Of a DNA stretch of 64,000 bases, positions 1-64,000 are shown piece after piece. The position numbers and the translations under genes are program-made. A model generated the notes under the pieces. That model did no database searches. It was not told the DNA's origin and saw nothing but the letters and a program-made list of their open reading frames with translations. The stretch spans positions 1,814,001-1,878,000 of the forward strand of contig NZ_CP022413.2 of NCBI RefSeq assembly GCF_002222595.2. The letters are read 5' to 3'. The first letter of the stretch is position 1. Each line of letters starts with the position of its first letter. The DNA is from Blautia hansenii DSM 20583 (GTDB lineage Bacteria; Bacillota; Clostridia; Lachnospirales; Lachnospiraceae).

Positions 1-188
1 GTATCATGGGCGGCGGACAGCCTCCAAGAGCCGGTGACCGTACCAAATCAGCCCGCCGTGACGGACTGTATCAGGCAGACCATGTGACAAGTATCCGAAA
101 AGCTGACGAAAATCCATTAATTCTCGCTCTTTACGATACCTTACTGAAAGATAAGACACATGAACTGCTTCATGTAGATAAATACTAA
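1..188 (+). CDS. [FeFe]-hydrogenase, C-terminal end (partial)
   Basis: Only the last 60 or so codons lie in the window; the frame is open at the left edge, so the gene begins upstream. The visible tail reads I-M-G-G-G-Q-P-P, followed by a small-subunit-like end with S-I-R-K...N-P-L-I...L-Y and the closing H-E-L-L-H. This matches the C-terminal region of iron-only hydrogenases, where a Cys just before such a G-G-G-Q-P ligates the H-cluster. That Cys would be upstream of the window and is not seen. The enzyme interconverts H2 with protons and electrons in the cytoplasm of fermentative anaerobes. Whether it is monomeric or a subunit of an electron-bifurcating complex cannot be told from this fragment. 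Confidence 0.8.
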   Translation, partial: IMGGGQPPRAGDRTKSARRDGLYQADHVTSIRKADENPLILALYDTLLKDKTHELLHVDKY

Positions 189-199
189 AAAGCAAAAAT

Positions 200-248
200 G
201 AGGCTGTCGTTTTAAATATATATGTATTTAATGCGACAACCTCTTTTT
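200..248. terminator. Bidirectional intrinsic terminator between converging genes
   Basis: A 10-bp stem (200-209 with 234-243, one wobble or mismatch) encloses an AT-rich loop. It is followed by T5 on the plus strand and by a T-rich run on the minus strand. It lies between the converging hydrogenase and ABC ATPase genes and can end transcription from both sides. Confidence 0.8.
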
Positions 249-253
249 AAATT

Positions 254-817
254 TTAGAAATATTGAATGACCGCTCCCAAGGCTTCTGCCTCTTTTTCCT
301 CATGGGTAATACAGATGACCGTTTTCCCCTCACAGCTTTTTTTCAAAAACTGAATAACCCTTTCTTTCATTTCTTTATCCAAGCCCTTAAAGGGTTCGTC
401 CAAGAACAGGATATCCCATTTTGCATACAATGCCCTTAAAATCGCCACTCGTCTTTTCATTCCTCCCGACAATTCTCTTACCGGCTGATGGCAGCAGTCC
501 AGAAGTCCCACTGCTTCTAGCCCTTCCCGAATTTCTGTTTTTTCTTTTTGGACAAGGCGAATATTGGAAAGGACGTTTAGGTTTTCGCAAAGCCTATCCT
601 CCTGAAAGACAACGCTGATATCCTTGCCTTCTATTCCTGCTACCTTTCCCCTGTCTGCCTGCTCCAGTCCGATGAGAATACGAAGCAATGTGGTTTTTCC
701 TTTTCCGGAAGGCGCCATAATACAGGTTATCTGTCCTTCTGTCAGCTCCATATTCAGATTTTCGAACACTTGTCTGCCATCGTAACTTTTACTCAAGTTT
801 TCTATCTTAATTGCCAT
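254..817 (-). CDS. ABC transporter ATP-binding protein, nitrate/sulfonate/taurine type
   Basis: This is the cytoplasmic ATPase of an importer. Visible motifs: Walker A A-P-S-G-K-G-K-T near residue 35 (first Gly replaced by Ala), signature L-S-G-G-M-K-R-R, Walker B I-L-F-L-D-E-P-F, and the switch His in I-C-I-T-H-E-E. At 187 residues it is shorter than the usual 240-260 of TauB/SsuB-like proteins and ends soon after the switch His, but the nucleotide-binding core is complete. It is the last gene of the serC-serA-transporter operon; its ATG lies 3 bases past the permease stop, with an AAAGGA site overlapping the permease end. The substrate cannot be read from the ATPase. Confidence 0.85.
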   Translation of the reverse strand: MAIKIENLSKSYDGRQVFENLNMELTEGQITCIMAPSGKGKTTLLRILIGLEQADRGKVAGIEGKDISVVFQEDRLCENLNVLSNIRLVQKEKTEIREGLEAVGLLDCCHQPVRELSGGMKRRVAILRALYAKWDILFLDEPFKGLDKEMKERVIQFLKKSCEGKTVICITHEEKEAEALGAVIQYF

Positions 818-820
818 GCT

Positions 821-1588
821 TTACATCCTTTCTACCCACGAAACAGCCTTATCCAGCGCTGCCAGAAAGATTTTTTCAAATATCATGCTGACTATAAGAA
901 TTACCATGGTCCATGCAAAAAGGTCTGGAGTATCCAGATACACTTTTGCCTCGTATAATCGCTCTCCCATAGAACCGTCAGGAATTCCGATTACCTCTGC
1001 AGCAACTCCCGCTTTCCAGCATAATCCCAGCGACACACTGCAGCCTGCTCTGAAAAAAGGCAGCACTTCAGAAAGATAAATGTAACGAATTTTGTTTTTT
1101 CCAGATACCTGAAACACCTGTGCCATTTCCAGAAGATTTTTATCTGTATTTTGAATACCGTTTAATACATTAGTGTAAATCACCGGAAACACCATGAGAA
1201 AAGAAATTGTTACAGAAAGGTTTTCGGAAGGAACCCAGATTAAAATTAAAATGACAAAGGATGCAACCGGAACAGATTTCATAGCAAGAATAAGAGGGGC
1301 AAAAAGCTCCTGTATTTTCGGAAGTCTTGACGCAATGCTTCCCCCGAGCACTCCTGCCAGTACAGCAAGGAAAAAACCGCCTATAATACGAAAAAGCGAA
1401 AAACAAATTGTCTTCCAAAAAGAAGCTTCAAAAATGAAACTGCCAAGTCTTTTCAGAACAGCAACAGGAGATACCAGAAGTATCTCCTGTCCAAGCCACA
1501 GACTGGCTATTTCCCATACAAGCAACCAGAAAAGCACTGCCCATAGCTTTATTTTTCTATTTTTCTTACTGGATGTAATAGAAGTCAT
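821..1588 (-). CDS. ABC transporter permease, nitrate/sulfonate/taurine type
   Basis: A 255-residue integral membrane protein with about six hydrophobic segments and the binding-protein-dependent permease pattern. The EAA-type coupling loop is around E-M-A-Q-V-F-Q-V-S-G. It forms the membrane channel with the ATPase downstream and the binding protein upstream. Its start overlaps the end of the binding-protein gene by 23 bases and is supported by a strong AGGAGGAG ribosome binding site, so translation of the two is probably coupled. The family imports small organic anions or related solutes; this member's substrate is unknown. Confidence 0.85.
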   Translation of the reverse strand: MTSITSSKKNRKIKLWAVLFWLLVWEIASLWLGQEILLVSPVAVLKRLGSFIFEASFWKTICFSLFRIIGGFFLAVLAGVLGGSIASRLPKIQELFAPLILAMKSVPVASFVILILIWVPSENLSVTISFLMVFPVIYTNVLNGIQNTDKNLLEMAQVFQVSGKNKIRYIYLSEVLPFFRAGCSVSLGLCWKAGVAAEVIGIPDGSMGERLYEAKVYLDTPDLFAWTMVILIVSMIFEKIFLAALDKAVSWVERM

Positions 1589-2561
1589 GATTTGGTACTT
1601 CTCCTCCTACTGCCTGAGGATTTTGCGCTTTTAAAACCTCCAGATATCCGGAAAGTTTTTCTTCCATTTTCTCCCCGTCTATACAGACAATATTGCAGGC
1701 AGGAAGCGCTTTTTCCGCCACTGCTGCCGGCACAATGTCATATTTTTCGATTAGCTGTGCCGCATCTGTAACGTTCTCATTTACATAATCCACCGAAGTA
1801 TGGTATTCCTTTAAAAATTCCTGCATTTCCTCTGGATTTTCTTCTGCAAACTCCTTACGGACAACCACAACTCCTGTAATCATGCTGCTTTTCTTTTCCT
1901 CACCTTCTTGTAATGCGTCCCATTCCTTTGTTAAATCAAGAGCAGTTCTAATCTCAGGATTTTTTGTCTGTGCCGTAGTGACAAAAGGCTGGGGCAGCAT
2001 GGCAACTGCATTTTCCTGACTTGCTAAGGCAGCAACACATTCAGAATGTTCGCTTTTCCATTCAATGGTAACGTCTGTTTCAGGGTTTATTCCGTTAGAA
2101 GATAAAATGTAATTTAAAGCATATTCCGGTGTTGCGCCTTTTCCGCTGGCATAAATGGTCTTTCCTTTTAAGTCTGCTGCGCTTTGTATAGTTTCTCCGT
2201 TCTCCACAATATATAACACACCTAACGTGTTAATTGCCAGAACCTGAATGTCTCCTTCTGTTTTATTATAAAGAACAGAAGCCAGATTTGCGGGAATTGC
2301 CGCAATATCTGTTCCCCCCTGCAAAAGCTTTGGAGAAACCTCATCCACAGAAGCTGCTATGGAAAAATTGTAATCAGAATTTTCCATCATTTCTACCAGT
2401 CCCATTGCGGTGGGGCCTTTTAATGCCATAATATTCACATCTATCGGTGCTTTTCCTGTTTCTTTCGGCTCTTCTGCCTTACCTTCGGCTTTTCCGCATC
2501 CCATAAAGGCTGCAACCATCATTACCGCTGCCAATAACAGCGCCGTTATTTTCTTTTTCAT
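1566..2561 (-). CDS. ABC transporter substrate-binding lipoprotein (NMT1/SsuA-like)
   Basis: The N-terminus has lysines, a hydrophobic stretch and the lipobox A-F-M-G-C, placing the lipidated Cys at residue 22 of the mature start chosen here. This marks a membrane-anchored extracellular binding protein. The body fits periplasmic-binding-protein-like fold proteins of the NMT1/SsuA class (motif around L-L-Q-G-G-T-D-I-A-A-I-P-A). I chose the ATG at 2561 because AAAGGA sits 9 bases before it; the ATG at 2579 has no ribosome binding site. It lies just downstream of serA, an unusual place for this transporter class. Candidate ligands such as taurine, sulfonates or thiamine precursors cannot be separated from sequence alone. 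Confidence 0.83.
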   Translation of the reverse strand: MKKKITALLLAAVMMVAAFMGCGKAEGKAEEPKETGKAPIDVNIMALKGPTAMGLVEMMENSDYNFSIAASVDEVSPKLLQGGTDIAAIPANLASVLYNKTEGDIQVLAINTLGVLYIVENGETIQSAADLKGKTIYASGKGATPEYALNYILSSNGINPETDVTIEWKSEHSECVAALASQENAVAMLPQPFVTTAQTKNPEIRTALDLTKEWDALQEGEEKKSSMITGVVVVRKEFAEENPEEMQEFLKEYHTSVDYVNENVTDAAQLIEKYDIVPAAVAEKALPACNIVCIDGEKMEEKLSGYLEVLKAQNPQAVGGEVPNHDFYYIQ

Positions 2562-2586
2562 GTTCTGTTCCTTTCTCATGAAAACT

Positions 2587-3750
2587 CTATTTTATAATTC
2601 GTACTCGGTATACTTCCTCAATGGCTTTTAATGCCTGCGCCACCTCTTTGGAAATCGGCATGGTAACATCAATCATCGTATACGCATAATCGCCTTTACT
2701 TTTGTTAATCATATTGGCAATATTTACCCCTGCATCACCTAATACTTTTGTAAACTGAGAAATCATATTCGGAATATTTTTATGATTAATCGTCAAGCGT
2801 CCCGCATCAATACAGGTACCCCCGTCACAACTTGGATAATTGACAGAATTTTTAATATTTCCGTTTTCCAGATAATCCATAAGCTGTTTTACTGCCATCA
2901 CTGCACAATTATCCTCAGACTCCTCTGTGGATGCGCCAAGATGAGGTGTCACCAAAGTATTTGGTGCATTTGCAACGGTAGGATTTGCAAAGTCTGTTAC
3001 ATATTTTTTCATTTTTCCGGCTTTTAATGCTTCGCAGACAGCCTCCTCATCCACCAGCAAATCTCTGGCAAAGTTCAAAAGAACTACATCGTCCTTCATC
3101 TGAGCGATTTCCTCTTTCCCAATCATCTTCCTTGTAGCATCTGTCAAAGGCACATGAATGGTAATATAATCACAGTCACGGTAAATCATGTTAATATCAT
3201 TGATGTGATAAATGCTTCTTGATAAATTCCATGCTGCATCTACGGAAATATACGGGTCATATCCGTAAACCTCCATTCCCAAATGAATTGCCGCATTTGC
3301 CACACGCACGCCAATAGCTCCGAGTCCGATAATTCCCAGCTTTTTACCGCTGATTTCACAGCCTGCGAACTGCTTTTTCTGTTTTTCTGCTCTTTTGGCA
3401 ATATCCTCTGTAACATCCTGTTTTTCCAGCCACTCAATGCCTCCGATAATATCTCTGGATGCCAGCAACATTCCCGCAATCACCATTTCCTTTACTCCGT
3501 TGGCATTTGCTCCCGGTGTATTAAATACTACAACTCCCTTTTTTGTCATTTTTTCCAAAGGAATGTTGTTTACACCGGCTCCTGCTCTTGCCACTGCCGC
3601 TGTTTTTTCTGCCACTTCCAGATTGTGCATATCTGCACTTCGCACCAGTATGGCATCCGCTTCCTGCATACACTCTGTATTTTCATATTTTGCAGGAAAC
3701 TTATCAAGACCAACTGCTGAAATTGGATTTAAACAATAATACTCATACAT
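2587..3750 (-). CDS. serA: D-3-phosphoglycerate dehydrogenase
   Basis: Catalyses NAD-dependent oxidation of 3-phosphoglycerate, the first step of serine synthesis. The 387-residue protein shows the Rossmann NAD motif G-I-I-G-L-G-A-I-G, the conserved N-F-A-R-D and H-L-G-A-S-T-E-E segments of the 2-hydroxyacid dehydrogenase family, and a C-terminal ACT-type domain (about residues 310-387) of the kind that gives serine feedback. The catalytic His is in H-L-G-A-S. It overlaps serC by 8 bases, so the two are almost certainly co-translated. The short form with a single ACT domain is usual in Clostridia. Confidence 0.95.
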   Translation of the reverse strand: MYEYYCLNPISAVGLDKFPAKYENTECMQEADAILVRSADMHNLEVAEKTAAVARAGAGVNNIPLEKMTKKGVVVFNTPGANANGVKEMVIAGMLLASRDIIGGIEWLEKQDVTEDIAKRAEKQKKQFAGCEISGKKLGIIGLGAIGVRVANAAIHLGMEVYGYDPYISVDAAWNLSRSIYHINDINMIYRDCDYITIHVPLTDATRKMIGKEEIAQMKDDVVLLNFARDLLVDEEAVCEALKAGKMKKYVTDFANPTVANAPNTLVTPHLGASTEESEDNCAVMAVKQLMDYLENGNIKNSVNYPSCDGGTCIDAGRLTINHKNIPNMISQFTKVLGDAGVNIANMINKSKGDYAYTMIDVTMPISKEVAQALKAIEEVYRVRIIK

Positions 3751-4834
3751 ATTTTAAATTTCCCTCCTCAAAGTTCTTCATAAAGGCTACCAGTTCTTTT
3801 ACACCCTCCATAGGCATTGCATTATAAAGGCTGGCACGCATACCGCCTACGGTGCGATGCCCTTTCAGATTATACAGACCTGCTGCTTCTGCTTCTTTTA
3901 CAAATTTATCATCCAACTCTTTCTTTCCGGTAACAAAAGGAATGTTCATAAGAGAACGGTCTTCTTTTCTAACTGTACCCTGAAACATCTTGCTGCTGTC
4001 TAAGAAATCATAAAGAACCTGCGCTTTCTTTTCATTATATGCTTTCATGGCTTCCAGGCCACCCTGTTTTTTCAGCCACTGAAATACCTTTCCGCACATA
4101 TAAATACAATACGTATTCGGCGTATTATAAAGAGAATTGGCATCTGCATGCGTTTTAAACTTCAGCATGGTAGGAGTTTCCGGCATTACATCTTCAGAAA
4201 TCAAATCCTCTCGAATAACAGAAATCACCATTCCCGCAGGTCCGATATTTTTCTGTACGCCTCCATACATAATTCCATATTTCTCTATATCCACCGGCTC
4301 TGACAAAAAGCAGGAGGACACATCTGCCACTAATGGTTTTCCCTTTGTATTTGGAAGTGTTTTAAACTTCGTACCATAAATGGTATTGTTTTCACAAATA
4401 TATACGTAATCTGCCTGTTCGTCAATTTCCAAATCACTGCAATCCGGTATATAAGAATACATTTTATCCTCAGAAGTTGCGATTTTGTTTGCTCTTCCGT
4501 ATTTCTGTGCTTCCTGCCATGCTTTTTTTGCCCACTGTCCTGTCACAATATAATCTGCCACTTTATTTTTCATCAAGTTCATGGGAATTGCCGCAAACTG
4601 CTGGCTGGCGCCGCCCTGCATAAATAAAACCTTATAATTATTTGGAATATGAAGCAGCTCTCGAAAATCTGCCTCTGCTTCCTCCAATATTCTTTCAAAC
4701 ATTTTCGAGCGGTGACTCATCTCCATCACAGACATTCCGCATCCTCTGTAATCTAACATTTCTTCTGATGCTTCTCTTAATACTTCCTCCGGTAATACTG
4801 CCGGTCCTGCTGAAAAATTATACACTCTGCTCAT
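3743..4834 (-). CDS. serC: Phosphoserine aminotransferase
   Basis: Converts 3-phosphohydroxypyruvate and glutamate to phosphoserine, a PLP enzyme of the class V aminotransferases. The 363-residue protein opens with Y-N-F-S-A-G-P-A, the family's signature start, and has M-Y-G-G-V-Q-K-N-I-G-P around the PLP-binding Lys. It is the first gene of the serC-serA-ABC transporter operon. A GAGGAGGA ribosome binding site precedes the ATG, and a good sigma-A-like promoter lies about 85 bases upstream with a hairpin in the leader. Confidence 0.95.
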   Translation of the reverse strand: MSRVYNFSAGPAVLPEEVLREASEEMLDYRGCGMSVMEMSHRSKMFERILEEAEADFRELLHIPNNYKVLFMQGGASQQFAAIPMNLMKNKVADYIVTGQWAKKAWQEAQKYGRANKIATSEDKMYSYIPDCSDLEIDEQADYVYICENNTIYGTKFKTLPNTKGKPLVADVSSCFLSEPVDIEKYGIMYGGVQKNIGPAGMVISVIREDLISEDVMPETPTMLKFKTHADANSLYNTPNTYCIYMCGKVFQWLKKQGGLEAMKAYNEKKAQVLYDFLDSSKMFQGTVRKEDRSLMNIPFVTGKKELDDKFVKEAEAAGLYNLKGHRTVGGMRASLYNAMPMEGVKELVAFMKNFEEGNLKYV

Positions 4835-4861
4835 GACTCGTCCTCCTCTAAATGTCTTTTA

Positions 4862-4905
4862 TAAAAGTGTGCCATCTACTCCTTCTGGGAATACATGGCA
4901 CTTTT
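4862..4905 (-). promoter_or_regulatory. Hairpin in the serC leader
   Basis: A stem TGCCAT/ATGGCA (4870-4875 with 4895-4900), extended by AAAAG/CTTTT after a two-base bulge, lies between the serC promoter and the serC ribosome binding site. On the minus strand it is followed by ACACTTTTAT, a weak T-tract, so it may attenuate the operon. No known riboswitch consensus is recognised. Confidence 0.45.
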
Positions 4906-4917
4906 TTCTTTCTCTTT

Positions 4918-4946
4918 ATGATAAACCTTTCACTTATAGCTGTCAA
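4918..4946 (-). promoter_or_regulatory. Sigma-A-type promoter of serC operon
   Basis: Read on the minus strand: TTGACA (4941-4946), 17-base spacer, TATCAT (4918-4923). This gives a transcript starting near 4911 that includes the leader hairpin before serC. Confidence 0.7.
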
Positions 4947-4950
4947 CAAA

Positions 4951-4976
4951 AACATTTGTCTTTTTGTCAAAGACAA
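4951..4976 (-). terminator. Intrinsic terminator after ilvB
   Basis: An 8-bp perfect stem TTGTCTTT/AAAGACAA (4956-4963 with 4969-4976) sits immediately after the ilvB stop. On the minus strand it is followed by ATGTTTTTG. It separates leuB-ilvD-ilvB from the serC operon. Confidence 0.65.
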
Positions 4977-6650
4977 TTATGTTAAATCATCTTCATCAAA
5001 AGCATCTTCTATATTTGCTCCTGCTGGAACCATTGGAAATACCTTATCATCACTGTCAATGATACAATCCAGAACAACGGTTGTATTCAGCTCAATGGCT
5101 TTTGCAATGGCTTTTGGCAATTCTTCTTTTGTTGTAACACGAATGCCCACTGCTCCCATTGCTTCTGCCAGTTTTACAAAATCTACCTTATCCTGCAAAA
5201 CCGTATTGGAATATCTTCCTTCATAAAATAAAGTCTGCCACTGACGCACCATACCTAATACCTGATTATTCACTACTACCTGAATAAGAGGCATATTATT
5301 TCTGGTAGCTGTGGCAATTTCGTTCATATTCATACGGAAGCAGCCGTCTCCTGCCACATTAATGACAATTTTGTCCGGATTTCCCATCTTCGCTCCAATA
5401 GCAGCGCCCAGTCCGTATCCCATAGTTCCCAGTCCGCCGGAGGACAAAAAGGTTCGAGGCATATTGTATTTATAATACTGTGCCGCCCACATCTGATGCT
5501 GACCTACCTCAGTAACAATAATGGCATTGCCCTTTGTCTGTCTGTACAGCTCTTCGATAATTGCCGGTCCGGTAAGCCCTTCCTGTCTGTATTTTAAAGG
5601 ATATTTTGCCTTTAGCTGCTCGATATATTCCAGCCATTCCTCTCTTTGGCAGGGACTTAATTTTTCATTTAACTGCTTCAAAATTTCTTTGGCATCTCCT
5701 ACAATACTGCAGTCCACCAGTATATTCTTGTTAATCTCCGCTGCGTCTACATCAATATGAATGACCTTTGCATTTCTTGCAAAGTTTCTTGGATTTCCGA
5801 TTACACGGTCTGAAAATCTGGCTCCCACTGCAATTAAAAGGTCACATTTTGTTACACCTAAATTGGAAGCTTTTGTTCCGTGCATGCCCAACATTCCTGT
5901 ATAATAAGGGTCTTCCCCTGAGAATACACCTTTTCCCATCAAAGAGTCTGTCACCGGAATTTGAAGGTTGTGTGAGAGCTTACGCACCTCCTCCCACGCA
6001 CCGGAAGCCACAGCTCCTCCTCCTACAAAAAGGAAGGGACGTTTTGACTCTTTTATCATTTCTGCCGCACAATCAATGTCCTCCTGTCTGATTTCCGCTG
6101 TATATGGTTTTACAGGTGACGGTACATAAGGCTTAAATTCCGTTACAGCGGCTGTAATATCCTTTGGAATATCTACCAGAACAGGACCCGGTCTTCCGCT
6201 TTTTGCAATTACAAAGGCACGGCGAATGGTCTTTGCCAGCTTTGCCACATCCTTTACAATAAAGCTGTGCTTTGTAATAGGCATTACCACTCCCGCAATA
6301 TCCACCTCCTGAAAGCTGTCCTTTCCAAGCAAAGGCAATCCTACGTTACAGGTAATGGCAACAACAGGAATAGAGTCCATCTGTGCGGTTGCAATACCGG
6401 TTACTAAATTAGTTGCTCCCGGACCGCTGGTAGCCAGACAAACGCCTACCTTCCCTGTGGAACGTGCATATCCGTCTGCCGCATGAACTGCCCCCTGTTC
6501 GTGAGAAGTCAGCACATGATGAATTTCTCCCTGATGCTTATATAACTCGTCATATATGTTTAAAATCGTTCCTCCCGGATATCCGAAAACAGTATCTACT
6601 CCCTGTTCCTTTAAACATTCTATCACAATCTGCGCTCCTGTCATCTGCAT
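4977..6650 (-). CDS. ilvB: Acetolactate synthase, large (catalytic) subunit
   Basis: Condenses two pyruvates, or pyruvate and 2-oxobutyrate, in valine/leucine/isoleucine synthesis using thiamine diphosphate. About 557 residues, the usual length. Visible features: the N-terminal G-Y-P-G-G-T with the catalytic Glu in the nearby S-H-E-Q-G-A-V-H-A-A-D-G-Y-A, and the C-terminal ThDP motif G-D-G-C-F-R-M-N. The ATG at 6650 is preferred because GGGGAGG lies 8 bases upstream; the in-frame TTG at 6656 is too close to it. No regulatory subunit gene (ilvN) is next to it. It is the last gene of leuB-ilvD-ilvB. Confidence 0.95.
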   Translation of the reverse strand: MQMTGAQIVIECLKEQGVDTVFGYPGGTILNIYDELYKHQGEIHHVLTSHEQGAVHAADGYARSTGKVGVCLATSGPGATNLVTGIATAQMDSIPVVAITCNVGLPLLGKDSFQEVDIAGVVMPITKHSFIVKDVAKLAKTIRRAFVIAKSGRPGPVLVDIPKDITAAVTEFKPYVPSPVKPYTAEIRQEDIDCAAEMIKESKRPFLFVGGGAVASGAWEEVRKLSHNLQIPVTDSLMGKGVFSGEDPYYTGMLGMHGTKASNLGVTKCDLLIAVGARFSDRVIGNPRNFARNAKVIHIDVDAAEINKNILVDCSIVGDAKEILKQLNEKLSPCQREEWLEYIEQLKAKYPLKYRQEGLTGPAIIEELYRQTKGNAIIVTEVGQHQMWAAQYYKYNMPRTFLSSGGLGTMGYGLGAAIGAKMGNPDKIVINVAGDGCFRMNMNEIATATRNNMPLIQVVVNNQVLGMVRQWQTLFYEGRYSNTVLQDKVDFVKLAEAMGAVGIRVTTKEELPKAIAKAIELNTTVVLDCIIDSDDKVFPMVPAGANIEDAFDEDDLT

Positions 6651-6671
6651 AAGCAAAACCTCCCCTTCCTC

Positions 6672-8342
6672 TTATTGTTTTGGTATTTCCAATACAGCTC
6701 CTCTGTTTCCGCTGGTCACCATAGCTGCGTAACGTGCCAGATAGCCTGTGGTTACCTTCGGCTCTTTTGACTGCCACTGTGCTCTTCTCTTTTCCAACTC
6801 TTCATCCGAAACAAGAAGCTCCAGTCTGGTATTTGGAATATCTACACGAATGCGGTCTCCTTCCTGTACCAGTGCAATGGGACCTCCCACTGCCGCTTCC
6901 GGTGAAATGTGACCGATAGACGCTCCTCTGGATGCTCCTGAAAAACGTCCGTCTGTAATCAGCGCAACGCTGGAGCCCAGTCCCATACCTGCAATAGCGG
7001 AAGTAGGATTTAACATTTCACGCATACCGGGACCGCCCTTTGGTCCTTCATAACGAATAACCACTACATCTCCTGCTTTGATTTCGCCGCCTTTGATTGC
7101 ACAAATAGCATCCTCTTCACAGTCGAACACTCTTGCCGGACCTTCATGTACCATCATTTCTTCACAGACAGCGCTTCGTTTTACAACACCGCCGTCAGGG
7201 GCTAAATTTCCTGTGAGTACCGCCAGCCCTCCTGTTGCACTGTACGGATTTTCCACCGGACGGATAACCTCAGGATTTTTATTTACACAGTTGGCAATAT
7301 TTTCACCTACTGTTTTTCCTGTTACTGTCATACAGTCCAGATTTAATAAATTCTTCTTTGTCAGCTCGTTCATAACGGCATAGACACCGCCTGCTTCATT
7401 TAAATCTTCCATATAAGTATAACCTGCCGGTGCTAAATGGCAAAGATTTGGTGTTTTTTCGCTGATTTCATTGGCAAAAGTAATATCAAAATCCCAGCCG
7501 ATTTCATGAGCAATAGCCGGAAGGTGAAGCATACTGTTGGTAGAACAGCCAAGTGCCATATCTACTGTTAAAGCATTTAAAACTGCCTCTTTTGTCATAA
7601 TATCTCTTGGACGTATATTTCTGCGGTACATTTCCATAACCTGCATACCTGCCTGTTTTGCCAGCTTTATACGCTCAGAATACACAGCCGGAATGGTTCC
7701 GTTTCCTTTTAATCCCATTCCTAAAACTTCGGTCAGACAATTCATGCTGTTGGCAGTATACATACCGGAACAGGAACCGCATGTCGGACATACGTTGTTT
7801 TCAAATTCTTCTACATCTTCTTCTGTCATTGTTCCTGCACTGTAAGCGCCTACGGCTTCAAACATGGAAGAAAGACTTCTCTTTTCCCCTCTTACTTTTC
7901 CTGCCAGCATAGGTCCGCCGCTTACAAAAACTGTGGGAACATTGATACGGGCTGCTGCCATTAAAAGTCCCGGCACGTTTTTGTCGCAGTTTGGCACCAT
8001 AACAAGAGCATCAAACTGATGTGCCATTGCCATTGCTTCTGTAGAGTCTGCAATTAAATCTCTGGTGACGAGGGAATATTTCATACCGCTGTGTCCCATG
8101 GCAATTCCGTCACAAACGGCAATCGCCGGAAATACCACCGGAGTACCTCCTGCCATAGCAACACCCATTTTTACCGCATTTACGATTTTATCCAAATTGA
8201 TATGCCCCGGAACAATTTCATTATAAGAACTGACAATTCCCACCAAAGGTCTTTCCATTTCTTCCTTTGTCATTCCCAAAGCATGGAATAAAGAACGATG
8301 AGGCGCTTGCTGCATCCCCTTTCTTACTACATCACTTCGCAT
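6672..8342 (-). CDS. ilvD: Dihydroxy-acid dehydratase
   Basis: Dehydrates 2,3-dihydroxy-3-methylbutanoate (or its C6 homologue) to the 2-oxoacid in branched-chain amino acid synthesis. The 556-residue protein shows the Fe-S cysteine segments [10 protein letters not shown] and [16 protein letters not shown], and the C-terminal [10 protein letters not shown]. All fit the IlvD/Edd family at full length. It lies 21 bases upstream of ilvB and 17 downstream of leuB in one operon. Confidence 0.96.
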
Positions 8343-8359
8343 ATCTTTCCTCCTGTTAT

Positions 8360-9445
8360 CTACTGTATTTTCTCTATAATCAAGTCTCCCATTTCTCCTG
8401 TGGAAACTTTTTTCATATTCTCTGACATAATATCGGATGTACGATAACCTTCATTTAAAACTGCATTTACCGCATTTTCAATAGCTTTTGCTTCTTCCTC
8501 CATGGAAAAAGAGTAGCGTAAAAGCATAGCTGCGGACAATATGGCTGCAATCGGATTTGCAATTCCTTTTCCCGCAATATCAGGAGCAGAACCATGAGAC
8601 GGTTCATACAGTCCGAAACTGGTTTCATTTAAGCTTGCAGAAGGCAGCATTCCAATGGAACCTGTAAGCATACTTGCTTCATCGGAAAGAATATCTCCGA
8701 ACATATTCTCTGTTAAAATCACGTCAAACTGCTCCGGATTGCAAATCAACTGCATGGCACAGTTATCAACAAGCATGTGCTCCAAAGTAACCTCCGGATA
8801 ATCGGCTGCCACTTCCTCTGTTATTTTTCTCCACAAACGGGAGGAGTCCAAAACATTTGCCTTATCCACACTGGTGACTTTTTTCTTTCTTTTCACAGCG
8901 GTCTCAAAGGCTTTTTTTGCAATTCTGCGAATTTCCTTTTCATCATAAGTAAGAGTATCCACAGCCTTTGCAATTCCGTTTTCCACAACTGTTTTTCTCT
9001 CTCCGAAATAAAGTCCTCCTGTAAGCTCCCTTACAATCATCAAATCAATTCCTGTCTGATAAAACTGTTCCTTTACAGGGCAGGCATCCTTTAAAGCCTC
9101 ATACAAATATGCCGGTCTTAAATTGGCAAACAGCTTTAATTCTTTTCTCAGCTTTAAAAGTCCCGCTTCCGGTCTTTTCTCGGGTGACAGACGATACCAT
9201 GGTGAGGTTTTTGCATCTGCGCCTACTGCTCCCATTAAAACAGCATCTGCACTTTTGGCTTTTGCAATGGTTTCCTCTGTCAGCGGTTCTCCGTAAGCGT
9301 CAATGGACGCTCCTCCTAAGAGCAGCTCTTCATAGGAAAACGTATGTCCGTAGACCTTTGCTGTGGCGTCTAATACTTTTCTGGCTTCTTTTATAATTTC
9401 CGGACCAATGCCGTCTCCCGGCATCAAAGCAATTTTATATTCCAT
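8360..9445 (-). CDS. leuB: 3-isopropylmalate dehydrogenase
   Basis: NAD-dependent oxidative decarboxylation in leucine synthesis. The protein (about 361 residues from the chosen start) opens with [12 protein letters not shown] and carries the metal-binding [10 protein letters not shown] and the [10 protein letters not shown] segment, as in LeuB. The ATG at 9445 is preferred: GGGGGA lies just upstream, while the longer frame needs a TTG at 9466. It is the first gene of leuB-ilvD-ilvB. leuA, leuC and leuD are not in the window, so the rest of the pathway is encoded elsewhere. Confidence 0.94.
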
Positions 9446-9480
9446 ATCGATCCCCCGTTTTCTCAAATTAAATTATTACT

Positions 9481-9509
9481 ATGATAAGCCTTTTTTCACC
9501 ACAATTCAA
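9481..9509 (-). promoter_or_regulatory. Promoter of leuB-ilvD-ilvB
   Basis: On the minus strand TTGAAT (9504-9509), 17-base spacer, TATCAT (9481-9486). The implied start near 9474 leaves a leader of about 30 bases, too short for a T-box or leader-peptide attenuator; none is seen. Confidence 0.65.
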
Positions 9510-9522
9510 GCAATAATAAAAC

Positions 9523-9576
9523 AGAGAGGTATGCTTTTTTGTTATGGTTTCCATTCTTTTTAAACAATACCTCTCT
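9523..9576 (-). terminator. Terminator after sdaAA
   Basis: A perfect 10-bp stem AGAGAGGTAT/ATACCTCTCT (9523-9532 with 9567-9576) separates sdaAA from leuB. The T-tract on the minus strand (GTTTTATTATT) is moderate. Confidence 0.65.
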
Positions 9577-9582
9577 TTTTCC

Positions 9583-10467
9583 CTATTCTTCTGTATTTCC
9601 GAATATTTTACAGCTTTTCTCACAGGCGCTGGTTGTCCCTGCACAGCCGCCCAAAGCGCTTTCTCTCAATTCAAAAGGAAGACATCTTCCTACATGGTAC
9701 ATTGCCTCTGCCATCTCATCAAAAGGAATAATCTGATGAATACCGGCAAGCGCCTGTTCCGCACAAATCAAAGCATTGGATGCACCAATGGAATTTCGGT
9801 TCTGACAGGGGGCTTCCACAAGGCCTGCTATGGGGTCGCAAACTAAGCCCAGCAGATTAGAAAGGGCTCCGGTTGCTGCCCACAAACACATCTTCGGACT
9901 TCCGCCCATCATTTCCACTGCCGCTGCCGCCGCCATTGCAGAGGCTGCTCCTACCTCAGCCTGACAGCCTGCCTCTGCTCCCGATACAGAAGCATTTCGC
10001 ATCAAAAGATACCCCACTGCACCGGCTGTATAAAGTCCGTTTAATAATTCCTCGTCTGACAAATCAAATTCTTCCTGCAAAGCAAAAAGCACGCCGGGGA
10101 CAACGCCGGAAGAGCCTGCCGTAGGAGCTGCCACAATCACACCCATAGAAGCGTTTACCTCTAAAACTGCCATGGCATAGGTCATTGCCTTTGACAGAAC
10201 TGTTCCACAGATGGATTTTCCGCTTAATCTGTGGTTTTCCAGCAGTTTTGCTTCCCCGCCGATTAAGCCTCCCATGGATTTCTGGGGATTTTTTAAAGGC
10301 TCTTTTGCAGAATTTCTCATAATTTCCAAAGCTGTTCTCATTTTCTTCTCTACCTCTGCCTCAGAAATCTTAGAAAACTCTGCCTCTCTTTTTTTCATAA
10401 TCTGAGAAATCGGAAATCCTGTTTCCTGACATAATTCCAGTAATTCTGCTCCGTTATTAAATTCCAT
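9583..10467 (-). CDS. sdaAA: L-serine dehydratase, alpha subunit (Fe-S type)
   Basis: With the beta subunit encoded just upstream it deaminates L-serine to pyruvate and ammonia using an oxygen-sensitive [4Fe-4S] cluster. The 294-residue protein shows the family's long small-residue segments (G-G-L-I-G-G-E-A-K, P-T-A-G-S-S-G-V-V-P-G) and cysteines in the second half that can ligate the cluster (A-E-A-G-C-Q-A-E-V-G, L-V-C-D-P-I-A-G). The C-terminal part has extra cysteines (G-G-C-A-G-T...A-C-E-K-S-C-K). It lies 12 bases downstream of sdaAB. Its presence near serCA fits active serine turnover. Confidence 0.93.
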   Translation of the reverse strand: MEFNNGAELLELCQETGFPISQIMKKREAEFSKISEAEVEKKMRTALEIMRNSAKEPLKNPQKSMGGLIGGEAKLLENHRLSGKSICGTVLSKAMTYAMAVLEVNASMGVIVAAPTAGSSGVVPGVLFALQEEFDLSDEELLNGLYTAGAVGYLLMRNASVSGAEAGCQAEVGAASAMAAAAAVEMMGGSPKMCLWAATGALSNLLGLVCDPIAGLVEAPCQNRNSIGASNALICAEQALAGIHQIIPFDEMAEAMYHVGRCLPFELRESALGGCAGTTSACEKSCKIFGNTEE

Positions 10468-10479
10468 TTCCCATTCCTC

Positions 10480-11151
10480 CTATAACTGCACCAATGTGAT
10501 ATCGGAAACCAGCGGATTTTCTCTTATTCTGTCCAGCACCTTGGCAGGTATTTTCTCATCAGACTCTACAACTGTAAAGGCTGCCGCACCTTTTTCTTCC
10601 CGAAACAGACGCATAAATGCAATATTTACCCCTTCCTCACTTAAAACTCTGGTAATATGAGCCACAACTCCGGGCTTGTCTGTCTGGCTTACGATTAAGG
10701 TGCTGTATTCCCCTGTAAAATCCACTTCTATCTGATTTAATTTTACGATTTTTACTTTTCCCCCGCCAATGGAAACTCCTCGGACAAAAAGCTTCTCCCC
10801 TTTTGTTCCCTCGATTTCCATATCTGCCGTATTGGGATGGATAGCCGCATCCTCCTGCGCAGAAACAGAAAAGCTATAATGAAGTCCCTGCTCCTTTGCA
10901 ATGCTTAAAGAGTCACGAATACGCAAATCATCGGTTTCAAAGCCCATAATTCCGCCTAAAAGCGCCCTGTCTGTACCATGCCCCCGATAAGTTCTGGCAA
11001 AAGAACCATACAGGGTAAAATGCACGCTCTTTATCTCTCCCGGAAACAGCTTTCTTGCCAAAAGAGCCATAGAAGCTGCTCCTGCTGTATGAGAGCTGGA
11101 GGGGCCTACCATATTGGGACCGATTACTTCAAATAAACTGATAAATGCCAT
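10480..11151 (-). CDS. sdaAB: L-serine dehydratase, beta subunit
   Basis: Partner of the alpha subunit. The N-terminal half carries E-V-I-G-P-N-M-V-G-P-S-S-S-H-T-A-G-A, a hallmark of the SDH beta domain. The C-terminal part (about residues 150-223) is an ACT domain with D-K-P-G-V-V-A-H-I. Full length for the split two-subunit form. AGGAGATAG precedes the ATG. Confidence 0.93.
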   Translation of the reverse strand: MAFISLFEVIGPNMVGPSSSHTAGAASMALLARKLFPGEIKSVHFTLYGSFARTYRGHGTDRALLGGIMGFETDDLRIRDSLSIAKEQGLHYSFSVSAQEDAAIHPNTADMEIEGTKGEKLFVRGVSIGGGKVKIVKLNQIEVDFTGEYSTLIVSQTDKPGVVAHITRVLSEEGVNIAFMRLFREEKGAAAFTVVESDEKIPAKVLDRIRENPLVSDITLVQL

Positions 11152-11207
11152 ATTTCTATCTCCTGTTATATTAAAAACTTGCGCTGCTGCACAATTTCCT
11201 GTGAAAT

Positions 11208-11241
11208 GAAAAAGGTACTGTGGTTTTATCCCTCAGCACCT
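11208..11241 (-). terminator. Terminator after yajC
   Basis: An 8-bp stem (11213-11220 with 11234-11241, one G.U on the minus strand), followed on the minus strand by TTTTTCATTTC. It separates yajC from sdaAB. Confidence 0.65.
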
Positions 11242-11251
11242 CTTATTTCTC

Positions 11252-11560
11252 TTATTCTGCTGCACCGTCACTTGCTTTTTCTACTTCAGCGATTGCGCCT
11301 TTTCTCATTGGAATTCTGCAGTTTCTGTTATTTCCGAATTCTACAATAACATCTTCTTCTGTAATATCGATTAAAATCCCATAGAAACCGCTGGTTGTAA
11401 CAACACTGTCACCAACCTCCATAGAAGCCAGCATACTTTTTACTCTCTGCTGCTCTTTTTTCTGTGGACGCATAATCATGAAATACATTAAAAGAAAAAA
11501 TACAATCAATGGTACGAATAAACTAATCATGCTTCCTGCACCTGCTGCTGATAATAACAT
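11252..11560 (-). CDS. yajC: Preprotein translocase accessory subunit YajC
   Basis: A 102-residue single-span membrane protein. A hydrophobic N-terminus is followed by the diagnostic Y-F-M-I-M-R-P-Q-K-K-E-Q-Q-R and the soluble part with V-V-T-T-S-G-F-Y-G, as in the YajC family that associates with SecDF-YidC. It lies downstream of tgt, a common arrangement in Firmicutes, but has its own promoter and terminator. A GGAGGAAG site precedes the ATG. Confidence 0.93.
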   Translation of the reverse strand: MLLSAAGAGSMISLFVPLIVFFLLMYFMIMRPQKKEQQRVKSMLASMEVGDSVVTTSGFYGILIDITEEDVIVEFGNNRNCRIPMRKGAIAEVEKASDGAAE

Positions 11561-11616
11561 CTTACTTCCTCCTGAAAAAATAATCTTTGTCTGTCAGACT
11601 TATAGACATTATTGTT

Positions 11617-11645
11617 ATAATACACAATTTCCGACTTTTCTTCAA
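11617..11645 (-). promoter_or_regulatory. Promoter of yajC
   Basis: On the minus strand TTGAAG (11640-11645), 17-base spacer, TATTAT (11617-11622), giving a leader of about 50 bases before yajC. Confidence 0.6.
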
Positions 11646-11694
11646 GTGGTTTTTCTGTATTTTTCCAATTTTAATACTTTTTTATACCAATTTC

Positions 11695-12831
11695 TCAGTC
11701 TTTCGGACCTGCTGCCATACTCTCTAATTTTTTCTGTTTATATTCCTCATAACAGCCTTCATCAAGGGCATTTCTAATCTCTTCCATCATGGTATTGTAG
11801 AAATATAAATTATGCAGAACACAAAGGCGCATACCCAGCATTTCTTTGGCTTTCAGCAAATGGCGGATATAGGCTCTGCTGTAATGGCGGCATGCAGGAC
11901 ACTGACAGCCTTCTTCAATCGGACGGGAGTCCAGCTCATATTTTGCATTAAACAGATTGATTTTACCGAAGTTCGTATATACATGTCCGTGGCGACCGTT
12001 TCTGCTTGGGTAAACGCAGTCAAAGAAGTCCACGCCTCTGGATACCGCCTCTAAAATATTTGCCGGTGTTCCCACGCCCATAAGGTAAGTCGGCTTGTCC
12101 ACAGGCAGATGCGGAACTACGCTGTCTAAAATGCGATACATTTCCTCATGAGTTTCCCCTACTGCCAAACCGCCTACTGCATATCCGTCTAAATCCATTT
12201 TGGAAATCGTCTCTGCATGGGCAATACGAATGTCATCGTAAATAGCACCTTGATTGATACCGAATAAAAGCTGATGGGGATTTACTGTATCCTCCAAGCT
12301 GTTCAGTCTTGCCATTTCGTCCTTACATCTTTGCAGCCATCTTGTGGTACGGTCAACCGATGCCTGCACATATTCTCTGCTGGCAACACTGGATGGACAC
12401 TCGTCAAATGCCATGGCAATGGTAGAACCTAAATTGGACTGTATCTGCATACTTTCTTCCGGTCCCATGAAAATCTTTCTGCCGTCTACATGGGAGTTAA
12501 AGTAAACTCCTTCTTCTTTTATTTTTCTCAATTTTGATAAAGAAAATACCTGAAAACCGCCGGAGTCTGTTAAAATCGGTTTGTCCCAATTCATAAACTT
12601 ATGAAGACCGCCCAGCTGCTTTACGACTTTATCTCCCGGTCTTACATGCAGATGATAGGTATTAGAAAGCTCCACCTGCGTTTTAATCTCCTGTAAGTCC
12701 ATAGTAGATACAGCGCCTTTAATGGCTGCCGCTGTTCCCACGTTCATAAAAACCGGAGTTTCGATTGTTCCGTGAACCGTTTCCATGCGAGCTCTTTTCG
12801 CTCTGCCTTCCTGTTTTAATACTTTATACAT
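11695..12831 (-). CDS. tgt: tRNA-guanine (queuine) transglycosylase
   Basis: Exchanges guanine-34 in GUN-anticodon tRNAs for the queuosine precursor preQ1. The protein (about 378 residues) has the nucleophile segment D-S-G-G-F-Q-V-F-S-L, the second Asp segment G-V-D-F-F-D-C-V-Y-P-S-R-N-G-R-H-G, and zinc ligands C-Q-C-P-A-C with a downstream His. The ATG at 12831 is preferred because GAGGAAAA lies 8 bases upstream. The alternative ATG at 12852 adds 7 residues and has only a weak site. Confidence 0.94.
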   Translation of the reverse strand: MYKVLKQEGRAKRARMETVHGTIETPVFMNVGTAAAIKGAVSTMDLQEIKTQVELSNTYHLHVRPGDKVVKQLGGLHKFMNWDKPILTDSGGFQVFSLSKLRKIKEEGVYFNSHVDGRKIFMGPEESMQIQSNLGSTIAMAFDECPSSVASREYVQASVDRTTRWLQRCKDEMARLNSLEDTVNPHQLLFGINQGAIYDDIRIAHAETISKMDLDGYAVGGLAVGETHEEMYRILDSVVPHLPVDKPTYLMGVGTPANILEAVSRGVDFFDCVYPSRNGRHGHVYTNFGKINLFNAKYELDSRPIEEGCQCPACRHYSRAYIRHLLKAKEMLGMRLCVLHNLYFYNTMMEEIRNALDEGCYEEYKQKKLESMAAGPKD

Positions 12832-12929
12832 CAATTTTTCCTCTTTTTCCATTCTCTTATTTCTTGCTGTCGTACAGATTATTCTATCATAAGCCTATTT
12901 CAAACGCAATGGCTGTGAAATATTTACGA

Positions 12930-12958
12930 TTGTTTTTTTCGACATTTTGTCGTATAAT
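12930..12958 (+). promoter_or_regulatory. Promoter of the activase gene
   Basis: TTGTTT (12930-12935), 17-base spacer, perfect TATAAT (12953-12958). It is followed by a leader of about 55 bases and a GAGGAGG ribosome binding site. Confidence 0.6.
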
Positions 12959-13022
12959 GACTTTGATTTTTTTATACATATAATAATAAGTAGAAACACA
13001 TACATAGAGGAGGTTTCTGACA

Positions 13023-16000
13023 ATGTCAGAAGATAAAAAAATTAAAAATACCTTTTATACCTTAGGAATTGATATTGGCTCTACAACTGTAAAAATCGCA
13101 ATTTTAAATCAAAAACATCAAATTATGTTTGCTGATTATGAGCGACATTTTGCTGATATTCAAAATACTCTGGCAAGACTTCTTGACAAAGCATATCAGA
13201 CTATGGGAGAAATTTCCGTGATACCCGTTATCACTGGTTCCGGAGGACTTACTTTAGCAACTCATTTAACCATCCCGTTTGTACAGGAAGTAATTGCTGT
13301 TTCATCCTCCTTAGAAGAACTGGCACCTCAAACAGACGTTGCCATCGAACTGGGAGGAGAAGATGCCAAAATCATTTATTTTGAAGATGGCAATGTAGAA
13401 CAGCGTATGAATGGTATCTGCGCCGGTGGTACAGGTTCTTTTATTGACCAAATGGCATCTCTTTTACAGACAGATGCTCCTGGACTTAATGATTATGCGA
13501 AAAACTACAAAGCTCTTTATCCTATTGCAGCCCGCTGCGGTGTTTTTGCAAAAACAGATATTCAGCCTTTAATTAACGAAGGTGCTACAAAAGAAGACTT
13601 ATCTGCTTCTATTTTTCAGGCTGTAGTAAACCAGACAATCAGCGGTCTTGCCTGTGGAAAACCAATTCGTGGGCACGTAGCTTTTTTAGGCGGTCCTCTG
13701 CACTTTCTCTCTGAACTGAAAGCTGCATTTATCCGTACTTTAAAACTGGATAAGGAACACACCATTGTACCTGAAAATTCGCACTTATTTGCCGCAATAG
13801 GTTCTGCTTTAAACGCAAAAGAAGATGCTCCTGCATTTTCTATTACTGCCATGCGTGACAAACTGCAGGCATCTATTAAAATGGATTTTGAAATTGACCG
13901 TATGGAGCCCTTATTTGCTTCTCAACAGGAATATGATGTCTTTAATGAGCGTCAAAGCCGTTATAATGTAAAAACAGCTCCCCTTGATACTTACAGCGGA
14001 AACTGTTATTTGGGAATTGACGCAGGTTCTACCACTACCAAGGCTGCCCTTGTAGGAGAAGACGGTTCTTTGTTGTATTCCTTTTACAGTAACAATAATG
14101 GAAATCCTTTGGCAACTTCCATCAAAGCCATTCAGGAAATTTATAGCCAGCTTCCTGCCGGCGTTAAAATTGCCTATTCCTGCTCTACCGGATATGGAGA
14201 AGCTTTAATTAAGGCAGCGCTTCTGTTAGATGAAGGAGAAGTTGAAACTGTATCTCACTACTATGCTGCTGCCTTTTTTGATCCAGAAGTAGACTGTATC
14301 TTAGACATTGGCGGTCAGGATATGAAATGCATTAAAATTAAAAATCAAACCGTAGACAGCGTACAGCTCAATGAAGCCTGCTCCTCGGGATGTGGTTCTT
14401 TTATTGAAACCTTTGCAAAATCCTTAAATTACAGTGTAGAAGATTTTGCCAAAGCTGCCCTTTTTGCCGAAAATCCTATTGATTTAGGTACACGTTGTAC
14501 TGTATTTATGAATTCCAAAGTAAAACAGGCACAAAAAGAAGGCGCTTCCGTTGCAGATATCTCTGCCGGTCTTGCTTATTCTGTTATCAAAAATGCTCTG
14601 TATAAAGTAATCAAAGTTTCTGATGCTTCTGAACTTGGAAAACATATTGTTGTTCAGGGCGGCACCTTTTATAACGATGCTGTACTTCGAAGCTTTGAAA
14701 AAATTGCCCAGTGCGAAGCTATTCGCCCTGATATTGCAGGAATTATGGGCGCTTTCGGCGCTGCTTTAATTGCCAGAGAGCGTTATGACAAAAATAAGAC
14801 AACTACCATGCTTCCCATTGACAAAATCAATTCTCTGGAATATAAAACCATGATGGCAAACTGTAAAGGCTGTACCAATAACTGCCGCCTTACCATCAAC
14901 AAATTTTCCGGCGGACGCCAATATATTTCAGGAAACCGCTGTGAGCGTGGAATTGGAAAAGAAAAAAACAAAGAGCAAATTCCGAATTTATATGAATATA
15001 AATACAAACGGCTGTTTTCCTACGAGCCTTTAACTCCAGATAAGGCGACACGGGGAAAAGTAGGACTTCCAAGAGTTTTAAATATGTTTGAGAATTATCC
15101 TTTCTGGTATACCTTCTTTACTGAACTGGGATATCAGGTAATACTCTCTCCTACCTCTACACGAAAGATTTACGAACTTGGAATTGAGTCTATCCCAAGT
15201 GAGTCAGAATGTTATCCTGCCAAAATGGCACATGGGCATGTATCCTGGCTGATTAAACAGGGTGTAAACTATATTTTTTATCCCTGTATTCCTTATGAAC
15301 GCCAGGAATTTAAAGACTCTGTAAACCATTTTAACTGCCCAATAGTAACTTCTTATGCAGAAAATATTAAAAATAACATAGATGAACTAAAAAATCCTAA
15401 TATTCGTTTTCACAACCCATTTCTGGCGCTGAGCAGCGAAGAAATTATCACAAAACGTTTAGTGGAAGAATTTCCTGATATTCCTTCCAAGGAAGTAGAA
15501 AAAGCTGCTCATGATGCATGGAAAGAAATGAGAAAATGCAGAAATGACATTATGCGAAAAGGAGAAGAAGTCCTTCGTTATCTTGAAAAAACAGGAAGAC
15601 GAGGCATTGTTCTGGCAGGACGTCCTTATCACATTGATCCGGAAATTAACCACGGTATTCCAGAATTAATTACCTCTTATGGAATTGCAGTACTTACAGA
15701 AGATTCTGTCTCTCATCTTGCTCCTATTGAGCGACCTTTGAGAGTTAATGATCAATGGACTTACCATACTCGTCTATATGCTGCAGCAAATTTTGTAAAG
15801 GAAAAAAACAATCTGGATTTAATTCAATTAAACTCTTTCGGCTGCGGTCTGGATGCTGTAACTACAGATGAAGTCAATGAAATTTTATCTAACAGTGGAA
15901 AAATTTATACCTGCCTGAAAATTGATGAAGTGAATAATCTGGGTGCTGCCAGAATTCGTGTGCGCTCTTTAATTGCTGCACTGAAAGTAAAAGAACAACA

Positions 16001-17276
16001 AAAAATAGAAAGAGAAATACACCCTTCTTCTATTGAACGTGTTTCTTTTACAGAGGAAATGAGAAAAAAATATACTATCTTGTGTCCTCAAATGTCTCCT
16101 ATCCACTTTAATATTTTAGAAGCTGCTTTTAACACTAGTGGTTATCATTTAGAAGTTTTAGGAAACGGAAATAAAGAAGCTGTTGATGTTGGATTAAAAT
16201 ATGTAAATAATGATGCTTGTTATCCATCTTTAATGGTAGTCGGACAAATTATGCAAGCATTACAATCAGGAAAATATGATTTAAACAAAGTGGCAATTAT
16301 CATGACACAGACTGGCGGAGGCTGCCGTGCTTCCAACTATATTGGTTTTATACGACGTGCTTTAGAAAAAGCAGGTATGGCTCATATTCCTGTTATTTCC
16401 CTTAATTTAAGCGGATTGGAAGAAAATCCCGGATTTAAAATAACCGTGAAGCTGGCAACTCGCATTGCTTACGGTGCAGTCTTTGGAGATATTTTAATGA
16501 AATGTCTGTATCGTATGCGTCCTTACGAGGCTGTAAAAGGTTCTGCTAACGACCTTCATAAAAAATGGGAAAAACGTTGCATTACTTTCCTCTCAGGAAA
16601 ACATGTAACCTTCTCTCGCTTTAATCAGCTCTGCCGTCAAATGATACGAGAATTCGATACTCTTCCTATTACAAACGAGAAAAAACCTCGTGTGGGAATT
16701 GTAGGTGAAATCCTAGTAAAATTCCATCCCGGTGCCAATAATCATCTGGTTGAGCTTTTAGAAAAAGAAGGTGCAGAAGCTGTATGCCCTGATTTAATTG
16801 ATTTCATGTGCTACTGCTTCTATAATATGAGTTTTAAATCTCAATACCTTGGTTTCCAAAAGTCTTTTGCTCAGAAGGGTAAACTGGCAATTAAAGCCAT
16901 TGACTTTATCCGAAAAGCTGCTAATGATGAATTTAAAAAGAGCCGGCATTTCACACCTTCCGCTCAAATTGAAAGTCTGGCAAAAATGGCAGAACCTATT
17001 GTTTCCATTGGAAATCAGACAGGAGAAGGTTGGTTCCTTACAGGAGAAATGCTGGAGCTTATTCATGCAGACACCCCAAATATCGTATGCATCCAGCCAT
17101 TTGGCTGCCTTCCTAATCATATTGTAGGAAAAGGTGTGATTAAGGCAATCCGAAAGGATTATCCTCAGGCAAATATTGTGGCGGTAGATTATGATCCAGG
17201 TGCCAGTGAAGTAAATCAGTTAAATCGTATTAAGTTGATGCTTTCCACTGCCTTTAAAAAACTTTCTAATGATTAA
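13023..17276 (+). CDS. Giant 2-hydroxyacyl-CoA dehydratase activase-like ATPase (BcrAD/BadFG twin domains + DUF2229)
   Basis: 1417 residues. Two ASKHA-type activator ATPase domains lie in tandem: the first opens with [10 protein letters not shown] near residue 15, the second with [10 protein letters not shown] near residue 330. Each has a Cys-containing segment resembling the [4Fe-4S] ligands of the activator ([10 protein letters not shown] and A-C-S-S-G-C-G-S-F). The rest resembles the DUF2229/CoA-enzyme-activase region and a dehydratase-subunit-like end, with many cysteines. Such proteins are conserved singletons in Clostridia. By analogy they use ATP to drive low-potential electron transfer to an acyl-CoA dehydratase, but the partner and physiological reaction of this fused form are not established. 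GAGGAGG and a TATAAT promoter lie upstream. Confidence 0.85.
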
Positions 17277-17292
17277 AAATATGACCTTAAAA

Positions 17293-17339
17293 AGAACTGC
17301 TACATTTGATTTTCTCTTCGAATGTAACAGTTCTTTTTT
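17293..17339. terminator. Bidirectional terminator between activase and flippase genes
   Basis: A 14-bp stem (17293-17306 with 17321-17334, one wobble) is followed by TTTTTTC on the plus strand and an A/T-rich flank on the other. It serves both converging genes. Confidence 0.85.
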
Positions 17340-17340
17340 C

Positions 17341-18975
17341 TTACATAATATGAAGTTTTCTTGTAATCTGTATCAGTTTTCTTCCTCCCGGAAGCCCTGC
17401 CAATTCTTCTTCTCCCGGCTTTGCAAAATACAAATACAGAAGAAAATAGATACATGCACCTAAACCAATAGCCGGTATCAACGCCAAAAGATTTCCTCCC
17501 GGCAAGGCTTTTGTCATCATATAAATAACCTGATAAACTACAAATGCTGCAATTCCCATAGGAACAGCTGCAAAAAGAGCAGGTAAATAAGCAGTTTTCC
17601 ACGGATTTTTGTAATGCAATTCTTTTTTCAATGCTCTATCATTTAAAATACACATTACCAGTGCATAAACAATCATAGCCAGCACCACATTGTAAATTCC
17701 AAAATCTGTCACAAACATCAATACCGTAACTACAACTACATCAACTACCAAAGCAATGGCTGCGTTAATCATAGGGATATTAGCCTTTCCAATTCCCTGT
17801 AATACGCCATTGGAAATGTTGGACATTCCGTTCATAATAACTGTAATTACACCAAGCATCATTAAAAAGCCTGCGGTACCGTCTGTGGACGGAAATAAAA
17901 GTGCAGTAATCGGACCTGCCAGTGCAAAAAGTCCCACACTGCATGGAATAGAAATAAACATACTAAGCCATGTTGCTTTATCAATCTTTTCCTTCGCTGT
18001 TTTTAAGTCCCCTCTGGCATACGCCCCGGAAACCTCCGGCATCATAGAAGTAGGCGCTGTGCTTGACAGGGTAAGAGGAATGTTAATAATGGTTAAAAAG
18101 AACCCACATTCCGCATAAAATCCCTCTACAATGCTTCCTTTTAAGCCCTTCAGCTCTGACACAGAGGTATAAATCATACTGTTAATATAACCGTTTACGT
18201 TATACAAAAAGGCGCTTAAAATAATCGGAGCTACAATCATCACAATGATTTTCATAACATCCTTGTAGCTTTCATCCACCGACACCTTGTCTCTTGCAAT
18301 CTTTCTTTGAATAGTCTTTCTGTTTACCTGATAGACAAACAGCATAAAGATAAGCGCCGTTAAAACACCGGCTCCCGTTCCCAGAGTAGCCCCTGCCGCA
18401 CTCCAGCTTCGCAGCACGTCCGGCTGTGCATCTGCAAAATGATGCACCATAAAATTTGCCATTACCAGAGCTACCACGGCTACAGCAATCTGCTCCAAAA
18501 TCTGAGAAATAGATGTCGGAAGCATATTTCGATATGCCTGAAAATATCCTCGGAAAACACCCAGAATACCGGAAACAAAAATGGTCGGCGCTAAAAACTG
18601 AAGCGCAAGTCTTGCATTTGCCATTCCGTCAGGCACTAAAATCGGAGCGCCTACAATACAGATAACTGCCACAGCTCCGCCTACGATTACCGCATAAAGC
18701 AACGCTCCTTTAAAAATTCTCTGAGCATCTCGATATCTCTTAAACGCAAGTCTTTCTGCCATGATTTTTGACACAGCCTGAGGAATACTAAAGGATGCAA
18801 TCATCAGAAGAATAAAATACACATTCTGTGCAAACTGAAAGCATCCAAAGCTTTCTTTTCCCATTGTGCTTGACAAAGGGCTTTTGTAAATCAGCCCGAT
18901 AATCTTGGAAATCAGCGCAGCAATCATGAGAAAAGAAGCATTTTTCACTAATGTATTATCATTTTTCTTTCCCAT
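17341..18975 (-). CDS. MOP-superfamily flippase, SpoVB/YtgP (MurJ)-like
   Basis: 544 residues with about 14 hydrophobic segments and no signal peptide. It opens with K-N-A-S-F-L-M-I-A-A-L-I-S-K-I-I-G, typical of polysaccharide/lipid II transporters of the SpoVB/YtgP branch. Members flip undecaprenyl-linked peptidoglycan precursors (YtgP/MurJ) or act in spore cortex formation (SpoVB); I cannot choose between the two roles from sequence alone. It begins 2 bases after the ung stop, so the two form an operon. Confidence 0.85.
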   Translation of the reverse strand: MGKKNDNTLVKNASFLMIAALISKIIGLIYKSPLSSTMGKESFGCFQFAQNVYFILLMIASFSIPQAVSKIMAERLAFKRYRDAQRIFKGALLYAVIVGGAVAVICIVGAPILVPDGMANARLALQFLAPTIFVSGILGVFRGYFQAYRNMLPTSISQILEQIAVAVVALVMANFMVHHFADAQPDVLRSWSAAGATLGTGAGVLTALIFMLFVYQVNRKTIQRKIARDKVSVDESYKDVMKIIVMIVAPIILSAFLYNVNGYINSMIYTSVSELKGLKGSIVEGFYAECGFFLTIINIPLTLSSTAPTSMMPEVSGAYARGDLKTAKEKIDKATWLSMFISIPCSVGLFALAGPITALLFPSTDGTAGFLMMLGVITVIMNGMSNISNGVLQGIGKANIPMINAAIALVVDVVVVTVLMFVTDFGIYNVVLAMIVYALVMCILNDRALKKELHYKNPWKTAYLPALFAAVPMGIAAFVVYQVIYMMTKALPGGNLLALIPAIGLGACIYFLLYLYFAKPGEEELAGLPGGRKLIQITRKLHIM

Positions 18976-18977
18976 TT

Positions 18978-19661
18978 CTATATCCCCTGTCTGTTTTCTA
19001 TCTGCCAGTCAATAGGAGCAAGACCATTTTGCTCCAAAAATTCATTGGTTTTGCTGAAATGTCTGCACCCAAAAAATCCTCTGTATGCAGATAAGGGGCT
19101 CGGATGAGGCGCTTCCAAAATTAAATGCTTCGGATTGTTCAGCATACTGTGTTTCATCTGTGCCGGTCTTCCCCAAAGCAAAAATACAATCGGTCTGTCC
19201 TGTTCATTCAATACACGAATTGCTGCGTCAGTAAATTGCTCCCAGCCAATTCCCCTGTGAGAATTTGCCTGATGAGCCCGTACCGTCAATACCGTATTTA
19301 ACATCAGCACACCTTGTCTTGCCCATTTTTCCAAATAACCGTTATCCGGTATATAACATCCGCAGTCATCATGGAGCTCCTGATAAATATTTACCAGAGA
19401 CGGCGGGATTTCCACCTCCGGCTTTACAGAAAAGCAAAGCCCATGTGCCTGTCCGTCATTGTGATAGGGGTCCTGTCCTAAAATTACTACTTTTACCTCA
19501 TCAAGAGGTGTAAAATGAAAGGCATTAAAAATATCATCCGGTGCAGGAAATATCTTTCTTTCCTGATACTCCTGCCCTACTTTTTGAAACAGCTCTTTAT
19601 AATATTCTTTCTTAAATTCCGGCTTTAAAGCTTCCAGCCATTGTCCTTGTAAAGGCGGCAT
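18978..19661 (-). CDS. ung: Uracil-DNA glycosylase, family 1
   Basis: Removes uracil from DNA. 227 residues with the catalytic G-Q-D-P-Y-H (general-base Asp at residue 64), the N-T-V-L-T-V loop, and the His-bearing H-P-S-P-L-S-A-Y-R-G-F-F-G-C, all hallmarks of family 1 UDG. Full length for the family. First gene of an ung-flippase operon. Confidence 0.96.
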   Translation of the reverse strand: MPPLQGQWLEALKPEFKKEYYKELFQKVGQEYQERKIFPAPDDIFNAFHFTPLDEVKVVILGQDPYHNDGQAHGLCFSVKPEVEIPPSLVNIYQELHDDCGCYIPDNGYLEKWARQGVLMLNTVLTVRAHQANSHRGIGWEQFTDAAIRVLNEQDRPIVFLLWGRPAQMKHSMLNNPKHLILEAPHPSPLSAYRGFFGCRHFSKTNEFLEQNGLAPIDWQIENRQGI

Positions 19662-19745
19662 CTGTATTCCTCCTTCTTCTTTTTATCCATCTTTTTAGTT
19701 TAGCAGAATATGTCAAAAAATGCAAACACGTAACCTCTTTTTCTT

Positions 19746-21221
19746 CTATTCTTCCGCATCTGCACAGGATAATTCAAACCAGAATTCCACACCGTTTTCA
19801 TAATTTTTCACACCGCATTTCTGGTGCATACTGTCCATAATTGCCTTTACAATGGAAAGTCCGATGCCGCTTCCTCCGTATTCTCTGGTTCTGGCTTTAT
19901 CCACCTTATAAAATTTAATCCATACCTTTTCCAAATCCTCTTTTGGAATAATATCTCCGGTATTAAAGACAGATACCCTGACTACATTTCCTTCTTTCTG
20001 TGCCTTTACTTCAATTTTTCTCTCATAGTCCACATGGTTTAGAGCATTGGAAACATAATTTGTCACCACTTCTTCTACTTTAAATTCATCTCCCCAGACA
20101 TAAATAGGGGCATCCTGTGAAAAAGTCAGCTCTGCTTCTTTTTGTCCTGCCAAAAGCTGTGCCGACTGAACAACGCCACGAATAACTTCTGTTAAATCAA
20201 ATCTCTCCATGGAAACCTTATCATTTCCAAATTCCAACTGATTTAATGTCAGCAGTTTTTTTACCATATTGTTCATTTTTCCTGCTTCATCAATAATAAC
20301 ATCACAGTAAAATTCTCTGCTCTCCGCATCATCGTTGATGCACTCCTGCAAGCCTTCTGCATAACCCTGTATTAAAGCAATGGGCGTTTTCAATTCATGG
20401 GACACATTGGAAAGAAACTCTTTTCTCATCTCATCTATCTGTTCTTTTTTCTCAATGTCCTTCTGCAATTCATTATTGGCTGTTTTCAGCTCGGAAATGG
20501 TATTTTCCAGAGCCTCCGACATCTTATTCAGATTGTTTCCCAATACGCTGATTTCATCCTGTCCTGCACTGTGATATTTTGCTTCGAAATTCAGATTTGC
20601 CATTTCCTGAGAAAGAGAACTGAGCTCCTGAAGCGGTCTGGTAATATGTCTTGTCATAAACCAGATAATCACAGAGCTTACCAAAATTGTAAGAACACCG
20701 ATATATAAAAAGAAAATGTTGGAAATAATCGCACTGTCTTTTAAGCTCTGGGCAGGAGTATTGATTAAAAACGGATTTCCGTTATCCAGATTCCCCATCA
20801 TGTTTACAGAGTCCATAGTTTCCCTGTCATCTGTTTTCTTTTCTACTACATAATTATCGGTTGTTTCAAGAACGCTGTGCTTTCCTCTTGAAAAGCTGTC
20901 CAAAAATCCAAACTGCGCCTCTGCATAAAGCTTATCCGCATCTCTTGCATAAGCATATATCTGATTGGAGGTTTTATGGTCTACTACAATAATCGAGAGG
21001 TTTTTTTCCTCACAAAATTGCAAAAAATCCGTGTCGTATTTCAGATAAGCATAATTCTCCGTGCTGTTTACCATCTCAAAAGCTTTTTTTAAAGAGTCTG
21101 TCTTTTTGGATAAATAAAATTTTTCCAGAAACAGTGTATTTACCAAAAGCATGGCAATCAGAGAAAGACACATAATCCCGATATAGCTGACTGCCACTCG
21201 TATTTTTATGGATTTTTTCAT
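19746..21221 (-). CDS. Sensor histidine kinase
   Basis: 491 residues: a transmembrane segment near residues 9-30, an extracellular domain of about 130 residues, a second membrane segment near 165-188, a HAMP linker with a coiled coil to about 260, the phospho-acceptor H in N-V-S-H-E-L-K-T-P-I-A-L, and a HATPase domain (N-A-L-N-H, then G-S-G-I-G-L-S-I-V). It overlaps the response-regulator stop by one base and forms a two-component pair with it. The extracellular domain is not of a type I recognise, so the stimulus is unknown. Confidence 0.92.
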   Translation of the reverse strand: MKKSIKIRVAVSYIGIMCLSLIAMLLVNTLFLEKFYLSKKTDSLKKAFEMVNSTENYAYLKYDTDFLQFCEEKNLSIIVVDHKTSNQIYAYARDADKLYAEAQFGFLDSFSRGKHSVLETTDNYVVEKKTDDRETMDSVNMMGNLDNGNPFLINTPAQSLKDSAIISNIFFLYIGVLTILVSSVIIWFMTRHITRPLQELSSLSQEMANLNFEAKYHSAGQDEISVLGNNLNKMSEALENTISELKTANNELQKDIEKKEQIDEMRKEFLSNVSHELKTPIALIQGYAEGLQECINDDAESREFYCDVIIDEAGKMNNMVKKLLTLNQLEFGNDKVSMERFDLTEVIRGVVQSAQLLAGQKEAELTFSQDAPIYVWGDEFKVEEVVTNYVSNALNHVDYERKIEVKAQKEGNVVRVSVFNTGDIIPKEDLEKVWIKFYKVDKARTREYGGSGIGLSIVKAIMDSMHQKCGVKNYENGVEFWFELSCADAEE

Positions 21222-21898
21222 TATGACACCTCGAATTTATAGCCCATACCCCAAATGGTTTTAATGTATTCTCCCTTTGCTCCAATTTTGCTTCTCAGTT
21301 TTTTTACATGGGTATCAATGGTTCTAGCATCTCCAAAATAATCATAATTCCACACAGAATTTAAGATTTTTTCCCTTGATAAGGCAATTCCCTGATTTTC
21401 CAAAAAATAAGTCAAAAGCTCAAATTCTTTATAGCTTAAATCCATTGTTTTTCCGTCAATGGAAGCCGTATGAGAAGTTTTGTTAATTTCAATTCCTCCC
21501 GCACTTAAAATATCATCTGAGCCAATGGCGCTTGTTCTTCTTAAAATTGCCTCTACCCTTGCAACCAAAATTTTCGGACTGAAAGGCTTGGAAATATATT
21601 CATCAACACCCAGCTCAAAGCCCAAAAGCTCATCTCTTTCATCTCCTCTGGCAGTCAGCATAATAATAGGTATCTTTGAGTCCTTTCGGATTTCTCTGCA
21701 TACGCCCCAACCATCCAGCTTCGGCATCATCACATCCAGAATAATCAGTTGGATGTCCTTGTCTTTATAAAAAATATCCAGTGCAGCTTCTCCGTCACCG
21801 GCTTCTAATACTTCATATCCCTGTTTTGTCAGGAAATCGCTTACCAGCTTTCTCATTCTGCTTTCATCGTCTACTACAAGTACCTTACATTTATCCAT
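21221..21898 (-). CDS. Response regulator, OmpR/PhoB family
   Basis: 225 residues: receiver domain with V-D-D-E near residue 9, phospho-acceptor D55 in I-L-D-V-M-M-P, the T in L-T-A-R-G, and K in I-S-K-P-F; then a winged-helix DNA-binding domain (about 130-225) with L-S-Y-K-E-F-E-L-L and R-T-I-D-T-H-V-K-K-L-R. Partner of the adjacent kinase. AAGGAGG precedes the ATG. Targets unknown; no obvious direct repeat upstream marks autoregulation. Confidence 0.94.
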   Translation of the reverse strand: MDKCKVLVVDDESRMRKLVSDFLTKQGYEVLEAGDGEAALDIFYKDKDIQLIILDVMMPKLDGWGVCREIRKDSKIPIIMLTARGDERDELLGFELGVDEYISKPFSPKILVARVEAILRRTSAIGSDDILSAGGIEINKTSHTASIDGKTMDLSYKEFELLTYFLENQGIALSREKILNSVWNYDYFGDARTIDTHVKKLRSKIGAKGEYIKTIWGMGYKFEVS

Positions 21899-22023
21899 GA
21901 AAATTCCTCCTTTTTTTAAATTGTATCAAATAAATTTGTTAAAAATGTGAACAAGCTTTTCTCTCTGCCAATTCTAACACACCCGCTCTTATCTCACAAT
22001 ATTTTCCCTTATTTTTCCTATTC

Positions 22024-22053
22024 TTGACACTGCTCTTATGACTGTGATATAGT
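22024..22053 (+). promoter_or_regulatory. Promoter of the thiT riboswitch transcript
   Basis: Perfect TTGACA (22024-22029), 18-base spacer, TATAGT (22048-22053), placed about 25 bases before the TPP aptamer. From the response-regulator start (21898) to here no other gene is seen. Confidence 0.75.
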
Positions 22054-22074
22054 GGAACAGAAATAAATATCAGC

Positions 22075-22207
22075 AGAATAAGAAGGGGAGCCGAAAGGCT
22101 GAGAGGAAGGACCGCTTCGACCCTTGTACCTGATTTGGATTATGCCAACGTAGGAATCTTTTTTTCAAGCTTTCTTTGCCCCTTCTTGTTCTTCTAAAAG
22201 AAGGAGG
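22075..22207 (+). promoter_or_regulatory. TPP (THI-element) riboswitch with Shine-Dalgarno sequestering platform
   Basis: The aptamer holds the conserved blocks GGGGAGCC, GGCTGAGAGGA, CCTTGTACCTGAT, GGATTATGCCA and ACGTAGGAA (22085-22156), an unmistakable TPP riboswitch. Downstream, CCTTCTT (22181-22187) can pair with AAGAAGG (22198-22204) and cover the ribosome binding site AAGGAGG (22201-22207). The 5' edge of the aptamer, AAGAAGGGG (22080-22088), can instead pair with CCCCTTCTT (22179-22187) and free it. P1 formation (AAGA with TCTT near 22157-22160) competes with that pairing. The likely outcome is translational repression of thiT when TPP is bound. Confidence 0.92.
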
Positions 22208-22215
22208 ATTTTTCT

Positions 22216-22881
22216 ATGTTTCAATTTTTTATCAATGCAGAAGGTGGTCTTACTGCCGCCGGTTATGCAGTCACTATCCTGGCAGCAATTTTATTTACAG
22301 TTGCAGCCATTATTCTCGCCGGAAAGGAATCCACAAGAAAAAAATTAAGTATCAAACAGCTGGCTTATTGCTCTATGGCTTTAGCACTTAGCTTTATTAC
22401 CTCTTATATTAAAATTTTTGAACTTCCTTTTGGCGGTTCTGTTACCGCTTTCAGTATGCTTTTTATTGTATTAATTGCTTATTGGTATGGACCGAAAGTA
22501 GGCATACTTTTAGGATTTGTTTTTGGTATTTTACAGTTTTTACAGGAGCCTTATGTGCTTTCCTTTTTCCAGGTATGCTGCGATTATCTCCTTGCCTTTG
22601 CTGCTCTTGGGCTGGCTGGAATTTTCCGCAAGCAGAAAAATGGGTTGGTAAAAGGATACTTGGTTGCTGTAATTGCCAGAGGTGCTTTTCACGTTTTAGG
22701 AGGATATTTATACTGGATGGATTATATGCCTGAAAATTTCCCAAAAGAATTATCTGTAGCTTATCCTTTCATCTATAACTACAGCTTTTTGTTGGCAGAA
22801 GCTTTGATTACTATTATTTTACTCTCTATACCGGCAGTAAAAAAAGCCTTTGCACAAATTCAGCAAAATGCACTTTCTTAA
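22216..22881 (+). CDS. thiT: Energy-coupled thiamine transporter, S component
   Basis: Thiamine-binding membrane subunit of an ECF transporter. 221 residues with about six hydrophobic segments, and the ThiT-type segments D-Y-L-L-A-F-A-A-L-G-L-A-G and A-R-G-A-F-H-V-L-G-G-Y-L-Y-W that line the thiamine site. The TPP riboswitch directly upstream supports thiamine specificity. The shared energizing module is not in the window. AAGGAGG lies 8 bases before the ATG. Confidence 0.93.
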   Translation: MFQFFINAEGGLTAAGYAVTILAAILFTVAAIILAGKESTRKKLSIKQLAYCSMALALSFITSYIKIFELPFGGSVTAFSMLFIVLIAYWYGPKVGILLGFVFGILQFLQEPYVLSFFQVCCDYLLAFAALGLAGIFRKQKNGLVKGYLVAVIARGAFHVLGGYLYWMDYMPENFPKELSVAYPFIYNYSFLLAEALITIILLSIPAVKKAFAQIQQNALS

Positions 22882-22977
22882 TTTAATTACATAAATTGTT
22901 TCTTGACAATGTAATATACTTACCCGGGCAGCCAGTAGGACGGCTATGGTTCTCCGCCTGAGTCTTGACAGGAGGGG

Positions 22978-23070
22978 ATGCTTATAAGTACGTATGAAGA
23001 ATTGAGTTTGATTGTAAACACAGCTTTACTTATCGTAGCAATCCTTACATATACATCACATAAGAAATAG
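22978..23070 (+). CDS. Type I toxin, small hydrophobic holin-like peptide (TxpA/BsrG-like)
   Basis: A 30-residue peptide, too short for routine gene calling. It begins M-L-I-S-T-Y-E-E-L-S-L-I, has one hydrophobic helix (about residues 9-24) and ends in H-K-K. The S-T-Y-E-x-L-S-L start plus one membrane span and basic tail is the pattern of Firmicute holin-like type I toxins of the TxpA/BsrG kind, which damage the membrane. A very strong AGGAGGGG site immediately precedes the ATG. Convergent antisense transcription and a shared terminator hairpin overlapping the stop codon complete the type I layout. Toxicity is inferred, not shown. Confidence 0.75.
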   Translation: MLISTYEELSLIVNTALLIVAILTYTSHKK

Positions 23071-23163
23071 CCGCCCTGCTCTCTGGAAAAGAATAGGCGG
23101 CTATTTTAGCTAAATATATTTGCCAAGCGGGGAGCCTTAACCTCCCTTACTGGCTGTCTTGTT
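23064..23163 (-). ncRNA. Probable antisense antitoxin RNA
   Basis: A consensus sigma-A promoter reads on the minus strand: TTGACA (23193-23198), 17-base spacer, TATAAT (23170-23175). It would start an RNA near 23163 running toward the toxin gene. The 9-bp hairpin ATAGCCGCC/GGCGGCTAT (23067-23075 with 23096-23104), followed by T-rich sequence on both strands, can terminate both transcripts. The RNA of about 100 bases would overlap the toxin mRNA 3' end, as RatA does with txpA. The toxin-side promoter (TTACAT...TAATAT) is weaker, as expected for excess antitoxin. Confidence 0.6.
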
Positions 23164-23233
23164 AAGTATATTATATGTCAAGAAAAACAATTTGTCAAAT
23201 TTTTTGTCTCGCAAGACATAATTTCCTATGTAA

Positions 23234-23261
23234 AAAAAGCCCAGTAAACACTGAGCTTTTT
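23234..23261. terminator. Terminator next to the tRNA remnant
   Basis: An inverted repeat (AGCCCAGT with ACTGAGCT, 23238-23245 with 23250-23257) flanked by A7 and T5. On the minus strand it is the natural terminator of the tRNA gene whose 3' end lies at 23265-23290. Confidence 0.75.
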
Positions 23262-23264
23262 CTA

Positions 23265-23290
23265 TGGACCTGAGGGGAATTGAACCCCAG
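23265..23290 (-). other. Attachment site: 3' end of a tRNA gene
   Basis: On the minus strand the T-arm GGGG-TTCAATT-CCCC is followed by an acceptor strand CAGGTCC and discriminator A, with no encoded CCA. The tRNA body expected upstream (higher coordinates) is absent: the sequence passes straight into element DNA and the integrase 3' end. This is the pattern left when an element integrates into a tRNA 3' end; the rebuilt complete tRNA should be at the far end, beyond 64 kb. The matching 5' acceptor would be GGACCTG; the tRNA identity is not settled. From 23291 to 23359 nothing else is recognised. Confidence 0.7.
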
Positions 23291-23359
23291 ATAAATACCC
23301 TATTTTGCTTGCATTTTACGGTGTTTTAAGCTTTTTCTGTTGATTAGATTTGATTATAT

Positions 23360-24568
23360 CTAATCAAACGCTTTGTCAATTATTAGGGATTTCTGTTGCA
23401 TATTTTTTCGATTTTTATAATAGTAATTTTTCGTTGTCGTAATATCTGTATGTCCCATTTGAGCAATTATCAATGAGTCGTCCACTCTTTTATCTATCAA
23501 TGTTGTTGCATACGTTTTTCTAATCTTATTTAATGATTTTTCTTTAATTTTTAACTTTGAACATATTCTCCTAATTCTATCATCAAAAAGACATGTTCTA
23601 ATTCTTTGCCCATGTTGTTCAAATACATATTTTCCACTCGGATTTAAAGTTTTAATTTCTTTTAAAATCCATAATTGGCTTTGCGGCACAATAACATCTC
23701 GTATTCCTGCTTCTGTTTTGGGAAAATCTCTTACTTCGTATATATATTCTTTATTTTCATTTTCGTACCGTATCTCTGTACTATGGATTTTTATTATGTT
23801 ACCATTTACATCATCCCACGTTAAAGCACTTAATTCTCCCGGACGCATTCCTGTATAAAACAAAAGTAGTATGCCTAAATCTTTTAAATCAAGTTTATGT
23901 TGTTTAAAATAATTTAAGACCTTTTCCACTTCTTCGTCCATGAAAATCAATTCATCATCTTCGTGCTTCACTTTTCTAAATAGTTTTCTGGATATGTCCA
24001 TATCATCAATAACATTTTTTATACTATATTGTACGAGTTTTTTCTTTTTTGCTAATTTAAATATACCTAATATCAAAGTTCTAAGATTACTGAAACCTTT
24101 TGCGGTCATTTTGTGAACATGAATAGCCTCTAATAGAAATTTTTCAATATCATATTCTTCTATTGCTTTAATTCTATTTTTACCAAACTCAATCATGGAC
24201 TCGTTATATTGCCTGTCGTATCTATTCTTGGTCGTAATCGTAATCTCTTCTCTCTTTAATTTCCCATCGACCCATTCAATATATAATTCATATATTGTCG
24301 GATTTTCCATTTCTTGTTTCCAAAAGTCTACTATACAATCTTCTATCTTTTGCCTTGTGTTCCTACTTTTCAGCATTCTTTTGTTGTCTTTTTCTGGAAA
24401 ATACGTGTAGTATCTATTATCTTTACCTATCCATATTTCATACGGATGTTTTTTTAGTAACTCCTCTCTTTTATTCATTTCGATTTTATTTTCTATATAT
24501 GACAAATCTATTATGCCATGTTCGATTGCATAGTTCAATACTTCGTTCTTTGTTGCTTGTTCTATAAT
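23360..24568 (-). CDS. Tyrosine-type site-specific integrase
   Basis: Integrates and excises the element. The C-terminal catalytic domain shows the first Arg in T-G-M-R-P-G-E-L-S-A-L-T-W, the second Arg in N-K-I-R-K-T-Y-A-T (the usual His of H-x-x-R is Asn), Q-M-G-H-T-D-I-T-T-T and the nucleophile Tyr in the K-N-Y-Y-Y cluster. Its 3' end abuts the tRNA-derived attachment site. The frame is open to a TTG at 24640, but that part overlaps the terminator of the neighbouring gene. The natural N-terminus (E-V-L-N-Y-A-I-E-H-G) and AAGGAG at 24574-24579 point to initiation at ATT (24568) or ATA (24565). An ATG at 24478 would cut off a conserved stretch. Confidence 0.9.
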   Translation of the reverse strand: MIEQATKNEVLNYAIEHGIIDLSYIENKIEMNKREELLKKHPYEIWIGKDNRYYTYFPEKDNKRMLKSRNTRQKIEDCIVDFWKQEMENPTIYELYIEWVDGKLKREEITITTKNRYDRQYNESMIEFGKNRIKAIEEYDIEKFLLEAIHVHKMTAKGFSNLRTLILGIFKLAKKKKLVQYSIKNVIDDMDISRKLFRKVKHEDDELIFMDEEVEKVLNYFKQHKLDLKDLGILLLFYTGMRPGELSALTWDDVNGNIIKIHSTEIRYENENKEYIYEVRDFPKTEAGIRDVIVPQSQLWILKEIKTLNPSGKYVFEQHGQRIRTCLFDDRIRRICSKLKIKEKSLNKIRKTYATTLIDKRVDDSLIIAQMGHTDITTTKNYYYKNRKNMQQKSLIIDKAFD

Positions 24569-24580
24569 AATTTCTCCTTC

Positions 24581-24613
24581 AAAAAGAACTGTAGTAAAAA
24601 ATACCACAGTTCT
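24581..24613 (-). terminator. Terminator between the 3D-domain gene and integrase
   Basis: A 12-bp stem (24585-24596 with 24602-24613, one G.U on the minus strand), loop T5, followed by TTTT on the minus strand. It isolates integrase expression from the long element operon. Confidence 0.8.
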
Positions 24614-24632
24614 ATGCTGTTTTACTTTATAT

Positions 24633-25253
24633 CTATTCAACTATGTAAACAGGAGCACTATATCTCCCTTTATTCATCGCCTCAGAATGACTTCCTACAA
24701 ATACATCAACATTATTTCTTCCAATAGCTCCACCTCTGTCCTCTACTGTATATACTGTTGGGTTATTTCCAATTCTAATCTTTGTTCCAAATGGTACATT
24801 TCTACCCATTGCTACTGTTCTATTTACAGAAGGTATCACACCACTTGCAGTTGTATTTCCATAAGAGCCACTGCATGTTGAACAGTTGCAATAATGACTA
24901 ATAGAACATGTACCATATAATCTACCTTTAGACTGAGTTACATTATTATTGCTTGTTGGTGCAGAAGTAGCTACAACAGGCTTTTCTTCATCTAACCATT
25001 CAGAATACATATATCCTTCAATATCATCGTATTTAATTGCATACCATTCAGGATTATCAGTAGAAGTGATTTCTACTTTTGTTCCTTTTGGTAAGGCTTT
25101 AATAACATTACTTTCAGTTGTTTCTGCCTCTCTAATATTTAATCCACTGTTTGCTGTTACATACATATCTTTTAATTCTTCTGCTTTTACTGTTACAGGA
25201 GCTATTAAACATAATACTAAAGCTCCAGTTGTCATTAGTTTTTTTAACATCAT
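24633..25253 (-). CDS. Secreted SH3b + 3D-domain protein (probable cell-wall-active)
   Basis: 206 residues. A signal peptide (M-M-L-K-K-L then a hydrophobic run, cleavage likely after T-V-K-A) is followed by an SH3b-like domain (about 30-90: N-S-G-L-N-I-R-E, ending in G-Y-M-Y-S-E-W-L) and a C-terminal 3D domain (about 115-206) with T-A-S-G-V, G-T-K-I-R-I, V-E-D-R-G-G-A-I and N-N-V-D-V-F-V. The 3D fold is a double-psi barrel related to lytic transglycosylases (MltA, YabE, YuiC) and carries the three conserved Asp-type positions. The protein probably cleaves or binds peptidoglycan; a role in lysis or surface change is inferred. Its start overlaps the stop of the kinase gene. Confidence 0.8.
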   Translation of the reverse strand: MMLKKLMTTGALVLCLIAPVTVKAEELKDMYVTANSGLNIREAETTESNVIKALPKGTKVEITSTDNPEWYAIKYDDIEGYMYSEWLDEEKPVVATSAPTSNNNVTQSKGRLYGTCSISHYCNCSTCSGSYGNTTASGVIPSVNRTVAMGRNVPFGTKIRIGNNPTVYTVEDRGGAIGRNNVDVFVGSHSEAMNKGRYSAPVYIVE

Positions 25254-25864
25254 CTACTTCCTTTCTTTTTTAAATTATTTATTTTACATTTTATTTTTCT
25301 GACAATAGGCAAATTATGTAAAATAATGTTTTTTAATCTATAAATACTTCTTTCATAATCAAAGTTGTGTATAACTTCTACACCTGAACGACTTAAAGAT
25401 TTTTCAAAGTTTTCAAACTGCAAATTTTCACTGTTGTATCTTTTTAAATATGATTGAATATTATCTCCTCTTTTTTTAGCTCTTTCACATAATTCATCTT
25501 TTGACACTTTAATATAAATGGGGATAAGTTTAATATTGAGATGATATTTTTCAATATTCTTAGATAAGAATTGATACCCTTCTGGATCAATCACATAGAT
25601 ATCTGACTGCTTTAATACATCAATTGTTGTAAAATATTTATAACCATTAATTTCTGTATATGCAATCATTTGTTTTTTATAAAACTTAACTTCGTCATCT
25701 GAGATGAAATAATGGTCTGAATTTTGTTCAGTTTCTCCTTCTCTCATAGGTCTTGTAGTATATGATTTTACTACTTTCAATCCAAAATCTTTAGCAACTG
25801 TTTTAGTTAAAGATGATTTTCCAGAAGCACTTCGACCAATAATACAAAATAATTTTTTCATCAA
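25250..25864 (-). CDS. Guanylate-kinase-like nucleoside monophosphate kinase
   Basis: 204 residues with P-loop G-R-S-A-S-G-K-S near residue 10 and the guanylate-kinase segment S-Y-T-T-R-P-M-R-E-G-E followed by H-Y-F-I-S, which binds the monophosphate. The C-terminal basic tail (K-C-K-I-N-N-L-K-K-K) is extra. A phage-type dNMP/GMP kinase supplying nucleotides is the likely role, given RNR, dUTPase and the ThyX-like gene in the same operon. Close to the usual guanylate kinase length. Confidence 0.8.
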   Translation of the reverse strand: MMKKLFCIIGRSASGKSSLTKTVAKDFGLKVVKSYTTRPMREGETEQNSDHYFISDDEVKFYKKQMIAYTEINGYKYFTTIDVLKQSDIYVIDPEGYQFLSKNIEKYHLNIKLIPIYIKVSKDELCERAKKRGDNIQSYLKRYNSENLQFENFEKSLSRSGVEVIHNFDYERSIYRLKNIILHNLPIVRKIKCKINNLKKKGSR

Positions 25865-26142
25865 TCTACCTTCCTTAAAACATATATTGTATTTTTTGTT
25901 TCAAGCTCATAAGTAAAAGCATCAATTTGACTTTTTCTATATAATCTTGAACATCTTAAATAATATCCATGATAATCATTGCCGCATTCATCTAATTCAT
26001 ATTGTAAAACCAAAGGTGAACCTACTGTTGCGAATAGAATAGTTTTATCGCTTACACATCTTCCAACTCTTAATGGGTACTTCCCATCAGTTCTAGGTGT
26101 ACGTAACTTATCTCTATTGTAAATTCCTACTATTTTATACAT
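25861..26142 (-). CDS. Hypothetical protein, 93 residues
   Basis: Not recognised. Soluble, rich in Tyr, Arg and Cys, with a beta-rich look (V-G-R-C-V-S-D-K-T-I-L-F-A-T and Y-H-G-Y-Y-L-R-C-S-R-L-Y). It overlaps the kinase start by 4 bases and has a GGGAGAGACG site upstream, so it is a real member of the operon. The pattern of variable strands and loops is consistent with a small OB or barrel domain, but I make no assignment. Confidence 0.6.
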   Translation of the reverse strand: MYKIVGIYNRDKLRTPRTDGKYPLRVGRCVSDKTILFATVGSPLVLQYELDECGNDYHGYYLRCSRLYRKSQIDAFTYELETKNTIYVLRKVD

Positions 26143-26154
26143 AATCGTCTCTCC

Positions 26155-26319
26155 CTATCTGTAATATTTTCCAAATACATATCCCAATCCAAACCAGCCT
26201 GCTAAAAGACAAAACACAAGCTCATTTGTGTGTACTGATATTTCAGTTCTACTTACCTGCTTTTTCATATACAGTAAGTATGCTAAAAATCCAGTTAATA
26301 AATGAAGTATAAAAACCAT
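26155..26319 (-). CDS. Small two-span membrane protein, 54 residues
   Basis: Begins M-V-F-I-L-H-L-L-T-G-F-L-A-Y-L-L-Y (first span), then a basic loop, then a second span near A-G-W-F-G-L-G-Y-V-F-G. The start codon overlaps the stop of the upstream gene (TAATG), showing coupled translation. Function unknown; two short helices and small size resemble phage holins or membrane-associated accessory peptides. Confidence 0.55.
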   Translation of the reverse strand: MVFILHLLTGFLAYLLYMKKQVSRTEISVHTNELVFCLLAGWFGLGYVFGKYYR

Positions 26320-26603
26320 TATTCAACTATATCCTTTCCTAATATAAATCTATAAAATTTTTGTCTTACCTCTCTTAGATATCCATGCGTATTAAATTTG
26401 TACTTAATAAAAGCTAAAAGACATGGAATACAAACCAATGTAAATGTTATATAGCCTCCTATGGTAAAAAATAAAAAACAGAAGTCAAAATCAGAAGCGT
26501 CAAACACTTTCTCATTGTCATATAAAGCATCTTTTCTTATTATCATTCTGAAACTTAGAATGCCACACAATATCCATGTAAATAAAAAAAGAAATATTTT
26601 CAT
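26319..26603 (-). CDS. Two-span membrane protein, 94 residues
   Basis: An N-terminal span (residues 2-20) with an acidic loop (E-K-V-F-D-A-S-D-F-D-F), a second longer hydrophobic stretch (about 43-66) and a basic C-terminus. No known domain is recognised. It overlaps its neighbours on both sides. Confidence 0.55.
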   Translation of the reverse strand: MKIFLFLFTWILCGILSFRMIIRKDALYDNEKVFDASDFDFCFLFFTIGGYITFTLVCIPCLLAFIKYKFNTHGYLREVRQKFYRFILGKDIVE

Positions 26604-26869
26604 GTCTTTACTTCCTCTTTACTGCCAATAGTGTTCACTTTGTTTGTAAAAATATTTAAAAAGCGTTCCATTCCATCCCTAGTGACAGCACAATTTTCCT
26701 CAGCGAAAATTTTTTGCCAGCCTTTCCGATAGTGTTCTATGAGATTAACTATATCTTCTCTTTTAATGTAATCATTGTCATCTTTGGATATCTCAATATT
26801 ATATGTGTTATTCTTTTCATTATAATTTACGGTCAAATTATCACTTTCTGAAATTGAAATTTTAATCAC
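26600..26869 (-). CDS. Hypothetical protein, 89 residues
   Basis: Not recognised. Acidic and soluble, with a beta-type N-terminal half (repeated I-x-I-S and N-Y-N patterns) and a helical C-terminal half. It is in the operon by position (overlaps the next gene by 4 bases). Confidence 0.55.
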   Translation of the reverse strand: MIKISISESDNLTVNYNEKNNTYNIEISKDDNDYIKREDIVNLIEHYRKGWQKIFAEENCAVTRDGMERFLNIFTNKVNTIGSKEEVKT

Positions 26870-26890
26870 TTCATCACCTACCTATATTAT

Positions 26891-27043
26891 TTAATCATCC
26901 CAGTCATCTCGATTGGGATTGTTGTGACAATATGGACAATAACTCTCATATTCTCCCTCATCATTCATAAAATAATCATCACCATATCCTGAACACTCAT
27001 AACAATAATCATATTTATCTTCTAAATCTTCATCGAACTCCAT
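26891..27043 (-). CDS. Small acidic zinc-ribbon-like protein, 50 residues
   Basis: Carries two Cys pairs, Y-C-Y-E-C near residue 15 and Y-C-P-Y-C-H near residue 37, in a strongly acidic chain (many D and E), as in small phage zinc ribbons. A GAGGT site lies upstream of the ATG at a somewhat long spacing. It fills most of the gap between the flanking genes in the same direction. Confidence 0.55.
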   Translation of the reverse strand: MEFDEDLEDKYDYCYECSGYGDDYFMNDEGEYESYCPYCHNNPNRDDWDD

Positions 27044-27052
27044 AAATCAGTT

Positions 27053-27826
27053 TTACCTCTTTCTTAGTAAAATTTTTACATGTGTATTATCTTTAATCTC
27101 AATATTAAAATCTTCTTTAACTTTTTGATATGTATAAGGCAGCACATAATCTTCAAAGTAGATGATTTCGTATTTATCTATAGGAATTTTACTCAACAAC
27201 TCTTCAGTGGTTATGGGAAAGTAGTTTTCTCGCACTTCTCTCTGCCAATTGTCTATGTAGCGGTATTTCATGAGATAATGAATTAACTGTTTATTGTTTC
27301 TGACTTTTCCCCAGATACTTTCAAACTCTTTCAAAGCCGTAGGTGTACTTTTAATAACTGCTTTCACATAATCATTCATATCTGTTTCTCTATCAGCAGT
27401 TTTACTCAAGCATAAATCTCTTATAGAAATGTATTGAAATCCAGAATCAAATACTCTTTTCCAAAATTCTTTTATTTCATTTGGTTTGCTATAAGAATAA
27501 ACTTCGTGGATAACACTGGAAAGATTTAGTAACGCTGTGTCTGTATCAATTTTTTTACATATAACATTAAAATCTTCATCGAATATGGCAATATCTGAAT
27601 GACAATCATTTGCTTTTGCTATCATTTCAGAGCTGTTGTCGTAGCCATATAGGTCAATCTCAGGAGATATGTCATGAATATGTCTCAACATATCTCCCTG
27701 AGCACAACCAAAATCTAAGATTGCATCAACATTTTCAATTTTATCAAGGAAAAATAATTTATCTAAATAAGATTTGTTCATTCCAGAAATGTAAGAAGAA
27801 TAATTAGAAATGTTATTATTACTCAT
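27053..27826 (-). CDS. Class I SAM-dependent methyltransferase
   Basis: About 257 residues with the SAM-binding motif I-L-D-F-G-C-A-Q-G-D near residue 38 and an acidic end of the second strand (Y-G-Y-D-N-S-S). No N-P-P-Y/F target motif of DNA adenine enzymes is visible, so the substrate could be RNA, protein or a small molecule. I chose the ATG at 27826, with AGGTGA 5 bases upstream; a GTG at 27835 would add three residues. It overlaps the gene upstream by 8 bases. Confidence 0.7.
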   Translation of the reverse strand: MSNNNISNYSSYISGMNKSYLDKLFFLDKIENVDAILDFGCAQGDMLRHIHDISPEIDLYGYDNSSEMIAKANDCHSDIAIFDEDFNVICKKIDTDTALLNLSSVIHEVYSYSKPNEIKEFWKRVFDSGFQYISIRDLCLSKTADRETDMNDYVKAVIKSTPTALKEFESIWGKVRNNKQLIHYLMKYRYIDNWQREVRENYFPITTEELLSKIPIDKYEIIYFEDYVLPYTYQKVKEDFNIEIKDNTHVKILLRKR

Positions 27827-28526
27827 TCTCTTCACCTGTAATCAATTCTGAACAAGGGAGAGTTTTAATCCATTCGCAGAATGTTCGCCATTCATCTAAC
27901 TTATGTTTCTTTCTCTGATGATACATATTTGCCAGAACTTCATAATTGAGCATGACCGTGCGTTTCTGATTGTATGATGATGGAAGAAGCTGAATTAACT
28001 GCCACCAATCGGTTTTATTTTTAGTTTCCATAAATGTTTTTCTACAAGCATTCAAGCACTTAATCATTTCTTTCATTAACATATATGGTTTATATTCTTC
28101 ACCATCTTCATCTAATCTTGAGATGGTTTCCAAATGTTCACAACTGAAATCTTCTAATGTGAATTCTTTCGCCGCAATCTTGTGCATTGTACTACAACTG
28201 TTCGCAACTGTGCCAACTTTATATGTATCAAATTCCTTCCACCAGTATAAAGGAGCAGTAATATCAACATATACTGTAATCATCCTCATGAATTTGCGAT
28301 GTTCTGTTCCTGCTTTATCAAGTCTTTTCATGAGGTCTAAATCATTTGAGCCAATAATAAAACCATTTGTATGAGGTAAGCATTCTCCATCACAGTCTCC
28401 ACAAAATATATTTCTACATTCCTCACTATCACTTTTATCCCAACTGTTTAGGGGATTTCTCATACCTCTTATAACAGTTTCCCACTGTTTTTCGTGTGGT
28501 AATACAACATTTTCAATTTTAATCAT
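27819..28526 (-). CDS. ThyX-like protein lacking the RHR motif
   Basis: 235 residues. The central segment I-T-A-P-L-Y-W-W-K-E-F-D-T-Y-K-V-G-T-V-A (and on through N-S-C-S-T-M-H) lines up in pattern with the substrate/FAD segment of flavin-dependent thymidylate synthase (A-P-I-F-V-A-R-Q-W-F-R-H-R and on to N-E-x-S-x-R-Y). The later L-L-P-S-S-Y-N-Q-K-R-T-V-M-L-N-Y lines up with the ThyX C-terminal helix region. The R-H-R-x-x-S core is replaced. So the fold is probably ThyX, but classical catalysis is doubtful; it may be a diverged nucleotide enzyme. The N-terminus has a cluster C-R-N-I-F-C-G-D-C-D-G-E-C, unusual for ThyX and suggestive of metal binding. GGGAGG precedes the ATG. Confidence 0.5.
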   Translation of the reverse strand: MIKIENVVLPHEKQWETVIRGMRNPLNSWDKSDSEECRNIFCGDCDGECLPHTNGFIIGSNDLDLMKRLDKAGTEHRKFMRMITVYVDITAPLYWWKEFDTYKVGTVANSCSTMHKIAAKEFTLEDFSCEHLETISRLDEDGEEYKPYMLMKEMIKCLNACRKTFMETKNKTDWWQLIQLLPSSYNQKRTVMLNYEVLANMYHQRKKHKLDEWRTFCEWIKTLPCSELITGEENE

Positions 28527-28767
28527 TTTCTTGAACCTCCCACTCTTTTACATATTTATAAAAGTTATCTTTTACATTTTCATTATCAGTTACAATTTCT
28601 ACTGTTACAGGCTTTGACCAATCTAAGCTGTACATTCCCAAAAGACTTTTAGCATTGATAACTTGTCTTCCCTGCTTAACATAAATTTCTTCCTCAAACA
28701 CTGTTGAACAAGCATTAACAAAAGCATTCATGTCACTAATATAATTTAATTGAATTTTAGTTTCCAT
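28519..28767 (-). CDS. HPr/Crh-like protein without the catalytic His (copy 2)
   Basis: 82 residues with the HPr fold pattern. The segment I-N-A-K-S-L-L-G-M-Y-S-L contains the equivalent of regulatory Ser46, but the G-x-H-A-R-P region with His15 is replaced (S-D-M-N-A-F-V). This is the combination found in Crh, which takes part in CcpA-dependent carbon regulation and not in sugar transport. It is adjacent to and similar to the next gene. Role in the element unknown. Confidence 0.65.
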   Translation of the reverse strand: METKIQLNYISDMNAFVNACSTVFEEEIYVKQGRQVINAKSLLGMYSLDWSKPVTVEIVTDNENVKDNFYKYVKEWEVQEND

Positions 28768-29013
28768 CTACTTATCCTCCATCCATAATGAAATTTCTTC
28801 TTTGAACTTAGTAATGGTTTCTATATTATCTGTGTGTATTTCAACTTTTGCACTCTCACCTAAATCTGTAGACATAATACCCATGATAGATTTTGCATCA
28901 ATAACATATCTTCCATGTATGTAATCTATATCTTCTTCAAATTCACCGCATTTTTTAACGAATAGAGCAGCATTATTTACGCTATTTAATTTAATTTTAA
29001 ATATGTTATTCAT
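28768..29013 (-). CDS. HPr/Crh-like protein without the catalytic His (copy 1)
   Basis: 81 residues. I-D-A-K-S-I-M-G-I-M-S-T closely resembles the Ser46 region of HPr (A-K-S-I-M-G-V-M-S), while the His15 loop is absent (S-V-N-N-A-A-L-F-V). It directly abuts a second such gene, so the pair arose by duplication. Full domain length for HPr, hence not a fragment. Confidence 0.7.
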   Translation of the reverse strand: MNNIFKIKLNSVNNAALFVKKCGEFEEDIDYIHGRYVIDAKSIMGIMSTDLGESAKVEIHTDNIETITKFKEEISLWMEDK

Positions 29014-29028
29014 TACACTTTCTCCCTT

Positions 29029-29415
29029 TTACTTAATCCTATTGTATAATTCTCTATATTTTTTAAAATCTTCTGCATTTCCACCATTATCAGGATGTGA
29101 TTTTTTCATTGCATATTTGACCGCCTCGATGATTTCTTGATTGTTTATCTGACTATTGCAAGAATTGTATGTATCGTTTTGTCTGTTCATTTGTTCTTTT
29201 AATTGTTCTAGTTGTTTTGACAACCTAGCATAATTATCATAATAAAAATTGTAACCACTACGAAGACGTGCTGCTTCACGTTCTGCGTCTTCTGCCAACA
29301 TTTGCCAATCGTCTTTTTGACGTTCTTGCTTTTTTATTTGTCCCGTTAGTGATGAGAGTCTACAAAAACTTGTCAATAGTAATAAAGCTAATGGAATTAT
29401 AATTATGTAAGCCAT
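29029..29415 (-). CDS. Membrane-anchored coiled-coil protein with C-terminal J-domain
   Basis: 128 residues: an N-terminal transmembrane segment (about 2-20), a charged coiled coil (about 25-85), and a short C-terminal J-domain-like end with the diagnostic H-P-D in K-K-S-H-P-D-N-G-G, followed by D-F-K-K-Y-R-E-L-Y-N. J-domains stimulate Hsp70 ATPase. The anchor means it would bring host DnaK to the membrane on the cytoplasmic side. Its neighbours are metabolic, so the substrate is unknown. Confidence 0.7.
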   Translation of the reverse strand: MAYIIIIPLALLLLTSFCRLSSLTGQIKKQERQKDDWQMLAEDAEREAARLRSGYNFYYDNYARLSKQLEQLKEQMNRQNDTYNSCNSQINNQEIIEAVKYAMKKSHPDNGGNAEDFKKYRELYNRIK

Positions 29416-29417
29416 TC

Positions 29418-29966
29418 TTACTCCTTCTTGTCGGTACTTCCAAACCCTCCGTTACGCACTCCTGTACAATCATCATCAACTGTCAATCCATAAGGCAAGA
29501 AAATGCCTTGTGCAAAACCTTCTCCTCGTTTGATTTTTACTGTTTTGTCACCTCTATTGACCAACTTCACAAAAATATGTCCTTCGTTGTCACTGTAAGC
29601 GTAATCTGCGTCCACTATCCCTGTTCCATTACAAAGATTTACCTGATACTTAAATCCTAATCCACTTCTAGGAAAAATCTGCAATACCCAATCATTATTC
29701 ATTTCACATCTAATTCCTGTAGGAATTTTGATTGTTTCTCCGGGTTTTAATCCAACAAAGTCTACCGGACTGAAAAAATCGTATCCGGCACTTCCTGCTG
29801 TTGCTCTCTTAGGAAGTTTGATATTATCGTACATGTCTTTTACATATTTCTCTTTAATATTATCTGGTAATGTAAACGTATCCATCATATCCTTAAAAAA
29901 CTGTTCATAAGTTACTTTCTCAAATTTTGCTATTCTTCTGTTTACTATATACTCAGCATTATTCAT
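29418..29966 (-). CDS. dut: dUTP diphosphatase
   Basis: Hydrolyses dUTP to dUMP, keeping uracil out of element DNA and feeding dTMP synthesis. 182 residues with the trimeric dUTPase motifs in order: A-G-Y-D-F (motif 1), P-R-S-G-L-G (2), G-I-V-D-A-D-Y (3), R-G-E-G-F-A-Q (4), and the glycine-rich G-G-F-G-S-T (5). An N-terminal extension of about 45 residues is longer than usual. Part of the nucleotide group of the operon. Confidence 0.93.
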   Translation of the reverse strand: MNNAEYIVNRRIAKFEKVTYEQFFKDMMDTFTLPDNIKEKYVKDMYDNIKLPKRATAGSAGYDFFSPVDFVGLKPGETIKIPTGIRCEMNNDWVLQIFPRSGLGFKYQVNLCNGTGIVDADYAYSDNEGHIFVKLVNRGDKTVKIKRGEGFAQGIFLPYGLTVDDDCTGVRNGGFGSTDKKE

Positions 29967-29969
29967 TAT

Positions 29970-30212
29970 TTATTTCTCCTTTTCCATCATTAAATCAATT
30001 GCTCTTTTAGTCTTTTCAGCATCTACTAAACTTGGCATATTAAAAATATATCCTCTAATATCTTCAACTGCTTTTTCAGGTGGTCTACGCCCCTTTGACT
30101 CTTCAACACAAGCTTCTCCAATTTTGCATAAACTGCTTTTCATCTGTTCTATTAAATAGATTAGCTGCTCTTTTGATAGTTCCTGTAATACTTCCTTATC
30201 GTGTTTTGTCAT
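29970..30212 (-). CDS. Hypothetical protein, 80 residues
   Basis: Not recognised. Helical and charged (H-D-K-E-V-L-Q-E-L-S-K-E-Q-L, G-R-R-P-P-E-K). I start it at the ATG at 30212, with AAGGA about 8 bases upstream, and not at the far upstream ATG of the same frame, because the longer version runs through the 3' end of the next gene and adds a non-native-looking leader. It lies 3 bases before dut. Confidence 0.6.
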   Translation of the reverse strand: MTKHDKEVLQELSKEQLIYLIEQMKSSLCKIGEACVEESKGRRPPEKAVEDIRGYIFNMPSLVDAEKTKRAIDLMMEKEK

Positions 30213-30228
30213 GGTAATTTTCCTTACT

Positions 30229-30498
30229 TTACTCGTCTTTATGGCATGTGTTAGTGAGTTTTTTATAAACATCCTCATAGAGTTCCTGCTTGTCTCCATT
30301 AAATGTGTATTCTGCATAAATACCATCTCCTGACACAGCAGTAGATACCAAACATTTATAGTTTTGCAATGTCTTACAGCTCCACACAATAAATACATCT
30401 CCTAAATCAATCGGTGTTTCCGATCTGTTTTTGTTATACCATTCAACTAATTTCTTCTGACATACACTTTCAAAATGTTTCATTCCTGTAATAATCAT
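30229..30498 (-). CDS. DUF6275-like phage protein
   Basis: About 89 residues from the ATG at 30498 (AAGGAG upstream). The segment D-V-F-I-V-W-S-C-K-T-L-Q-N-Y-K and the G-D-G-I-Y-A-E-Y-T-F-N-G-D-K-Q-E pattern are what I associate with small phage proteins of the DUF6275 group. Function unknown. The start codon is one base after the stop of the zinc-finger ORF upstream. Confidence 0.6.
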   Translation of the reverse strand: MIITGMKHFESVCQKKLVEWYNKNRSETPIDLGDVFIVWSCKTLQNYKCLVSTAVSGDGIYAEYTFNGDKQELYEDVYKKLTNTCHKDE

Positions 30499-30499
30499 A

Positions 30500-30661
30500 T
30501 TATTTTCTCCTTTTCTTATAACCAAATAATCTTTTACGCTCTTTCAAAATATATCTACAATGATTGCATCCATTTCTATTTTTACACTTCCAACAATTAT
30601 CATTGTCCAACCAGAACCAATGTGGCATTTCAGGAGCTTTTCTTTTCTTAGACTTGCTCAT
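30500..30661 (-). CDS. Small basic zinc-finger-like protein, 53 residues
   Basis: A basic start (M-S-K-S-K-K-R-K), aromatic H-W-F-W-L, then C-W-K-C...G-C-N-H-C and a very basic tail (K-E-R-K-R-L-F-G-Y-K-K-R-R-K). Two CxxC pairs about 7 residues apart suggest zinc binding; the charge suggests nucleic-acid binding. It fits in the gap and ends one base before the next ATG. Confidence 0.55.
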   Translation of the reverse strand: MSKSKKRKAPEMPHWFWLDNDNCWKCKNRNGCNHCRYILKERKRLFGYKKRRK

Positions 30662-30701
30662 TTATTCAATATTTAATATATTGCCTCCCATCGCTTACGC
30701 T

Positions 30702-31367
30702 TTAAATTAAAACCAATTTAGTATAGTCAGGGTTATAGTTTTTTCTAAAAACAAAATGTGCATATTCAATAGAATCTGTAGAGCCATGTTTAACATTTCC
30801 ATTTTTATCAAACATAACATATCCATCCTTATCTTTTTTATCACAAAATCCTATTCTAACATGATGCACGAAACACCATTCAGGCATATATTTTTCAAAA
30901 AATTTCTTTCTATCCTTACTGCCGAAAAAATTTAACCTAAGAAGCATAATTACATACCCATTATTCTCAACATCGCTTAATGCTTTTTCAATAATCTTAA
31001 TCGCAGATGCAAATGGAGGATTTGTTATAATTAAATTAGGTTTATTTTCTAACTCTGTTTCTAAATAGTCTGCACAGTGCTCTGCTAAGGAATCTTCTCT
31101 TATATCCATAGTTGTAATATTACATTTTCCATATATGTTACTAATGGCTGTTGGATAACTCATTGCATGATATATTTCTTTTATTCCATGTTCATCTTTT
31201 ACTTCTTTATTTCCTCCTGCACATGGATCAAGAATGTTTATTTCGTTCCATTCTATTTTTACATGTTCATTAAAATTTTTAAGAAATAATTCAACATCAG
31301 AAATCGGTGTTACATAATAATCTGAAATATGATTGTCTCTTGCATTACTTCTATTTGTACTACTCAA
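30702..31367 (-). CDS. DNA adenine-type methyltransferase
   Basis: 221 residues. Motif I I-L-D-P-C-A-G-G near residue 45 binds SAM, and motif IV T-N-P-P-F marks amino-methylation of adenine. Start is TTG with AAGGT upstream; no ATG exists near the conserved N-terminus. Likely an orphan modification enzyme of the element, protecting it from host restriction or marking its DNA. No restriction endonuclease lies beside it. The 80 bases upstream (31370-31450) hold no gene. Confidence 0.75.
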   Translation of the reverse strand: MSSTNRSNARDNHISDYYVTPISDVELFLKNFNEHVKIEWNEINILDPCAGGNKEVKDEHGIKEIYHAMSYPTAISNIYGKCNITTMDIREDSLAEHCADYLETELENKPNLIITNPPFASAIKIIEKALSDVENNGYVIMLLRLNFFGSKDRKKFFEKYMPEWCFVHHVRIGFCDKKDKDGYVMFDKNGNVKHGSTDSIEYAHFVFRKNYNPDYTKLVLI

Positions 31368-31450
31368 GTCTCTTACCTTATAGCGGTTGCAACCTTATCT
31401 CATGAGACTATTTCTATCCTTTCTATATTATTTTTTTATAGTAAACGAGA

Positions 31451-31603
31451 TTAGTTTTTATCATTTTTTATTGCATAAACAGTTATATTTATATCTACTT
31501 TTTCAATTGACACAAAAGTATCACCTTCATTTATTTCAACTCTATATGTACCATCTTCATTTTGATAAGCATGAATTTCCTTGTTACAAATATTCTCTTT
31601 CAA
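31451..31603 (-). CDS. Hypothetical protein, 50 residues
   Basis: TTG start overlapping the stop of the upstream gene (TTGA), with AAAGGAG 6 bases before it. The chain is beta-like (D-G-T-Y-R-V-E-I-N-E-G-D-T-F-V-S-I-E-K) with one Cys. Not recognised; supported by ribosome binding site, overlap and coding look. Confidence 0.5.
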   Translation of the reverse strand: MKENICNKEIHAYQNEDGTYRVEINEGDTFVSIEKVDINITVYAIKNDKN

Positions 31604-32016
31604 TTTTTCTCCTTTACAGGTGCTAACCATAAAACATATTCATAAGGTATAATCACCAACTCTTTTGTATTTTTTAATTCAAAATATATATTACTCATAG
31701 TCTGATTTACTATTACTCCAGCAAATCCATTTGCTATTTTAGTATTATAATTATATAATTCCTGAACATATTTTTCTTTAAGTTTTACAAAATAGATAGT
31801 CTCTGTGAAATCCTTCTTTACAGTTTCTGTTTTAACTGTTGGGTAATTCTTACCATTTTCTTCATTCTTAATATAATCTTTGCATTTTTTGTAATTATCT
31901 ACATTTAACATCTCAGAAAAAATTTTCGTACATTTATACAGACATGATTTACTATCATCGCATTCAAAACAACATCTCCTATCCATACATCTTGCACATT
32001 CAAACTTGCATGACAT
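31600..32016 (-). CDS. Cys-rich N-terminal domain protein, 138 residues
   Basis: Within the first 35 residues there are at least eight cysteines (C-K-F-E-C-A-R-C, R-R-C-C-F-E-C, S-C-L-Y-K-C), suggesting one or two zinc sites. The C-terminal half is beta-rich (I-Y-F-V-K-L-K, G-V-I-V-N-Q-T). I chose the ATG at 32016, with AGGAGG 8 bases upstream, over a GTG directly on the ribosome binding site. Function unknown. Confidence 0.6.
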   Translation of the reverse strand: MSCKFECARCMDRRCCFECDDSKSCLYKCTKIFSEMLNVDNYKKCKDYIKNEENGKNYPTVKTETVKKDFTETIYFVKLKEKYVQELYNYNTKIANGFAGVIVNQTMSNIYFELKNTKELVIIPYEYVLWLAPVKEKN

Positions 32017-32113
32017 TCTATTCACCTCCTATAAAACGTGAGTTTTATTGTTTTATCACACTACGACTCAATGTAATTCCATCTTTTCTTTACTCCTCGC
32101 TCGGTTGGCGTGA

Positions 32114-32320
32114 TTAAGTAAATTCAATTTGTACTTCTTGTACCTCAGACAAGCGAGGAAATATTTCTTTGCATTTGCCTTCTTCATAATGTCGCCTATT
32201 TTCTTCATATCCACAGCTCCAACACTTACTTATACTTTGCCCCGGATACGATGTAAGAACCAAATCCATCATCTTTCCGCCACATTTAGGACAATGTTTT
32301 TCGCTTTCAAAATTGTACAT
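32114..32320 (-). CDS. Small zinc-ribbon protein, 68 residues
   Basis: C-P-K-C-G-G-K and C-W-S-C-G-Y form a clear four-Cys zinc ribbon about 20 residues apart, like those on transcription or nucleic-acid proteins. The ATG at 32320 has AAAGGAAG upstream and is preferred over a TTG inside the previous gene's end. Unknown role. The 97 bases between this and the next gene upstream hold no gene. Confidence 0.65.
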   Translation of the reverse strand: MYNFESEKHCPKCGGKMMDLVLTSYPGQSISKCWSCGYEENRRHYEEGKCKEIFPRLSEVQEVQIEFT

Positions 32321-32334
32321 ACCTATATCTTCCT

Positions 32335-32943
32335 TTAAATCCAACTCAGTGTTGGCTTTCCATCATAATCCTTATCCCAAACAAACCAAGCGTACATTTT
32401 TGTTCCACCATTTTTTGGTTTTTCTTCTCCATAAGGAAACATTGTCACTCTATCTGAATGTATGTACAGATGTCTTAAATGACTTTCTTCTAATAACTGT
32501 TTTCTTTCTTTACTTGACAAAAAGAAAATATTTAAAAGCAGAATAACTTTGTGTCTTGAAATCCTTAAAAATTCCTTTAACAAACTTCCACCTTTATTTT
32601 CTTTTAAGGTCATTAAGTTGTATGGAGGATTAGTAAACACTACATCACAAACATTATCTTCAATGTCATAAACATCTACACCTTTATTTCCTTTAATGTA
32701 TTCTTCTGTTTGGATATCTGAACATTTTAGGTTTTCAAATCCGTATATTTGTAGTACATCACTGATTGCTCCTGCGCCCACACAAGGTTCATAAATTTCT
32801 TCATATTTATTTATCAATCCATCTGTGAGCAATGCTTCAATTACTTTTTCAGTAGCCCATTTCGGAGTTTCGTAAAAATCAAATTCATCATTACGTTTTC
32901 TTCCAGTGATGTTACTGCCGTTTAATGTTTTATTGTCCGACAT
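32335..32943 (-). CDS. DNA N6-adenine methyltransferase-like protein
   Basis: 202 residues with the phage Dam-like start D-F-Y-E-T-P-K-W-A-T-E, motif I Y-E-P-C-V-G-A-G-A-I and motif IV F-T-N-P-P-Y. It differs from the beta-class enzymes upstream (SAM motif first, target motif second). Overlaps the next methyltransferase gene by 14 bases. Probably an orphan modification enzyme. Confidence 0.78.
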   Translation of the reverse strand: MSDNKTLNGSNITGRKRNDEFDFYETPKWATEKVIEALLTDGLINKYEEIYEPCVGAGAISDVLQIYGFENLKCSDIQTEEYIKGNKGVDVYDIEDNVCDVVFTNPPYNLMTLKENKGGSLLKEFLRISRHKVILLLNIFFLSSKERKQLLEESHLRHLYIHSDRVTMFPYGEEKPKNGGTKMYAWFVWDKDYDGKPTLSWI

Positions 32944-33646
32944 TTACATCACCTTCTTTCAATCGGTCTTTAGCAATATTAAAATATTCTTCTTCTTTCT
33001 CAATTCCGATGAATTTTCGATTGAGATTTTTACAAGCTTCACCAGTCGTTCCTGACCCCATCGTAAAGTCTAAAACAGTATCTCCTTCATTTGTCCAAAT
33101 TGTTACGCAGCGTTCCATAAGCTGCAATGGCTTTTGGGTCGGATGTCCATTTCTTTCCTTGCTCCAAGGTACAATTGGAGAAATATCATACCAGACATTT
33201 GTTAATGCTCTGCATTCTTGTCCATTTTTCTTTCCCATTCCTCCAGTTTTCTTAGGAATATTGGAATAAATTTTATTAAATGTAGGTTTATCACCTTTGC
33301 AATACCAAAGGATGTCTTCTCTCGTAGATACAAAATTCTTCTTGGCTCCACGTCCCTTAATTCTATCCCACACAATCCAGTTCTGAATTTCAAATTTTTC
33401 ATCCAACAGTTCTTTGGTTTGCAATACATTAGACCATCCTTGAAATAGAATTAAATTACCATTATCTTTTAGTAGGTCATAACATAAGTTAATTGCTAAT
33501 GGCATATTAAATTCTTTATCCCAATCTGCCTGTTTTATTAGATAAGGCGGATCACAGATAATTGCATCTACTTTTACATCCTGTTTAATTAAGTCATTCA
33601 TGACATCAAAACAGTCAGCTTGATATAATTCAATATCTTTTTTCAT
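32930..33646 (-). CDS. Beta-class DNA methyltransferase (N4-C/N6-A), copy 2
   Basis: 238 residues. The target motif I-C-D-P-P-Y comes first (near residue 32) and the SAM motif G-S-G-T-T-G-E-A-C comes late (near 205), the beta-class order. The end C-K-N-L-N-R-K-F-I-G-I-E is nearly shared with the gene upstream, so the two are paralogues. The start M-K-K-D-I-E-L-Y is native. No good ribosome binding site directly precedes the ATG; a structured leader lies there instead. Confidence 0.85.
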   Translation of the reverse strand: MKKDIELYQADCFDVMNDLIKQDVKVDAIICDPPYLIKQADWDKEFNMPLAINLCYDLLKDNGNLILFQGWSNVLQTKELLDEKFEIQNWIVWDRIKGRGAKKNFVSTREDILWYCKGDKPTFNKIYSNIPKKTGGMGKKNGQECRALTNVWYDISPIVPWSKERNGHPTQKPLQLMERCVTIWTNEGDTVLDFTMGSGTTGEACKNLNRKFIGIEKEEEYFNIAKDRLKEGDVNVGQ

Positions 33647-33652
33647 CTTTTT

Positions 33653-33703
33653 ACCAGAAAGCCCACATGGTTTACAGTAGCTACACTTATTGTCCTTTCT
33701 GAT
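33653..33703 (-). promoter_or_regulatory. Structured leader element, copy A
   Basis: On the minus strand a 9-bp closing stem ATCAGAAAG/CTTTCTGGT (33695-33703 with 33653-33661) encloses TAGCTACT and CATGTG. It begins right at the stop codon of the upstream methyltransferase gene and ends 7 bases before the next start codon. The same parts occur in copy B. The 5' strand contains AGAAAGGA, a good ribosome binding site now covered by the stem. Confidence 0.55.
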
Positions 33704-34437
33704 TAATTATTGTTTATTCTATCTTTCGCTATTTCAAAATATTTTTCTTCTTTTTCAATTCCAATAAAACGTCTATTTAAATTCTTACATGATAAACCTG
33801 TTGTACCTGACCCCATACAATTATCTAAAACCAAATCACCCTCATTTGTATACGTTTTAACCATATATTCACATAATGCTAGTGGTTTTTGTGTAGGATG
33901 TAAATAACAAGTTTGCTTATCGCTAGGAAATGTTAATACACTTCGAGGATAGCGTATGGTTTCTCCACCGCCGCTAATCTCTTTATTCATCTTTCCATAA
34001 ATTTCTGTATTATTTTGTGTTGTTATATATTTTGTATATGAATGTATTGGCTCATGACCCTCTGTCATTTGAGGATTATATGTTGGTAATTTTTTATAAA
34101 ACACTAATAAATTCTCATGGGCTTTCATAGGCATCTTTTTAGCATTTAAATGTCCAGTGGCTTGTGTTTTTTCCCATATCCATTCGTATCTCAGCATTTT
34201 TAAATTTGAAGCTCCTAGTACTTTATCAAACGGTGTTTGAGCAAATAATACAATCGCACCATTTTCCTTAATAATACGACAATATTGTTTCCATAGTTCT
34301 TCAAGAGATATTATTGAGTCCCATTTACATTTTGTTGTCCCATAAGGTAAATCACACAAAATCATGTCAATACTTTCATCAGAAATATTATTCATTAACT
34401 CAAGACAATCTCCATGCCATAATTCAATATCTTTAAT
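33703..34437 (-). CDS. Beta-class DNA methyltransferase, copy 1 (probable ATT start)
   Basis: Target motif L-C-D-L-P-Y-G near residue 27 of the short form and late SAM motif G-S-G-T-T-G-L-S-C; paralogue of the gene downstream. The first ATG (34395) would remove a conserved N-terminus. Upstream the frame reads I-K-D-I-E-L-W-H-G-D-C-L-E-L-M, matching K-K-D-I-E-L-Y-Q-A-D-C of the paralogue, up to a TGA three codons before an ATT at 34437. GGTGAGGG lies just before that ATT. So I place the start at ATT (34437), giving 244 residues; this is inference. The target motif has L in place of P in D-P-P-Y. Confidence 0.8.
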   Translation of the reverse strand: MKDIELWHGDCLELMNNISDESIDMILCDLPYGTTKCKWDSIISLEELWKQYCRIIKENGAIVLFAQTPFDKVLGASNLKMLRYEWIWEKTQATGHLNAKKMPMKAHENLLVFYKKLPTYNPQMTEGHEPIHSYTKYITTQNNTEIYGKMNKEISGGGETIRYPRSVLTFPSDKQTCYLHPTQKPLALCEYMVKTYTNEGDLVLDNCMGSGTTGLSCKNLNRRFIGIEKEEKYFEIAKDRINNN

Positions 34438-34445
34438 TTTCCCTC

Positions 34446-34498
34446 ACCAGAAAGGTGACATGTCCTTAGTAGCTACCCTAACTTTTATCCTTTCTGAT
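34446..34498 (-). promoter_or_regulatory. Structured leader element, copy B
   Basis: A 10-bp closing stem ATCAGAAAGG/CCTTTCTGGT (34489-34498 with 34446-34455) encloses TAGCTACT and ACATGT in the same order as copy A. It begins a few bases after the upstream gene's stop and runs into the GGTGAGGG site of the methyltransferase. The 19 bases leading into the stem are identical in both copies. Confidence 0.55.
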
Positions 34499-34501
34499 TA
34501 A

Positions 34502-34708
34502 TTATTTTAAATAAAATTTCTCTTGTTCATTCTTAAATATCAAATAAAAACATCCTAACAGCACAAAGGAAGTCAACATATCTGCAATTCCTGCTGTAAA
34601 TATTCCTGTTTCTAATATTTCGATTCCAGCATACATGCCTACATATATAACGTAGGCAAGCATACTTTTAAATAAGCACATCTTCTTTTCATATTTATTT
34701 AATTTCAT
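34502..34708 (-). CDS. Two-span membrane protein, 68 residues
   Basis: Basic N-terminus (M-K-L-N-K-Y-E-K-K), two hydrophobic segments (about 13-33 and 38-58) and a charged tail. AAGGTGA precedes the ATG. No family recognised. Confidence 0.5.
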   Translation of the reverse strand: MKLNKYEKKMCLFKSMLAYVIYVGMYAGIEILETGIFTAGIADMLTSFVLLGCFYLIFKNEQEKFYLK

Positions 34709-34720
34709 TATTCACCTTCT

Positions 34721-34930
34721 CTATTTACGTTCCAACGCTTCTCCATAAGTGATAAAGACTATCTTTCCTATATCTGAATAATGAAACAGGAAAGCGTGTT
34801 GTTCTTTCTCTTCAATACCAACAAAGTAATCCTCTTCAACAGTTCTCACTGTTAAACGTAGAACTTCGTTAATATCCTGTTTAGGAAGTTTCCTGAGATA
34901 AAAGATTTTATCCTTCTTTTTTAATCGCAT
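34721..34930 (-). CDS. Hypothetical protein, 69 residues
   Basis: Overlaps the nrdJ stop by 10 bases. Basic N-terminus then a mixed alpha/beta chain (V-L-R-L-T-V-R-T-V-E-E-D-Y-F-V-G-I). Not recognised. Confidence 0.5.
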   Translation of the reverse strand: MRLKKKDKIFYLRKLPKQDINEVLRLTVRTVEEDYFVGIEEKEQHAFLFHYSDIGKIVFITYGEALERK

Positions 34931-37212
34931 TTGCTAAATCCACAATTTTTACAGGAATTGCATCCCCCTTCAAACACTAATGGAGAGCCACATTCAGGGC
35001 AAGGAACTATCTGACTCTTGTCAACAGGTTTAATTCCCAATCTTTTTCCACGCTTAATAGTCTCTTTGTTTTTAATCGGTTTTTCATCTACATCTTCAAA
35101 TAACTCTCCTTGTAACTCTTTATACATATTAAGGAGCGCATTTCCAACTGCAACAGGACAACTGCTTCCAATGCTAGTGTCATGCTTTGTAGCTGTTCTT
35201 ACTGCATAAGAAGGACAAGTACCTGAAGACTTTAACTGGTCTACAATGGAGTAAATATCTACTCCTGCTCTTGCAGAAAGTGAAATCAATCTGGAAAGAC
35301 CTGTAAGGCTATTTAGGCATCCACCTTTCGAGCCTTTGCTTAAATATGTTTCAAGTAAATCGCCTGTATCTGGATCAAAAAACGCTTCACAATGCAATGT
35401 TCCACATCCTGTTTGTAATGTGCGTTTCTTTCCAATGCAATTATCATCTGCTTTAATAATCATTCCACGTTGCAATGTAATAGGCACATTGCTGTCTGAG
35501 TTATTTTCTTTTGTTTCTTTTTTCTTATTATCTGTCGTTAAAATACCTGTACGTTTACATCCATCTCTAAAAATAGTGACACCTTTCAATCCCTTTTCCC
35601 ACGCATAAAGGTATAAGTCTTCAGTATCTTTAACAGTAAAATTATTTGGTACATTTACTGTAGAACTAATAGATGCATCAATATGTCTCTGCCAGATAGA
35701 CTGCATATCTATTCTTTCTTTATAATTAAGCGTTTGCGCTGTTACAAAGAAATCTGGTAATTCAGAATCATCTTTTAATCCATATTCATCAATATATTTT
35801 TTAACAATAGGCGTATATACTTTGTAATATTCATCATGCCCATGCAGAGACTCTGTTTTTCTTGTATAGTAATTTGCATAAACAGGCTCAATTCCTCCTG
35901 ATACACCTAACATACTTGACAAGCTTCCTGTAGGAGCAATGGTTAAAAGTTGGGAATTACAAAGTCCTATTTCAGAAATATTTTCACGATATAATTCGTC
36001 AATGTGTTCGGTGAAAAATGGGGACTGTTTTACTGCATCTGGTTTATACTTTGGGTAAGAACCAACTTCAATTGCGATTGAATTTGAAGTCATAATAGCT
36101 TGATATGCCATTGCATGACCAATCATATCGCATAAATCAATTGACTCAGGTGAGCCGTATTTAATTCCTATTTTAATTAATAAGTCTGCTAGTCCAAAAA
36201 TCCCTAAACCTATCTGTCTCCAATCTCTAACTGACTCTCTTTGTTCTTTCAATGGATGCAATGGTAATCCTTCATCTAAAACAATATTTAATGCTCGGAC
36301 AGCAATATCAACTGTCTTTTTGAAATCTGTAAAATTAAAAGTTTTATTTTCTGTTACGAATTCGGATAAATTAATACTTCCAAGCAAACACGAACCTCCG
36401 GCTGGTAAGGGTTCTTCAGCGCATGGATTCGTGCCCGCATAAGAAAATTCTTTATCTGCACTAAGTAAATTCCAATTTTCAATTCTATCCCAGAAAAGCA
36501 TTCCAGGTTCTGCATAATCCCAGTTCATCTCACATAGTTTATGAAATACTGAATATGCGTCAATTTCTTTCCTAATTGTTTCACCAGTTTCTTCTCTGGT
36601 AAAACTTAATACAAAAGGTTTTCTCATTTTTACTGCCAACATAAACTTATCGGTAATTCGTATTGAGATATTTGCTTTTGTCACTTTATCTAAATCAGAC
36701 TTAATTTCAATAAATTCTTCTAAATCAGGATGGTCGCAAGCAATTGAAATCATCAATGCTCCCCTTCTCCCATTCTGACCGATTAAACCAGTAACCAAAC
36801 TATATAAATCCATAAAACTAACTGAACCACTGGTTTCTTTTGCAGTATTTGTTACTCTTGCTCCTTTCGGTGCAAGTTTTGAAATATCCACACCGCAGCC
36901 TCCACCATAACTATAGGTACGTGCTAATTTTTTTGCACAGTCAAAGATTGATTCAATATTATCTTCAGGTGGTTCAACCACATAGCAATTTGAAAGTGTG
37001 ACTTTTTCACCTAATTTGTCTAACCCTCTATTAGATAAAATCCTTCCACCAAACAAAAACTTCTTCTCAAGAATCAACTGTCTTAAATCACTATCTCCAC
37101 CACTAACTCTATCAAGCCATTCATCGAAGCTTTCATTGTTATAACGATATTTTTTATTCCATATATCAATACCTAGTGTATTATCTTTTCCTAACCATTG
37201 TTCTACTGTCAT
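34921..37212 (-). CDS. nrdJ: Adenosylcobalamin-dependent (class II) ribonucleotide reductase
   Basis: Reduces ribonucleotides to deoxyribonucleotides without oxygen, using vitamin B12. 763 residues. Visible: the substrate-region Cys in S-N-C-Y-V-V, the glycine-rich Y-G-G-G-C-G-V-D, the catalytic centre N-P-C-A-E-E-P-L-P-A-G-G-S-C, P-T-G-S-L-S-S, and a C-terminal zinc-ribbon-like C-P-E-C-G...C-N-S-C-K-N-C typical of the NrdJ Cys tail. No class I or III partner gene is nearby. It suits an element replicating in an anaerobe that has or takes up B12. Confidence 0.92.
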   Translation of the reverse strand: MTVEQWLGKDNTLGIDIWNKKYRYNNESFDEWLDRVSGGDSDLRQLILEKKFLFGGRILSNRGLDKLGEKVTLSNCYVVEPPEDNIESIFDCAKKLARTYSYGGGCGVDISKLAPKGARVTNTAKETSGSVSFMDLYSLVTGLIGQNGRRGALMISIACDHPDLEEFIEIKSDLDKVTKANISIRITDKFMLAVKMRKPFVLSFTREETGETIRKEIDAYSVFHKLCEMNWDYAEPGMLFWDRIENWNLLSADKEFSYAGTNPCAEEPLPAGGSCLLGSINLSEFVTENKTFNFTDFKKTVDIAVRALNIVLDEGLPLHPLKEQRESVRDWRQIGLGIFGLADLLIKIGIKYGSPESIDLCDMIGHAMAYQAIMTSNSIAIEVGSYPKYKPDAVKQSPFFTEHIDELYRENISEIGLCNSQLLTIAPTGSLSSMLGVSGGIEPVYANYYTRKTESLHGHDEYYKVYTPIVKKYIDEYGLKDDSELPDFFVTAQTLNYKERIDMQSIWQRHIDASISSTVNVPNNFTVKDTEDLYLYAWEKGLKGVTIFRDGCKRTGILTTDNKKKETKENNSDSNVPITLQRGMIIKADDNCIGKKRTLQTGCGTLHCEAFFDPDTGDLLETYLSKGSKGGCLNSLTGLSRLISLSARAGVDIYSIVDQLKSSGTCPSYAVRTATKHDTSIGSSCPVAVGNALLNMYKELQGELFEDVDEKPIKNKETIKRGKRLGIKPVDKSQIVPCPECGSPLVFEGGCNSCKNCGFSKCD

Positions 37213-37226
37213 TTCTTATCTCCTTT

Positions 37227-39521
37227 TTAAAATACTGGTTTTTCTACTTTTTCTATTGCTTCAACTAAATATGTTTGTTTACTGCTTATGGCATTTTGTC
37301 CCACTGCATATCTCAAAGCATTGGTTTGACATTCTAATTTACAATGCTTACTAGCTCTTGTAATTGCAGTATATATTAGCTCTTTTGTGAGCATAGAATA
37401 TGAACCAAAATCTAACCCAACTAAAACATAAGGATATTGACTGCCCTGTGACTTGTGTACTGTAATTGCATAACTTAACTCCACACTAGAAAGCTGCTTC
37501 GATAATATCAAAATTTTACCTATGTATTGGAAATTCACTACTATCTCATTTCGCTCAAAATTTATTGCCTCAATTATCCCAATACTGCCATTAAAAACTC
37601 CAGTTATATTACTTATCTCTTCATACTCTTTCTGGTCATATTCCCACTGATTGTCGTACAATAAGGCTTTATATGTATTAGCAGTATACATTACTTTATC
37701 TCCCACTCTTAAATTTGCAGAATAGCTCGGAGAATATCTTACAATGATTTCTTCTTCATCATCTCTAGGATTATATAATTCCTGAAATGCTGCATTTAAT
37801 TGATGTATCCCAGACTGACGCTCTCTAATTGGAACAATTACCTGTAAATCTAATATAGAGTCCACTTTATTTATCCATTCTGCAAAATCTCTACATAAAT
37901 TAAAATATGTGTTATTTGCATCGCTGTAACAGTTGTATTCTAAGTCTTGTAAATCACCTTTCGTTAAATGTCCTACAAAGTCTTTATCAATTACCTGTAT
38001 GTTTTTTCTTATTTTTAAACTATCTGTAATAATTGCGGAGGCTTCTGCCTGCCTATGAATTTTAGTCAAGTTTATAGAAGGAATATATTGACTTTCAATT
38101 AAATCATGAGCAATATTTCCGCTACCAATACATTCCAACTGACCTGTATCACCTAGCATGATTAACTTAGAACCGGGCTTAATTGCATCTATCAATCTAT
38201 AGAATAACTTAGAGTCAACCATTGAAATTTCATCACAAATTATAATGTCGTATGGAAGATAATTACCTTCGTAAAAAGCAAACCCTCCATGCTCTTTATC
38301 GCCAAGTGGAAATCCCAGTAATCTGTGAATTGTAAATCCTTCTTCTCCTGTGACTTCAGCTAATCGTGCAGCCGCCCTTCCAGCTAAAGCACATTGAGCA
38401 AATCTCTTTCTCCATAGAACTCTTAATACACCTCTCACAAAAGAAGTTTTTCCTGTTCCACCGCCACCTGTAACGATGAAGACGTTTTCTATTAAAGCAG
38501 TTCTTATACATTCATATTGTTGGTCTGTATATTCCCAGCCTTGTTCTTTTTCAACTTCTGAAATGATTTCTTCCCAACCATCAAAGTTAAATGTATTCTC
38601 TGCCTTTTTTAATTGAATAAGCTTTTGAGCAATTTTCTCTTCTAGCTCAATATTCTTTTTAAATGCTACCTTACTCCTATCTTCATTCCACCATAGAAAT
38701 TTATCTAAATCTTTCATGGCTTCTAAAATAGGTTCGTCAGGAATATCTTCTCCAAGCATAGTAACAATAGCATCCATAAGCTGTTCATTTGCATATACAT
38801 AAGTACAACCTTTCTCAGCCATCTCATATAAATATCTTTTTACAAATGCTGTTACTCTTTCTTTAGAGTATATTCCCATCCCACCTTTTAGAGCTAACTC
38901 GTCACATTTTTTCCAACCAATTCCATGAATGTCAATTAAGGTATATGGATTTTGTTTTACATTCTTAATAATCACATCCGCAGATTTATAGTGCTCATAT
39001 AGCTTTTCTACCATATTTGCTGTAAGGTTGTACTCTTTTAATTCTACAAAAACTCTACTTTTATCAATATTTTCATGGAAACGTTCCAGCCATTTATTTG
39101 CAGTTTTTAGCCCAACACCTTTAACCTTTACTAAGTCAGAAGCCTCTTTATTATAAAGTGCCATATAAGGATTTTCTAAAGCTGCATACATTGCATCAAT
39201 TTGCTTGTCAGTGAATAAAACATGGAGAAATTCTCTTTGTCCTTTTAAGTCTGATACGTCTACGCAAAGATTAGTGTACATACTAATTACTTCATATTGA
39301 TATCCCCATTTAGAGTCTTCTACCAACTTAGCATTGAGTGTGTACTTTACATTAGATTTTAATTCAGGCATAATTCCTTTCACTATCATTTGCCCGTATT
39401 TATCTTTTTGTATTTCATCTGTTGTTTCAACTATGTCAGCACAAATGATGCCAAAATTGTTACTATTGTTGTAATATCGTATTTTTTTTACTTTTATCAA
39501 TGCTGATATTCTATCATTCAT
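37227..39521 (-). CDS. RecD2-like SF1B DNA helicase
   Basis: 764 residues. A beta-rich N-terminal domain (1-85) like YrrC/RecD2, helix-hairpin-helix repeats (about 110-215: V-K-G-V-G-L-K-T-A, I-H-G-I-G-W-K-K), Walker A V-T-G-G-G-G-T-G-K-T-S near residue 355, Walker B I-I-C-D-E-I-S-M-V-D, and the late motif Y-A-I-T-V-H-K-S-Q-G-S. A 5'-3' helicase for replication or repair. Overlaps the polymerase stop by 8 bases. Confidence 0.9.
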   Translation of the reverse strand: MNDRISALIKVKKIRYYNNSNNFGIICADIVETTDEIQKDKYGQMIVKGIMPELKSNVKYTLNAKLVEDSKWGYQYEVISMYTNLCVDVSDLKGQREFLHVLFTDKQIDAMYAALENPYMALYNKEASDLVKVKGVGLKTANKWLERFHENIDKSRVFVELKEYNLTANMVEKLYEHYKSADVIIKNVKQNPYTLIDIHGIGWKKCDELALKGGMGIYSKERVTAFVKRYLYEMAEKGCTYVYANEQLMDAIVTMLGEDIPDEPILEAMKDLDKFLWWNEDRSKVAFKKNIELEEKIAQKLIQLKKAENTFNFDGWEEIISEVEKEQGWEYTDQQYECIRTALIENVFIVTGGGGTGKTSFVRGVLRVLWRKRFAQCALAGRAAARLAEVTGEEGFTIHRLLGFPLGDKEHGGFAFYEGNYLPYDIIICDEISMVDSKLFYRLIDAIKPGSKLIMLGDTGQLECIGSGNIAHDLIESQYIPSINLTKIHRQAEASAIITDSLKIRKNIQVIDKDFVGHLTKGDLQDLEYNCYSDANNTYFNLCRDFAEWINKVDSILDLQVIVPIRERQSGIHQLNAAFQELYNPRDDEEEIIVRYSPSYSANLRVGDKVMYTANTYKALLYDNQWEYDQKEYEEISNITGVFNGSIGIIEAINFERNEIVVNFQYIGKILILSKQLSSVELSYAITVHKSQGSQYPYVLVGLDFGSYSMLTKELIYTAITRASKHCKLECQTNALRYAVGQNAISSKQTYLVEAIEKVEKPVF

Positions 39522-40985
39522 TTATATTTAACCTTTCAACTGAAGCTAGAATAGAACCATCATCATTTACTTTTTTAATTAACATACAGGAGTGCTTATA
39601 AGCACTATCAGCATATTTATAAGCTCTAAATATATCATTTTGCCTATATCCGCATACGGCTATTTTATTACCTCTTTTGAACCATGATTTTTCCAGTACC
39701 TTTTTATTCCCATTCTCATCTATGCTGCTTATTTGCTGGTCATAATGAACAAACTGTCCTTTGCTAAATTTCACCATAACAACTCCTGTTTTAGTAAGCA
39801 GTGTTACAAGATGTTTGTCTTTGTTTTTATCTAATACTGTACCGGAAATTCTTTTTATCCTGTATTTAGGGAATTTTTTTACTTCAGTTCTCCAAGTGTC
39901 ACCTTCTTTAATTTTTATACGTTTTGTATATGTGTCATATATTTCAGGCTCTTCCGGCATTTCATAAAAATCTTCAATTCCATACATGTTATCTTTCATA
40001 TTTTTCAACTCATGCTCAGTTGTTGCATAAATTGAAAGTGAGTCCATTTCCCATTTAGATAGAGTTCCACTCGCATTTTCTTCCAATGCTTCTTGAACTA
40101 AGTAATAATTGTATTGTTCTAATGTAGTCTCTAAAGTCAACCATTCTTTAAGTGGTGCTATATGGGTTTTGTTCTCTTTTATGAATCTCTTCTCAGATAT
40201 CACATAGAATTCATCAATTACTGCCTCGACACTATCTTCGCTATAATATTGAATAAAAAACCTCATAGAGGTTTCATCCAATTTGAACAATCTATCATGA
40301 TAACCAGCTTTAGGAACTTTCTTTCCATCAATAATGACGTTCTTGTAAAAGAAATAATCATCCAAAACATATTTCTTAAAATTTACATGTCTGATTGCTA
40401 ATTGAAGTTTTTCTGGTATGAAGTTATATTTTTCATTTAAAACAAGTAATTTGTTAAATTGCTGCATGCCCAGCGCATTACATTTGCTTACTAAAAATTC
40501 TGAAATATATTCTTTCATAAGTTCTATTCTGTCTGTGTTACTTATTTCATCAAAAACTCCTGCTTTGATAAGTTGCATCATTTGAGAGTTTTTAACTAAC
40601 TTTGTTTTGATCATTCTTTCATAAAAATCCTGCATATCTCTATAAGGTCTGTTTTCCAATAAAATTCTTACAACGTCATCGCCTATACCGTTAATTGCTT
40701 TTAAGGCATAAATGATACGATTGTTCTCTTCATCTGGATAAAAACCGAAATTGGCTTGATTGATATATGGAAGCGCAATAGGAATATTCCTTTTCTGCAT
40801 ATTAGATATTGCAGTTGCAATTTTTCCATAATCTGTAGATTTGTTTTCTTCAACTTCCTCATCTGCTCCTGCATCAACAATAAGACATGCTGTATTCCAG
40901 TAGATGATGGGATAATGATATGCTAGATTTAATTCCTGAACTCCTATACAGGAGTAAGGAAAAGTATGATTTTTCGAAAATGAAT
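39514..40985 (-). CDS. dnaE: DNA polymerase III alpha (DnaE-type), exon 3
   Basis: Third and last exon: 2 bases of a split codon plus 490 codons including the stop. It resumes with S-F-S-K-N-H-T-F-P-Y-S and L-A-Y-H-Y-P-I-I-Y-W-N-T-A, conserved in C-family polymerases, then a helix-hairpin-helix (I-N-G-I-G-D-D-V-V) and a long C-terminal region. A frame-only reading would begin at the ATG at 40800 and miss about 60 conserved residues before it. Joining 40985 to 41467 restores Q-L-G-Y-S-F-S-K-N-H without a gap. Confidence 0.88.
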
Positions 40986-41466
40986 CATTTGTAGACTATC
41001 TCTTGAGTGAATGTGTTTATTCAAAATCATCTGAAATTATAAGTATTAAATATTAATTTTTGTTATACTTAACATCTGATTCCAATTCTAAAAAATTAGC
41101 CTTATTGTATTCACATTCAGTTTCAAGACATATATTACAATACTTTGTATTTTTCTCAGACATGTTATTACATAATCCTAGAAATTTATAATTAATTTTA
41201 AAATTTGATATTGTGAACGATAAACAATGCGTCATGCTTAATCTCCTTTCTAACTTCAGACCACATTCACCCTATCTCTGCGCTCCCAGATGTGCTAATC
41301 TCACCTGTACCCGTACTCATGCTTTCGCCTTTCCGATAGTCGTTACACCCGATTTAACTTGGCACGGTATTATTTACTGTTTCTACGTAACCTTCACCGT
41401 TAGCACTACTTTTGTAGTACACCGCTTTTGCTTGCGTTCACAGAGTTTTACTTGAGCACTCATTTT
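40986..41466 (-). ncRNA. Group I intron 2 in dnaE (481 bases)
   Basis: The 5' exon end CTTGGGT (41467-41473) pairs with GCTCAAG (41451-41457) inside the intron to form P1 with the diagnostic U.G at the splice site. The intron ends with G at 40986. GACTATC (minus strand, 41335-41341) can pair with GATAGTC (40994-41000) near the 3' end, as P7-like strands do. Splicing keeps the polymerase frame exactly. It contains only a 60-codon ORF. It lacks the GCAGCCAAGC block seen in intron 1, so it is probably of another subgroup. Confidence 0.8.
41053..41235 (-). CDS. Intron 2 small ORF, Cys-containing, 60 residues
   Basis: Strong AAAGGAG site before the ATG. Contains K-Y-C-N-I-C-L-E-T-E-C, a possible metal site. 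It is not a recognisable homing endonuclease. It may be a remnant or a small accessory protein. Confidence 0.4.
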   Translation of the reverse strand: MTHCLSFTISNFKINYKFLGLCNNMSEKNTKYCNICLETECEYNKANFLELESDVKYNKN

Positions 41467-41925
41467 ACCCAAGCTGCTTTCCTACTACTTCATTCCAGAT
41501 GTAGTTCAGCAGATTGTCTGAAGTTCCTATTCCTCTACCTGCTTCAAAAAATGTATGTTTCATTTTTTGCTGTAATTCTTTATCTTTTTTGGCTATACTC
41601 TTACGTAGCTTATTAGACTCAGCTACGCTAAAATTCGCAATATGCTCATCCATAGATAATTCCATTACAATTTCCTGAGTATCACCAACACCATATACAG
41701 GTAGTAAATACGGTTCGATAATCTTAATTTCTACTTCTGTAAGATGGTACTCTTCTCTCATGCACTTATACCATTCAGATATATCGTTTTTATATCTGAT
41801 ATAAGTATCAATAGGCTGTTCCCCATCTGTTACCATGAGTCGCATAATGCTATTTGCTGTAGCCAATTCTACTAAACTGTGAGGTTGAATACGTTTAGCT
41901 GCCTGTAACCCAACCTGTGTATCAA
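41467..41925 (-). CDS. dnaE: DNA polymerase III alpha (DnaE-type), exon 2
   Basis: Middle exon of 459 bases. It begins with the last two bases of a Phe codon and D-T-Q-V-G-L-Q-A-A-K, continuing exon 1's D-L-F-Q to give the C-family signature L-F-Q-F-D-T-x-V-G. It ends N-E-V-V-G-K-Q-L-G plus one base. The middle contains S-N-K-L-R-K-S-I-A-K-K, also conserved in bacterial DnaE. The frame's open extension upstream to 41965 is intron sequence. Confidence 0.88.
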
Positions 41926-42907
41926 CATTTTGTTCATTTGTAGTCGCTACACTACAAACCGTCATCTTTCATGACTGCTTGCGCTCTCACGCAAGTTCAG
42001 ACTATATCTTTTCCAATCTCCATTTCAGACACCAAACACTTGTATCTTACGCCTCACTAATGAGGTCTTACTAGTCGTTGAACCTTCTCAAATAACCAAA
42101 TTTTTGTTCATAAAATATTCTTTTTTGCTTTGCCTCTTCAAGAGTATCGAAATCTTCATCTATAACATTACCATCGAGGTCAATTATTCTCATTCTGTAT
42201 GTTTTTCCACTTCTTTTTTTATTGTAGTGAACACCATTAAAAGGGATTTCTTTATTTTTTTCTGCTGTAGTTTTATTTCTCGCATTGATTTGAGGTGTAA
42301 CAATTCTAAGATTTGACTTTATATTGATTAGAGGATTTCTATTTATGTGGTCAACAACTGTATTTGTATCCGTTTTATTCATGACAAGATTATATAAATA
42401 GATTTTCTCTCCGTGAGTACGAGACATTGGATAACCATTCACATTAAGTTGCCAATAATATTTTTTAACTTTTCCTAAATCTTCTGTGTCAATTAAAATA
42501 TCAATTATCTTGGAATTTTTCTGTTCCCAGTAGTATATATGCGTTTCATTTCCGTCTATTTTATATGGGTTCCATATTTTTTCATCTTGATTATAACTTT
42601 GTTCTACAACAGCTTTTAGAAGTTCACCATATCTTTTTACAGAATAACTTGCTTTATTATCATCGCTAAATTTTACTATTACTCTTGTATCATATTCATA
42701 TATTGCTTTCACATATTCACACCTCCTCGTGTGTATTCTAGTTTTGGTTATTTAAGCTTGGCTGCGGATTGTCTAATTCTGATGCTTTTTACCCTATCTC
42801 CGACATTACTCTTTGCCATGTGTTCTTTGCAGAACACATTTGGTACATCAGACTCTAAAGAGTTTCCCGCAATTAAAAGACTTTTAATTCAGCCTGATAT
42901 TACATCC
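41926..42907 (-). ncRNA. Group I intron 1 in dnaE (982 bases, with HNH gene)
   Basis: Exon end TTCAGT (42908-42913) pairs with GCTGAA (42888-42893), giving P1 with U.G at the splice site. The core blocks ATTGCGGGAAACTC (near 42860-42873), ACAATCCGCAGCCAAGC (near 42755-42772) and AAAGATATAGTCTGAAC (near 41996-42012) are classical group I P4, P6/P7 and P7' sequences of phage introns. The last base is G (41926). A hairpin TGCGTGAGAGCGCA follows P7' as P9. The HNH gene sits in a peripheral loop. Confidence 0.92.
42071..42712 (-). CDS. Intron-encoded HNH homing endonuclease
   Basis: 213 residues. The HNH core is D-H-I-N-R-N-P-L-I-N...N-L-R-I-V-T-P-Q-I-N-A-R-N, and the C-terminal half is an AP2-like segment (G-V-H-Y-N-K-K-R-S-G-K-T-Y-R-M-R-I). 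It probably cuts intronless dnaE alleles at the insertion site and so spreads intron 1. Its ribosome binding site GAGGAG lies in the loop of a 5-bp hairpin (42718-42733), a likely control of translation from the unspliced or spliced RNA. Confidence 0.88.
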   Translation of the reverse strand: MKAIYEYDTRVIVKFSDDNKASYSVKRYGELLKAVVEQSYNQDEKIWNPYKIDGNETHIYYWEQKNSKIIDILIDTEDLGKVKKYYWQLNVNGYPMSRTHGEKIYLYNLVMNKTDTNTVVDHINRNPLINIKSNLRIVTPQINARNKTTAEKNKEIPFNGVHYNKKRSGKTYRMRIIDLDGNVIDEDFDTLEEAKQKRIFYEQKFGYLRRFND

Positions 42908-44930
42908 ACTGAAATAAATCCATTACTTTATTCTCGGCTATCCAATCCCACATTTCTTTTGTTTCGTAATCTAAAACATCAGGATGTAAGTATTTGTTAT
43001 ATGTATCTCTTAACGTTCCTTGCCATTGCATGTGCCCTGCTTCAATAAGTAGCTCCATACAATGTCTAACGATATCAAGAGATGAGATTGTCAACATATC
43101 TTGTTTCAAACCTCCACACCAATCTGAGTCGTGCATGTTGAATTGCGTTATATAAGTACCGTTTGGTGCTTTCATCCTAGCATTATGTTCTATAAAATCA
43201 TCATTGAACAGATACACTGCTGACGCATGTATGCTTCGTCCGCTTATAAGACCTTCTATATTTAATGCAGTTTCTAATAAATTAGGAATTTTTTTAATCT
43301 CATTTGCAAATTCGATAACAGGTTTTCTTTCCTCTTCCTCATTCCCATATAAGCAATCATGTATAGACCATGTAAAACCTCTTGTAATAGGAATAAGATT
43401 TGCAATGTGTTGAGCAATGTCATTATCAACTCCTAATCCTCTAGCCGCTGTAATAACTGCGGATTTACTTCCTTCTGTTTTAAACGTACAGCTATTGAGA
43501 ACTCTACGTTCGCCTTTACGTTTTTTAATTGCATTTACAATTTGTTTTCTTCTATTCCTTTGTGAATCTAAATCTATATCCGCTAATTCTGGGCGTTCAT
43601 GAGATATATGTCTCCAATGAGGTAATCCCCATTGTATAGGGTTCATTTGTATCAATCCAATTAAATACATGGTATACATACCTGTTACTGAACCTCTGGC
43701 TACTCCAACTAAAGAGTCTCCTTCATTCCACATAATCTCAATCAATTCCAATGTTGATATGTAATAAGAAGAAATGCTGTTTTTAATCTTCTCTGTAACT
43801 TTCCACATCTCGGAAAGCTCTATTTCTATCCTATCAATCAAGATTTTAAGTTCTTCGTCTTTAATTCCAACATAGTATCCTTTTGTTTTAAAACCCTGAG
43901 AAATTAAATGAAGTAAATATCTATCATACTTATTGTCGCTGTAAGCAAATTTTCTAATATATTCATGTGTATCATAGAAATCTTTGAAATAGTGTTCTTC
44001 TTGATATTCCGGTATATTTGCTTCTGGAACAATGGTTGAATGAGCAAGTGTATAATTACTTACTTTGTCTGCTATAACTTCTGTATTTCTAATTGCTTTA
44101 TTAACATTCTCTTCTCCAATTTGCCAATCTAAATACTCATGTATCTCTGTCACATTCATCATGTAAGTGGTTGCATAAAAATCACCAACTTCTCTTTCTT
44201 CTTCATGAGAATTTAAATATGCTTCATGAAATACCCTATCTTCTTTATTTACATAGTGTGCATCACAGGTAACGATAAATGGGATATCCAATTGTTCAGA
44301 AATGCTTATCAGAGTTTTATTTACTAAGACTTGTTCTTCAGAATTGTTTGGTTGAAGTTCAAAATAAAAATCTTCTCCAAATAAATCATAACAGTATTGC
44401 ACAAATTCATTAAATTTTTCTACATCTTTATTTAATATCCAATGTGAACATTCGCCACCAAGACATGCAGTGCTTGCAATTAAATGTCCGGGGTTTTCTT
44501 TTACAATTTTTTCTAAATCTGATTTTAAAGTTGGAGTTCTTTCCATTTTTCCTGTCTTGAAACTATTATCCCAAGCTAAAGAACTTAAAATTCTTAATTG
44601 TTTATGTCCAATTTCATCTTTTGCCAATAGTATGAAATGCCAAAATTTAGTAATACCTGATTTATAATTGTCTCTTACTTCTTCTAAAGAATTTACTAAA
44701 TATATTTCATTTCCCAATATCAGCTTAAAATCTTCTGGTATAGAACCTTCAGATTTTCCTTTTTCTACAATCTGCAAAGCTTGAACATGACCAGAAACAC
44801 TTTCATGGTCTGTTATTGCTATACCAGAGTTATTCAGATTTACTGCTTTTTGTATCAATTTAGATACCTTATTAATAGAGTCAATCAGACGAATATTTGA
44901 ATAATCACTATGTACATGCAAATGTAACAT
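42908..44930 (-). CDS. dnaE: DNA polymerase III alpha (DnaE-type), exon 1
   Basis: 674 codons plus one base. Begins M-L-H-L-H-V-H-S-D-Y-S-N, the PHP domain metal-binding start, with further PHP His/Glu residues (I-T-D-H-E-S, G-N-E-I-Y-L). The polymerase active-site aspartates are in D-I-D-L-D-S about two thirds along. Spliced to exons 2 and 3 (44930-42908, 41925-41467, 40985-39514) it makes 3954 bases, 1317 residues, in one frame. This is the element's own replicative C-family polymerase. Reading past 42908 gives a short false tail W-M and a stop inside the intron. Confidence 0.92.
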
Positions 44931-44945
44931 ATTATCTACCTCTTT

Positions 44946-45938
44946 CTAAAATATACGTCTTGGTTTTGCATCCTCTCCCGGTATCCATTCCTTATTTACT
45001 TTAAATACTTTATTGTCTGGCTTCCAGAGAGAATGATATACACACAACCCACCATATCTGCTATCAGCATTTGGCGTATGTGACTTGCTTGCAAAATCGC
45101 ACCAATAACATAATGGTGTTGGACTTGGCTTATAAATATTACTTTTCTCAAATTCATCAATTAGAGAAAGTAATTTGTCAATTTTTTTCAAACCTCTTTT
45201 TAAATATCCTTTTGAACAAACACCATCTTCTGTTGTCTGCTTTTTATCTAAGAGGATAAAATCATATTCATGATACATTGGAAGCCTTCCATATTTAAAA
45301 ACACATGCAATATCATAAATTACCATCTGCAAAGGTGTTTTGATATCAGCATCTCTAAATACTCGTTTTGAAGATTTATAATCAATAACTTTGATTTCTC
45401 CGTCTTCGTTTTGATCTAATCTGTCTATAAAACCATGTACTATGCAGCGATTATCATAAACAAATTCAAAATGGTCTTCCACGGCGAATACGTTCCATTC
45501 CGGATTTTCCATTCTGGATTGAATAACAGAATTTAAATATACTTCCATTTTGTCGTTGTAATTAAATCCTGTATTCTCATCCTTTGTCATCCAGTCTTCC
45601 ATATATCTTTTTTTAATGTCATTTGTTCCCGGAAGAAATGCTGTACTTTTATCAGTCTTTTCTTCACATCCTTCGACTACGGATGTTTTAATGTAATCAT
45701 AATCTACATCTTGACCTTCAATTTTATTTCTTCCTTTAATTTCTAAACCTTTATGAAGAATTGTGCCTAACTCTAATGCTAATGTTTTAGAGTTTGCATA
45801 ATTACCATCAATATATTTCATTTTATAACGGTAAGCACAATTCTCAAAAAGGCTTAGTTTTGAATAAGATACCGTAAGCAACTTACCTCTATCAGTATCT
45901 TCTACTGGTCGAATTTTTTCTAAGATTGTTTCTAACAA
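44946..45938 (-). CDS. PD-(D/E)XK nuclease, RecB/Cas4-like with probable Fe-S cluster
   Basis: 330 residues. Y-S-K-L-S-L-F-E-N-C starts the Q/SxxLxxFxxCP-type pattern, followed by L-G-T-I-L-H-K-G (catalytic His), then I-H/V-H-G-F-I-D-R-L and V-I-D-Y-K-S-S-K with the D/E-x-K core. Four cysteines, one N-terminal (F-E-N-C) and three C-terminal (L-C-Y-W-C and G-L-C-V-Y-H), match the AddB/Cas4 iron-sulfur arrangement. Start is TTG, with AAAGGA 8 bases upstream. A recombination or end-processing nuclease is most likely. Confidence 0.85.
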   Translation of the reverse strand: MLETILEKIRPVEDTDRGKLLTVSYSKLSLFENCAYRYKMKYIDGNYANSKTLALELGTILHKGLEIKGRNKIEGQDVDYDYIKTSVVEGCEEKTDKSTAFLPGTNDIKKRYMEDWMTKDENTGFNYNDKMEVYLNSVIQSRMENPEWNVFAVEDHFEFVYDNRCIVHGFIDRLDQNEDGEIKVIDYKSSKRVFRDADIKTPLQMVIYDIACVFKYGRLPMYHEYDFILLDKKQTTEDGVCSKGYLKRGLKKIDKLLSLIDEFEKSNIYKPSPTPLCYWCDFASKSHTPNADSRYGGLCVYHSLWKPDNKVFKVNKEWIPGEDAKPRRIF

Positions 45939-46408
45939 CCTTCGTTTCCTTTATTCATTTCTTTCATTGCTCTGATATAAGCTTCTTTTTGAATTTCAAT
46001 CTCATATTCTTTACGTGCTCGTTCTCTAGCAATACGCTTATCACGATTTTCTTTTTCTTTCTTAATCTGAGCTTCTTTAGCTGCCTTTTCTTCTGCTAAT
46101 TTTTTCTCTTTATCATTTTGTAATTTCTCATCTGCTTTAATAAGTGAACGAATGTATGTATGATAACTTTTATCTCCAAAAAGATATTGCATGATACATT
46201 CCTGCACTCCACGTTCTTTATCGAATACATCTCCTTCTTGAGTAACAGAAACAAATTCACTACCATCTTTCAAAATAAGTTTTGTTGCCGGAGGATAGAA
46301 TTCTACTCTTTCAATTGCATCTAAATTAATTGATTTGATATCAAATGCTTGAAACTTAAACGGGGGGTTCCAAAAGAAGTCAGTTATATTATCTAATTCT
46401 GATGTCAT
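45932..46408 (-). CDS. Coiled-coil protein, about 158 residues
   Basis: The N-terminal half is a small beta-type domain (F-K-A/Q-A-F-D-I-K-S-I, T-K-L-I-L-K-D-G-S-E-F-V-S). The C-terminal half is a long, highly charged helix rich in E, K and A (about 95-155). It lies between the primase and the nuclease genes and overlaps the nuclease gene. Function unknown; possibly a replisome accessory factor. ATG at 46408 chosen, with AAAGGAAG upstream. Confidence 0.55.
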   Translation of the reverse strand: MTSELDNITDFFWNPPFKFQAFDIKSINLDAIERVEFYPPATKLILKDGSEFVSVTQEGDVFDKERGVQECIMQYLFGDKSYHTYIRSLIKADEKLQNDKEKKLAEEKAAKEAQIKKEKENRDKRIARERARKEYEIEIQKEAYIRAMKEMNKGNEGC

Positions 46409-46413
46409 AATTC

Positions 46414-47526
46414 TCACTCTTCCTTTCGTACTTCAATTTTACTTTTCATTAACTTTTCTAATATTTCTTTTCCTCTATCAGCAGGAGAGTCTTTTTGTTT
46501 CAACAAATCTTCAGTATCCATAAGCAAATATACTGTACAATATGGAGTTAATTTATATGCCAGTTTCAGGAGCTTGTTATAATACGCTTCTGCAAGCTTG
46601 CTCTTAGCATTTTCGTACTCTTTATCAAAAGCAATCATTACTTCACTGACACCTAAAGAACGTATCATTCTACATTGAGTATCTGTAATGTTTGAACCAC
46701 ATACTGCAACACTGAAATTATTTTGCTGATAATATGTGTCGCACAATAATACAGATTTCTCACTTTCGAAAATGATTATTTTTCCCATTCTTTTAATGGC
46801 TTCTTCGTTCTGACATAATCCATATAGGTTATTCCCAAGCGTATGTTTCAAAACTTTGCCCTGTATTGTTATTGGCATATATTTTCTTTTTGCTTCTAAA
46901 TCTGATTGATTTAAGGCTCTCCCTCTTATTCCAATCAATCTTCCATCTATATCTCTGTGAGGAATAATAATTTTATTTTGTTCTCCCCAATAGGATATTT
47001 GATATTTCTTCATAGAGTCTTTACCAATGCCTTCTTCTAACCATACTTCATGTGGATAAGGGCAAAAGACTTCTAAGATATGCTCATTGATTTCGCTGAG
47101 TTGAGGAATAGATTTTTTGTTTTGAGACGATTTTAATCGGTTTATCCAATTCCAATCATCAATTTTTTCTTCCTGTATAACATGGTCTTTTTTGTAAAAG
47201 ACATTATTACTTATATTTGCAACATATTTTACTGCTTGAGGAAATGAAATTGTAATTCCTTGTTTTCTTCTAGCTCTTATTACTAATTCATAAACATCAT
47301 AAGTGTCTGTACATGTATAACAATGAAATATCCATCTCATTTTTGAGTCTATATTTTCATACAAGTATAATTTCATCGAGTTTCCGTCTTCATGGCACAA
47401 CTCAGTACAAAATATGAGATGTCCTTCATTATCTTTTTCGTACATTCCATTTCCTAGGTCGCTACAAATTTTAATAATATCTTCTTGAGTTAATTTTTGT
47501 GATATTTCCTGTGCATCTAAATACAT
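46414..47526 (-). CDS. DNA primase, DnaG-type
   Basis: 370 residues. An N-terminal zinc-binding domain (F-C-T-E-L-C-H, then H-C-Y-T-C) resembles the CHC2 finger. A TOPRIM domain follows, with I-I-F-E-S-E-K-S and later I-A-F-D-K-E-Y-E, the Glu and Asp metal ligands. Shorter than cellular DnaG (no C-terminal helicase-binding domain evident). It directly precedes polymerase accessory genes and follows the helicase in transcription order. Confidence 0.85.
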   Translation of the reverse strand: MYLDAQEISQKLTQEDIIKICSDLGNGMYEKDNEGHLIFCTELCHEDGNSMKLYLYENIDSKMRWIFHCYTCTDTYDVYELVIRARRKQGITISFPQAVKYVANISNNVFYKKDHVIQEEKIDDWNWINRLKSSQNKKSIPQLSEINEHILEVFCPYPHEVWLEEGIGKDSMKKYQISYWGEQNKIIIPHRDIDGRLIGIRGRALNQSDLEAKRKYMPITIQGKVLKHTLGNNLYGLCQNEEAIKRMGKIIIFESEKSVLLCDTYYQQNNFSVAVCGSNITDTQCRMIRSLGVSEVMIAFDKEYENAKSKLAEAYYNKLLKLAYKLTPYCTVYLLMDTEDLLKQKDSPADRGKEILEKLMKSKIEVRKEE

Positions 47527-47534
47527 ATAACACC

Positions 47535-49136
47535 TCAGAAATTAAGAAAACTTTTTGCTGCTTCTATCATTTCTTCTTCTGTAGCTTCCAAATCTTTTTC
47601 ATCAACAGAATGTTGTTTCAGAATTTTATTAGCACTTTCTATTGTAAGTGCATCCACTGGAATAAGTTCGTTATCGAATGTGGTAACAAACAAATCCTTA
47701 GCCCGACAATTACCTAAATTAACATGCAGCCATACTTTAACTCTGGTTATTTTCCCTCTCCTACATTTATACAAGTGATATATCATATTTGGTTTTGCAT
47801 ATATACCATTTTGTAGAATTGGCTTTACTGCTTCCAATTCTGTTTTAGAAGGTGGAAGTAATATATAACCTACGTCAATTCTGTCTGCTATTGCTTTTGA
47901 ACCTCTTAGGATTGTCTGGTCTTTTTCCTGAGCATTTTTATAATCTCCTGAAAGCTGAGTTGCTGAGTCGATATGAATTTTATAATCATTAGCAATGGTT
48001 TTAAGAGCGTCCGAAAACATAAATAATACTTGGTCTTCTCTTATTTTCATTCCTTTAGAAATGTTTGAGATTTGACTTATAAGTTTAAGAGATGTATGCA
48101 GATAATCAAAATTTACATTAAGAACACCTTTTTCTCGATAATATTTTTTAATCGTATTTTTTATATCATCAATATCAAAATCTGGAATAGGTTCTATATA
48201 TAGTGGACTGGAAGCAATATATTCAGCAGCTTGTAGCACTCTTTCGAATTCACCCTCTTTATATTCATTCTCAGTAATGTGGTCTTCATTTACTCCACTA
48301 ACAAATGCTACAATAATCGTTTGAACTTCCTGAACAGATAATTCAGTTGTAATAATTAAACTGGGACTGCTAAATCCAGTGTATTCCCATTTATTGTCAT
48401 CAAGATTGAATATCCAAGGAACAGCGGTCATACACGTATCTGCAAACGAGAGTCTTGATTTACCTGAACCAGTTCCACCAGATCTTAAATAAAATGTTGA
48501 GCGTCTTGCGCCTCTAAGTAAAGCGTTCATGAACTTACTCTGCATTGGAAATCCGAGTTCAGGATTTTCCTTAAACGACATGATTAGGTCAATTAATCCT
48601 GTTCCGGCAAGTTGTCCGTGTTTTTCTTGTGCGGAACTAAATCTTTCCTTTGCAGTGGTAACATATTTTATTTCTACCGTTTCAATAATATCTTCTATAC
48701 TTAAACTATCAAACTTTTTCTGCTCTCTTTCTTGTTCTACTGGGTCTATCAAATTAGGGTTATAAATTGCAGTTATATCCATATTTTGAGATACATAATA
48801 ACGAAGCAGGCTAAATTTTTTAACTCTGTTATAGTTATAAATAAAATTTTCAGGTTCGCACATAGAAATAGCATCATTTACGTAATCAATACCATTATTT
48901 GATGTAAAGATACGATATTGTTTCTCGTATGATGAGATAAATGAGTCCAAAGCAAAACAATCAATTATACTCACTCCCTGATTATGTAGGTTATATATAG
49001 AAGAGAAAACAATTTGGTGAAAACTGTCTCCATTAAAATCTTCCTGTGTCAGCACATATTCATCGAGTAAAGAAGGATTTTGTAGCAATCCTCCGATTAC
49101 TTGGAATACTGACCTTCTATCAAATAACCCTGTCAT
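47535..49136 (-). CDS. Replicative DNA helicase, DnaB-type
   Basis: 533 residues. The N-terminal part resembles the DnaB N-domain (Q-V-I-G-G-L-L-Q-N-P-S-L-L). The RecA-like motor shows Walker A S-G-G-T-G-S-G-K-S near residue 220, a Walker B-type F-D-Y-L, and late R-G-S-K-A-I-A-D-R as the arginine/H4 region. It unwinds DNA at the element's fork. Just downstream of a small membrane protein gene whose stop overlaps its ATG. Confidence 0.87.
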   Translation of the reverse strand: MTGLFDRRSVFQVIGGLLQNPSLLDEYVLTQEDFNGDSFHQIVFSSIYNLHNQGVSIIDCFALDSFISSYEKQYRIFTSNNGIDYVNDAISMCEPENFIYNYNRVKKFSLLRYYVSQNMDITAIYNPNLIDPVEQEREQKKFDSLSIEDIIETVEIKYVTTAKERFSSAQEKHGQLAGTGLIDLIMSFKENPELGFPMQSKFMNALLRGARRSTFYLRSGGTGSGKSRLSFADTCMTAVPWIFNLDDNKWEYTGFSSPSLIITTELSVQEVQTIIVAFVSGVNEDHITENEYKEGEFERVLQAAEYIASSPLYIEPIPDFDIDDIKNTIKKYYREKGVLNVNFDYLHTSLKLISQISNISKGMKIREDQVLFMFSDALKTIANDYKIHIDSATQLSGDYKNAQEKDQTILRGSKAIADRIDVGYILLPPSKTELEAVKPILQNGIYAKPNMIYHLYKCRRGKITRVKVWLHVNLGNCRAKDLFVTTFDNELIPVDALTIESANKILKQHSVDEKDLEATEEEMIEAAKSFLNF

Positions 49137-49279
49137 TTTTTCTTCCTTTTACGATATTCAGATAGATATTCTATTTGTTCTAAATCATCTATTTCCCTGT
49201 CATAGTTTGTTTTATTCATGACTAAGACTGCTATACCGATTGCTATTGAACATACAATTATTATTGCAAGAATTTCCAA
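49133..49279 (-). CDS. Small single-span membrane protein, 48 residues
   Basis: TTG start with GGAGAG 8 bases upstream, inside the end of the previous gene. One hydrophobic helix (residues 3-21), then a charged tail ending R-K-R-K-K-K. The stop overlaps the DnaB ATG (ATGA). No known family. Confidence 0.5.
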   Translation of the reverse strand: MEILAIIIVCSIAIGIAVLVMNKTNYDREIDDLEQIEYLSEYRKRKKK

Positions 49280-49284
49280 CTCTA

Positions 49285-49863
49285 TCACTCTCCAATCTTA
49301 CTAATGTCAATTTGGTCAATAATTCTATTCTCTATGTCAGGGAGTTTTAAAACCTTTTCTGGATACATAGATATCATTTCACTCATTTTCTCTTGGCAAT
49401 TCTTTTGTGCTCCCCTTATATTATCCATAGCATTTTTTGCTTCGTTGTAAACATAAGGGAAAATACCAATCATATCGCCTTTTACTTCATTGCTCTCAAT
49501 CGAATAATACCAGTACAATGTTTCATAAATGTCTTTATAAGTTACTTTGTATTTTTTTATATAATCATCAATCAATTTATATATCTTAATGGTTATATCT
49601 GCTTTTGTCTTTTCTCTTATAAAGTCACATAGTTGTTTCTTTTCCTGATATTCCTCTTCAGTTAAACCTGTTTTAACTTCCTTTTGAGGAGCTTTCTTTG
49701 TATTTTTCTGTACTACTTTCGTACTTTTGGGCTTTTTCTCAGTTGTTACAACTTTCATTGCTACATTAAAGCAACTGAGGTGAGCGTACCGTTTTTTATA
49801 CGGTACACTGTCATTATTATCCTCAATCCACTCGCCACATATAGCGCATTTACGTTTTGCCAT
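49285..49863 (-). CDS. Zinc-finger N-terminal protein, 192 residues
   Basis: Begins with C-A-I-C-G-E...H-L-S-C, a CxxC-HxxC zinc site, followed by a lysine-rich linker and an alpha-helical C-terminal region with W-Y-Y-S-I. Resembles uncharacterised phage proteins found beside Sak4-like ATPases. The single-base overlap with the ATPase gene indicates a common operon. Confidence 0.6.
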   Translation of the reverse strand: MAKRKCAICGEWIEDNNDSVPYKKRYAHLSCFNVAMKVVTTEKKPKSTKVVQKNTKKAPQKEVKTGLTEEEYQEKKQLCDFIREKTKADITIKIYKLIDDYIKKYKVTYKDIYETLYWYYSIESNEVKGDMIGIFPYVYNEAKNAMDNIRGAQKNCQEKMSEMISMYPEKVLKLPDIENRIIDQIDISKIGE

Positions 49864-50855
49864 TAAGCCAACGCTTCTTCTAAATCATTTAAAATAACTT
49901 CAACAGCTTCATACTGTTTAGCTGTACACTGAGATACCTTCCCACCTTTTCCAAGAGTTTTTTCTACAATATCAACAACTTCTTCATCTCGTTTTGCATT
50001 ACACATTTTCTCAATACACTCGGCAACTTTTCCCATTAATTCATCAAAGGTAATTCTTTGCTTTTCGTACATTTTATCTCCCTCTTCTTTTGTCACAGTG
50101 CTTGTTCCCTCTGCTTTTTCCTGTCTATCTAAGGCATCATAATAAGCATTGACAAGATTCTCAGCAGTATAATCTTCAATATAAGGAACAAAATATTCGT
50201 TACGTGTTCTTGCAAAATATTCATCAGTGTCGGAAAGCATTAAAGAAGAGTGGATAGGCTTTCCTGTTTCTGGATCAGAACCATTTCCTCTTACATATCC
50301 AATGATATCAGAGTGATTTAAAATAATAGGAAGCATACGTTTTAAATCTCCAACTGGCATAATCTTTCCTGTATCATCTGCACAAGCATGAAGAATAAAC
50401 ATTACACAGAAACCACTGCCAATAATTTTCATAATTTCATTTTCCCATTCATCTTTCAAGTCACCCCAAAGACCATATCCACCATTTCCTTCTTTAATCT
50501 TTCTTACACCTTCTGTAGAAGCAACATACTGTTCACAGTATTTGTATAAGATTTCCATTTCGTCCAATACTAATGTGTGATATTTTTCATGAAGTTGCTC
50601 ATAGTTTTTCTTATTTGAAAAAAGTTTAACAAGACTCTTAAAATCAGACCATGAATTTACTGGCTGGAAATCTACATTGTTAATTCCACTCAAACCAGAC
50701 TTGCCAAATGCAAAGTAAAAAGGTTTTTCCATTTTTGTAGCCACTGGAGTTTTTCCTTGTCCTCTTGCGCCGTATGTAGTAATAATTAAGTTATCAGTTG
50801 AACGTGTTACTTTTGATACCTGTGGGTTTAATAAATCATCTAATGAATATGCCAT
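49863..50855 (-). CDS. Sak4-like RecA-fold ATPase
   Basis: 330 residues with Walker A G-A-R-G-Q-G-K-T (residues 29-36) and Walker B T-L-V-L-D-E-M-E. This is the short RecA-like pattern of phage AAA_24/Sak4 proteins, which assist single-strand annealing or replication. The downstream partner-like protein (next gene upstream in transcription) fits an ssDNA-binding role, as commonly seen for Sak4. Confidence 0.8.
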   Translation of the reverse strand: MAYSLDDLLNPQVSKVTRSTDNLIITTYGARGQGKTPVATKMEKPFYFAFGKSGLSGINNVDFQPVNSWSDFKSLVKLFSNKKNYEQLHEKYHTLVLDEMEILYKYCEQYVASTEGVRKIKEGNGGYGLWGDLKDEWENEIMKIIGSGFCVMFILHACADDTGKIMPVGDLKRMLPIILNHSDIIGYVRGNGSDPETGKPIHSSLMLSDTDEYFARTRNEYFVPYIEDYTAENLVNAYYDALDRQEKAEGTSTVTKEEGDKMYEKQRITFDELMGKVAECIEKMCNAKRDEEVVDIVEKTLGKGGKVSQCTAKQYEAVEVILNDLEEALA

Positions 50856-50871
50856 TGTTTATCCTCCTAAA

Positions 50872-51795
50872 TTAAAATCCTGCTGTTGGTAATTTTCTGC
50901 TTGTTGCTGTAGTATTTTTAGGTACAGCACCATTGTTCTTTCCTTTTTTTCTATCTTCTTCCACTTTTGCTTTTGCTTCGTCAAGAGCAATCTGCTTGTC
51001 TGCCATTGCTTTGCGAATAGCTTCTTCTTTGTATGCAAATTCTTCTTCATAAGGAGCAGAACCACCTGTCATTAAGAGTTCATTCACATATTCGGTGCTT
51101 GTTTCATGAACATCGTCTCCAATAGCTCTTTTAATTACTTTTTCTGTAACAATAGCTCGATTGACAATTTTTCCATCAACGTCTACTGTTGCGCCCATTT
51201 CCCATATATCTTTTACTGTATCTGCAAGATTTTCTGGAACAATAAGTTTTAATGGTTCAATAGAATTAAAAGTAGGTACTTGTAGATTAAGAATTAATCT
51301 TCCTGTTTCCTCCTCTTTATCGAATTCGTCAATGATAGACTGAATATATCCAGTAACATGAAATTCTGCTTTAAAAGGCACATCTAATTCACCATTCTCA
51401 GTATAAGTTCTATCAACTTTATTCATGAAATTTGCAGAATAGCGAACTCCCTGAACTTCTCTACCTGTTTCTTTGTTGATATATTTACTCGGTCTTAACT
51501 GACCTTTTTTAATGTGAACGATTGTTGCTCCATCTACACCTTCATCCGCAATAGACTCATATTCAGCCATGCGTGTAAGCCAACCATCATAGGTTTTATT
51601 TTCTTTTCCATCCTTTGTTACCTTATTTACTCTTACATCAGTAACAACTGTATTTGTTTCATCTGTCTTGATTTTGATTGTTCCACCAATATATTCTTTT
51701 CCTTCTGTATCGGTATCTACTTTCAGGTTCATTTCACTGATAATGCCGATTACTTCAAATCTTGCGTCTGCTTGTTTTAATGTATTTTCTTCCAT
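50872..51795 (-). CDS. Probable ssDNA-binding (OB-fold) partner of Sak4
   Basis: 307 residues. The first two thirds is beta-rich, with OB-like spacing (E-V-I-G-I-I-S-E-M-N-L-K and F-H-V-T-G-Y-I-Q-S-I); the tail is charged and ends R-K-L-P-T-A-G-F, a short hydrophobic C-terminus reminiscent of SSB tails. Transcribed just before the Sak4-like gene. The OB assignment is by pattern and context only. Confidence 0.55.
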   Translation of the reverse strand: MEENTLKQADARFEVIGIISEMNLKVDTDTEGKEYIGGTIKIKTDETNTVVTDVRVNKVTKDGKENKTYDGWLTRMAEYESIADEGVDGATIVHIKKGQLRPSKYINKETGREVQGVRYSANFMNKVDRTYTENGELDVPFKAEFHVTGYIQSIIDEFDKEEETGRLILNLQVPTFNSIEPLKLIVPENLADTVKDIWEMGATVDVDGKIVNRAIVTEKVIKRAIGDDVHETSTEYVNELLMTGGSAPYEEEFAYKEEAIRKAMADKQIALDEAKAKVEEDRKKGKNNGAVPKNTTATSRKLPTAGF

Positions 51796-51810
51796 TTAAT
51801 GTCCTTTCTT

Positions 51811-52008
51811 TTAATACTTGTAATATTTTTTATCGTTGTTTATATCTAAAAATTTCATGAAAAATTGGTCGAGTGACCGATTAAGAACTGAATAAGATGC
51901 TTTACAGCATGGACTTTGATGACGCATTTTTACGTCTTCAGGTAATTGTGAATATGAAAAGATTTCTTTACATTTATGACATTGACATTTTGTTTCGCTG
52001 CTAATCAT
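51811..52008 (-). CDS. Small Cys/His zinc-binding protein, 65 residues
   Basis: C-Q-C-H-K-C near residue 8 and S-P-C-C-K-A near residue 33 suggest a zinc site; the tail is basic and aromatic. The ATG overlaps the RNA ligase stop (TAATG), so it is co-translated. Not recognised further. Confidence 0.55.
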   Translation of the reverse strand: MISSETKCQCHKCKEIFSYSQLPEDVKMRHQSPCCKASYSVLNRSLDQFFMKFLDINNDKKYYKY

Positions 52009-53294
52009 TAAAGCTCCTCAACCATATCGTCTGTCATATTTGCAATGTCAGCATTTTCTGAGATGATACCGCTGACTAATTTAAAAGTGAAGTTTTTATG
52101 TTTAAATGCTGTGAATTTAGGTCTATTTTCAATTCGTACAACAACTCCTTCTCGAATGTGTGTTTTTCCTACAGGGTCTACTCCATCATAGTATTTTTCA
52201 ACACGTTCCATTAAATCTTCCCACGTTGAATATTCAAATGTTTCAAAAAGTGGCACACAATCCACTCCCATTTGCTCACATCTTAATCTCATGAGCCAAT
52301 CAGGATATTCAATAGTGTATCCGTCCTCATTGGTCAGCGTCATACGATAAACATAGTATTGATTTTCTCCGGGATTACAACCATAGGAAAATACCATTTC
52401 TTTTCCATAAAGTTTTTTGGCTTCCTTATCCTGTAATTTTGAAGTAGAACAACTACCCATAATAGGAGTTTGATTATTAACGTAACCTACAATCTCTCCG
52501 TAGACTGTTTCACCTTTTTCTAATTTTCCTTCAAAGAAATCATGCCACGGTTTTCTAAATTCATTTGAACCATAAAATCCTCCATCGAAATCTTCTAATA
52601 TACATCTCCTTGTACCTGAAACATACGTCCATTCTTTTTTAGTTCTAGGTTCTTTTTTTAGTAATTTTTCTATGAAATTTTTTTTGAATCGTTCATGTTT
52701 GATACTATACATTTCTCTACTGCTTGTTCCATGCATCTTTAATGTAATTGTGCATTTATCTCCGGGTTTAAATGCTTGTTTATTGCACATCAACTGTTCA
52801 GTATCAACATGTTCTATAAAGATAGGATATTTTTCCTTCTTAGAAATGTTTTTTGATTTTGTTGAACTGTTTCCACCTTTTAAGGTTTTTCTTTTAGGGA
52901 TATATTTCTCACAAATCAAATGACCATTTAATGTCGTAATTTTATCTCCGACCTTTAATGTTTCCATACTTGTGTATGATAATAATGTTTCTACCGGCAT
53001 TACTAAACCTTCGGACTTTTCTCCTCTAAGCTTCAATGCTCTGATGTTATTTTTCTCAGGCTCTAAATATCCTCCAATATTTTTACCTGTCTCATCTTTT
53101 TTTCTAACTAAATTATTTGCTAATGCGTATTCATCACTCAATCTTCCATCTACAGGAAAGAAGACTACTATTTGTCCTTCGTAATAAGACATATCTACAA
53201 TTACATTGTTTCCAAAAATATTTACACATTGCAATCTGTCTGCATTTGAGTGCTTACGCAGGTTCTGTAGCTGTACAATATATCCACAATACAA
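52008..53294 (-). CDS. ATP-dependent RNA ligase with N-terminal OB domain
   Basis: 428 residues. The N-terminal part (I-V-Q-L-Q-N-L-R-K-H-S-N-A-D-R-L) is an OB-type domain like that of DraRnl/Rnl5. The nucleotidyltransferase core has K-M-H-G-T-S with the adenylated Lys at 186, Y-G-E-I-V-G-Y (motif III region), E-G-V-V-V-R (IV) and F-K-L-V-S (V). It seals broken RNA and sits beside a kinase-HD protein, together a tRNA/RNA repair pair as in T4 Pnkp/Rnl1. Start is TTG (53294); the conserved N-terminus begins right there. Confidence 0.85.
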   Translation of the reverse strand: MYCGYIVQLQNLRKHSNADRLQCVNIFGNNVIVDMSYYEGQIVVFFPVDGRLSDEYALANNLVRKKDETGKNIGGYLEPEKNNIRALKLRGEKSEGLVMPVETLLSYTSMETLKVGDKITTLNGHLICEKYIPKRKTLKGGNSSTKSKNISKKEKYPIFIEHVDTEQLMCNKQAFKPGDKCTITLKMHGTSSREMYSIKHERFKKNFIEKLLKKEPRTKKEWTYVSGTRRCILEDFDGGFYGSNEFRKPWHDFFEGKLEKGETVYGEIVGYVNNQTPIMGSCSTSKLQDKEAKKLYGKEMVFSYGCNPGENQYYVYRMTLTNEDGYTIEYPDWLMRLRCEQMGVDCVPLFETFEYSTWEDLMERVEKYYDGVDPVGKTHIREGVVVRIENRPKFTAFKHKNFTFKLVSGIISENADIANMTDDMVEEL

Positions 53295-53456
53295 TTAAGC
53301 TTTTAAACCTCTGATTTTACGGATTACATCAAAAACATTATCTTTCTCTACATCAATTTCAATACCTGCTTTATTTAATAAAGCAAATACTGTTTCGGAA
53401 TCTTCATGTACCAATACCTTACATACATCTTCAATAAACTGTTTCTCTTTTAACAT
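53295..53456 (-). CDS. Small acidic helical protein, 53 residues
   Basis: AAAGGAG precedes the ATG. The chain is helical (L-K-E-K-Q-F-I-E-D-V-C-K-V-L, then F-D-V-I-R-K-I-R-G). Its stop is directly followed by the TTG of the RNA ligase. Unknown; possibly a regulator of the ligase. Confidence 0.5.
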   Translation of the reverse strand: MLKEKQFIEDVCKVLVHEDSETVFALLNKAGIEIDVEKDNVFDVIRKIRGLKA

Positions 53457-53470
53457 TCTTATTCTCCTTT

Positions 53471-54385
53471 TTAATGAGCGTATAAATCCGCTTTATGTAA
53501 TTTTTCTATCATTTCAAATAAATCTTTTCCCCATAGTTTTAATCTGTTTTCTTTTAATTTTTCATCTTTCTTCCAAAAGAAGGGTTCCATGTGCCAGTTA
53601 ATTAACCAAGCTATTAATAATGAGTCGTCTAATACTTTTGAGGTATAAAAAAATGAGTCGTATGCACCTACGTTCATGTGGTTATAATAGTGAGCATTTT
53701 TGTCTCCTTCTTTGCACTCCTTGCAAAATGGCTTCCCTATGTCGTGAAGATATGAAGCCCACAACAGTTCGAAAGTATATCCTCTTTCATGTCTAACAAA
53801 TCGTTGCCCTATGTAATGAAAAGCATGATATAAGTGCCGACCAAGAGTTAAAGTATGGTGCTCATTTTCTTGATTAAAATTATTATAACTTGTAACAATT
53901 TCTTCTGGCTCTTTGTAATCTGCCCCTTGCCATAAAACTACCTGAATAATATCAAATCCTTCATAATAATAAGGAACTTGGAAGTTCGTATACATTTTCT
54001 CTATAACACTTTCAGGAATACTTCTTTCCCTCTCTGCATTATTTTTCAAACATTGCTGGTATGGAGTCATTATGAGAATTGCAATTTTTTCACAGGGAAT
54101 ATCTTTTAAAGATTTCAGAAATGATATTCTTTTTTTCGAATTGATATTTGTTGCATCATATATAACGTTTTTACCAGCTTTTAAATCTCTCTGAATTCTT
54201 TTATGAAGTTCATTAAAAAGAAAGCCATTATCTCCCATGTGGTTTACATCTCGGAACAACTCTTCTCGCAATCTATCAGAAGCATGAATTACTGCGTTAT
54301 GTTCTTTTGCAATTATCTCTGCTTCTTGTGATTTTCCACTACCGGGAATACCAATCATCATAAATAATTTGGGTAATATACTCAG
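53471..54385 (-). CDS. Polynucleotide kinase-HD phosphohydrolase fusion (probable CTG start)
   Basis: About 304 residues. The P-loop kinase has F-M-M-I-G-I-P-G-S-G-K-S and D-A-T-N-I-N, as in 5'-polynucleotide kinases. A C-terminal HD domain (about 190-270) has H-T-L-T-L-G-R-H, Y-L-H-D-I-G-K-P-F and H-Y-Y-N-H. Together with the ligase it would heal and seal cleaved RNA. An ATG start at 54361 would cut into the first beta strand. Upstream the frame reads S-I-L-P-K-L-F and opens at a CTG (54385), with GAGG 10 bases before it and a TGA two codons earlier; so CTG is the likely start (inference). Confidence 0.78.
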   Translation of the reverse strand: MSILPKLFMMIGIPGSGKSQEAEIIAKEHNAVIHASDRLREELFRDVNHMGDNGFLFNELHKRIQRDLKAGKNVIYDATNINSKKRISFLKSLKDIPCEKIAILIMTPYQQCLKNNAERERSIPESVIEKMYTNFQVPYYYEGFDIIQVVLWQGADYKEPEEIVTSYNNFNQENEHHTLTLGRHLYHAFHYIGQRFVRHERGYTFELLWASYLHDIGKPFCKECKEGDKNAHYYNHMNVGAYDSFFYTSKVLDDSLLIAWLINWHMEPFFWKKDEKLKENRLKLWGKDLFEMIEKLHKADLYAH

Positions 54386-54427
54386 TTTTCACTCACCTCT
54401 TTTCATCTATGTTTAATTAAGTTAAAG

Positions 54428-55597
54428 TCAATTCATGTCAAGCTCTTGATATCCCCATATATATCCTCCTGCTGATTGCCTTCTTCCAACTATGACATCC
54501 CATATATGTGAAATATGCAACTTTCGTTGTGCTTCGTTAATGCTAGGATATTCACCAATTATTTTTAAATCTTTCGTCATCTGAAAAATCGGCTTTGACA
54601 TGGTTTTTACTGTACGTTTTGAAGTTTCCTTGTTTGCCTTTAAAACCGCTTCTTTAGAATCATAAGAACACCATCCAATTTTAGCTCCCTTTTTTAACCA
54701 AGATACAATAGTATTTCTGCAATATCCCACTTCTCTGGATATTTCTTTTATTGATTTAGTTTTATTTTCATAAATATCACACACTGTTTTTAACATATTA
54801 TTACAGGTAGCCACATGACATAGCTCCCACTGTTCATCTGATAATGTTATTTTTTGGTTTAAAACTGTTTCGATATTACTTTGTAAAATACTGTTTTTAA
54901 TATAGTCTGCATCTGAATTACGAGCGTTTATTTCTATATAGTGTTGTATTCCATTTTTACTTGCAATATCTTTTTTGAAATCATCATTTGCTTTTTCTTG
55001 TTTTAATGTTCTTCCACCTAAATCTGTAAAACCGCTCTCTATGTAATGTTGTTTCCCGTGAACTTCAATAATACACATATAATCTTTTAAATAAAAATCG
55101 TATGATTTTTTCCCAGACCATTTAAAAGATACATGTTTAGTGTAATTAGTATTCATTAAATCTAAAAATTTTGACACATATTTTTCACCGTAGCTAATAA
55201 AATCATTACAGTTATTGCATTTATTCTTATTGGTAAGAAACTTGTTTGGAGCTTTATACATTACATATCCACAATCAGGACATTTCCAATAGATTTTTTT
55301 ATTAGAACCAAAAGTATATTTATATCCATCTTCTAAATTCAAAAGATATTTCATACATTCTGGATGTGTTGTAGCCATGTCGTTATACCCCTGTAAAACC
55401 GTATGATTGCTACATACTGTACAATGAAATCCATCATCTTTTATAATGTTCGATGGCAATGCCTCAAATTTATGTCCTTTGTTGCAAATCCATATATATT
55501 TTCGGTTTGTTTTGATTTCATTTATTTTATCTGTATTTTCATCTGAATATATTTGTGGATACATAGAAATGAAATTTTTTATCCTATCAATGTGCAT
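54428..55597 (-). CDS. Free-standing homing endonuclease-like protein (zinc ribbons, nuclease core, NUMOD1)
   Basis: About 389 residues from the ATG at 55597 (AGGGG upstream). Treble-clef/zinc-ribbon pairs (C-T-V-C, C-P-D-C, C-N-N-C), a nuclease-like middle (Y-D-F-Y-L-K-D-Y...I-I-E-V-H-G-K-Q-H-Y, a D...E-x-x-G-x-Q-H pattern of Vsr/PD-(D/E)XK type) and a C-terminal NUMOD1-like DNA-binding repeat (I-I-G-E-Y-P-S-I-N-E-A). Such proteins invade genes. Here it directly follows, and overlaps, a nucleotidyltransferase stub whose 3' part is missing. Confidence 0.75.
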   Translation of the reverse strand: MHIDRIKNFISMYPQIYSDENTDKINEIKTNRKYIWICNKGHKFEALPSNIIKDDGFHCTVCSNHTVLQGYNDMATTHPECMKYLLNLEDGYKYTFGSNKKIYWKCPDCGYVMYKAPNKFLTNKNKCNNCNDFISYGEKYVSKFLDLMNTNYTKHVSFKWSGKKSYDFYLKDYMCIIEVHGKQHYIESGFTDLGGRTLKQEKANDDFKKDIASKNGIQHYIEINARNSDADYIKNSILQSNIETVLNQKITLSDEQWELCHVATCNNMLKTVCDIYENKTKSIKEISREVGYCRNTIVSWLKKGAKIGWCSYDSKEAVLKANKETSKRTVKTMSKPIFQMTKDLKIIGEYPSINEAQRKLHISHIWDVIVGRRQSAGGYIWGYQELDMN

Positions 55598-55751
55598 GTT
55601 TACCCCTGTTAATATCCACATCGCTTGTTGGCAGGTTAGTTCCATAAGCAATAGAACCTCCCATACCAATCAAGCAGATGTTATTTCCTAAATGTGGGTT
55701 TTCTCTAAGAAATGAATATTCAGACTGTTTTAGAATTTCTCTGTAAGACAT
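55587..55751 (-). pseudogene. Nucleotidyltransferase (pol-beta-like) N-terminal stub
   Basis: 54 codons: the first 47 or so match the start of MNT-type nucleotidyltransferases, I-C-L-I-G-M-G-G-S-I-A-Y-G-T...S-D-V-D-I, i.e. the G-G-S motif and first catalytic Asp pair. Right after D-V-D-I the sequence turns into the endonuclease leader and a stop. No remainder of the domain exists downstream of the endonuclease, where only about 40 bases lie before the kinase-HD gene. So this gene was broken by insertion and deletion. A short product could still be made. Confidence 0.7.
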
Positions 55752-55753
55752 GA

Positions 55754-56728
55754 TTATTTAGAAGCTGGAGTTGTACCAGATGATACAATACGAACTGCAC
55801 CATTTGCTTTAACTGTTTCAGATGCTAGTGTGTTCATTTTAGTATAAGCATCATCTAACTTAGACTGTAATGTAGTTGTTTTACTTTCTTCCTGTTCTAA
55901 TTTTTCTTCAAGCATAGAAACTTTGTCTTCCAATTTTGCAATTTCATATTCTTTTTCTTTTTCATACATGGTTTTCTTATAACCATACTCTTTTGCAGCT
56001 TCTTTCTGACCAAGTTCTTTTGCTTCTTTCTCAGCATTTGCAATCAATTCTGGAATTTCTGCAACTTTTTCACGCAATCTTTCCAGTTCGTCTAATTTGC
56101 TTTCTGCTTCTACAAACATATTGTCAGCAGCCTCTTCCTTTGCATTTAAAACTTTTTCACGTTCTGCTTTTTCATCTTCCCATTTATCATTTTCAATCTT
56201 ACGCTGACGTGTCAGATTGTATCCATACTCTTCTTCTTCACGTTGACGTTCCTGTTTTACTTTTGCAATTTCTTCTGCTCTCGCAGCTCTTACTTCTTCT
56301 CGCACGGAGTCTTTTTGAGAAATCAAGTCATCTAACTCAGCTTCATATACTTTAATCAGCTCTTTGTGTTCAGCCATGAGTTTTTCTCTTTTAGCTTTAA
56401 ATTCTTCCTCTAATTGATAGTCTTTTTCTTTAGCTGCATTAATAATAGCTGCCAGAGAAGATGCTTCTACTTCAATATCATATAATTCTTGCAATTCTTT
56501 CTGTTTATTTTCAATGGTTTCCATTAAGTCTTCGTACTGTCGAGTAATTTCATCACTGAAAATATTGCTCTCTACAGCCTGAGCAGCATTTTCTTCAACC
56601 GCTACTTTTCTTTTATTTTCAGCCATATCCGCTGGCGTTTCTTTCATTTTCTGAACTTCCTCTACTTTTTTCAATGCTTCTGAATATGCATCAAAAAGTT
56701 CCTGTTTCGTATTCTTCATTGTCAACAT
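55754..56728 (-). CDS. Long coiled-coil protein
   Basis: 324 residues, almost entirely charged heptad-like helix (about 60-300) rich in E, K, Q and A. No signal or membrane span. ATG at 56728 has AAAGGA upstream. Overlaps the end of the small membrane protein gene by 38 bases. As last gene of the Ter-like block it may scaffold or sense the membrane complex; this is inference. Confidence 0.6.
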   Translation of the reverse strand: MLTMKNTKQELFDAYSEALKKVEEVQKMKETPADMAENKRKVAVEENAAQAVESNIFSDEITRQYEDLMETIENKQKELQELYDIEVEASSLAAIINAAKEKDYQLEEEFKAKREKLMAEHKELIKVYEAELDDLISQKDSVREEVRAARAEEIAKVKQERQREEEEYGYNLTRQRKIENDKWEDEKAEREKVLNAKEEAADNMFVEAESKLDELERLREKVAEIPELIANAEKEAKELGQKEAAKEYGYKKTMYEKEKEYEIAKLEDKVSMLEEKLEQEESKTTTLQSKLDDAYTKMNTLASETVKANGAVRIVSSGTTPASK

Positions 56729-56861
56729 TTTTTAATTCCTTTCTTTTCTCTTTGATTTTTTTATATATAGCAATGCCTTTATCTACAGCGAATGTAGCGG
56801 TCATTGTTCCTAGCAATACAATTACTGTATCCGTAAATACTTTTGCGAATTTTTCTTTCAC
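56691..56861 (-). CDS. Small membrane protein, 56 residues
   Basis: GTG start with a strong AAGGAGG site. One hydrophobic helix (about 8-27: V-F-T-D-T-V-I-V-L-L-G-T-M-T-A), a basic stretch (Y-K-K-I-K-E-K-R-K) and an acidic tail. It begins 2 bases after the SPFH gene stop, so it is probably translated with it. Confidence 0.6.
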   Translation of the reverse strand: MKEKFAKVFTDTVIVLLGTMTATFAVDKGIAIYKKIKEKRKELKNVDNEEYETGTF

Positions 56862-56862
56862 T

Positions 56863-57753
56863 TTATTCCTCCTTAACTACTGCATTTGCACCCTGAACAG
56901 TTACCCAACCATGCTGTAATCTTGCCTCTGCCTCTTTCATCTGAATGAGTTCTGGTGTAATGGAGTTAGATTTCAAATTATTTGCATCTGCCTCCGCCTG
57001 AGCTTCGATACGCATTTTTTCTGCTTTTGCTTGAGCCTGTGTTACTGCAATCTGAGCATCTGCTTCCGCTTGCATTTTTTCGGTTTCTTTTTGAACTTTA
57101 ATTTTTTCCTGCTCTGCTTCCGCTTGCTGTTTTTCCTGCAAAGCTTTCACTCTATCATCAATTGCTGCCTTTAACTTATCGTCAGGATGAACGTCAATAA
57201 TGGATGCATCCAAAACTTCAATGCCATACGCTTCGCCAAATTCTTCATTTAAATATTCAGTGATTTTGTCGTTGATTTCTGATCTATTTCCACTATATAA
57301 CTGCATCATACTGTAATCTGTTGTAATTTCAGAAATCTTTGATTTTAACACTGTTTTCACACGCTGTTCAACAATATCTTCTCCATCCATACCTTTGAAT
57401 TTCTTATATGTATCTACTACTGTTTCAGGAATATATCTATAGGACATCTGAAAACTAATAGAAATACTTGCATCATCAGAAGTAGCAACTTTGAAAGAGT
57501 CGTCCCCTTCACTTCCTTCTCTCTTATCTTTTGATAGAATTAACTGTTCATTTCCAATTGTAAATTCTTTTACGTGAATACCAGGAAGAACAAAATGTAC
57601 TCCCATGTCCAATACTTCATCTTTTACTCCACCATTCAATGAATATTGAACTCCTACTCTTCCTGTTGGAATTTTTTCCATCTGGCTCACTGTAAAAACT
57701 CCGCCTGCCAATGCAACTACTAAAACAATACTAGCTATAACTTTTTTCTTCAT
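56863..57753 (-). CDS. SPFH/Band 7 (prohibitin-like) membrane protein
   Basis: 296 residues: an N-terminal transmembrane segment (4-24), an SPFH domain (about 28-200, with G-R-V-G-V-Q-Y, F-V-L-P-G-I-H, R-V-K-T-V-L-K-S-K-I) and a long charged helix (200-270), the standard stomatin/prohibitin layout. Such proteins form large membrane scaffolds. The gene lies in the Ter-like block. Confidence 0.85.
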   Translation of the reverse strand: MKKKVIASIVLVVALAGGVFTVSQMEKIPTGRVGVQYSLNGGVKDEVLDMGVHFVLPGIHVKEFTIGNEQLILSKDKREGSEGDDSFKVATSDDASISISFQMSYRYIPETVVDTYKKFKGMDGEDIVEQRVKTVLKSKISEITTDYSMMQLYSGNRSEINDKITEYLNEEFGEAYGIEVLDASIIDVHPDDKLKAAIDDRVKALQEKQQAEAEQEKIKVQKETEKMQAEADAQIAVTQAQAKAEKMRIEAQAEADANNLKSNSITPELIQMKEAEARLQHGWVTVQGANAVVKEE

Positions 57754-57893
57754 GGCTTATGGTCTTCCTCCAATTCTTTTTCTATCTTTTTGTCATCTTT
57801 TTTGATTGAATTGATAACTTTATTTCCAATCCATACAATTATCAATCCCAACACTGCATATCCTAAAACCGCTAAAAGAAATAGAACCCACAT
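57750..57893 (-). CDS. Small membrane protein, 47 residues
   Basis: M-W-V-L-F-L-L-A-V-L-G-Y-A-V-L-G-L-I-I-V is a single membrane helix, followed by a charged tail (K-K-D-D-K-K-I-E-K-E-L-E-E-D). The stop overlaps the SPFH start (ATGA). AAAGGAATG lies upstream. Looks like a partner peptide of the SPFH protein. Confidence 0.6.
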   Translation of the reverse strand: MWVLFLLAVLGYAVLGLIIVWIGNKVINSIKKDDKKIEKELEEDHKP

Positions 57894-57894
57894 A

Positions 57895-58638
57895 TTATTT
57901 CATTCCTTTCTTTGCTTTCAGTTCAGCTAACTTCTTATTGATTTCTTCGTCTTTCATTTTTTTATCCAGACGTTTTTTCTGCACGCTAGCAGAATTTTCA
58001 TAAGCTATTCTGTTTCCTTCAGACTCTTCTCTTGCTTTTCTGACTCCATCTCTGACTTTTTCTAACATTTTATCTTCTTCATTTGAAGACACTGTGGTAT
58101 CAGCTTTCAAAGATTTTGTAGCTTCTACTGTTTCCAAAGTGAATACGGTTTTTTCTTTTTCAGCTTTTAACTGTGCCAAATCATCATAGAGCTTATCAAC
58201 TGTCTCTTTCTGCAACCTTTCGTTCTCTTTCAAATCCTTAATACCTTCTTTGAGAACTTCCATCTTATCTGTAATTTCTTGCTGCATTTTCAAATATGTT
58301 TTAGCCCCTTCATCATCACCACGAGATACGCAAGAGTCAATATCCATATTAACTTTCATTTCATCTTTTTGGAGTGTTCTTAAATCTTTTTCAAATGCAG
58401 ATAATTTTCCAAGAATTTGACTATAGTTAGCACTTGCTTTAGAATAATCTTCTTCTTTCTTTTCAATAGCAGCATTAAAATATGCTTTTGCACCTTCAGG
58501 AGTAGATGCATCTTCACTTAATTTTTCATTGATTGTTCCTGTTGCTCTAAGGCGAATTCTTTTGCCTATTTTTGTAAACAAAAGAATTCCTCCAACAATA
58601 CCAACAGTTAATAAAAGTAATACCGTTGCGAAAGTCAT
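57895..58638 (-). CDS. PspA/IM30-like membrane-associated coiled-coil protein
   Basis: 247 residues. It differs from classical PspA in having an N-terminal transmembrane helix (3-22). The body (about 30-230) is long charged helices with the PspA-like alternation and a central helical hairpin. PspA/Vipp1 proteins are ESCRT-III-like membrane-stress effectors. The gene lies between the TerD and SPFH genes, as expected for a stress module. Confidence 0.6.
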   Translation of the reverse strand: MTFATVLLLLTVGIVGGILLFTKIGKRIRLRATGTINEKLSEDASTPEGAKAYFNAAIEKKEEDYSKASANYSQILGKLSAFEKDLRTLQKDEMKVNMDIDSCVSRGDDEGAKTYLKMQQEITDKMEVLKEGIKDLKENERLQKETVDKLYDDLAQLKAEKEKTVFTLETVEATKSLKADTTVSSNEEDKMLEKVRDGVRKAREESEGNRIAYENSASVQKKRLDKKMKDEEINKKLAELKAKKGMK

Positions 58639-59279
58639 TAAGCATCCCTACCTTCATCAATGTCTAAATCAAATGTTTTAAATAATTCAACCATACCGCC
58701 TGTATAACCAGAACCAATTGCCTGAAATTTAAATCCACCGTTATGCTTGTATAATCTTCCAAGCTCCACAGCATTTAATTTTTCAAACTTTTCATCTTCT
58801 GATAAATCAAAGTTTGCTTCAAAACCTGACGGATTGTCATAGTCATATACTGTAACCATTGCATTATTTACCATGCCAAAATTCTGCAATCGTTGAATTG
58901 CTCTGAAAATTGTTAAGCAAATTGTAAAGTCTGTTTTGTTTGCTGGAAACTTATCAGCGTGAACAATAAAATACTCATCAAAATGTCTCCCATTAAATTC
59001 AATACCCTGTGAGTCATCGCCTGTTCTGTTATCTCCAGAGTATTCAACCCACGGATAATTTTTTCCATCTCCGTATGTACTAAAATTCACGATATCTGAA
59101 GGATATTGAACTTTTTTATCGCTGTTTGTTAAGAACCCATGTATATCAAAATCAATATCTCCTTCGCCGGAAAATCTATTCATATCCCAACGCACACCAA
59201 TGAAAATATTTTTAATGTTGCTTCCATCTTCTTTTGTCATGTTAATTTTTTGATTTTTACTCATATCAATTACTGGCAT
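58638..59279 (-). CDS. TerD-family protein
   Basis: 213 residues. The N-terminal I-D-M-S-K-N-Q-K-I-N-M-T-K corresponds to the S-L-S-K-G-x-x-V-S-L-S-K start of TerD, followed by I-F-I-G-V-R-W-D. The acidic G-D-I-D-F-D-I-H-G-F-L and R-T-G-D-D-S-Q-G segments are where TerD binds Ca2+. Family members take part in tellurite/stress systems. Single-base overlap with the PspA-like gene. Confidence 0.85.
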   Translation of the reverse strand: MPVIDMSKNQKINMTKEDGSNIKNIFIGVRWDMNRFSGEGDIDFDIHGFLTNSDKKVQYPSDIVNFSTYGDGKNYPWVEYSGDNRTGDDSQGIEFNGRHFDEYFIVHADKFPANKTDFTICLTIFRAIQRLQNFGMVNNAMVTVYDYDNPSGFEANFDLSEDEKFEKLNAVELGRLYKHNGGFKFQAIGSGYTGGMVELFKTFDLDIDEGRDA

Positions 59280-59291
59280 TTTTTCTTCCTC

Positions 59292-60038
59292 CTATTTATT
59301 CGCTAACCAATCTTTATATTGTCTCAAAAGCTCTGTATATAGCTGCTCATCATCTAATTTTGCAATATCTTTTACAGAGATAAACCCTGTATTATCATTC
59401 TCTCTGCCTTTCATGTCGTCCAAAGATTTCAGATATTTAAAATTATCATTTCCAATTCCTACAAACTGGACAAATATGTTGTATGCGGATAATTCCCTGA
59501 TAATGTCATTTGTTTTTTCTTTATCCCAGTTATCTCCATCTGTAATAAACATGATAAATGCAGGAATTGTGCTAGGCTCAATATCTTTATAGTGATGAAC
59601 CATACTTGTTAATACAGGTGCATATTCCGTACCTCCCATGCCCATACGTGCTTTCAACATTACTTTATCTACATAGTTTTCATAATTCTTTTCAGTAATA
59701 ACTTCAAGTCTTTCTTCTCCATTTGAAAATAGCCAACATTCCAGTTCTTTATTATCATCAAACCTCAAGGCAATAGGAAGAAGTCTTGTAATTACATCCT
59801 GTACTTTTCCTTCTCTAAATTCATCGCTCATACTTCCACTATAATCCATTGCAACTGCAACTCTTGCCGTATGTTTTGTCATATCAATCTTGTTATCTTT
59901 TGACATGTTAATTAAAACTTTATTCAAATTCTCTTTTGACATATCAATACATACTTTTTTAGTTTCCTGAGCTGGTGCACTATTGTGCCCAGACTCAGTT
60001 TCATTTTTATTTCCATTTAAAAAACTGAAAAATCCCAT
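59292..60038 (-). CDS. vWA-domain protein, TerF-like
   Basis: 248 residues. The vWA domain (about 55-248) has MIDAS D-Y-S-G-S-M-S, T-E-Y-A-P and F-I-T-D-G-D. The region before it repeats short TerD-start-like units (I-D-M-S-K, I-N-M-S-K, I-D-M-T-K). This resembles TerF, which joins TerD-like and vWA domains, but here only the short strand motifs remain. The ATG overlaps the ATPase stop (TAATG). Confidence 0.82.
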   Translation of the reverse strand: MGFFSFLNGNKNETESGHNSAPAQETKKVCIDMSKENLNKVLINMSKDNKIDMTKHTARVAVAMDYSGSMSDEFREGKVQDVITRLLPIALRFDDNKELECWLFSNGEERLEVITEKNYENYVDKVMLKARMGMGGTEYAPVLTSMVHHYKDIEPSTIPAFIMFITDGDNWDKEKTNDIIRELSAYNIFVQFVGIGNDNFKYLKSLDDMKGRENDNTGFISVKDIAKLDDEQLYTELLRQYKDWLANK

Positions 60039-62656
60039 TATTTATTTCTCCTTTTCTTCATTGTTTTTCTAATAAAATCTGCTAACAGAACGATTGTGGA
60101 TAATGCTGTTACTGCTAACCACTGAGTTAAGTTCAATGAAGCTGTATGTAATACGCTTCCCCCAAACTGTACAAGAGCAATAGTTCCTACGAAAATCCCA
60201 ATAGCAATTCGATAGAATAATTTATTCTTGCTTAATCCTTTAAACAGGTTTCTACTATCTGTTCTAAGAGTAAAGCCATTTAATACCGCCATAAAGCAAA
60301 GTAAAGCAAATCTCGCTGATAATCCAGCGGCTTCAGTTGCAAATAAATGCTTAATTGGACTAAAAATCATTAAACCAAACGCTAAAGAGAAGATACATGC
60401 GTTAATAGCAATATGTTTTTTACTTCCATTTACAAATAATCCTTCACCTTTCTTTAAAGGTTGTTCTTTCATATATTCATCTTTTGGAGGTTCACCACCA
60501 AATGATAAGGAGTTCAAAGAGTCCATAATAATGTTGATAATAAGAATAAGAGCTGATGTTAAGAAAGAGCCTGTTAAAAAGACTGGATATAAGAAGTTCA
60601 TAGCAAGAAGTGAATAATTGATTGGCAACTGGAAATTCAAGAACATAAGAATATTGTGCATAAATGTTCTTCCAAGTTTTACTCCTTTTACAATAGAAGC
60701 AAAGTTATCGTCTACAAGGATAATATCACCAGCTTCTTTTGCCACATCAGTGCCACTATTCATGGCGAAACCAACGTCAGATTTTGTTAATGCTGGTGCA
60801 TCATTTGTACCGTCACCTGTCATTGCTGTGGAATATCCAAGCTCCTGAGCTAATGTAATAAGTCTCAATTTTGTTGTAGGAGAACATCTAGCAATAACTC
60901 TTAAACGTGGAATAATGTCTTTAATTTCTTCATCTGTCATTCCAGAAAACTCTGCATCAGTTAAAGCCATATCACCTTTTTCATAAATACCAGCTTCTTG
61001 AGCTACTGCAACTGCTGTTTCAATACAGTCTCCTGTAATTTCTACTACTGTAATTCCAGCCTCTTTTGCTGTCTTAACAGCATCAGGAACTTCTTTACGA
61101 ACTGGATCTTGTACTCCAATTACTGCTGTGAATACTAAATCTTCTGGTATTACATTTTCCTCTAAAGCTTCCATATTGTATGCAAATGCAATACATCTCA
61201 TTGCTTTCGTGGTAAGGTCATAGATTTCACTCAAGATATTTATTCTATCCTCATCTGTCATTTCGACAATTTTCCCATTTTCTAGTCTGTATTTACAATT
61301 GGATAAAATCTTTTCAGGAGCACCCTTATAATAGGAAGTATCTCCAAACTCACAGCTTGTAGAAAACGCTGAATACTTAAATTGACTATTGAAAGGCTGT
61401 TTTTTAGATTTTGGGTTTTGAGTCAAAATAGAATTGAATTCAGATTGATTAAGAAGACTAAGCATTGCTCTATCTATTGAATTGCCACCAGTAATTTTTC
61501 CTTTTTCATCAAATAAGCTTCCGCTTGTTAAAGCTATATTTTCTTTAAGAATTTCTGGTAGATTATCTTTATTTATTTTTTGAGATTTCATGTCACCAGT
61601 AATAATTTCTTTTGGTGTCATAACACCTGTTGTCAATGTTCCTGTTTTATCTGTACATACGTAATTCACATAAGCCAATTCTGGTATCTTTGAAGGATTT
61701 TTTGTAAGAATATTTGCCTTTTCCATTGTCTTAACATTCATTTTAGTAACAAATTTTACAATCATTGGTAATCCTTCTGGTACAGCAGCTACAATAATTG
61801 TCAGGGCTACTGAAATGTTTTCAGCGATTGTTCTTATTATCTGTAACACATCTCCTGAAAAGTATTCTCTAAATCCAACTTCTAAGATACCTGTTGCTGT
61901 TGCGATTAAAAATCCTCCAAAGGCTGCCACTGTTCCCCATTTAGAAATAAAATCAGCTAACTTATCTAATGCAATATCTAAAGCAGTTTTAGTAGGCTCT
62001 AATGTTTGCATTTTTACCAGTGTGTCTCCATTGACAGTGTTAATACCAACTGTCTGTACTAACATTTTTGCTTCACCAGACATAACAGTTGTTCCGGCAA
62101 ATACGCACGTTTCATCTGTATAATGGTCTGTAGTTATTTCTTCTGGATATTTAAATCCTGAAATGTAATGTTTTTTACATTCTTTTGTTTCACCATTAAT
62201 TGCAGCGTTACTTACAGCAATTTCACCTTCAACAATGTAACCATCTGCAAAGATTTCCTGTCCCATTTCAAGACATATAATATCGCCAACTACAATATCA
62301 TCTTTATTGATTTTTACAACAGAACCATTTCTAATTACATTACAATATCTAACCGCCGTTTTTGCTCTTAGACTATTATTTGATTTCTGTATTGATAGAT
62401 TTGTTCTAACATTAATTCCACTCACAATTGCTAACACTGCTAAAATAATAACAGGCTCACTAAAACTTTCTACTCCTAGAAATGCAAGAGCAAAGAAAAC
62501 TCCAGCCATCATGATTAGAATAATTGTGATTTTATCCTTTAATCCGTCTGTAAAAAAATTAAACCACGTCTTTTGCTTTGGTTCTGGCAGCTTATTGCTA
62601 CCATATTTTTGTCTGCTTTTTTCTACTTGCTGGTCATTTAAACCATTCAAATTCAT
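60038..62656 (-). CDS. Cation-transporting P-type ATPase (Ca2+-type, P2)
   Basis: 872 residues with about ten membrane segments. P-E-G-L-P (293-297) is in the metal-binding helix M4 as in Ca2+ pumps, the phosphorylated Asp336 is in C-T-D-K-T-G-T-L-T, and the hinge motif is T-G-D-G-T-N-D-A-P. A-domain I-N-G-E-T replaces T-G-E-S. It most resembles PMCA/SERCA-type pumps, but the ion is inferred. An element-borne P-type ATPase is unusual. It overlaps DUF2828-like and vWA genes at both ends. Confidence 0.9.
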   Translation of the reverse strand: MNLNGLNDQQVEKSRQKYGSNKLPEPKQKTWFNFFTDGLKDKITIILIMMAGVFFALAFLGVESFSEPVIILAVLAIVSGINVRTNLSIQKSNNSLRAKTAVRYCNVIRNGSVVKINKDDIVVGDIICLEMGQEIFADGYIVEGEIAVSNAAINGETKECKKHYISGFKYPEEITTDHYTDETCVFAGTTVMSGEAKMLVQTVGINTVNGDTLVKMQTLEPTKTALDIALDKLADFISKWGTVAAFGGFLIATATGILEVGFREYFSGDVLQIIRTIAENISVALTIIVAAVPEGLPMIVKFVTKMNVKTMEKANILTKNPSKIPELAYVNYVCTDKTGTLTTGVMTPKEIITGDMKSQKINKDNLPEILKENIALTSGSLFDEKGKITGGNSIDRAMLSLLNQSEFNSILTQNPKSKKQPFNSQFKYSAFSTSCEFGDTSYYKGAPEKILSNCKYRLENGKIVEMTDEDRINILSEIYDLTTKAMRCIAFAYNMEALEENVIPEDLVFTAVIGVQDPVRKEVPDAVKTAKEAGITVVEITGDCIETAVAVAQEAGIYEKGDMALTDAEFSGMTDEEIKDIIPRLRVIARCSPTTKLRLITLAQELGYSTAMTGDGTNDAPALTKSDVGFAMNSGTDVAKEAGDIILVDDNFASIVKGVKLGRTFMHNILMFLNFQLPINYSLLAMNFLYPVFLTGSFLTSALILIINIIMDSLNSLSFGGEPPKDEYMKEQPLKKGEGLFVNGSKKHIAINACIFSLAFGLMIFSPIKHLFATEAAGLSARFALLCFMAVLNGFTLRTDSRNLFKGLSKNKLFYRIAIGIFVGTIALVQFGGSVLHTASLNLTQWLAVTALSTIVLLADFIRKTMKKRRNK

Positions 62657-64000
62657 TTGCTTTTTCCCTCCAGTTCTTTAAATCTATCTTCAATAATCTG
62701 ATACCTTTCTGTATTAAGCTGTTTTAATAGGCATTTGTACGGGTCTAATTCATTACTTAATACCATATTCATTATGTTTACAGAATATCCTGATACAAGT
62801 GCTACTCCATTCGCATTTTCTCTAACAGGGATTGTTCCTGTTCTTGAACAAATATTCCAAAACACCAGTCTTGGTAATTTATATCCGTATCGTTCATATT
62901 CTTTAGCAAATTCATCAAACATTGCTTTATCTGTTCTTCCTGAAGTCATACAGTCAAATTCCATATCCGAAATCATCAATAGCGTGTTTGGCAAATCAGA
63001 TTGTTTCATGTTGTTTTTTACAGCCGTGTCTAATAATAACTGGAATACTCTTTCAATATTCGTATTACTGCAATCTGTATTTTTTAAAGTAATCTGAATT
63101 TTTTCTTTAAGATTTTGACAGTTGCTAATATCAACAAACCTTGGTCTATTTCCAAATGTCATAAACTTATTATTGAATTGACCAGAACATCTCTCAGCAA
63201 AGTAAATAGAAAGTGCTGTTGCAACTTCTTCTGCTTGCACTGAAGAATTTCTATCTATTGGTTGATACATACTTCCAGAACCATCTTGAATAACCATAAT
63301 ATTTTCTGCTGACTGAATAGTATCTTTTTGATTTTTCCAAAGTTGTTCTAATGTCTCATCATATTTTTTTAATTTATAACTCCAACCATATCCATCTACA
63401 GTAACATACTGATGCACAATATCGTGAGGAAAGTTAGTAGAAGCATTGATTTTTACTCCTTCTTTTCCGTTAGCCAAATCTTCAAGATACTGTTGTCTTC
63501 TTTCTGGATCGTGTTTAAGAAAAGCGTTTCGATATAATAGATTTGCTTTAGAAGGTACTGAATTGTAGTCAATTGCTGACCATTGATTTGCACACATAAA
63601 AGTTTCTACCAAATTGAGTTTCTTACGCAATTTCACCAACATACGATTGTATGTCTTATCATCGAGTTCTAACCCTTCAATAATAAGTCTTGCATAATGT
63701 CTTGATATATGACTTTCTGCATTACGTTTTGGTAGCCACTTCGCAAGCAATGATATTGGTTTATCTTCAGTATAATTTTTAATATCTTCTTGAAGCTGTG
63801 CGTTTATCATTTTAATTACTATACTGTTAAGTTGTGTATCAAGCAATACCCATGTATCATCATATCGTCCATATTCTGCTATATATGGAATAAATAGTGT
63901 CATCTCATGTGGTCTAAAGTCAGCCATATACTTGATAATTCTGTGAAAAGTATCTCTTTCACCCATCCCACCTCTAATATCACGTAAGAAGAATAGCCAT
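62653..64000 (-). CDS. DUF2828/TROVE-vWA-like protein (partial, 5' end beyond window)
   Basis: At least 448 residues; the frame is open to the right window edge. An ATG at 63966 exists but is not the start: the residues before it, L-R-D-I-R-G-G, run into M-G-E-R and form the conserved R-D-I-R-G-G-x-G-E-R of DUF2828 proteins. The C-terminal half is a vWA domain with Q-D-G-S-G-S-M near residue 230 of the visible part and M-I-S-D-M-E-F. The family has a TROVE-like (Ro RNA-binding type) HEAT N-terminal part. Overlaps the P-type ATPase by 4 bases. Confidence 0.8.
   Translation of the reverse strand, partial: WLFFLRDIRGGMGERDTFHRIIKYMADFRPHEMTLFIPYIAEYGRYDDTWVLLDTQLNSIVIKMINAQLQEDIKNYTEDKPISLLAKWLPKRNAESHISRHYARLIIEGLELDDKTYNRMLVKLRKKLNLVETFMCANQWSAIDYNSVPSKANLLYRNAFLKHDPERRQQYLEDLANGKEGVKINASTNFPHDIVHQYVTVDGYGWSYKLKKYDETLEQLWKNQKDTIQSAENIMVIQDGSGSMYQPIDRNSSVQAEEVATALSIYFAERCSGQFNNKFMTFGNRPRFVDISNCQNLKEKIQITLKNTDCSNTNIERVFQLLLDTAVKNNMKQSDLPNTLLMISDMEFDCMTSGRTDKAMFDEFAKEYERYGYKLPRLVFWNICSRTGTIPVRENANGVALVSGYSVNIMNMVLSNELDPYKCLLKQLNTERYQIIEDRFKELEGKSK

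Follow-up and report, generated by a model that had tools for sequence, protein, structure and literature searches.

What does a prophage gain from an operon that joins a calcium pump to Ter-type proteins, and how many of its genes belong together? The operon lies in Blautia hansenii DSM 20583, in a 64,000-nucleotide stretch of DNA that we analyzed as a whole (hereafter, the window; positions 1,814,001-1,878,000 in a genome of 3.07 Mb on one contig). The original prediction described its nine genes as one Ter-like membrane and Ca2+ module carried by a mobile element. By sequence comparison, the conserved unit is four of these nine genes, which encode a Ca2+ P-type ATPase, a TerF-like vWA protein, TerD, and a membrane-anchored PspA-like protein.

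Gene content of the operon

All nine reading frames were found on the minus strand in the predicted place, and adjacent genes overlapped or lay no more than 12 bases apart, in agreement with an overlapping operon. The first gene (62653-64000) runs past the window edge and encodes in full (genome 1,876,653-1,878,272) a 539-aa vWA protein matching the Pfam families DUF7788 (140.8 bits) and DUF2828 (85 bits) as well as phrog_850, named "RNA-binding protein"; it lies outside the conserved cassette. The four core genes follow, encoding an 872-aa PMCA-like (P2B) Ca2+ P-type ATPase (60038-62656), a 248-aa TerF-like vWA protein with MIDAS residues present (59292-60038), a 213-aa TerD protein (58638-59279), and a 247-aa PspA-like protein with an N-terminal hydrophobic helix (57895-58638). 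The gaps between them of -1, 12, and -1 bases are typical of translational coupling. The operon ends with genes for a 47-aa membrane protein (57750-57893), an SPFH/Band_7 protein (56863-57753; Band_7, 91.8 bits), a 56-aa membrane protein (56691-56861), and a 324-aa coiled-coil protein (55754-56728; phrog_29668).

With 199.7 bits against vWA-TerF-like (PF10138; cut-off, 29.4), the vWA protein is of the TerF type. The TerD protein matched PF02342 at 121.7 bits (cut-off, 25.3) and the solved TerD structure 2kxt at E 5.8e-24, and it is the sole TerD match in the genome. TerC and TelA had been predicted to be absent, and we found no TerC match genome-wide and TelA at only two places, both outside the prophage. 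PADLOC gave a best match of only E 0.0057, and promoter-like sites (51 vs. a shuffled mean of 59.8) were uninformative.

The pump carried the Pfam domains E1-E2 ATPase and Cation_ATPase_N/C. Its best family was TIGR01517 (NCBIfam) at 499.5 bits, narrowly missing the cut-off of 507.05, and its best solved relatives were the plasma-membrane-type ACA8 (8qmp) and Listeria lmo0841. The window copy contained DKTGTLT, PEGLP, NIIMD (the M6 N-x-x-x-D), and FQLPIN. Across the 21 rows of the ATPase alignment, DKTGTLT and PEGLP recurred in 20, the exception (L020) being a C-terminal fragment, and NIIMD recurred in 19, with the exact pattern missing in the pair L051/L052. Judging by this alignment, the pump has kept its catalytic and site-II ion-binding motifs. 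Substitution ratios place both the pump and the PspA-like protein under purifying selection: dN/dS was 0.03-0.16 in 13 of 16 comparisons (eight pairs, both genes), values that are rough for the four of these 13 with dS >1, while the remaining comparisons comprised one ratio of 0.00 on two synonymous changes and two that were saturated.

The PspA-like protein differs from PspA/Vipp1 (IM30) in its N-terminal hydrophobic helix and in scoring below the family cut-off (PspA_IM30, PF04012: 25.5 bits vs. 33.9; the homologue in L034 scored 25.2). Its predicted structure consists of an N-terminal helix and a long helical hairpin; in a comparison with the ESCRT-III-like hairpin fold, unrelated coiled coils scored equally well, and its profile retrieved weak, unrelated matches only among solved structures. 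Homologues numbered 447, and the alignment was built from 22 of the 120 matches listed. The protein is rare among related bacteria, occurring in 2 of 299 family genomes and 2 of 391 class genomes (its own genome in both, and the second class match weak). The gp247 protein of Bacillus phage G (L013:20001-20525) is a distant relative (28%) whose gene has ABC transporter and OmpA/MotB genes nearby.

The surrounding element

GC content falls from ~0.40 to 0.29-0.34 near 1,836 kb and comes back up at ~1,930 kb. Matches to phage families included integrases, ribonucleotide reductase, a RecD-like helicase, DNA polymerase, primase, DnaB, Sak4, RNA ligase, and DNA ligase. A terminase at 1,992,756-1,994,549 shares 49% identity with the terminase of viral record G304, whose proteins found matches in mostly kept order from ~1,984 to 2,046 kb. 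The GC course, the phage-family genes, and the G304-like terminase and protein matches identify the element as one large prophage (~1,837 to 2,046 kb) divided by a foreign, GC-richer insert of ~50 kb. The insert (genome ~1,930,500-1,983,000) separates the early arm, where the calcium-pump/Ter cassette is located, from the virion arm, and its start adjoins a large gene for a recombinase of the invertase/integrase type (phrog_95, phrog_125).

At 54428-55751, a homing-endonuclease-like gene (NUMOD1) follows a short remnant of a phage protein family. The remnant matches the family start (a G304 protein shares 61% over 41 aa with it), the family is like the nucleotidyltransferases of relatives, and a nucleotidyltransferase-like gene appears to have been interrupted here. 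The match of a 676-aa frame at 42900-44930 to a phage DNA polymerase family is confined to the first part of that family (45-647 of 1190), and a reverse-transcriptase-like gene within the prophage (L003:17343-18623; phrog_1423) matches a G304 gene at 51% over 423 aa. Small proteins of several phage loci have an FVTNSSSSSF-type start motif in common (L019:3592-4370, L055:9239-10009).

Conservation of the operon across relatives

Relatives were gathered by scans with the PspA-like protein, the ATPase, and the vWA protein, which yielded 24 distinct loci; in viral contigs, single-sequence scans with the ATPase or the DUF2828 protein found nothing, and alignments gave matches. The complete cassette was present in 20 of the 24, in the same order and on the same strand, with the ATPase cut by a contig end in L016 and L020. 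The synteny count left out L053, L055, and L056, where a vWA gene was found and no ATPase, TerD, or PspA-like gene lay in reach, as well as L044, which meets a contig end and is probably the same phage as L016, since L016 begins where L044 stops. Including the window, the ATPase, TerD, and PspA-like genes were adjacent in one order and on one strand in 21 of 21 complete loci, with 14 ATPase lineages at 90% identity; the linkage has lasted through long divergence. The predicted conserved neighborhood of a Ter-like membrane/Ca2+ module on mobile elements was thus borne out for this core. Because cassette genes served as queries, the adjacency is partly ascertained, and the counts per query matter: the cassette was complete in 8 of 8 loci reached with the PspA-like protein, 15 of 16 reached with the ATPase (the other ends at a contig edge), and 9 of 12 reached with the vWA protein.

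The cassette occurred in two architectures. Architecture A, which the window shares with ten relatives, runs ATPase-vWA-TerD-PspA-like; architecture B, found in another ten, runs ATPase-TerD-TerD-TerD-PspA-like with no vWA gene (TerD frames are irregular in L029 and L041). Of the 21 loci, whose flank lengths differ, 11 had vWA, 9 a nucleotidyltransferase, 9 an RNA ligase, 7 a polynucleotide kinase, and 5 SPFH; no non-cassette family was more widespread than 9 of 21.

The remaining genes of the operon did not share this conservation. Within flanks of 8-10 kb, where the contig allows, the DUF2828 and coiled-coil genes were found beside 0 of 24 relatives and SPFH beside 5 of 24 (4 of the 20 complete ones), and neither the 47-aa nor the 56-aa membrane protein was found in the 24 relatives' loci. 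G304 has its cassette at 48-53 kb, ~25 kb from a coiled-coil homologue at 22-23 kb; in G299, ~15 kb separate the cassette (39-44 kb) from an SPFH homologue (59-60 kb). On these flank counts and distances, we dropped the idea of a nine-gene system and regard the SPFH and coiled-coil genes as accessory neighbors. The coiled-coil protein also has homologues in phage G (gp268) and phage LysYB1, and the LysYB1 relative directly precedes two TerD genes, one hint that such a coiled-coil protein can be a Ter partner.

Exchange of the Ter/PspA half

Architectures A and B were intermingled in the ATPase tree, where a single B clade was rejected (AU p 4.08e-5) and placement of the long branches (window, L008, L018, and L051/L052) is unsure. 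The PspA-like tree, by contrast, split A from B with support of 100/100. G131 (B) and L014 (A) share 83% identity in the ATPase but 33% in the PspA-like protein, and their DNA similarity ends at G131 position 18,209, 19 bases beyond the ATPase stop. Similarity between G131 and each of L014, L015, L017, and L020 ended within ~20 bases of this stop, except that L015 and L020 have patches of 90 and 137 bases within their PspA-like genes. Between G131 and L037, which is also of architecture B, it continued through the TerD genes and beyond the PspA-like gene. The conflict between the trees and the similarity break near the ATPase stop show that the downstream Ter/PspA half has been exchanged as a block, and the weak correlation between ATPase and PspA-like distances (Spearman 0.38) is what such exchange would give.

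Related pumps in bacterial Ter operons

For a bacterial comparison, we took the 30 best-scoring TIGR01517 loci from 196 class genomes. TerD lay within 1.5 kb in 3 of these 30 pump loci, some of whose flanks end with the contig. Wider regions of 11 loci contained three Ter operons, arranged as YceG-TelA-TerD x3-pump (L128), C-C lyase-PRTase/TRSP-StiP-pump-TerD/vWA fusion (L127), and TerD-pump-TerD-AIM24-TerD (L126). In a quick tree of bacterial and phage ATPases with DKTGT, the 13 phage pumps (8 of 21 were left out as near-copies or a fragment) had a sister clade of 11 rows with support of 93, and the joint clade had support of 100. This sister clade held the three Ter-operon pumps, the pump of L012, a fecal fragment in which it is linked to TerD, and seven others for which no TerD was found nearby. 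The nearest non-phage relatives of the pump, as placed by this tree, include pumps inside bacterial Ter operons. Locus L010, filed as phage but perhaps bacterial, also reads YceG-TelA-TerD x3-pump.

The three operons, the sister-clade position, and L010 together indicate that certain bacterial Ter operons include the pump; on this reading, the phages carry a reduced set plus the PspA-like protein. Like the phage cassette, the bacterial systems L127 and L128 bring TerD, a TerF-type vWA, and a sister-clade PMCA-like pump into one operon. However, bacterial Ter systems have TelA, YceG, StiP, and biosynthetic enzymes, which the phage set does without, whereas the phage set adds the membrane-anchored PspA-like protein, for which no match was found in the 11 bacterial regions scanned.

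Relation to described phage systems

Parts of the cassette have been described before. According to the available part of PMC12363816, Jug phages, which are large gut phages, carry a Ca2+ ATPase and terD- and pspA-like genes; their ATPase and terD regions are highly transcribed, with virion genes ranking low, and the ATPase occurs in 85 further phages, of which 81 are huge phages and 4 measure 159-197 kb. That paper treats the pump, together with a small gene upstream of it, apart from the terD-pspA pair; "von Willebrand" has 0 occurrences in that text as available, which describes neither one operon nor a vWA partner. The available part of PMC7824862 reports Ter genes in jumbo phages and proposes a role in competition with superinfecting phages. 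As in our cassette, these include phage-borne TerD and TerF, but they come with TerC, TelA, or biosynthetic genes; the same text has 0 occurrences of "P-type ATPase" and of "PspA" and describes no single operon with a vWA partner. The claim that no described system has this makeup therefore needs narrowing: the parts are known from Jug and jumbo phages, and a single operon with the vWA gene is not described in the available portions of those two papers. A literature search, mostly among papers open without subscription, found no description of the four-gene operon.

tRNA-like RNAs upstream of DUF2828

Upstream of the DUF2828 gene, past the window, lie three ordinary tRNAs, an odd match to tRNA at 36.2 bits, and three minus-strand tRNA-like RNAs of 110-126 bases with long anticodon-arm extensions (L002:10392-10516, 10525-10650, and 11137-11246; genome 1,878,391-1,879,245). 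In two of these RNAs, the anticodon arm holds 43 and 65 bases at places for which the Rfam tRNA model expects 6 and 13. A YrlA gene was considered and rejected, as the Rfam match (32.5 bits; cut-off, 69) straddles two neighboring tRNA-like RNAs. Similar long tRNA matches lay just upstream in part of the 20 viral DUF2828 loci searched with Rfam (of 23, without L156, L157, and L158). The DUF2828 alignment comprised the query and 24 of the 120 matches listed, at least 7,986 having been found.

A covariance model built from 18 RNAs was run on 67 sources, namely L002, the 23 viral DUF2828 loci, and 43 others. Matches of at least 100 bases and 44 bits were found in L002 and 10 of the 23 DUF2828 loci (L144 and L156 have the same matches) and in 0 of the 43 others, where matches spanned 73-84 bases and reached at most 37.2 bits. 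All of these long matches lay upstream on the strand of the DUF2828 gene, and six were outside the training set, L156 copies aside. L150 had a partial match downstream of DUF2828, 12 DUF2828 loci had none at the 44-bit level, and weaker long matches of 26-31 bits included one downstream in L143. A regular expression for the RNAs matched in 6 of 23 DUF2828 loci, fewer than the covariance model, and in 0 of 135 others. As putative tRNA mimics, these RNAs would keep the acceptor, D, and T arms and have, in place of the anticodon arm, an extension of ~40-65 bases carrying C[A/U]GCAA, which a loose pattern (C[A/T]GCAA) found in 22 of 24 RNAs, once at an odd place. RNAalifold on the 18 RNAs recovered the acceptor and T arms, with changes on both sides in 11 of 13 pairs, and no consensus hairpin in the extension. 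A hairpin before the motif was above the shuffled mean in 20 of 22 RNAs and singly below 0.05 in 1 of 22.

The DUF2828 profile had no match among solved structures, and the presumed kinship to Ro60 comes from the original prediction and the PHROG name. The tRNA-like RNAs beside DUF2828 suggest, without proving, a Ro60/Y-RNA-like RNP. It is possible, though at somewhat less than even odds, that the first gene of the operon supplies one half of a phage RNP, in which a Ro60-like DUF2828 protein would pair with an undescribed tRNA-mimic RNA family encoded just upstream, placing an RNP module and the Ca2+/Ter cassette on one transcript. The available part of PMC7824862 notes that some phages have Ro/TROVE proteins and that, in cells, there is a tRNA-like partner; the papers found to name DUF2828 deal, by their titles, with plants.

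Possible function of the cassette

The cassette looks like a phage-adapted, cut-down Ter stress system around a Ca2+ pump, and it probably guards the host cell membrane. We rank superinfection exclusion or cell preservation first, with a probability of roughly one-half. The four proteins would assemble into a complex at the cytoplasmic side of the cell membrane; an envelope breach, such as entry of rival phage DNA or a pore-forming attack, would cause Ca2+ to rise. TerD would bind this Ca2+, the vWA protein would connect TerD to a membrane scaffold of anchored PspA-like protein, the scaffold would seal or stiffen the membrane, and the pump would bring Ca2+ back to a low level. The likeliest benefit would be an infected or lysogenic cell that is kept intact with rivals shut out. 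Counted against this explanation are the ten cassettes without a vWA gene, the three loci with vWA only, the separate description of pump and terD-pspA pair in Jug phages, the below-cut-off scores of the pump and the PspA-like protein, the tie of the latter's fold match with unrelated coiled coils, and the seven sister-clade pumps with no TerD nearby.

A less likely account is counter-defense, in which Ca2+ export and sealing would shield the phage's own infection from membrane-permeabilizing abortive-infection effectors. The cassette sits in the early arm, and the same flanks carry RNA ligase and polynucleotide kinase genes (in 9 and 7 of the 21 loci), which PMC7824862, in its available part, describes as repairing RNA cut by RNase effectors. 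However, the proximity to these RNA-repair genes is loose and variable, and the module is not known to counter any host effector. We find it more doubtful still that the cassette serves host physiology, with Ca2+ export tuning the cytoplasm for replication, the view taken in the available part of PMC12363816, and the Ter and PspA components dealing with ordinary stress. This account fits the high transcription in Jug phages (same source) and the occurrence of bacterial Ter operons containing a pump of this kind, but the host genome already has two further related pumps (32 and 30% identity), and the phage pump stays linked to the TerD and PspA-like genes instead of occurring by itself. Cargo for tellurite or metal resistance is quite improbable: TerD and TerF belong by name to tellurite-resistance operons, yet no TerC, which the title of PMC12054061 names as contributing to tellurite resistance, was found in the genome, and tellurite selection in the gut does not seem obvious. 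Least probable of all are accidental neighbors in a gene-dense phage arm: the other genes around the cassette do vary, but the core holds in every complete locus across its lineages and both architectures, under purifying selection.

Whatever the exact role of the cassette, conserved synteny, seen both among phages and in some Ter operons of bacteria, links a Ca2+ pump to the Ter proteins, which are poorly understood; the four-gene set is small enough for testing what Ter systems do. The swapping of the Ter/PspA half behind one pump shows which parts can be interchanged. If the exclusion role is true, the cassette would give large gut phages a compact device for guarding the membrane.
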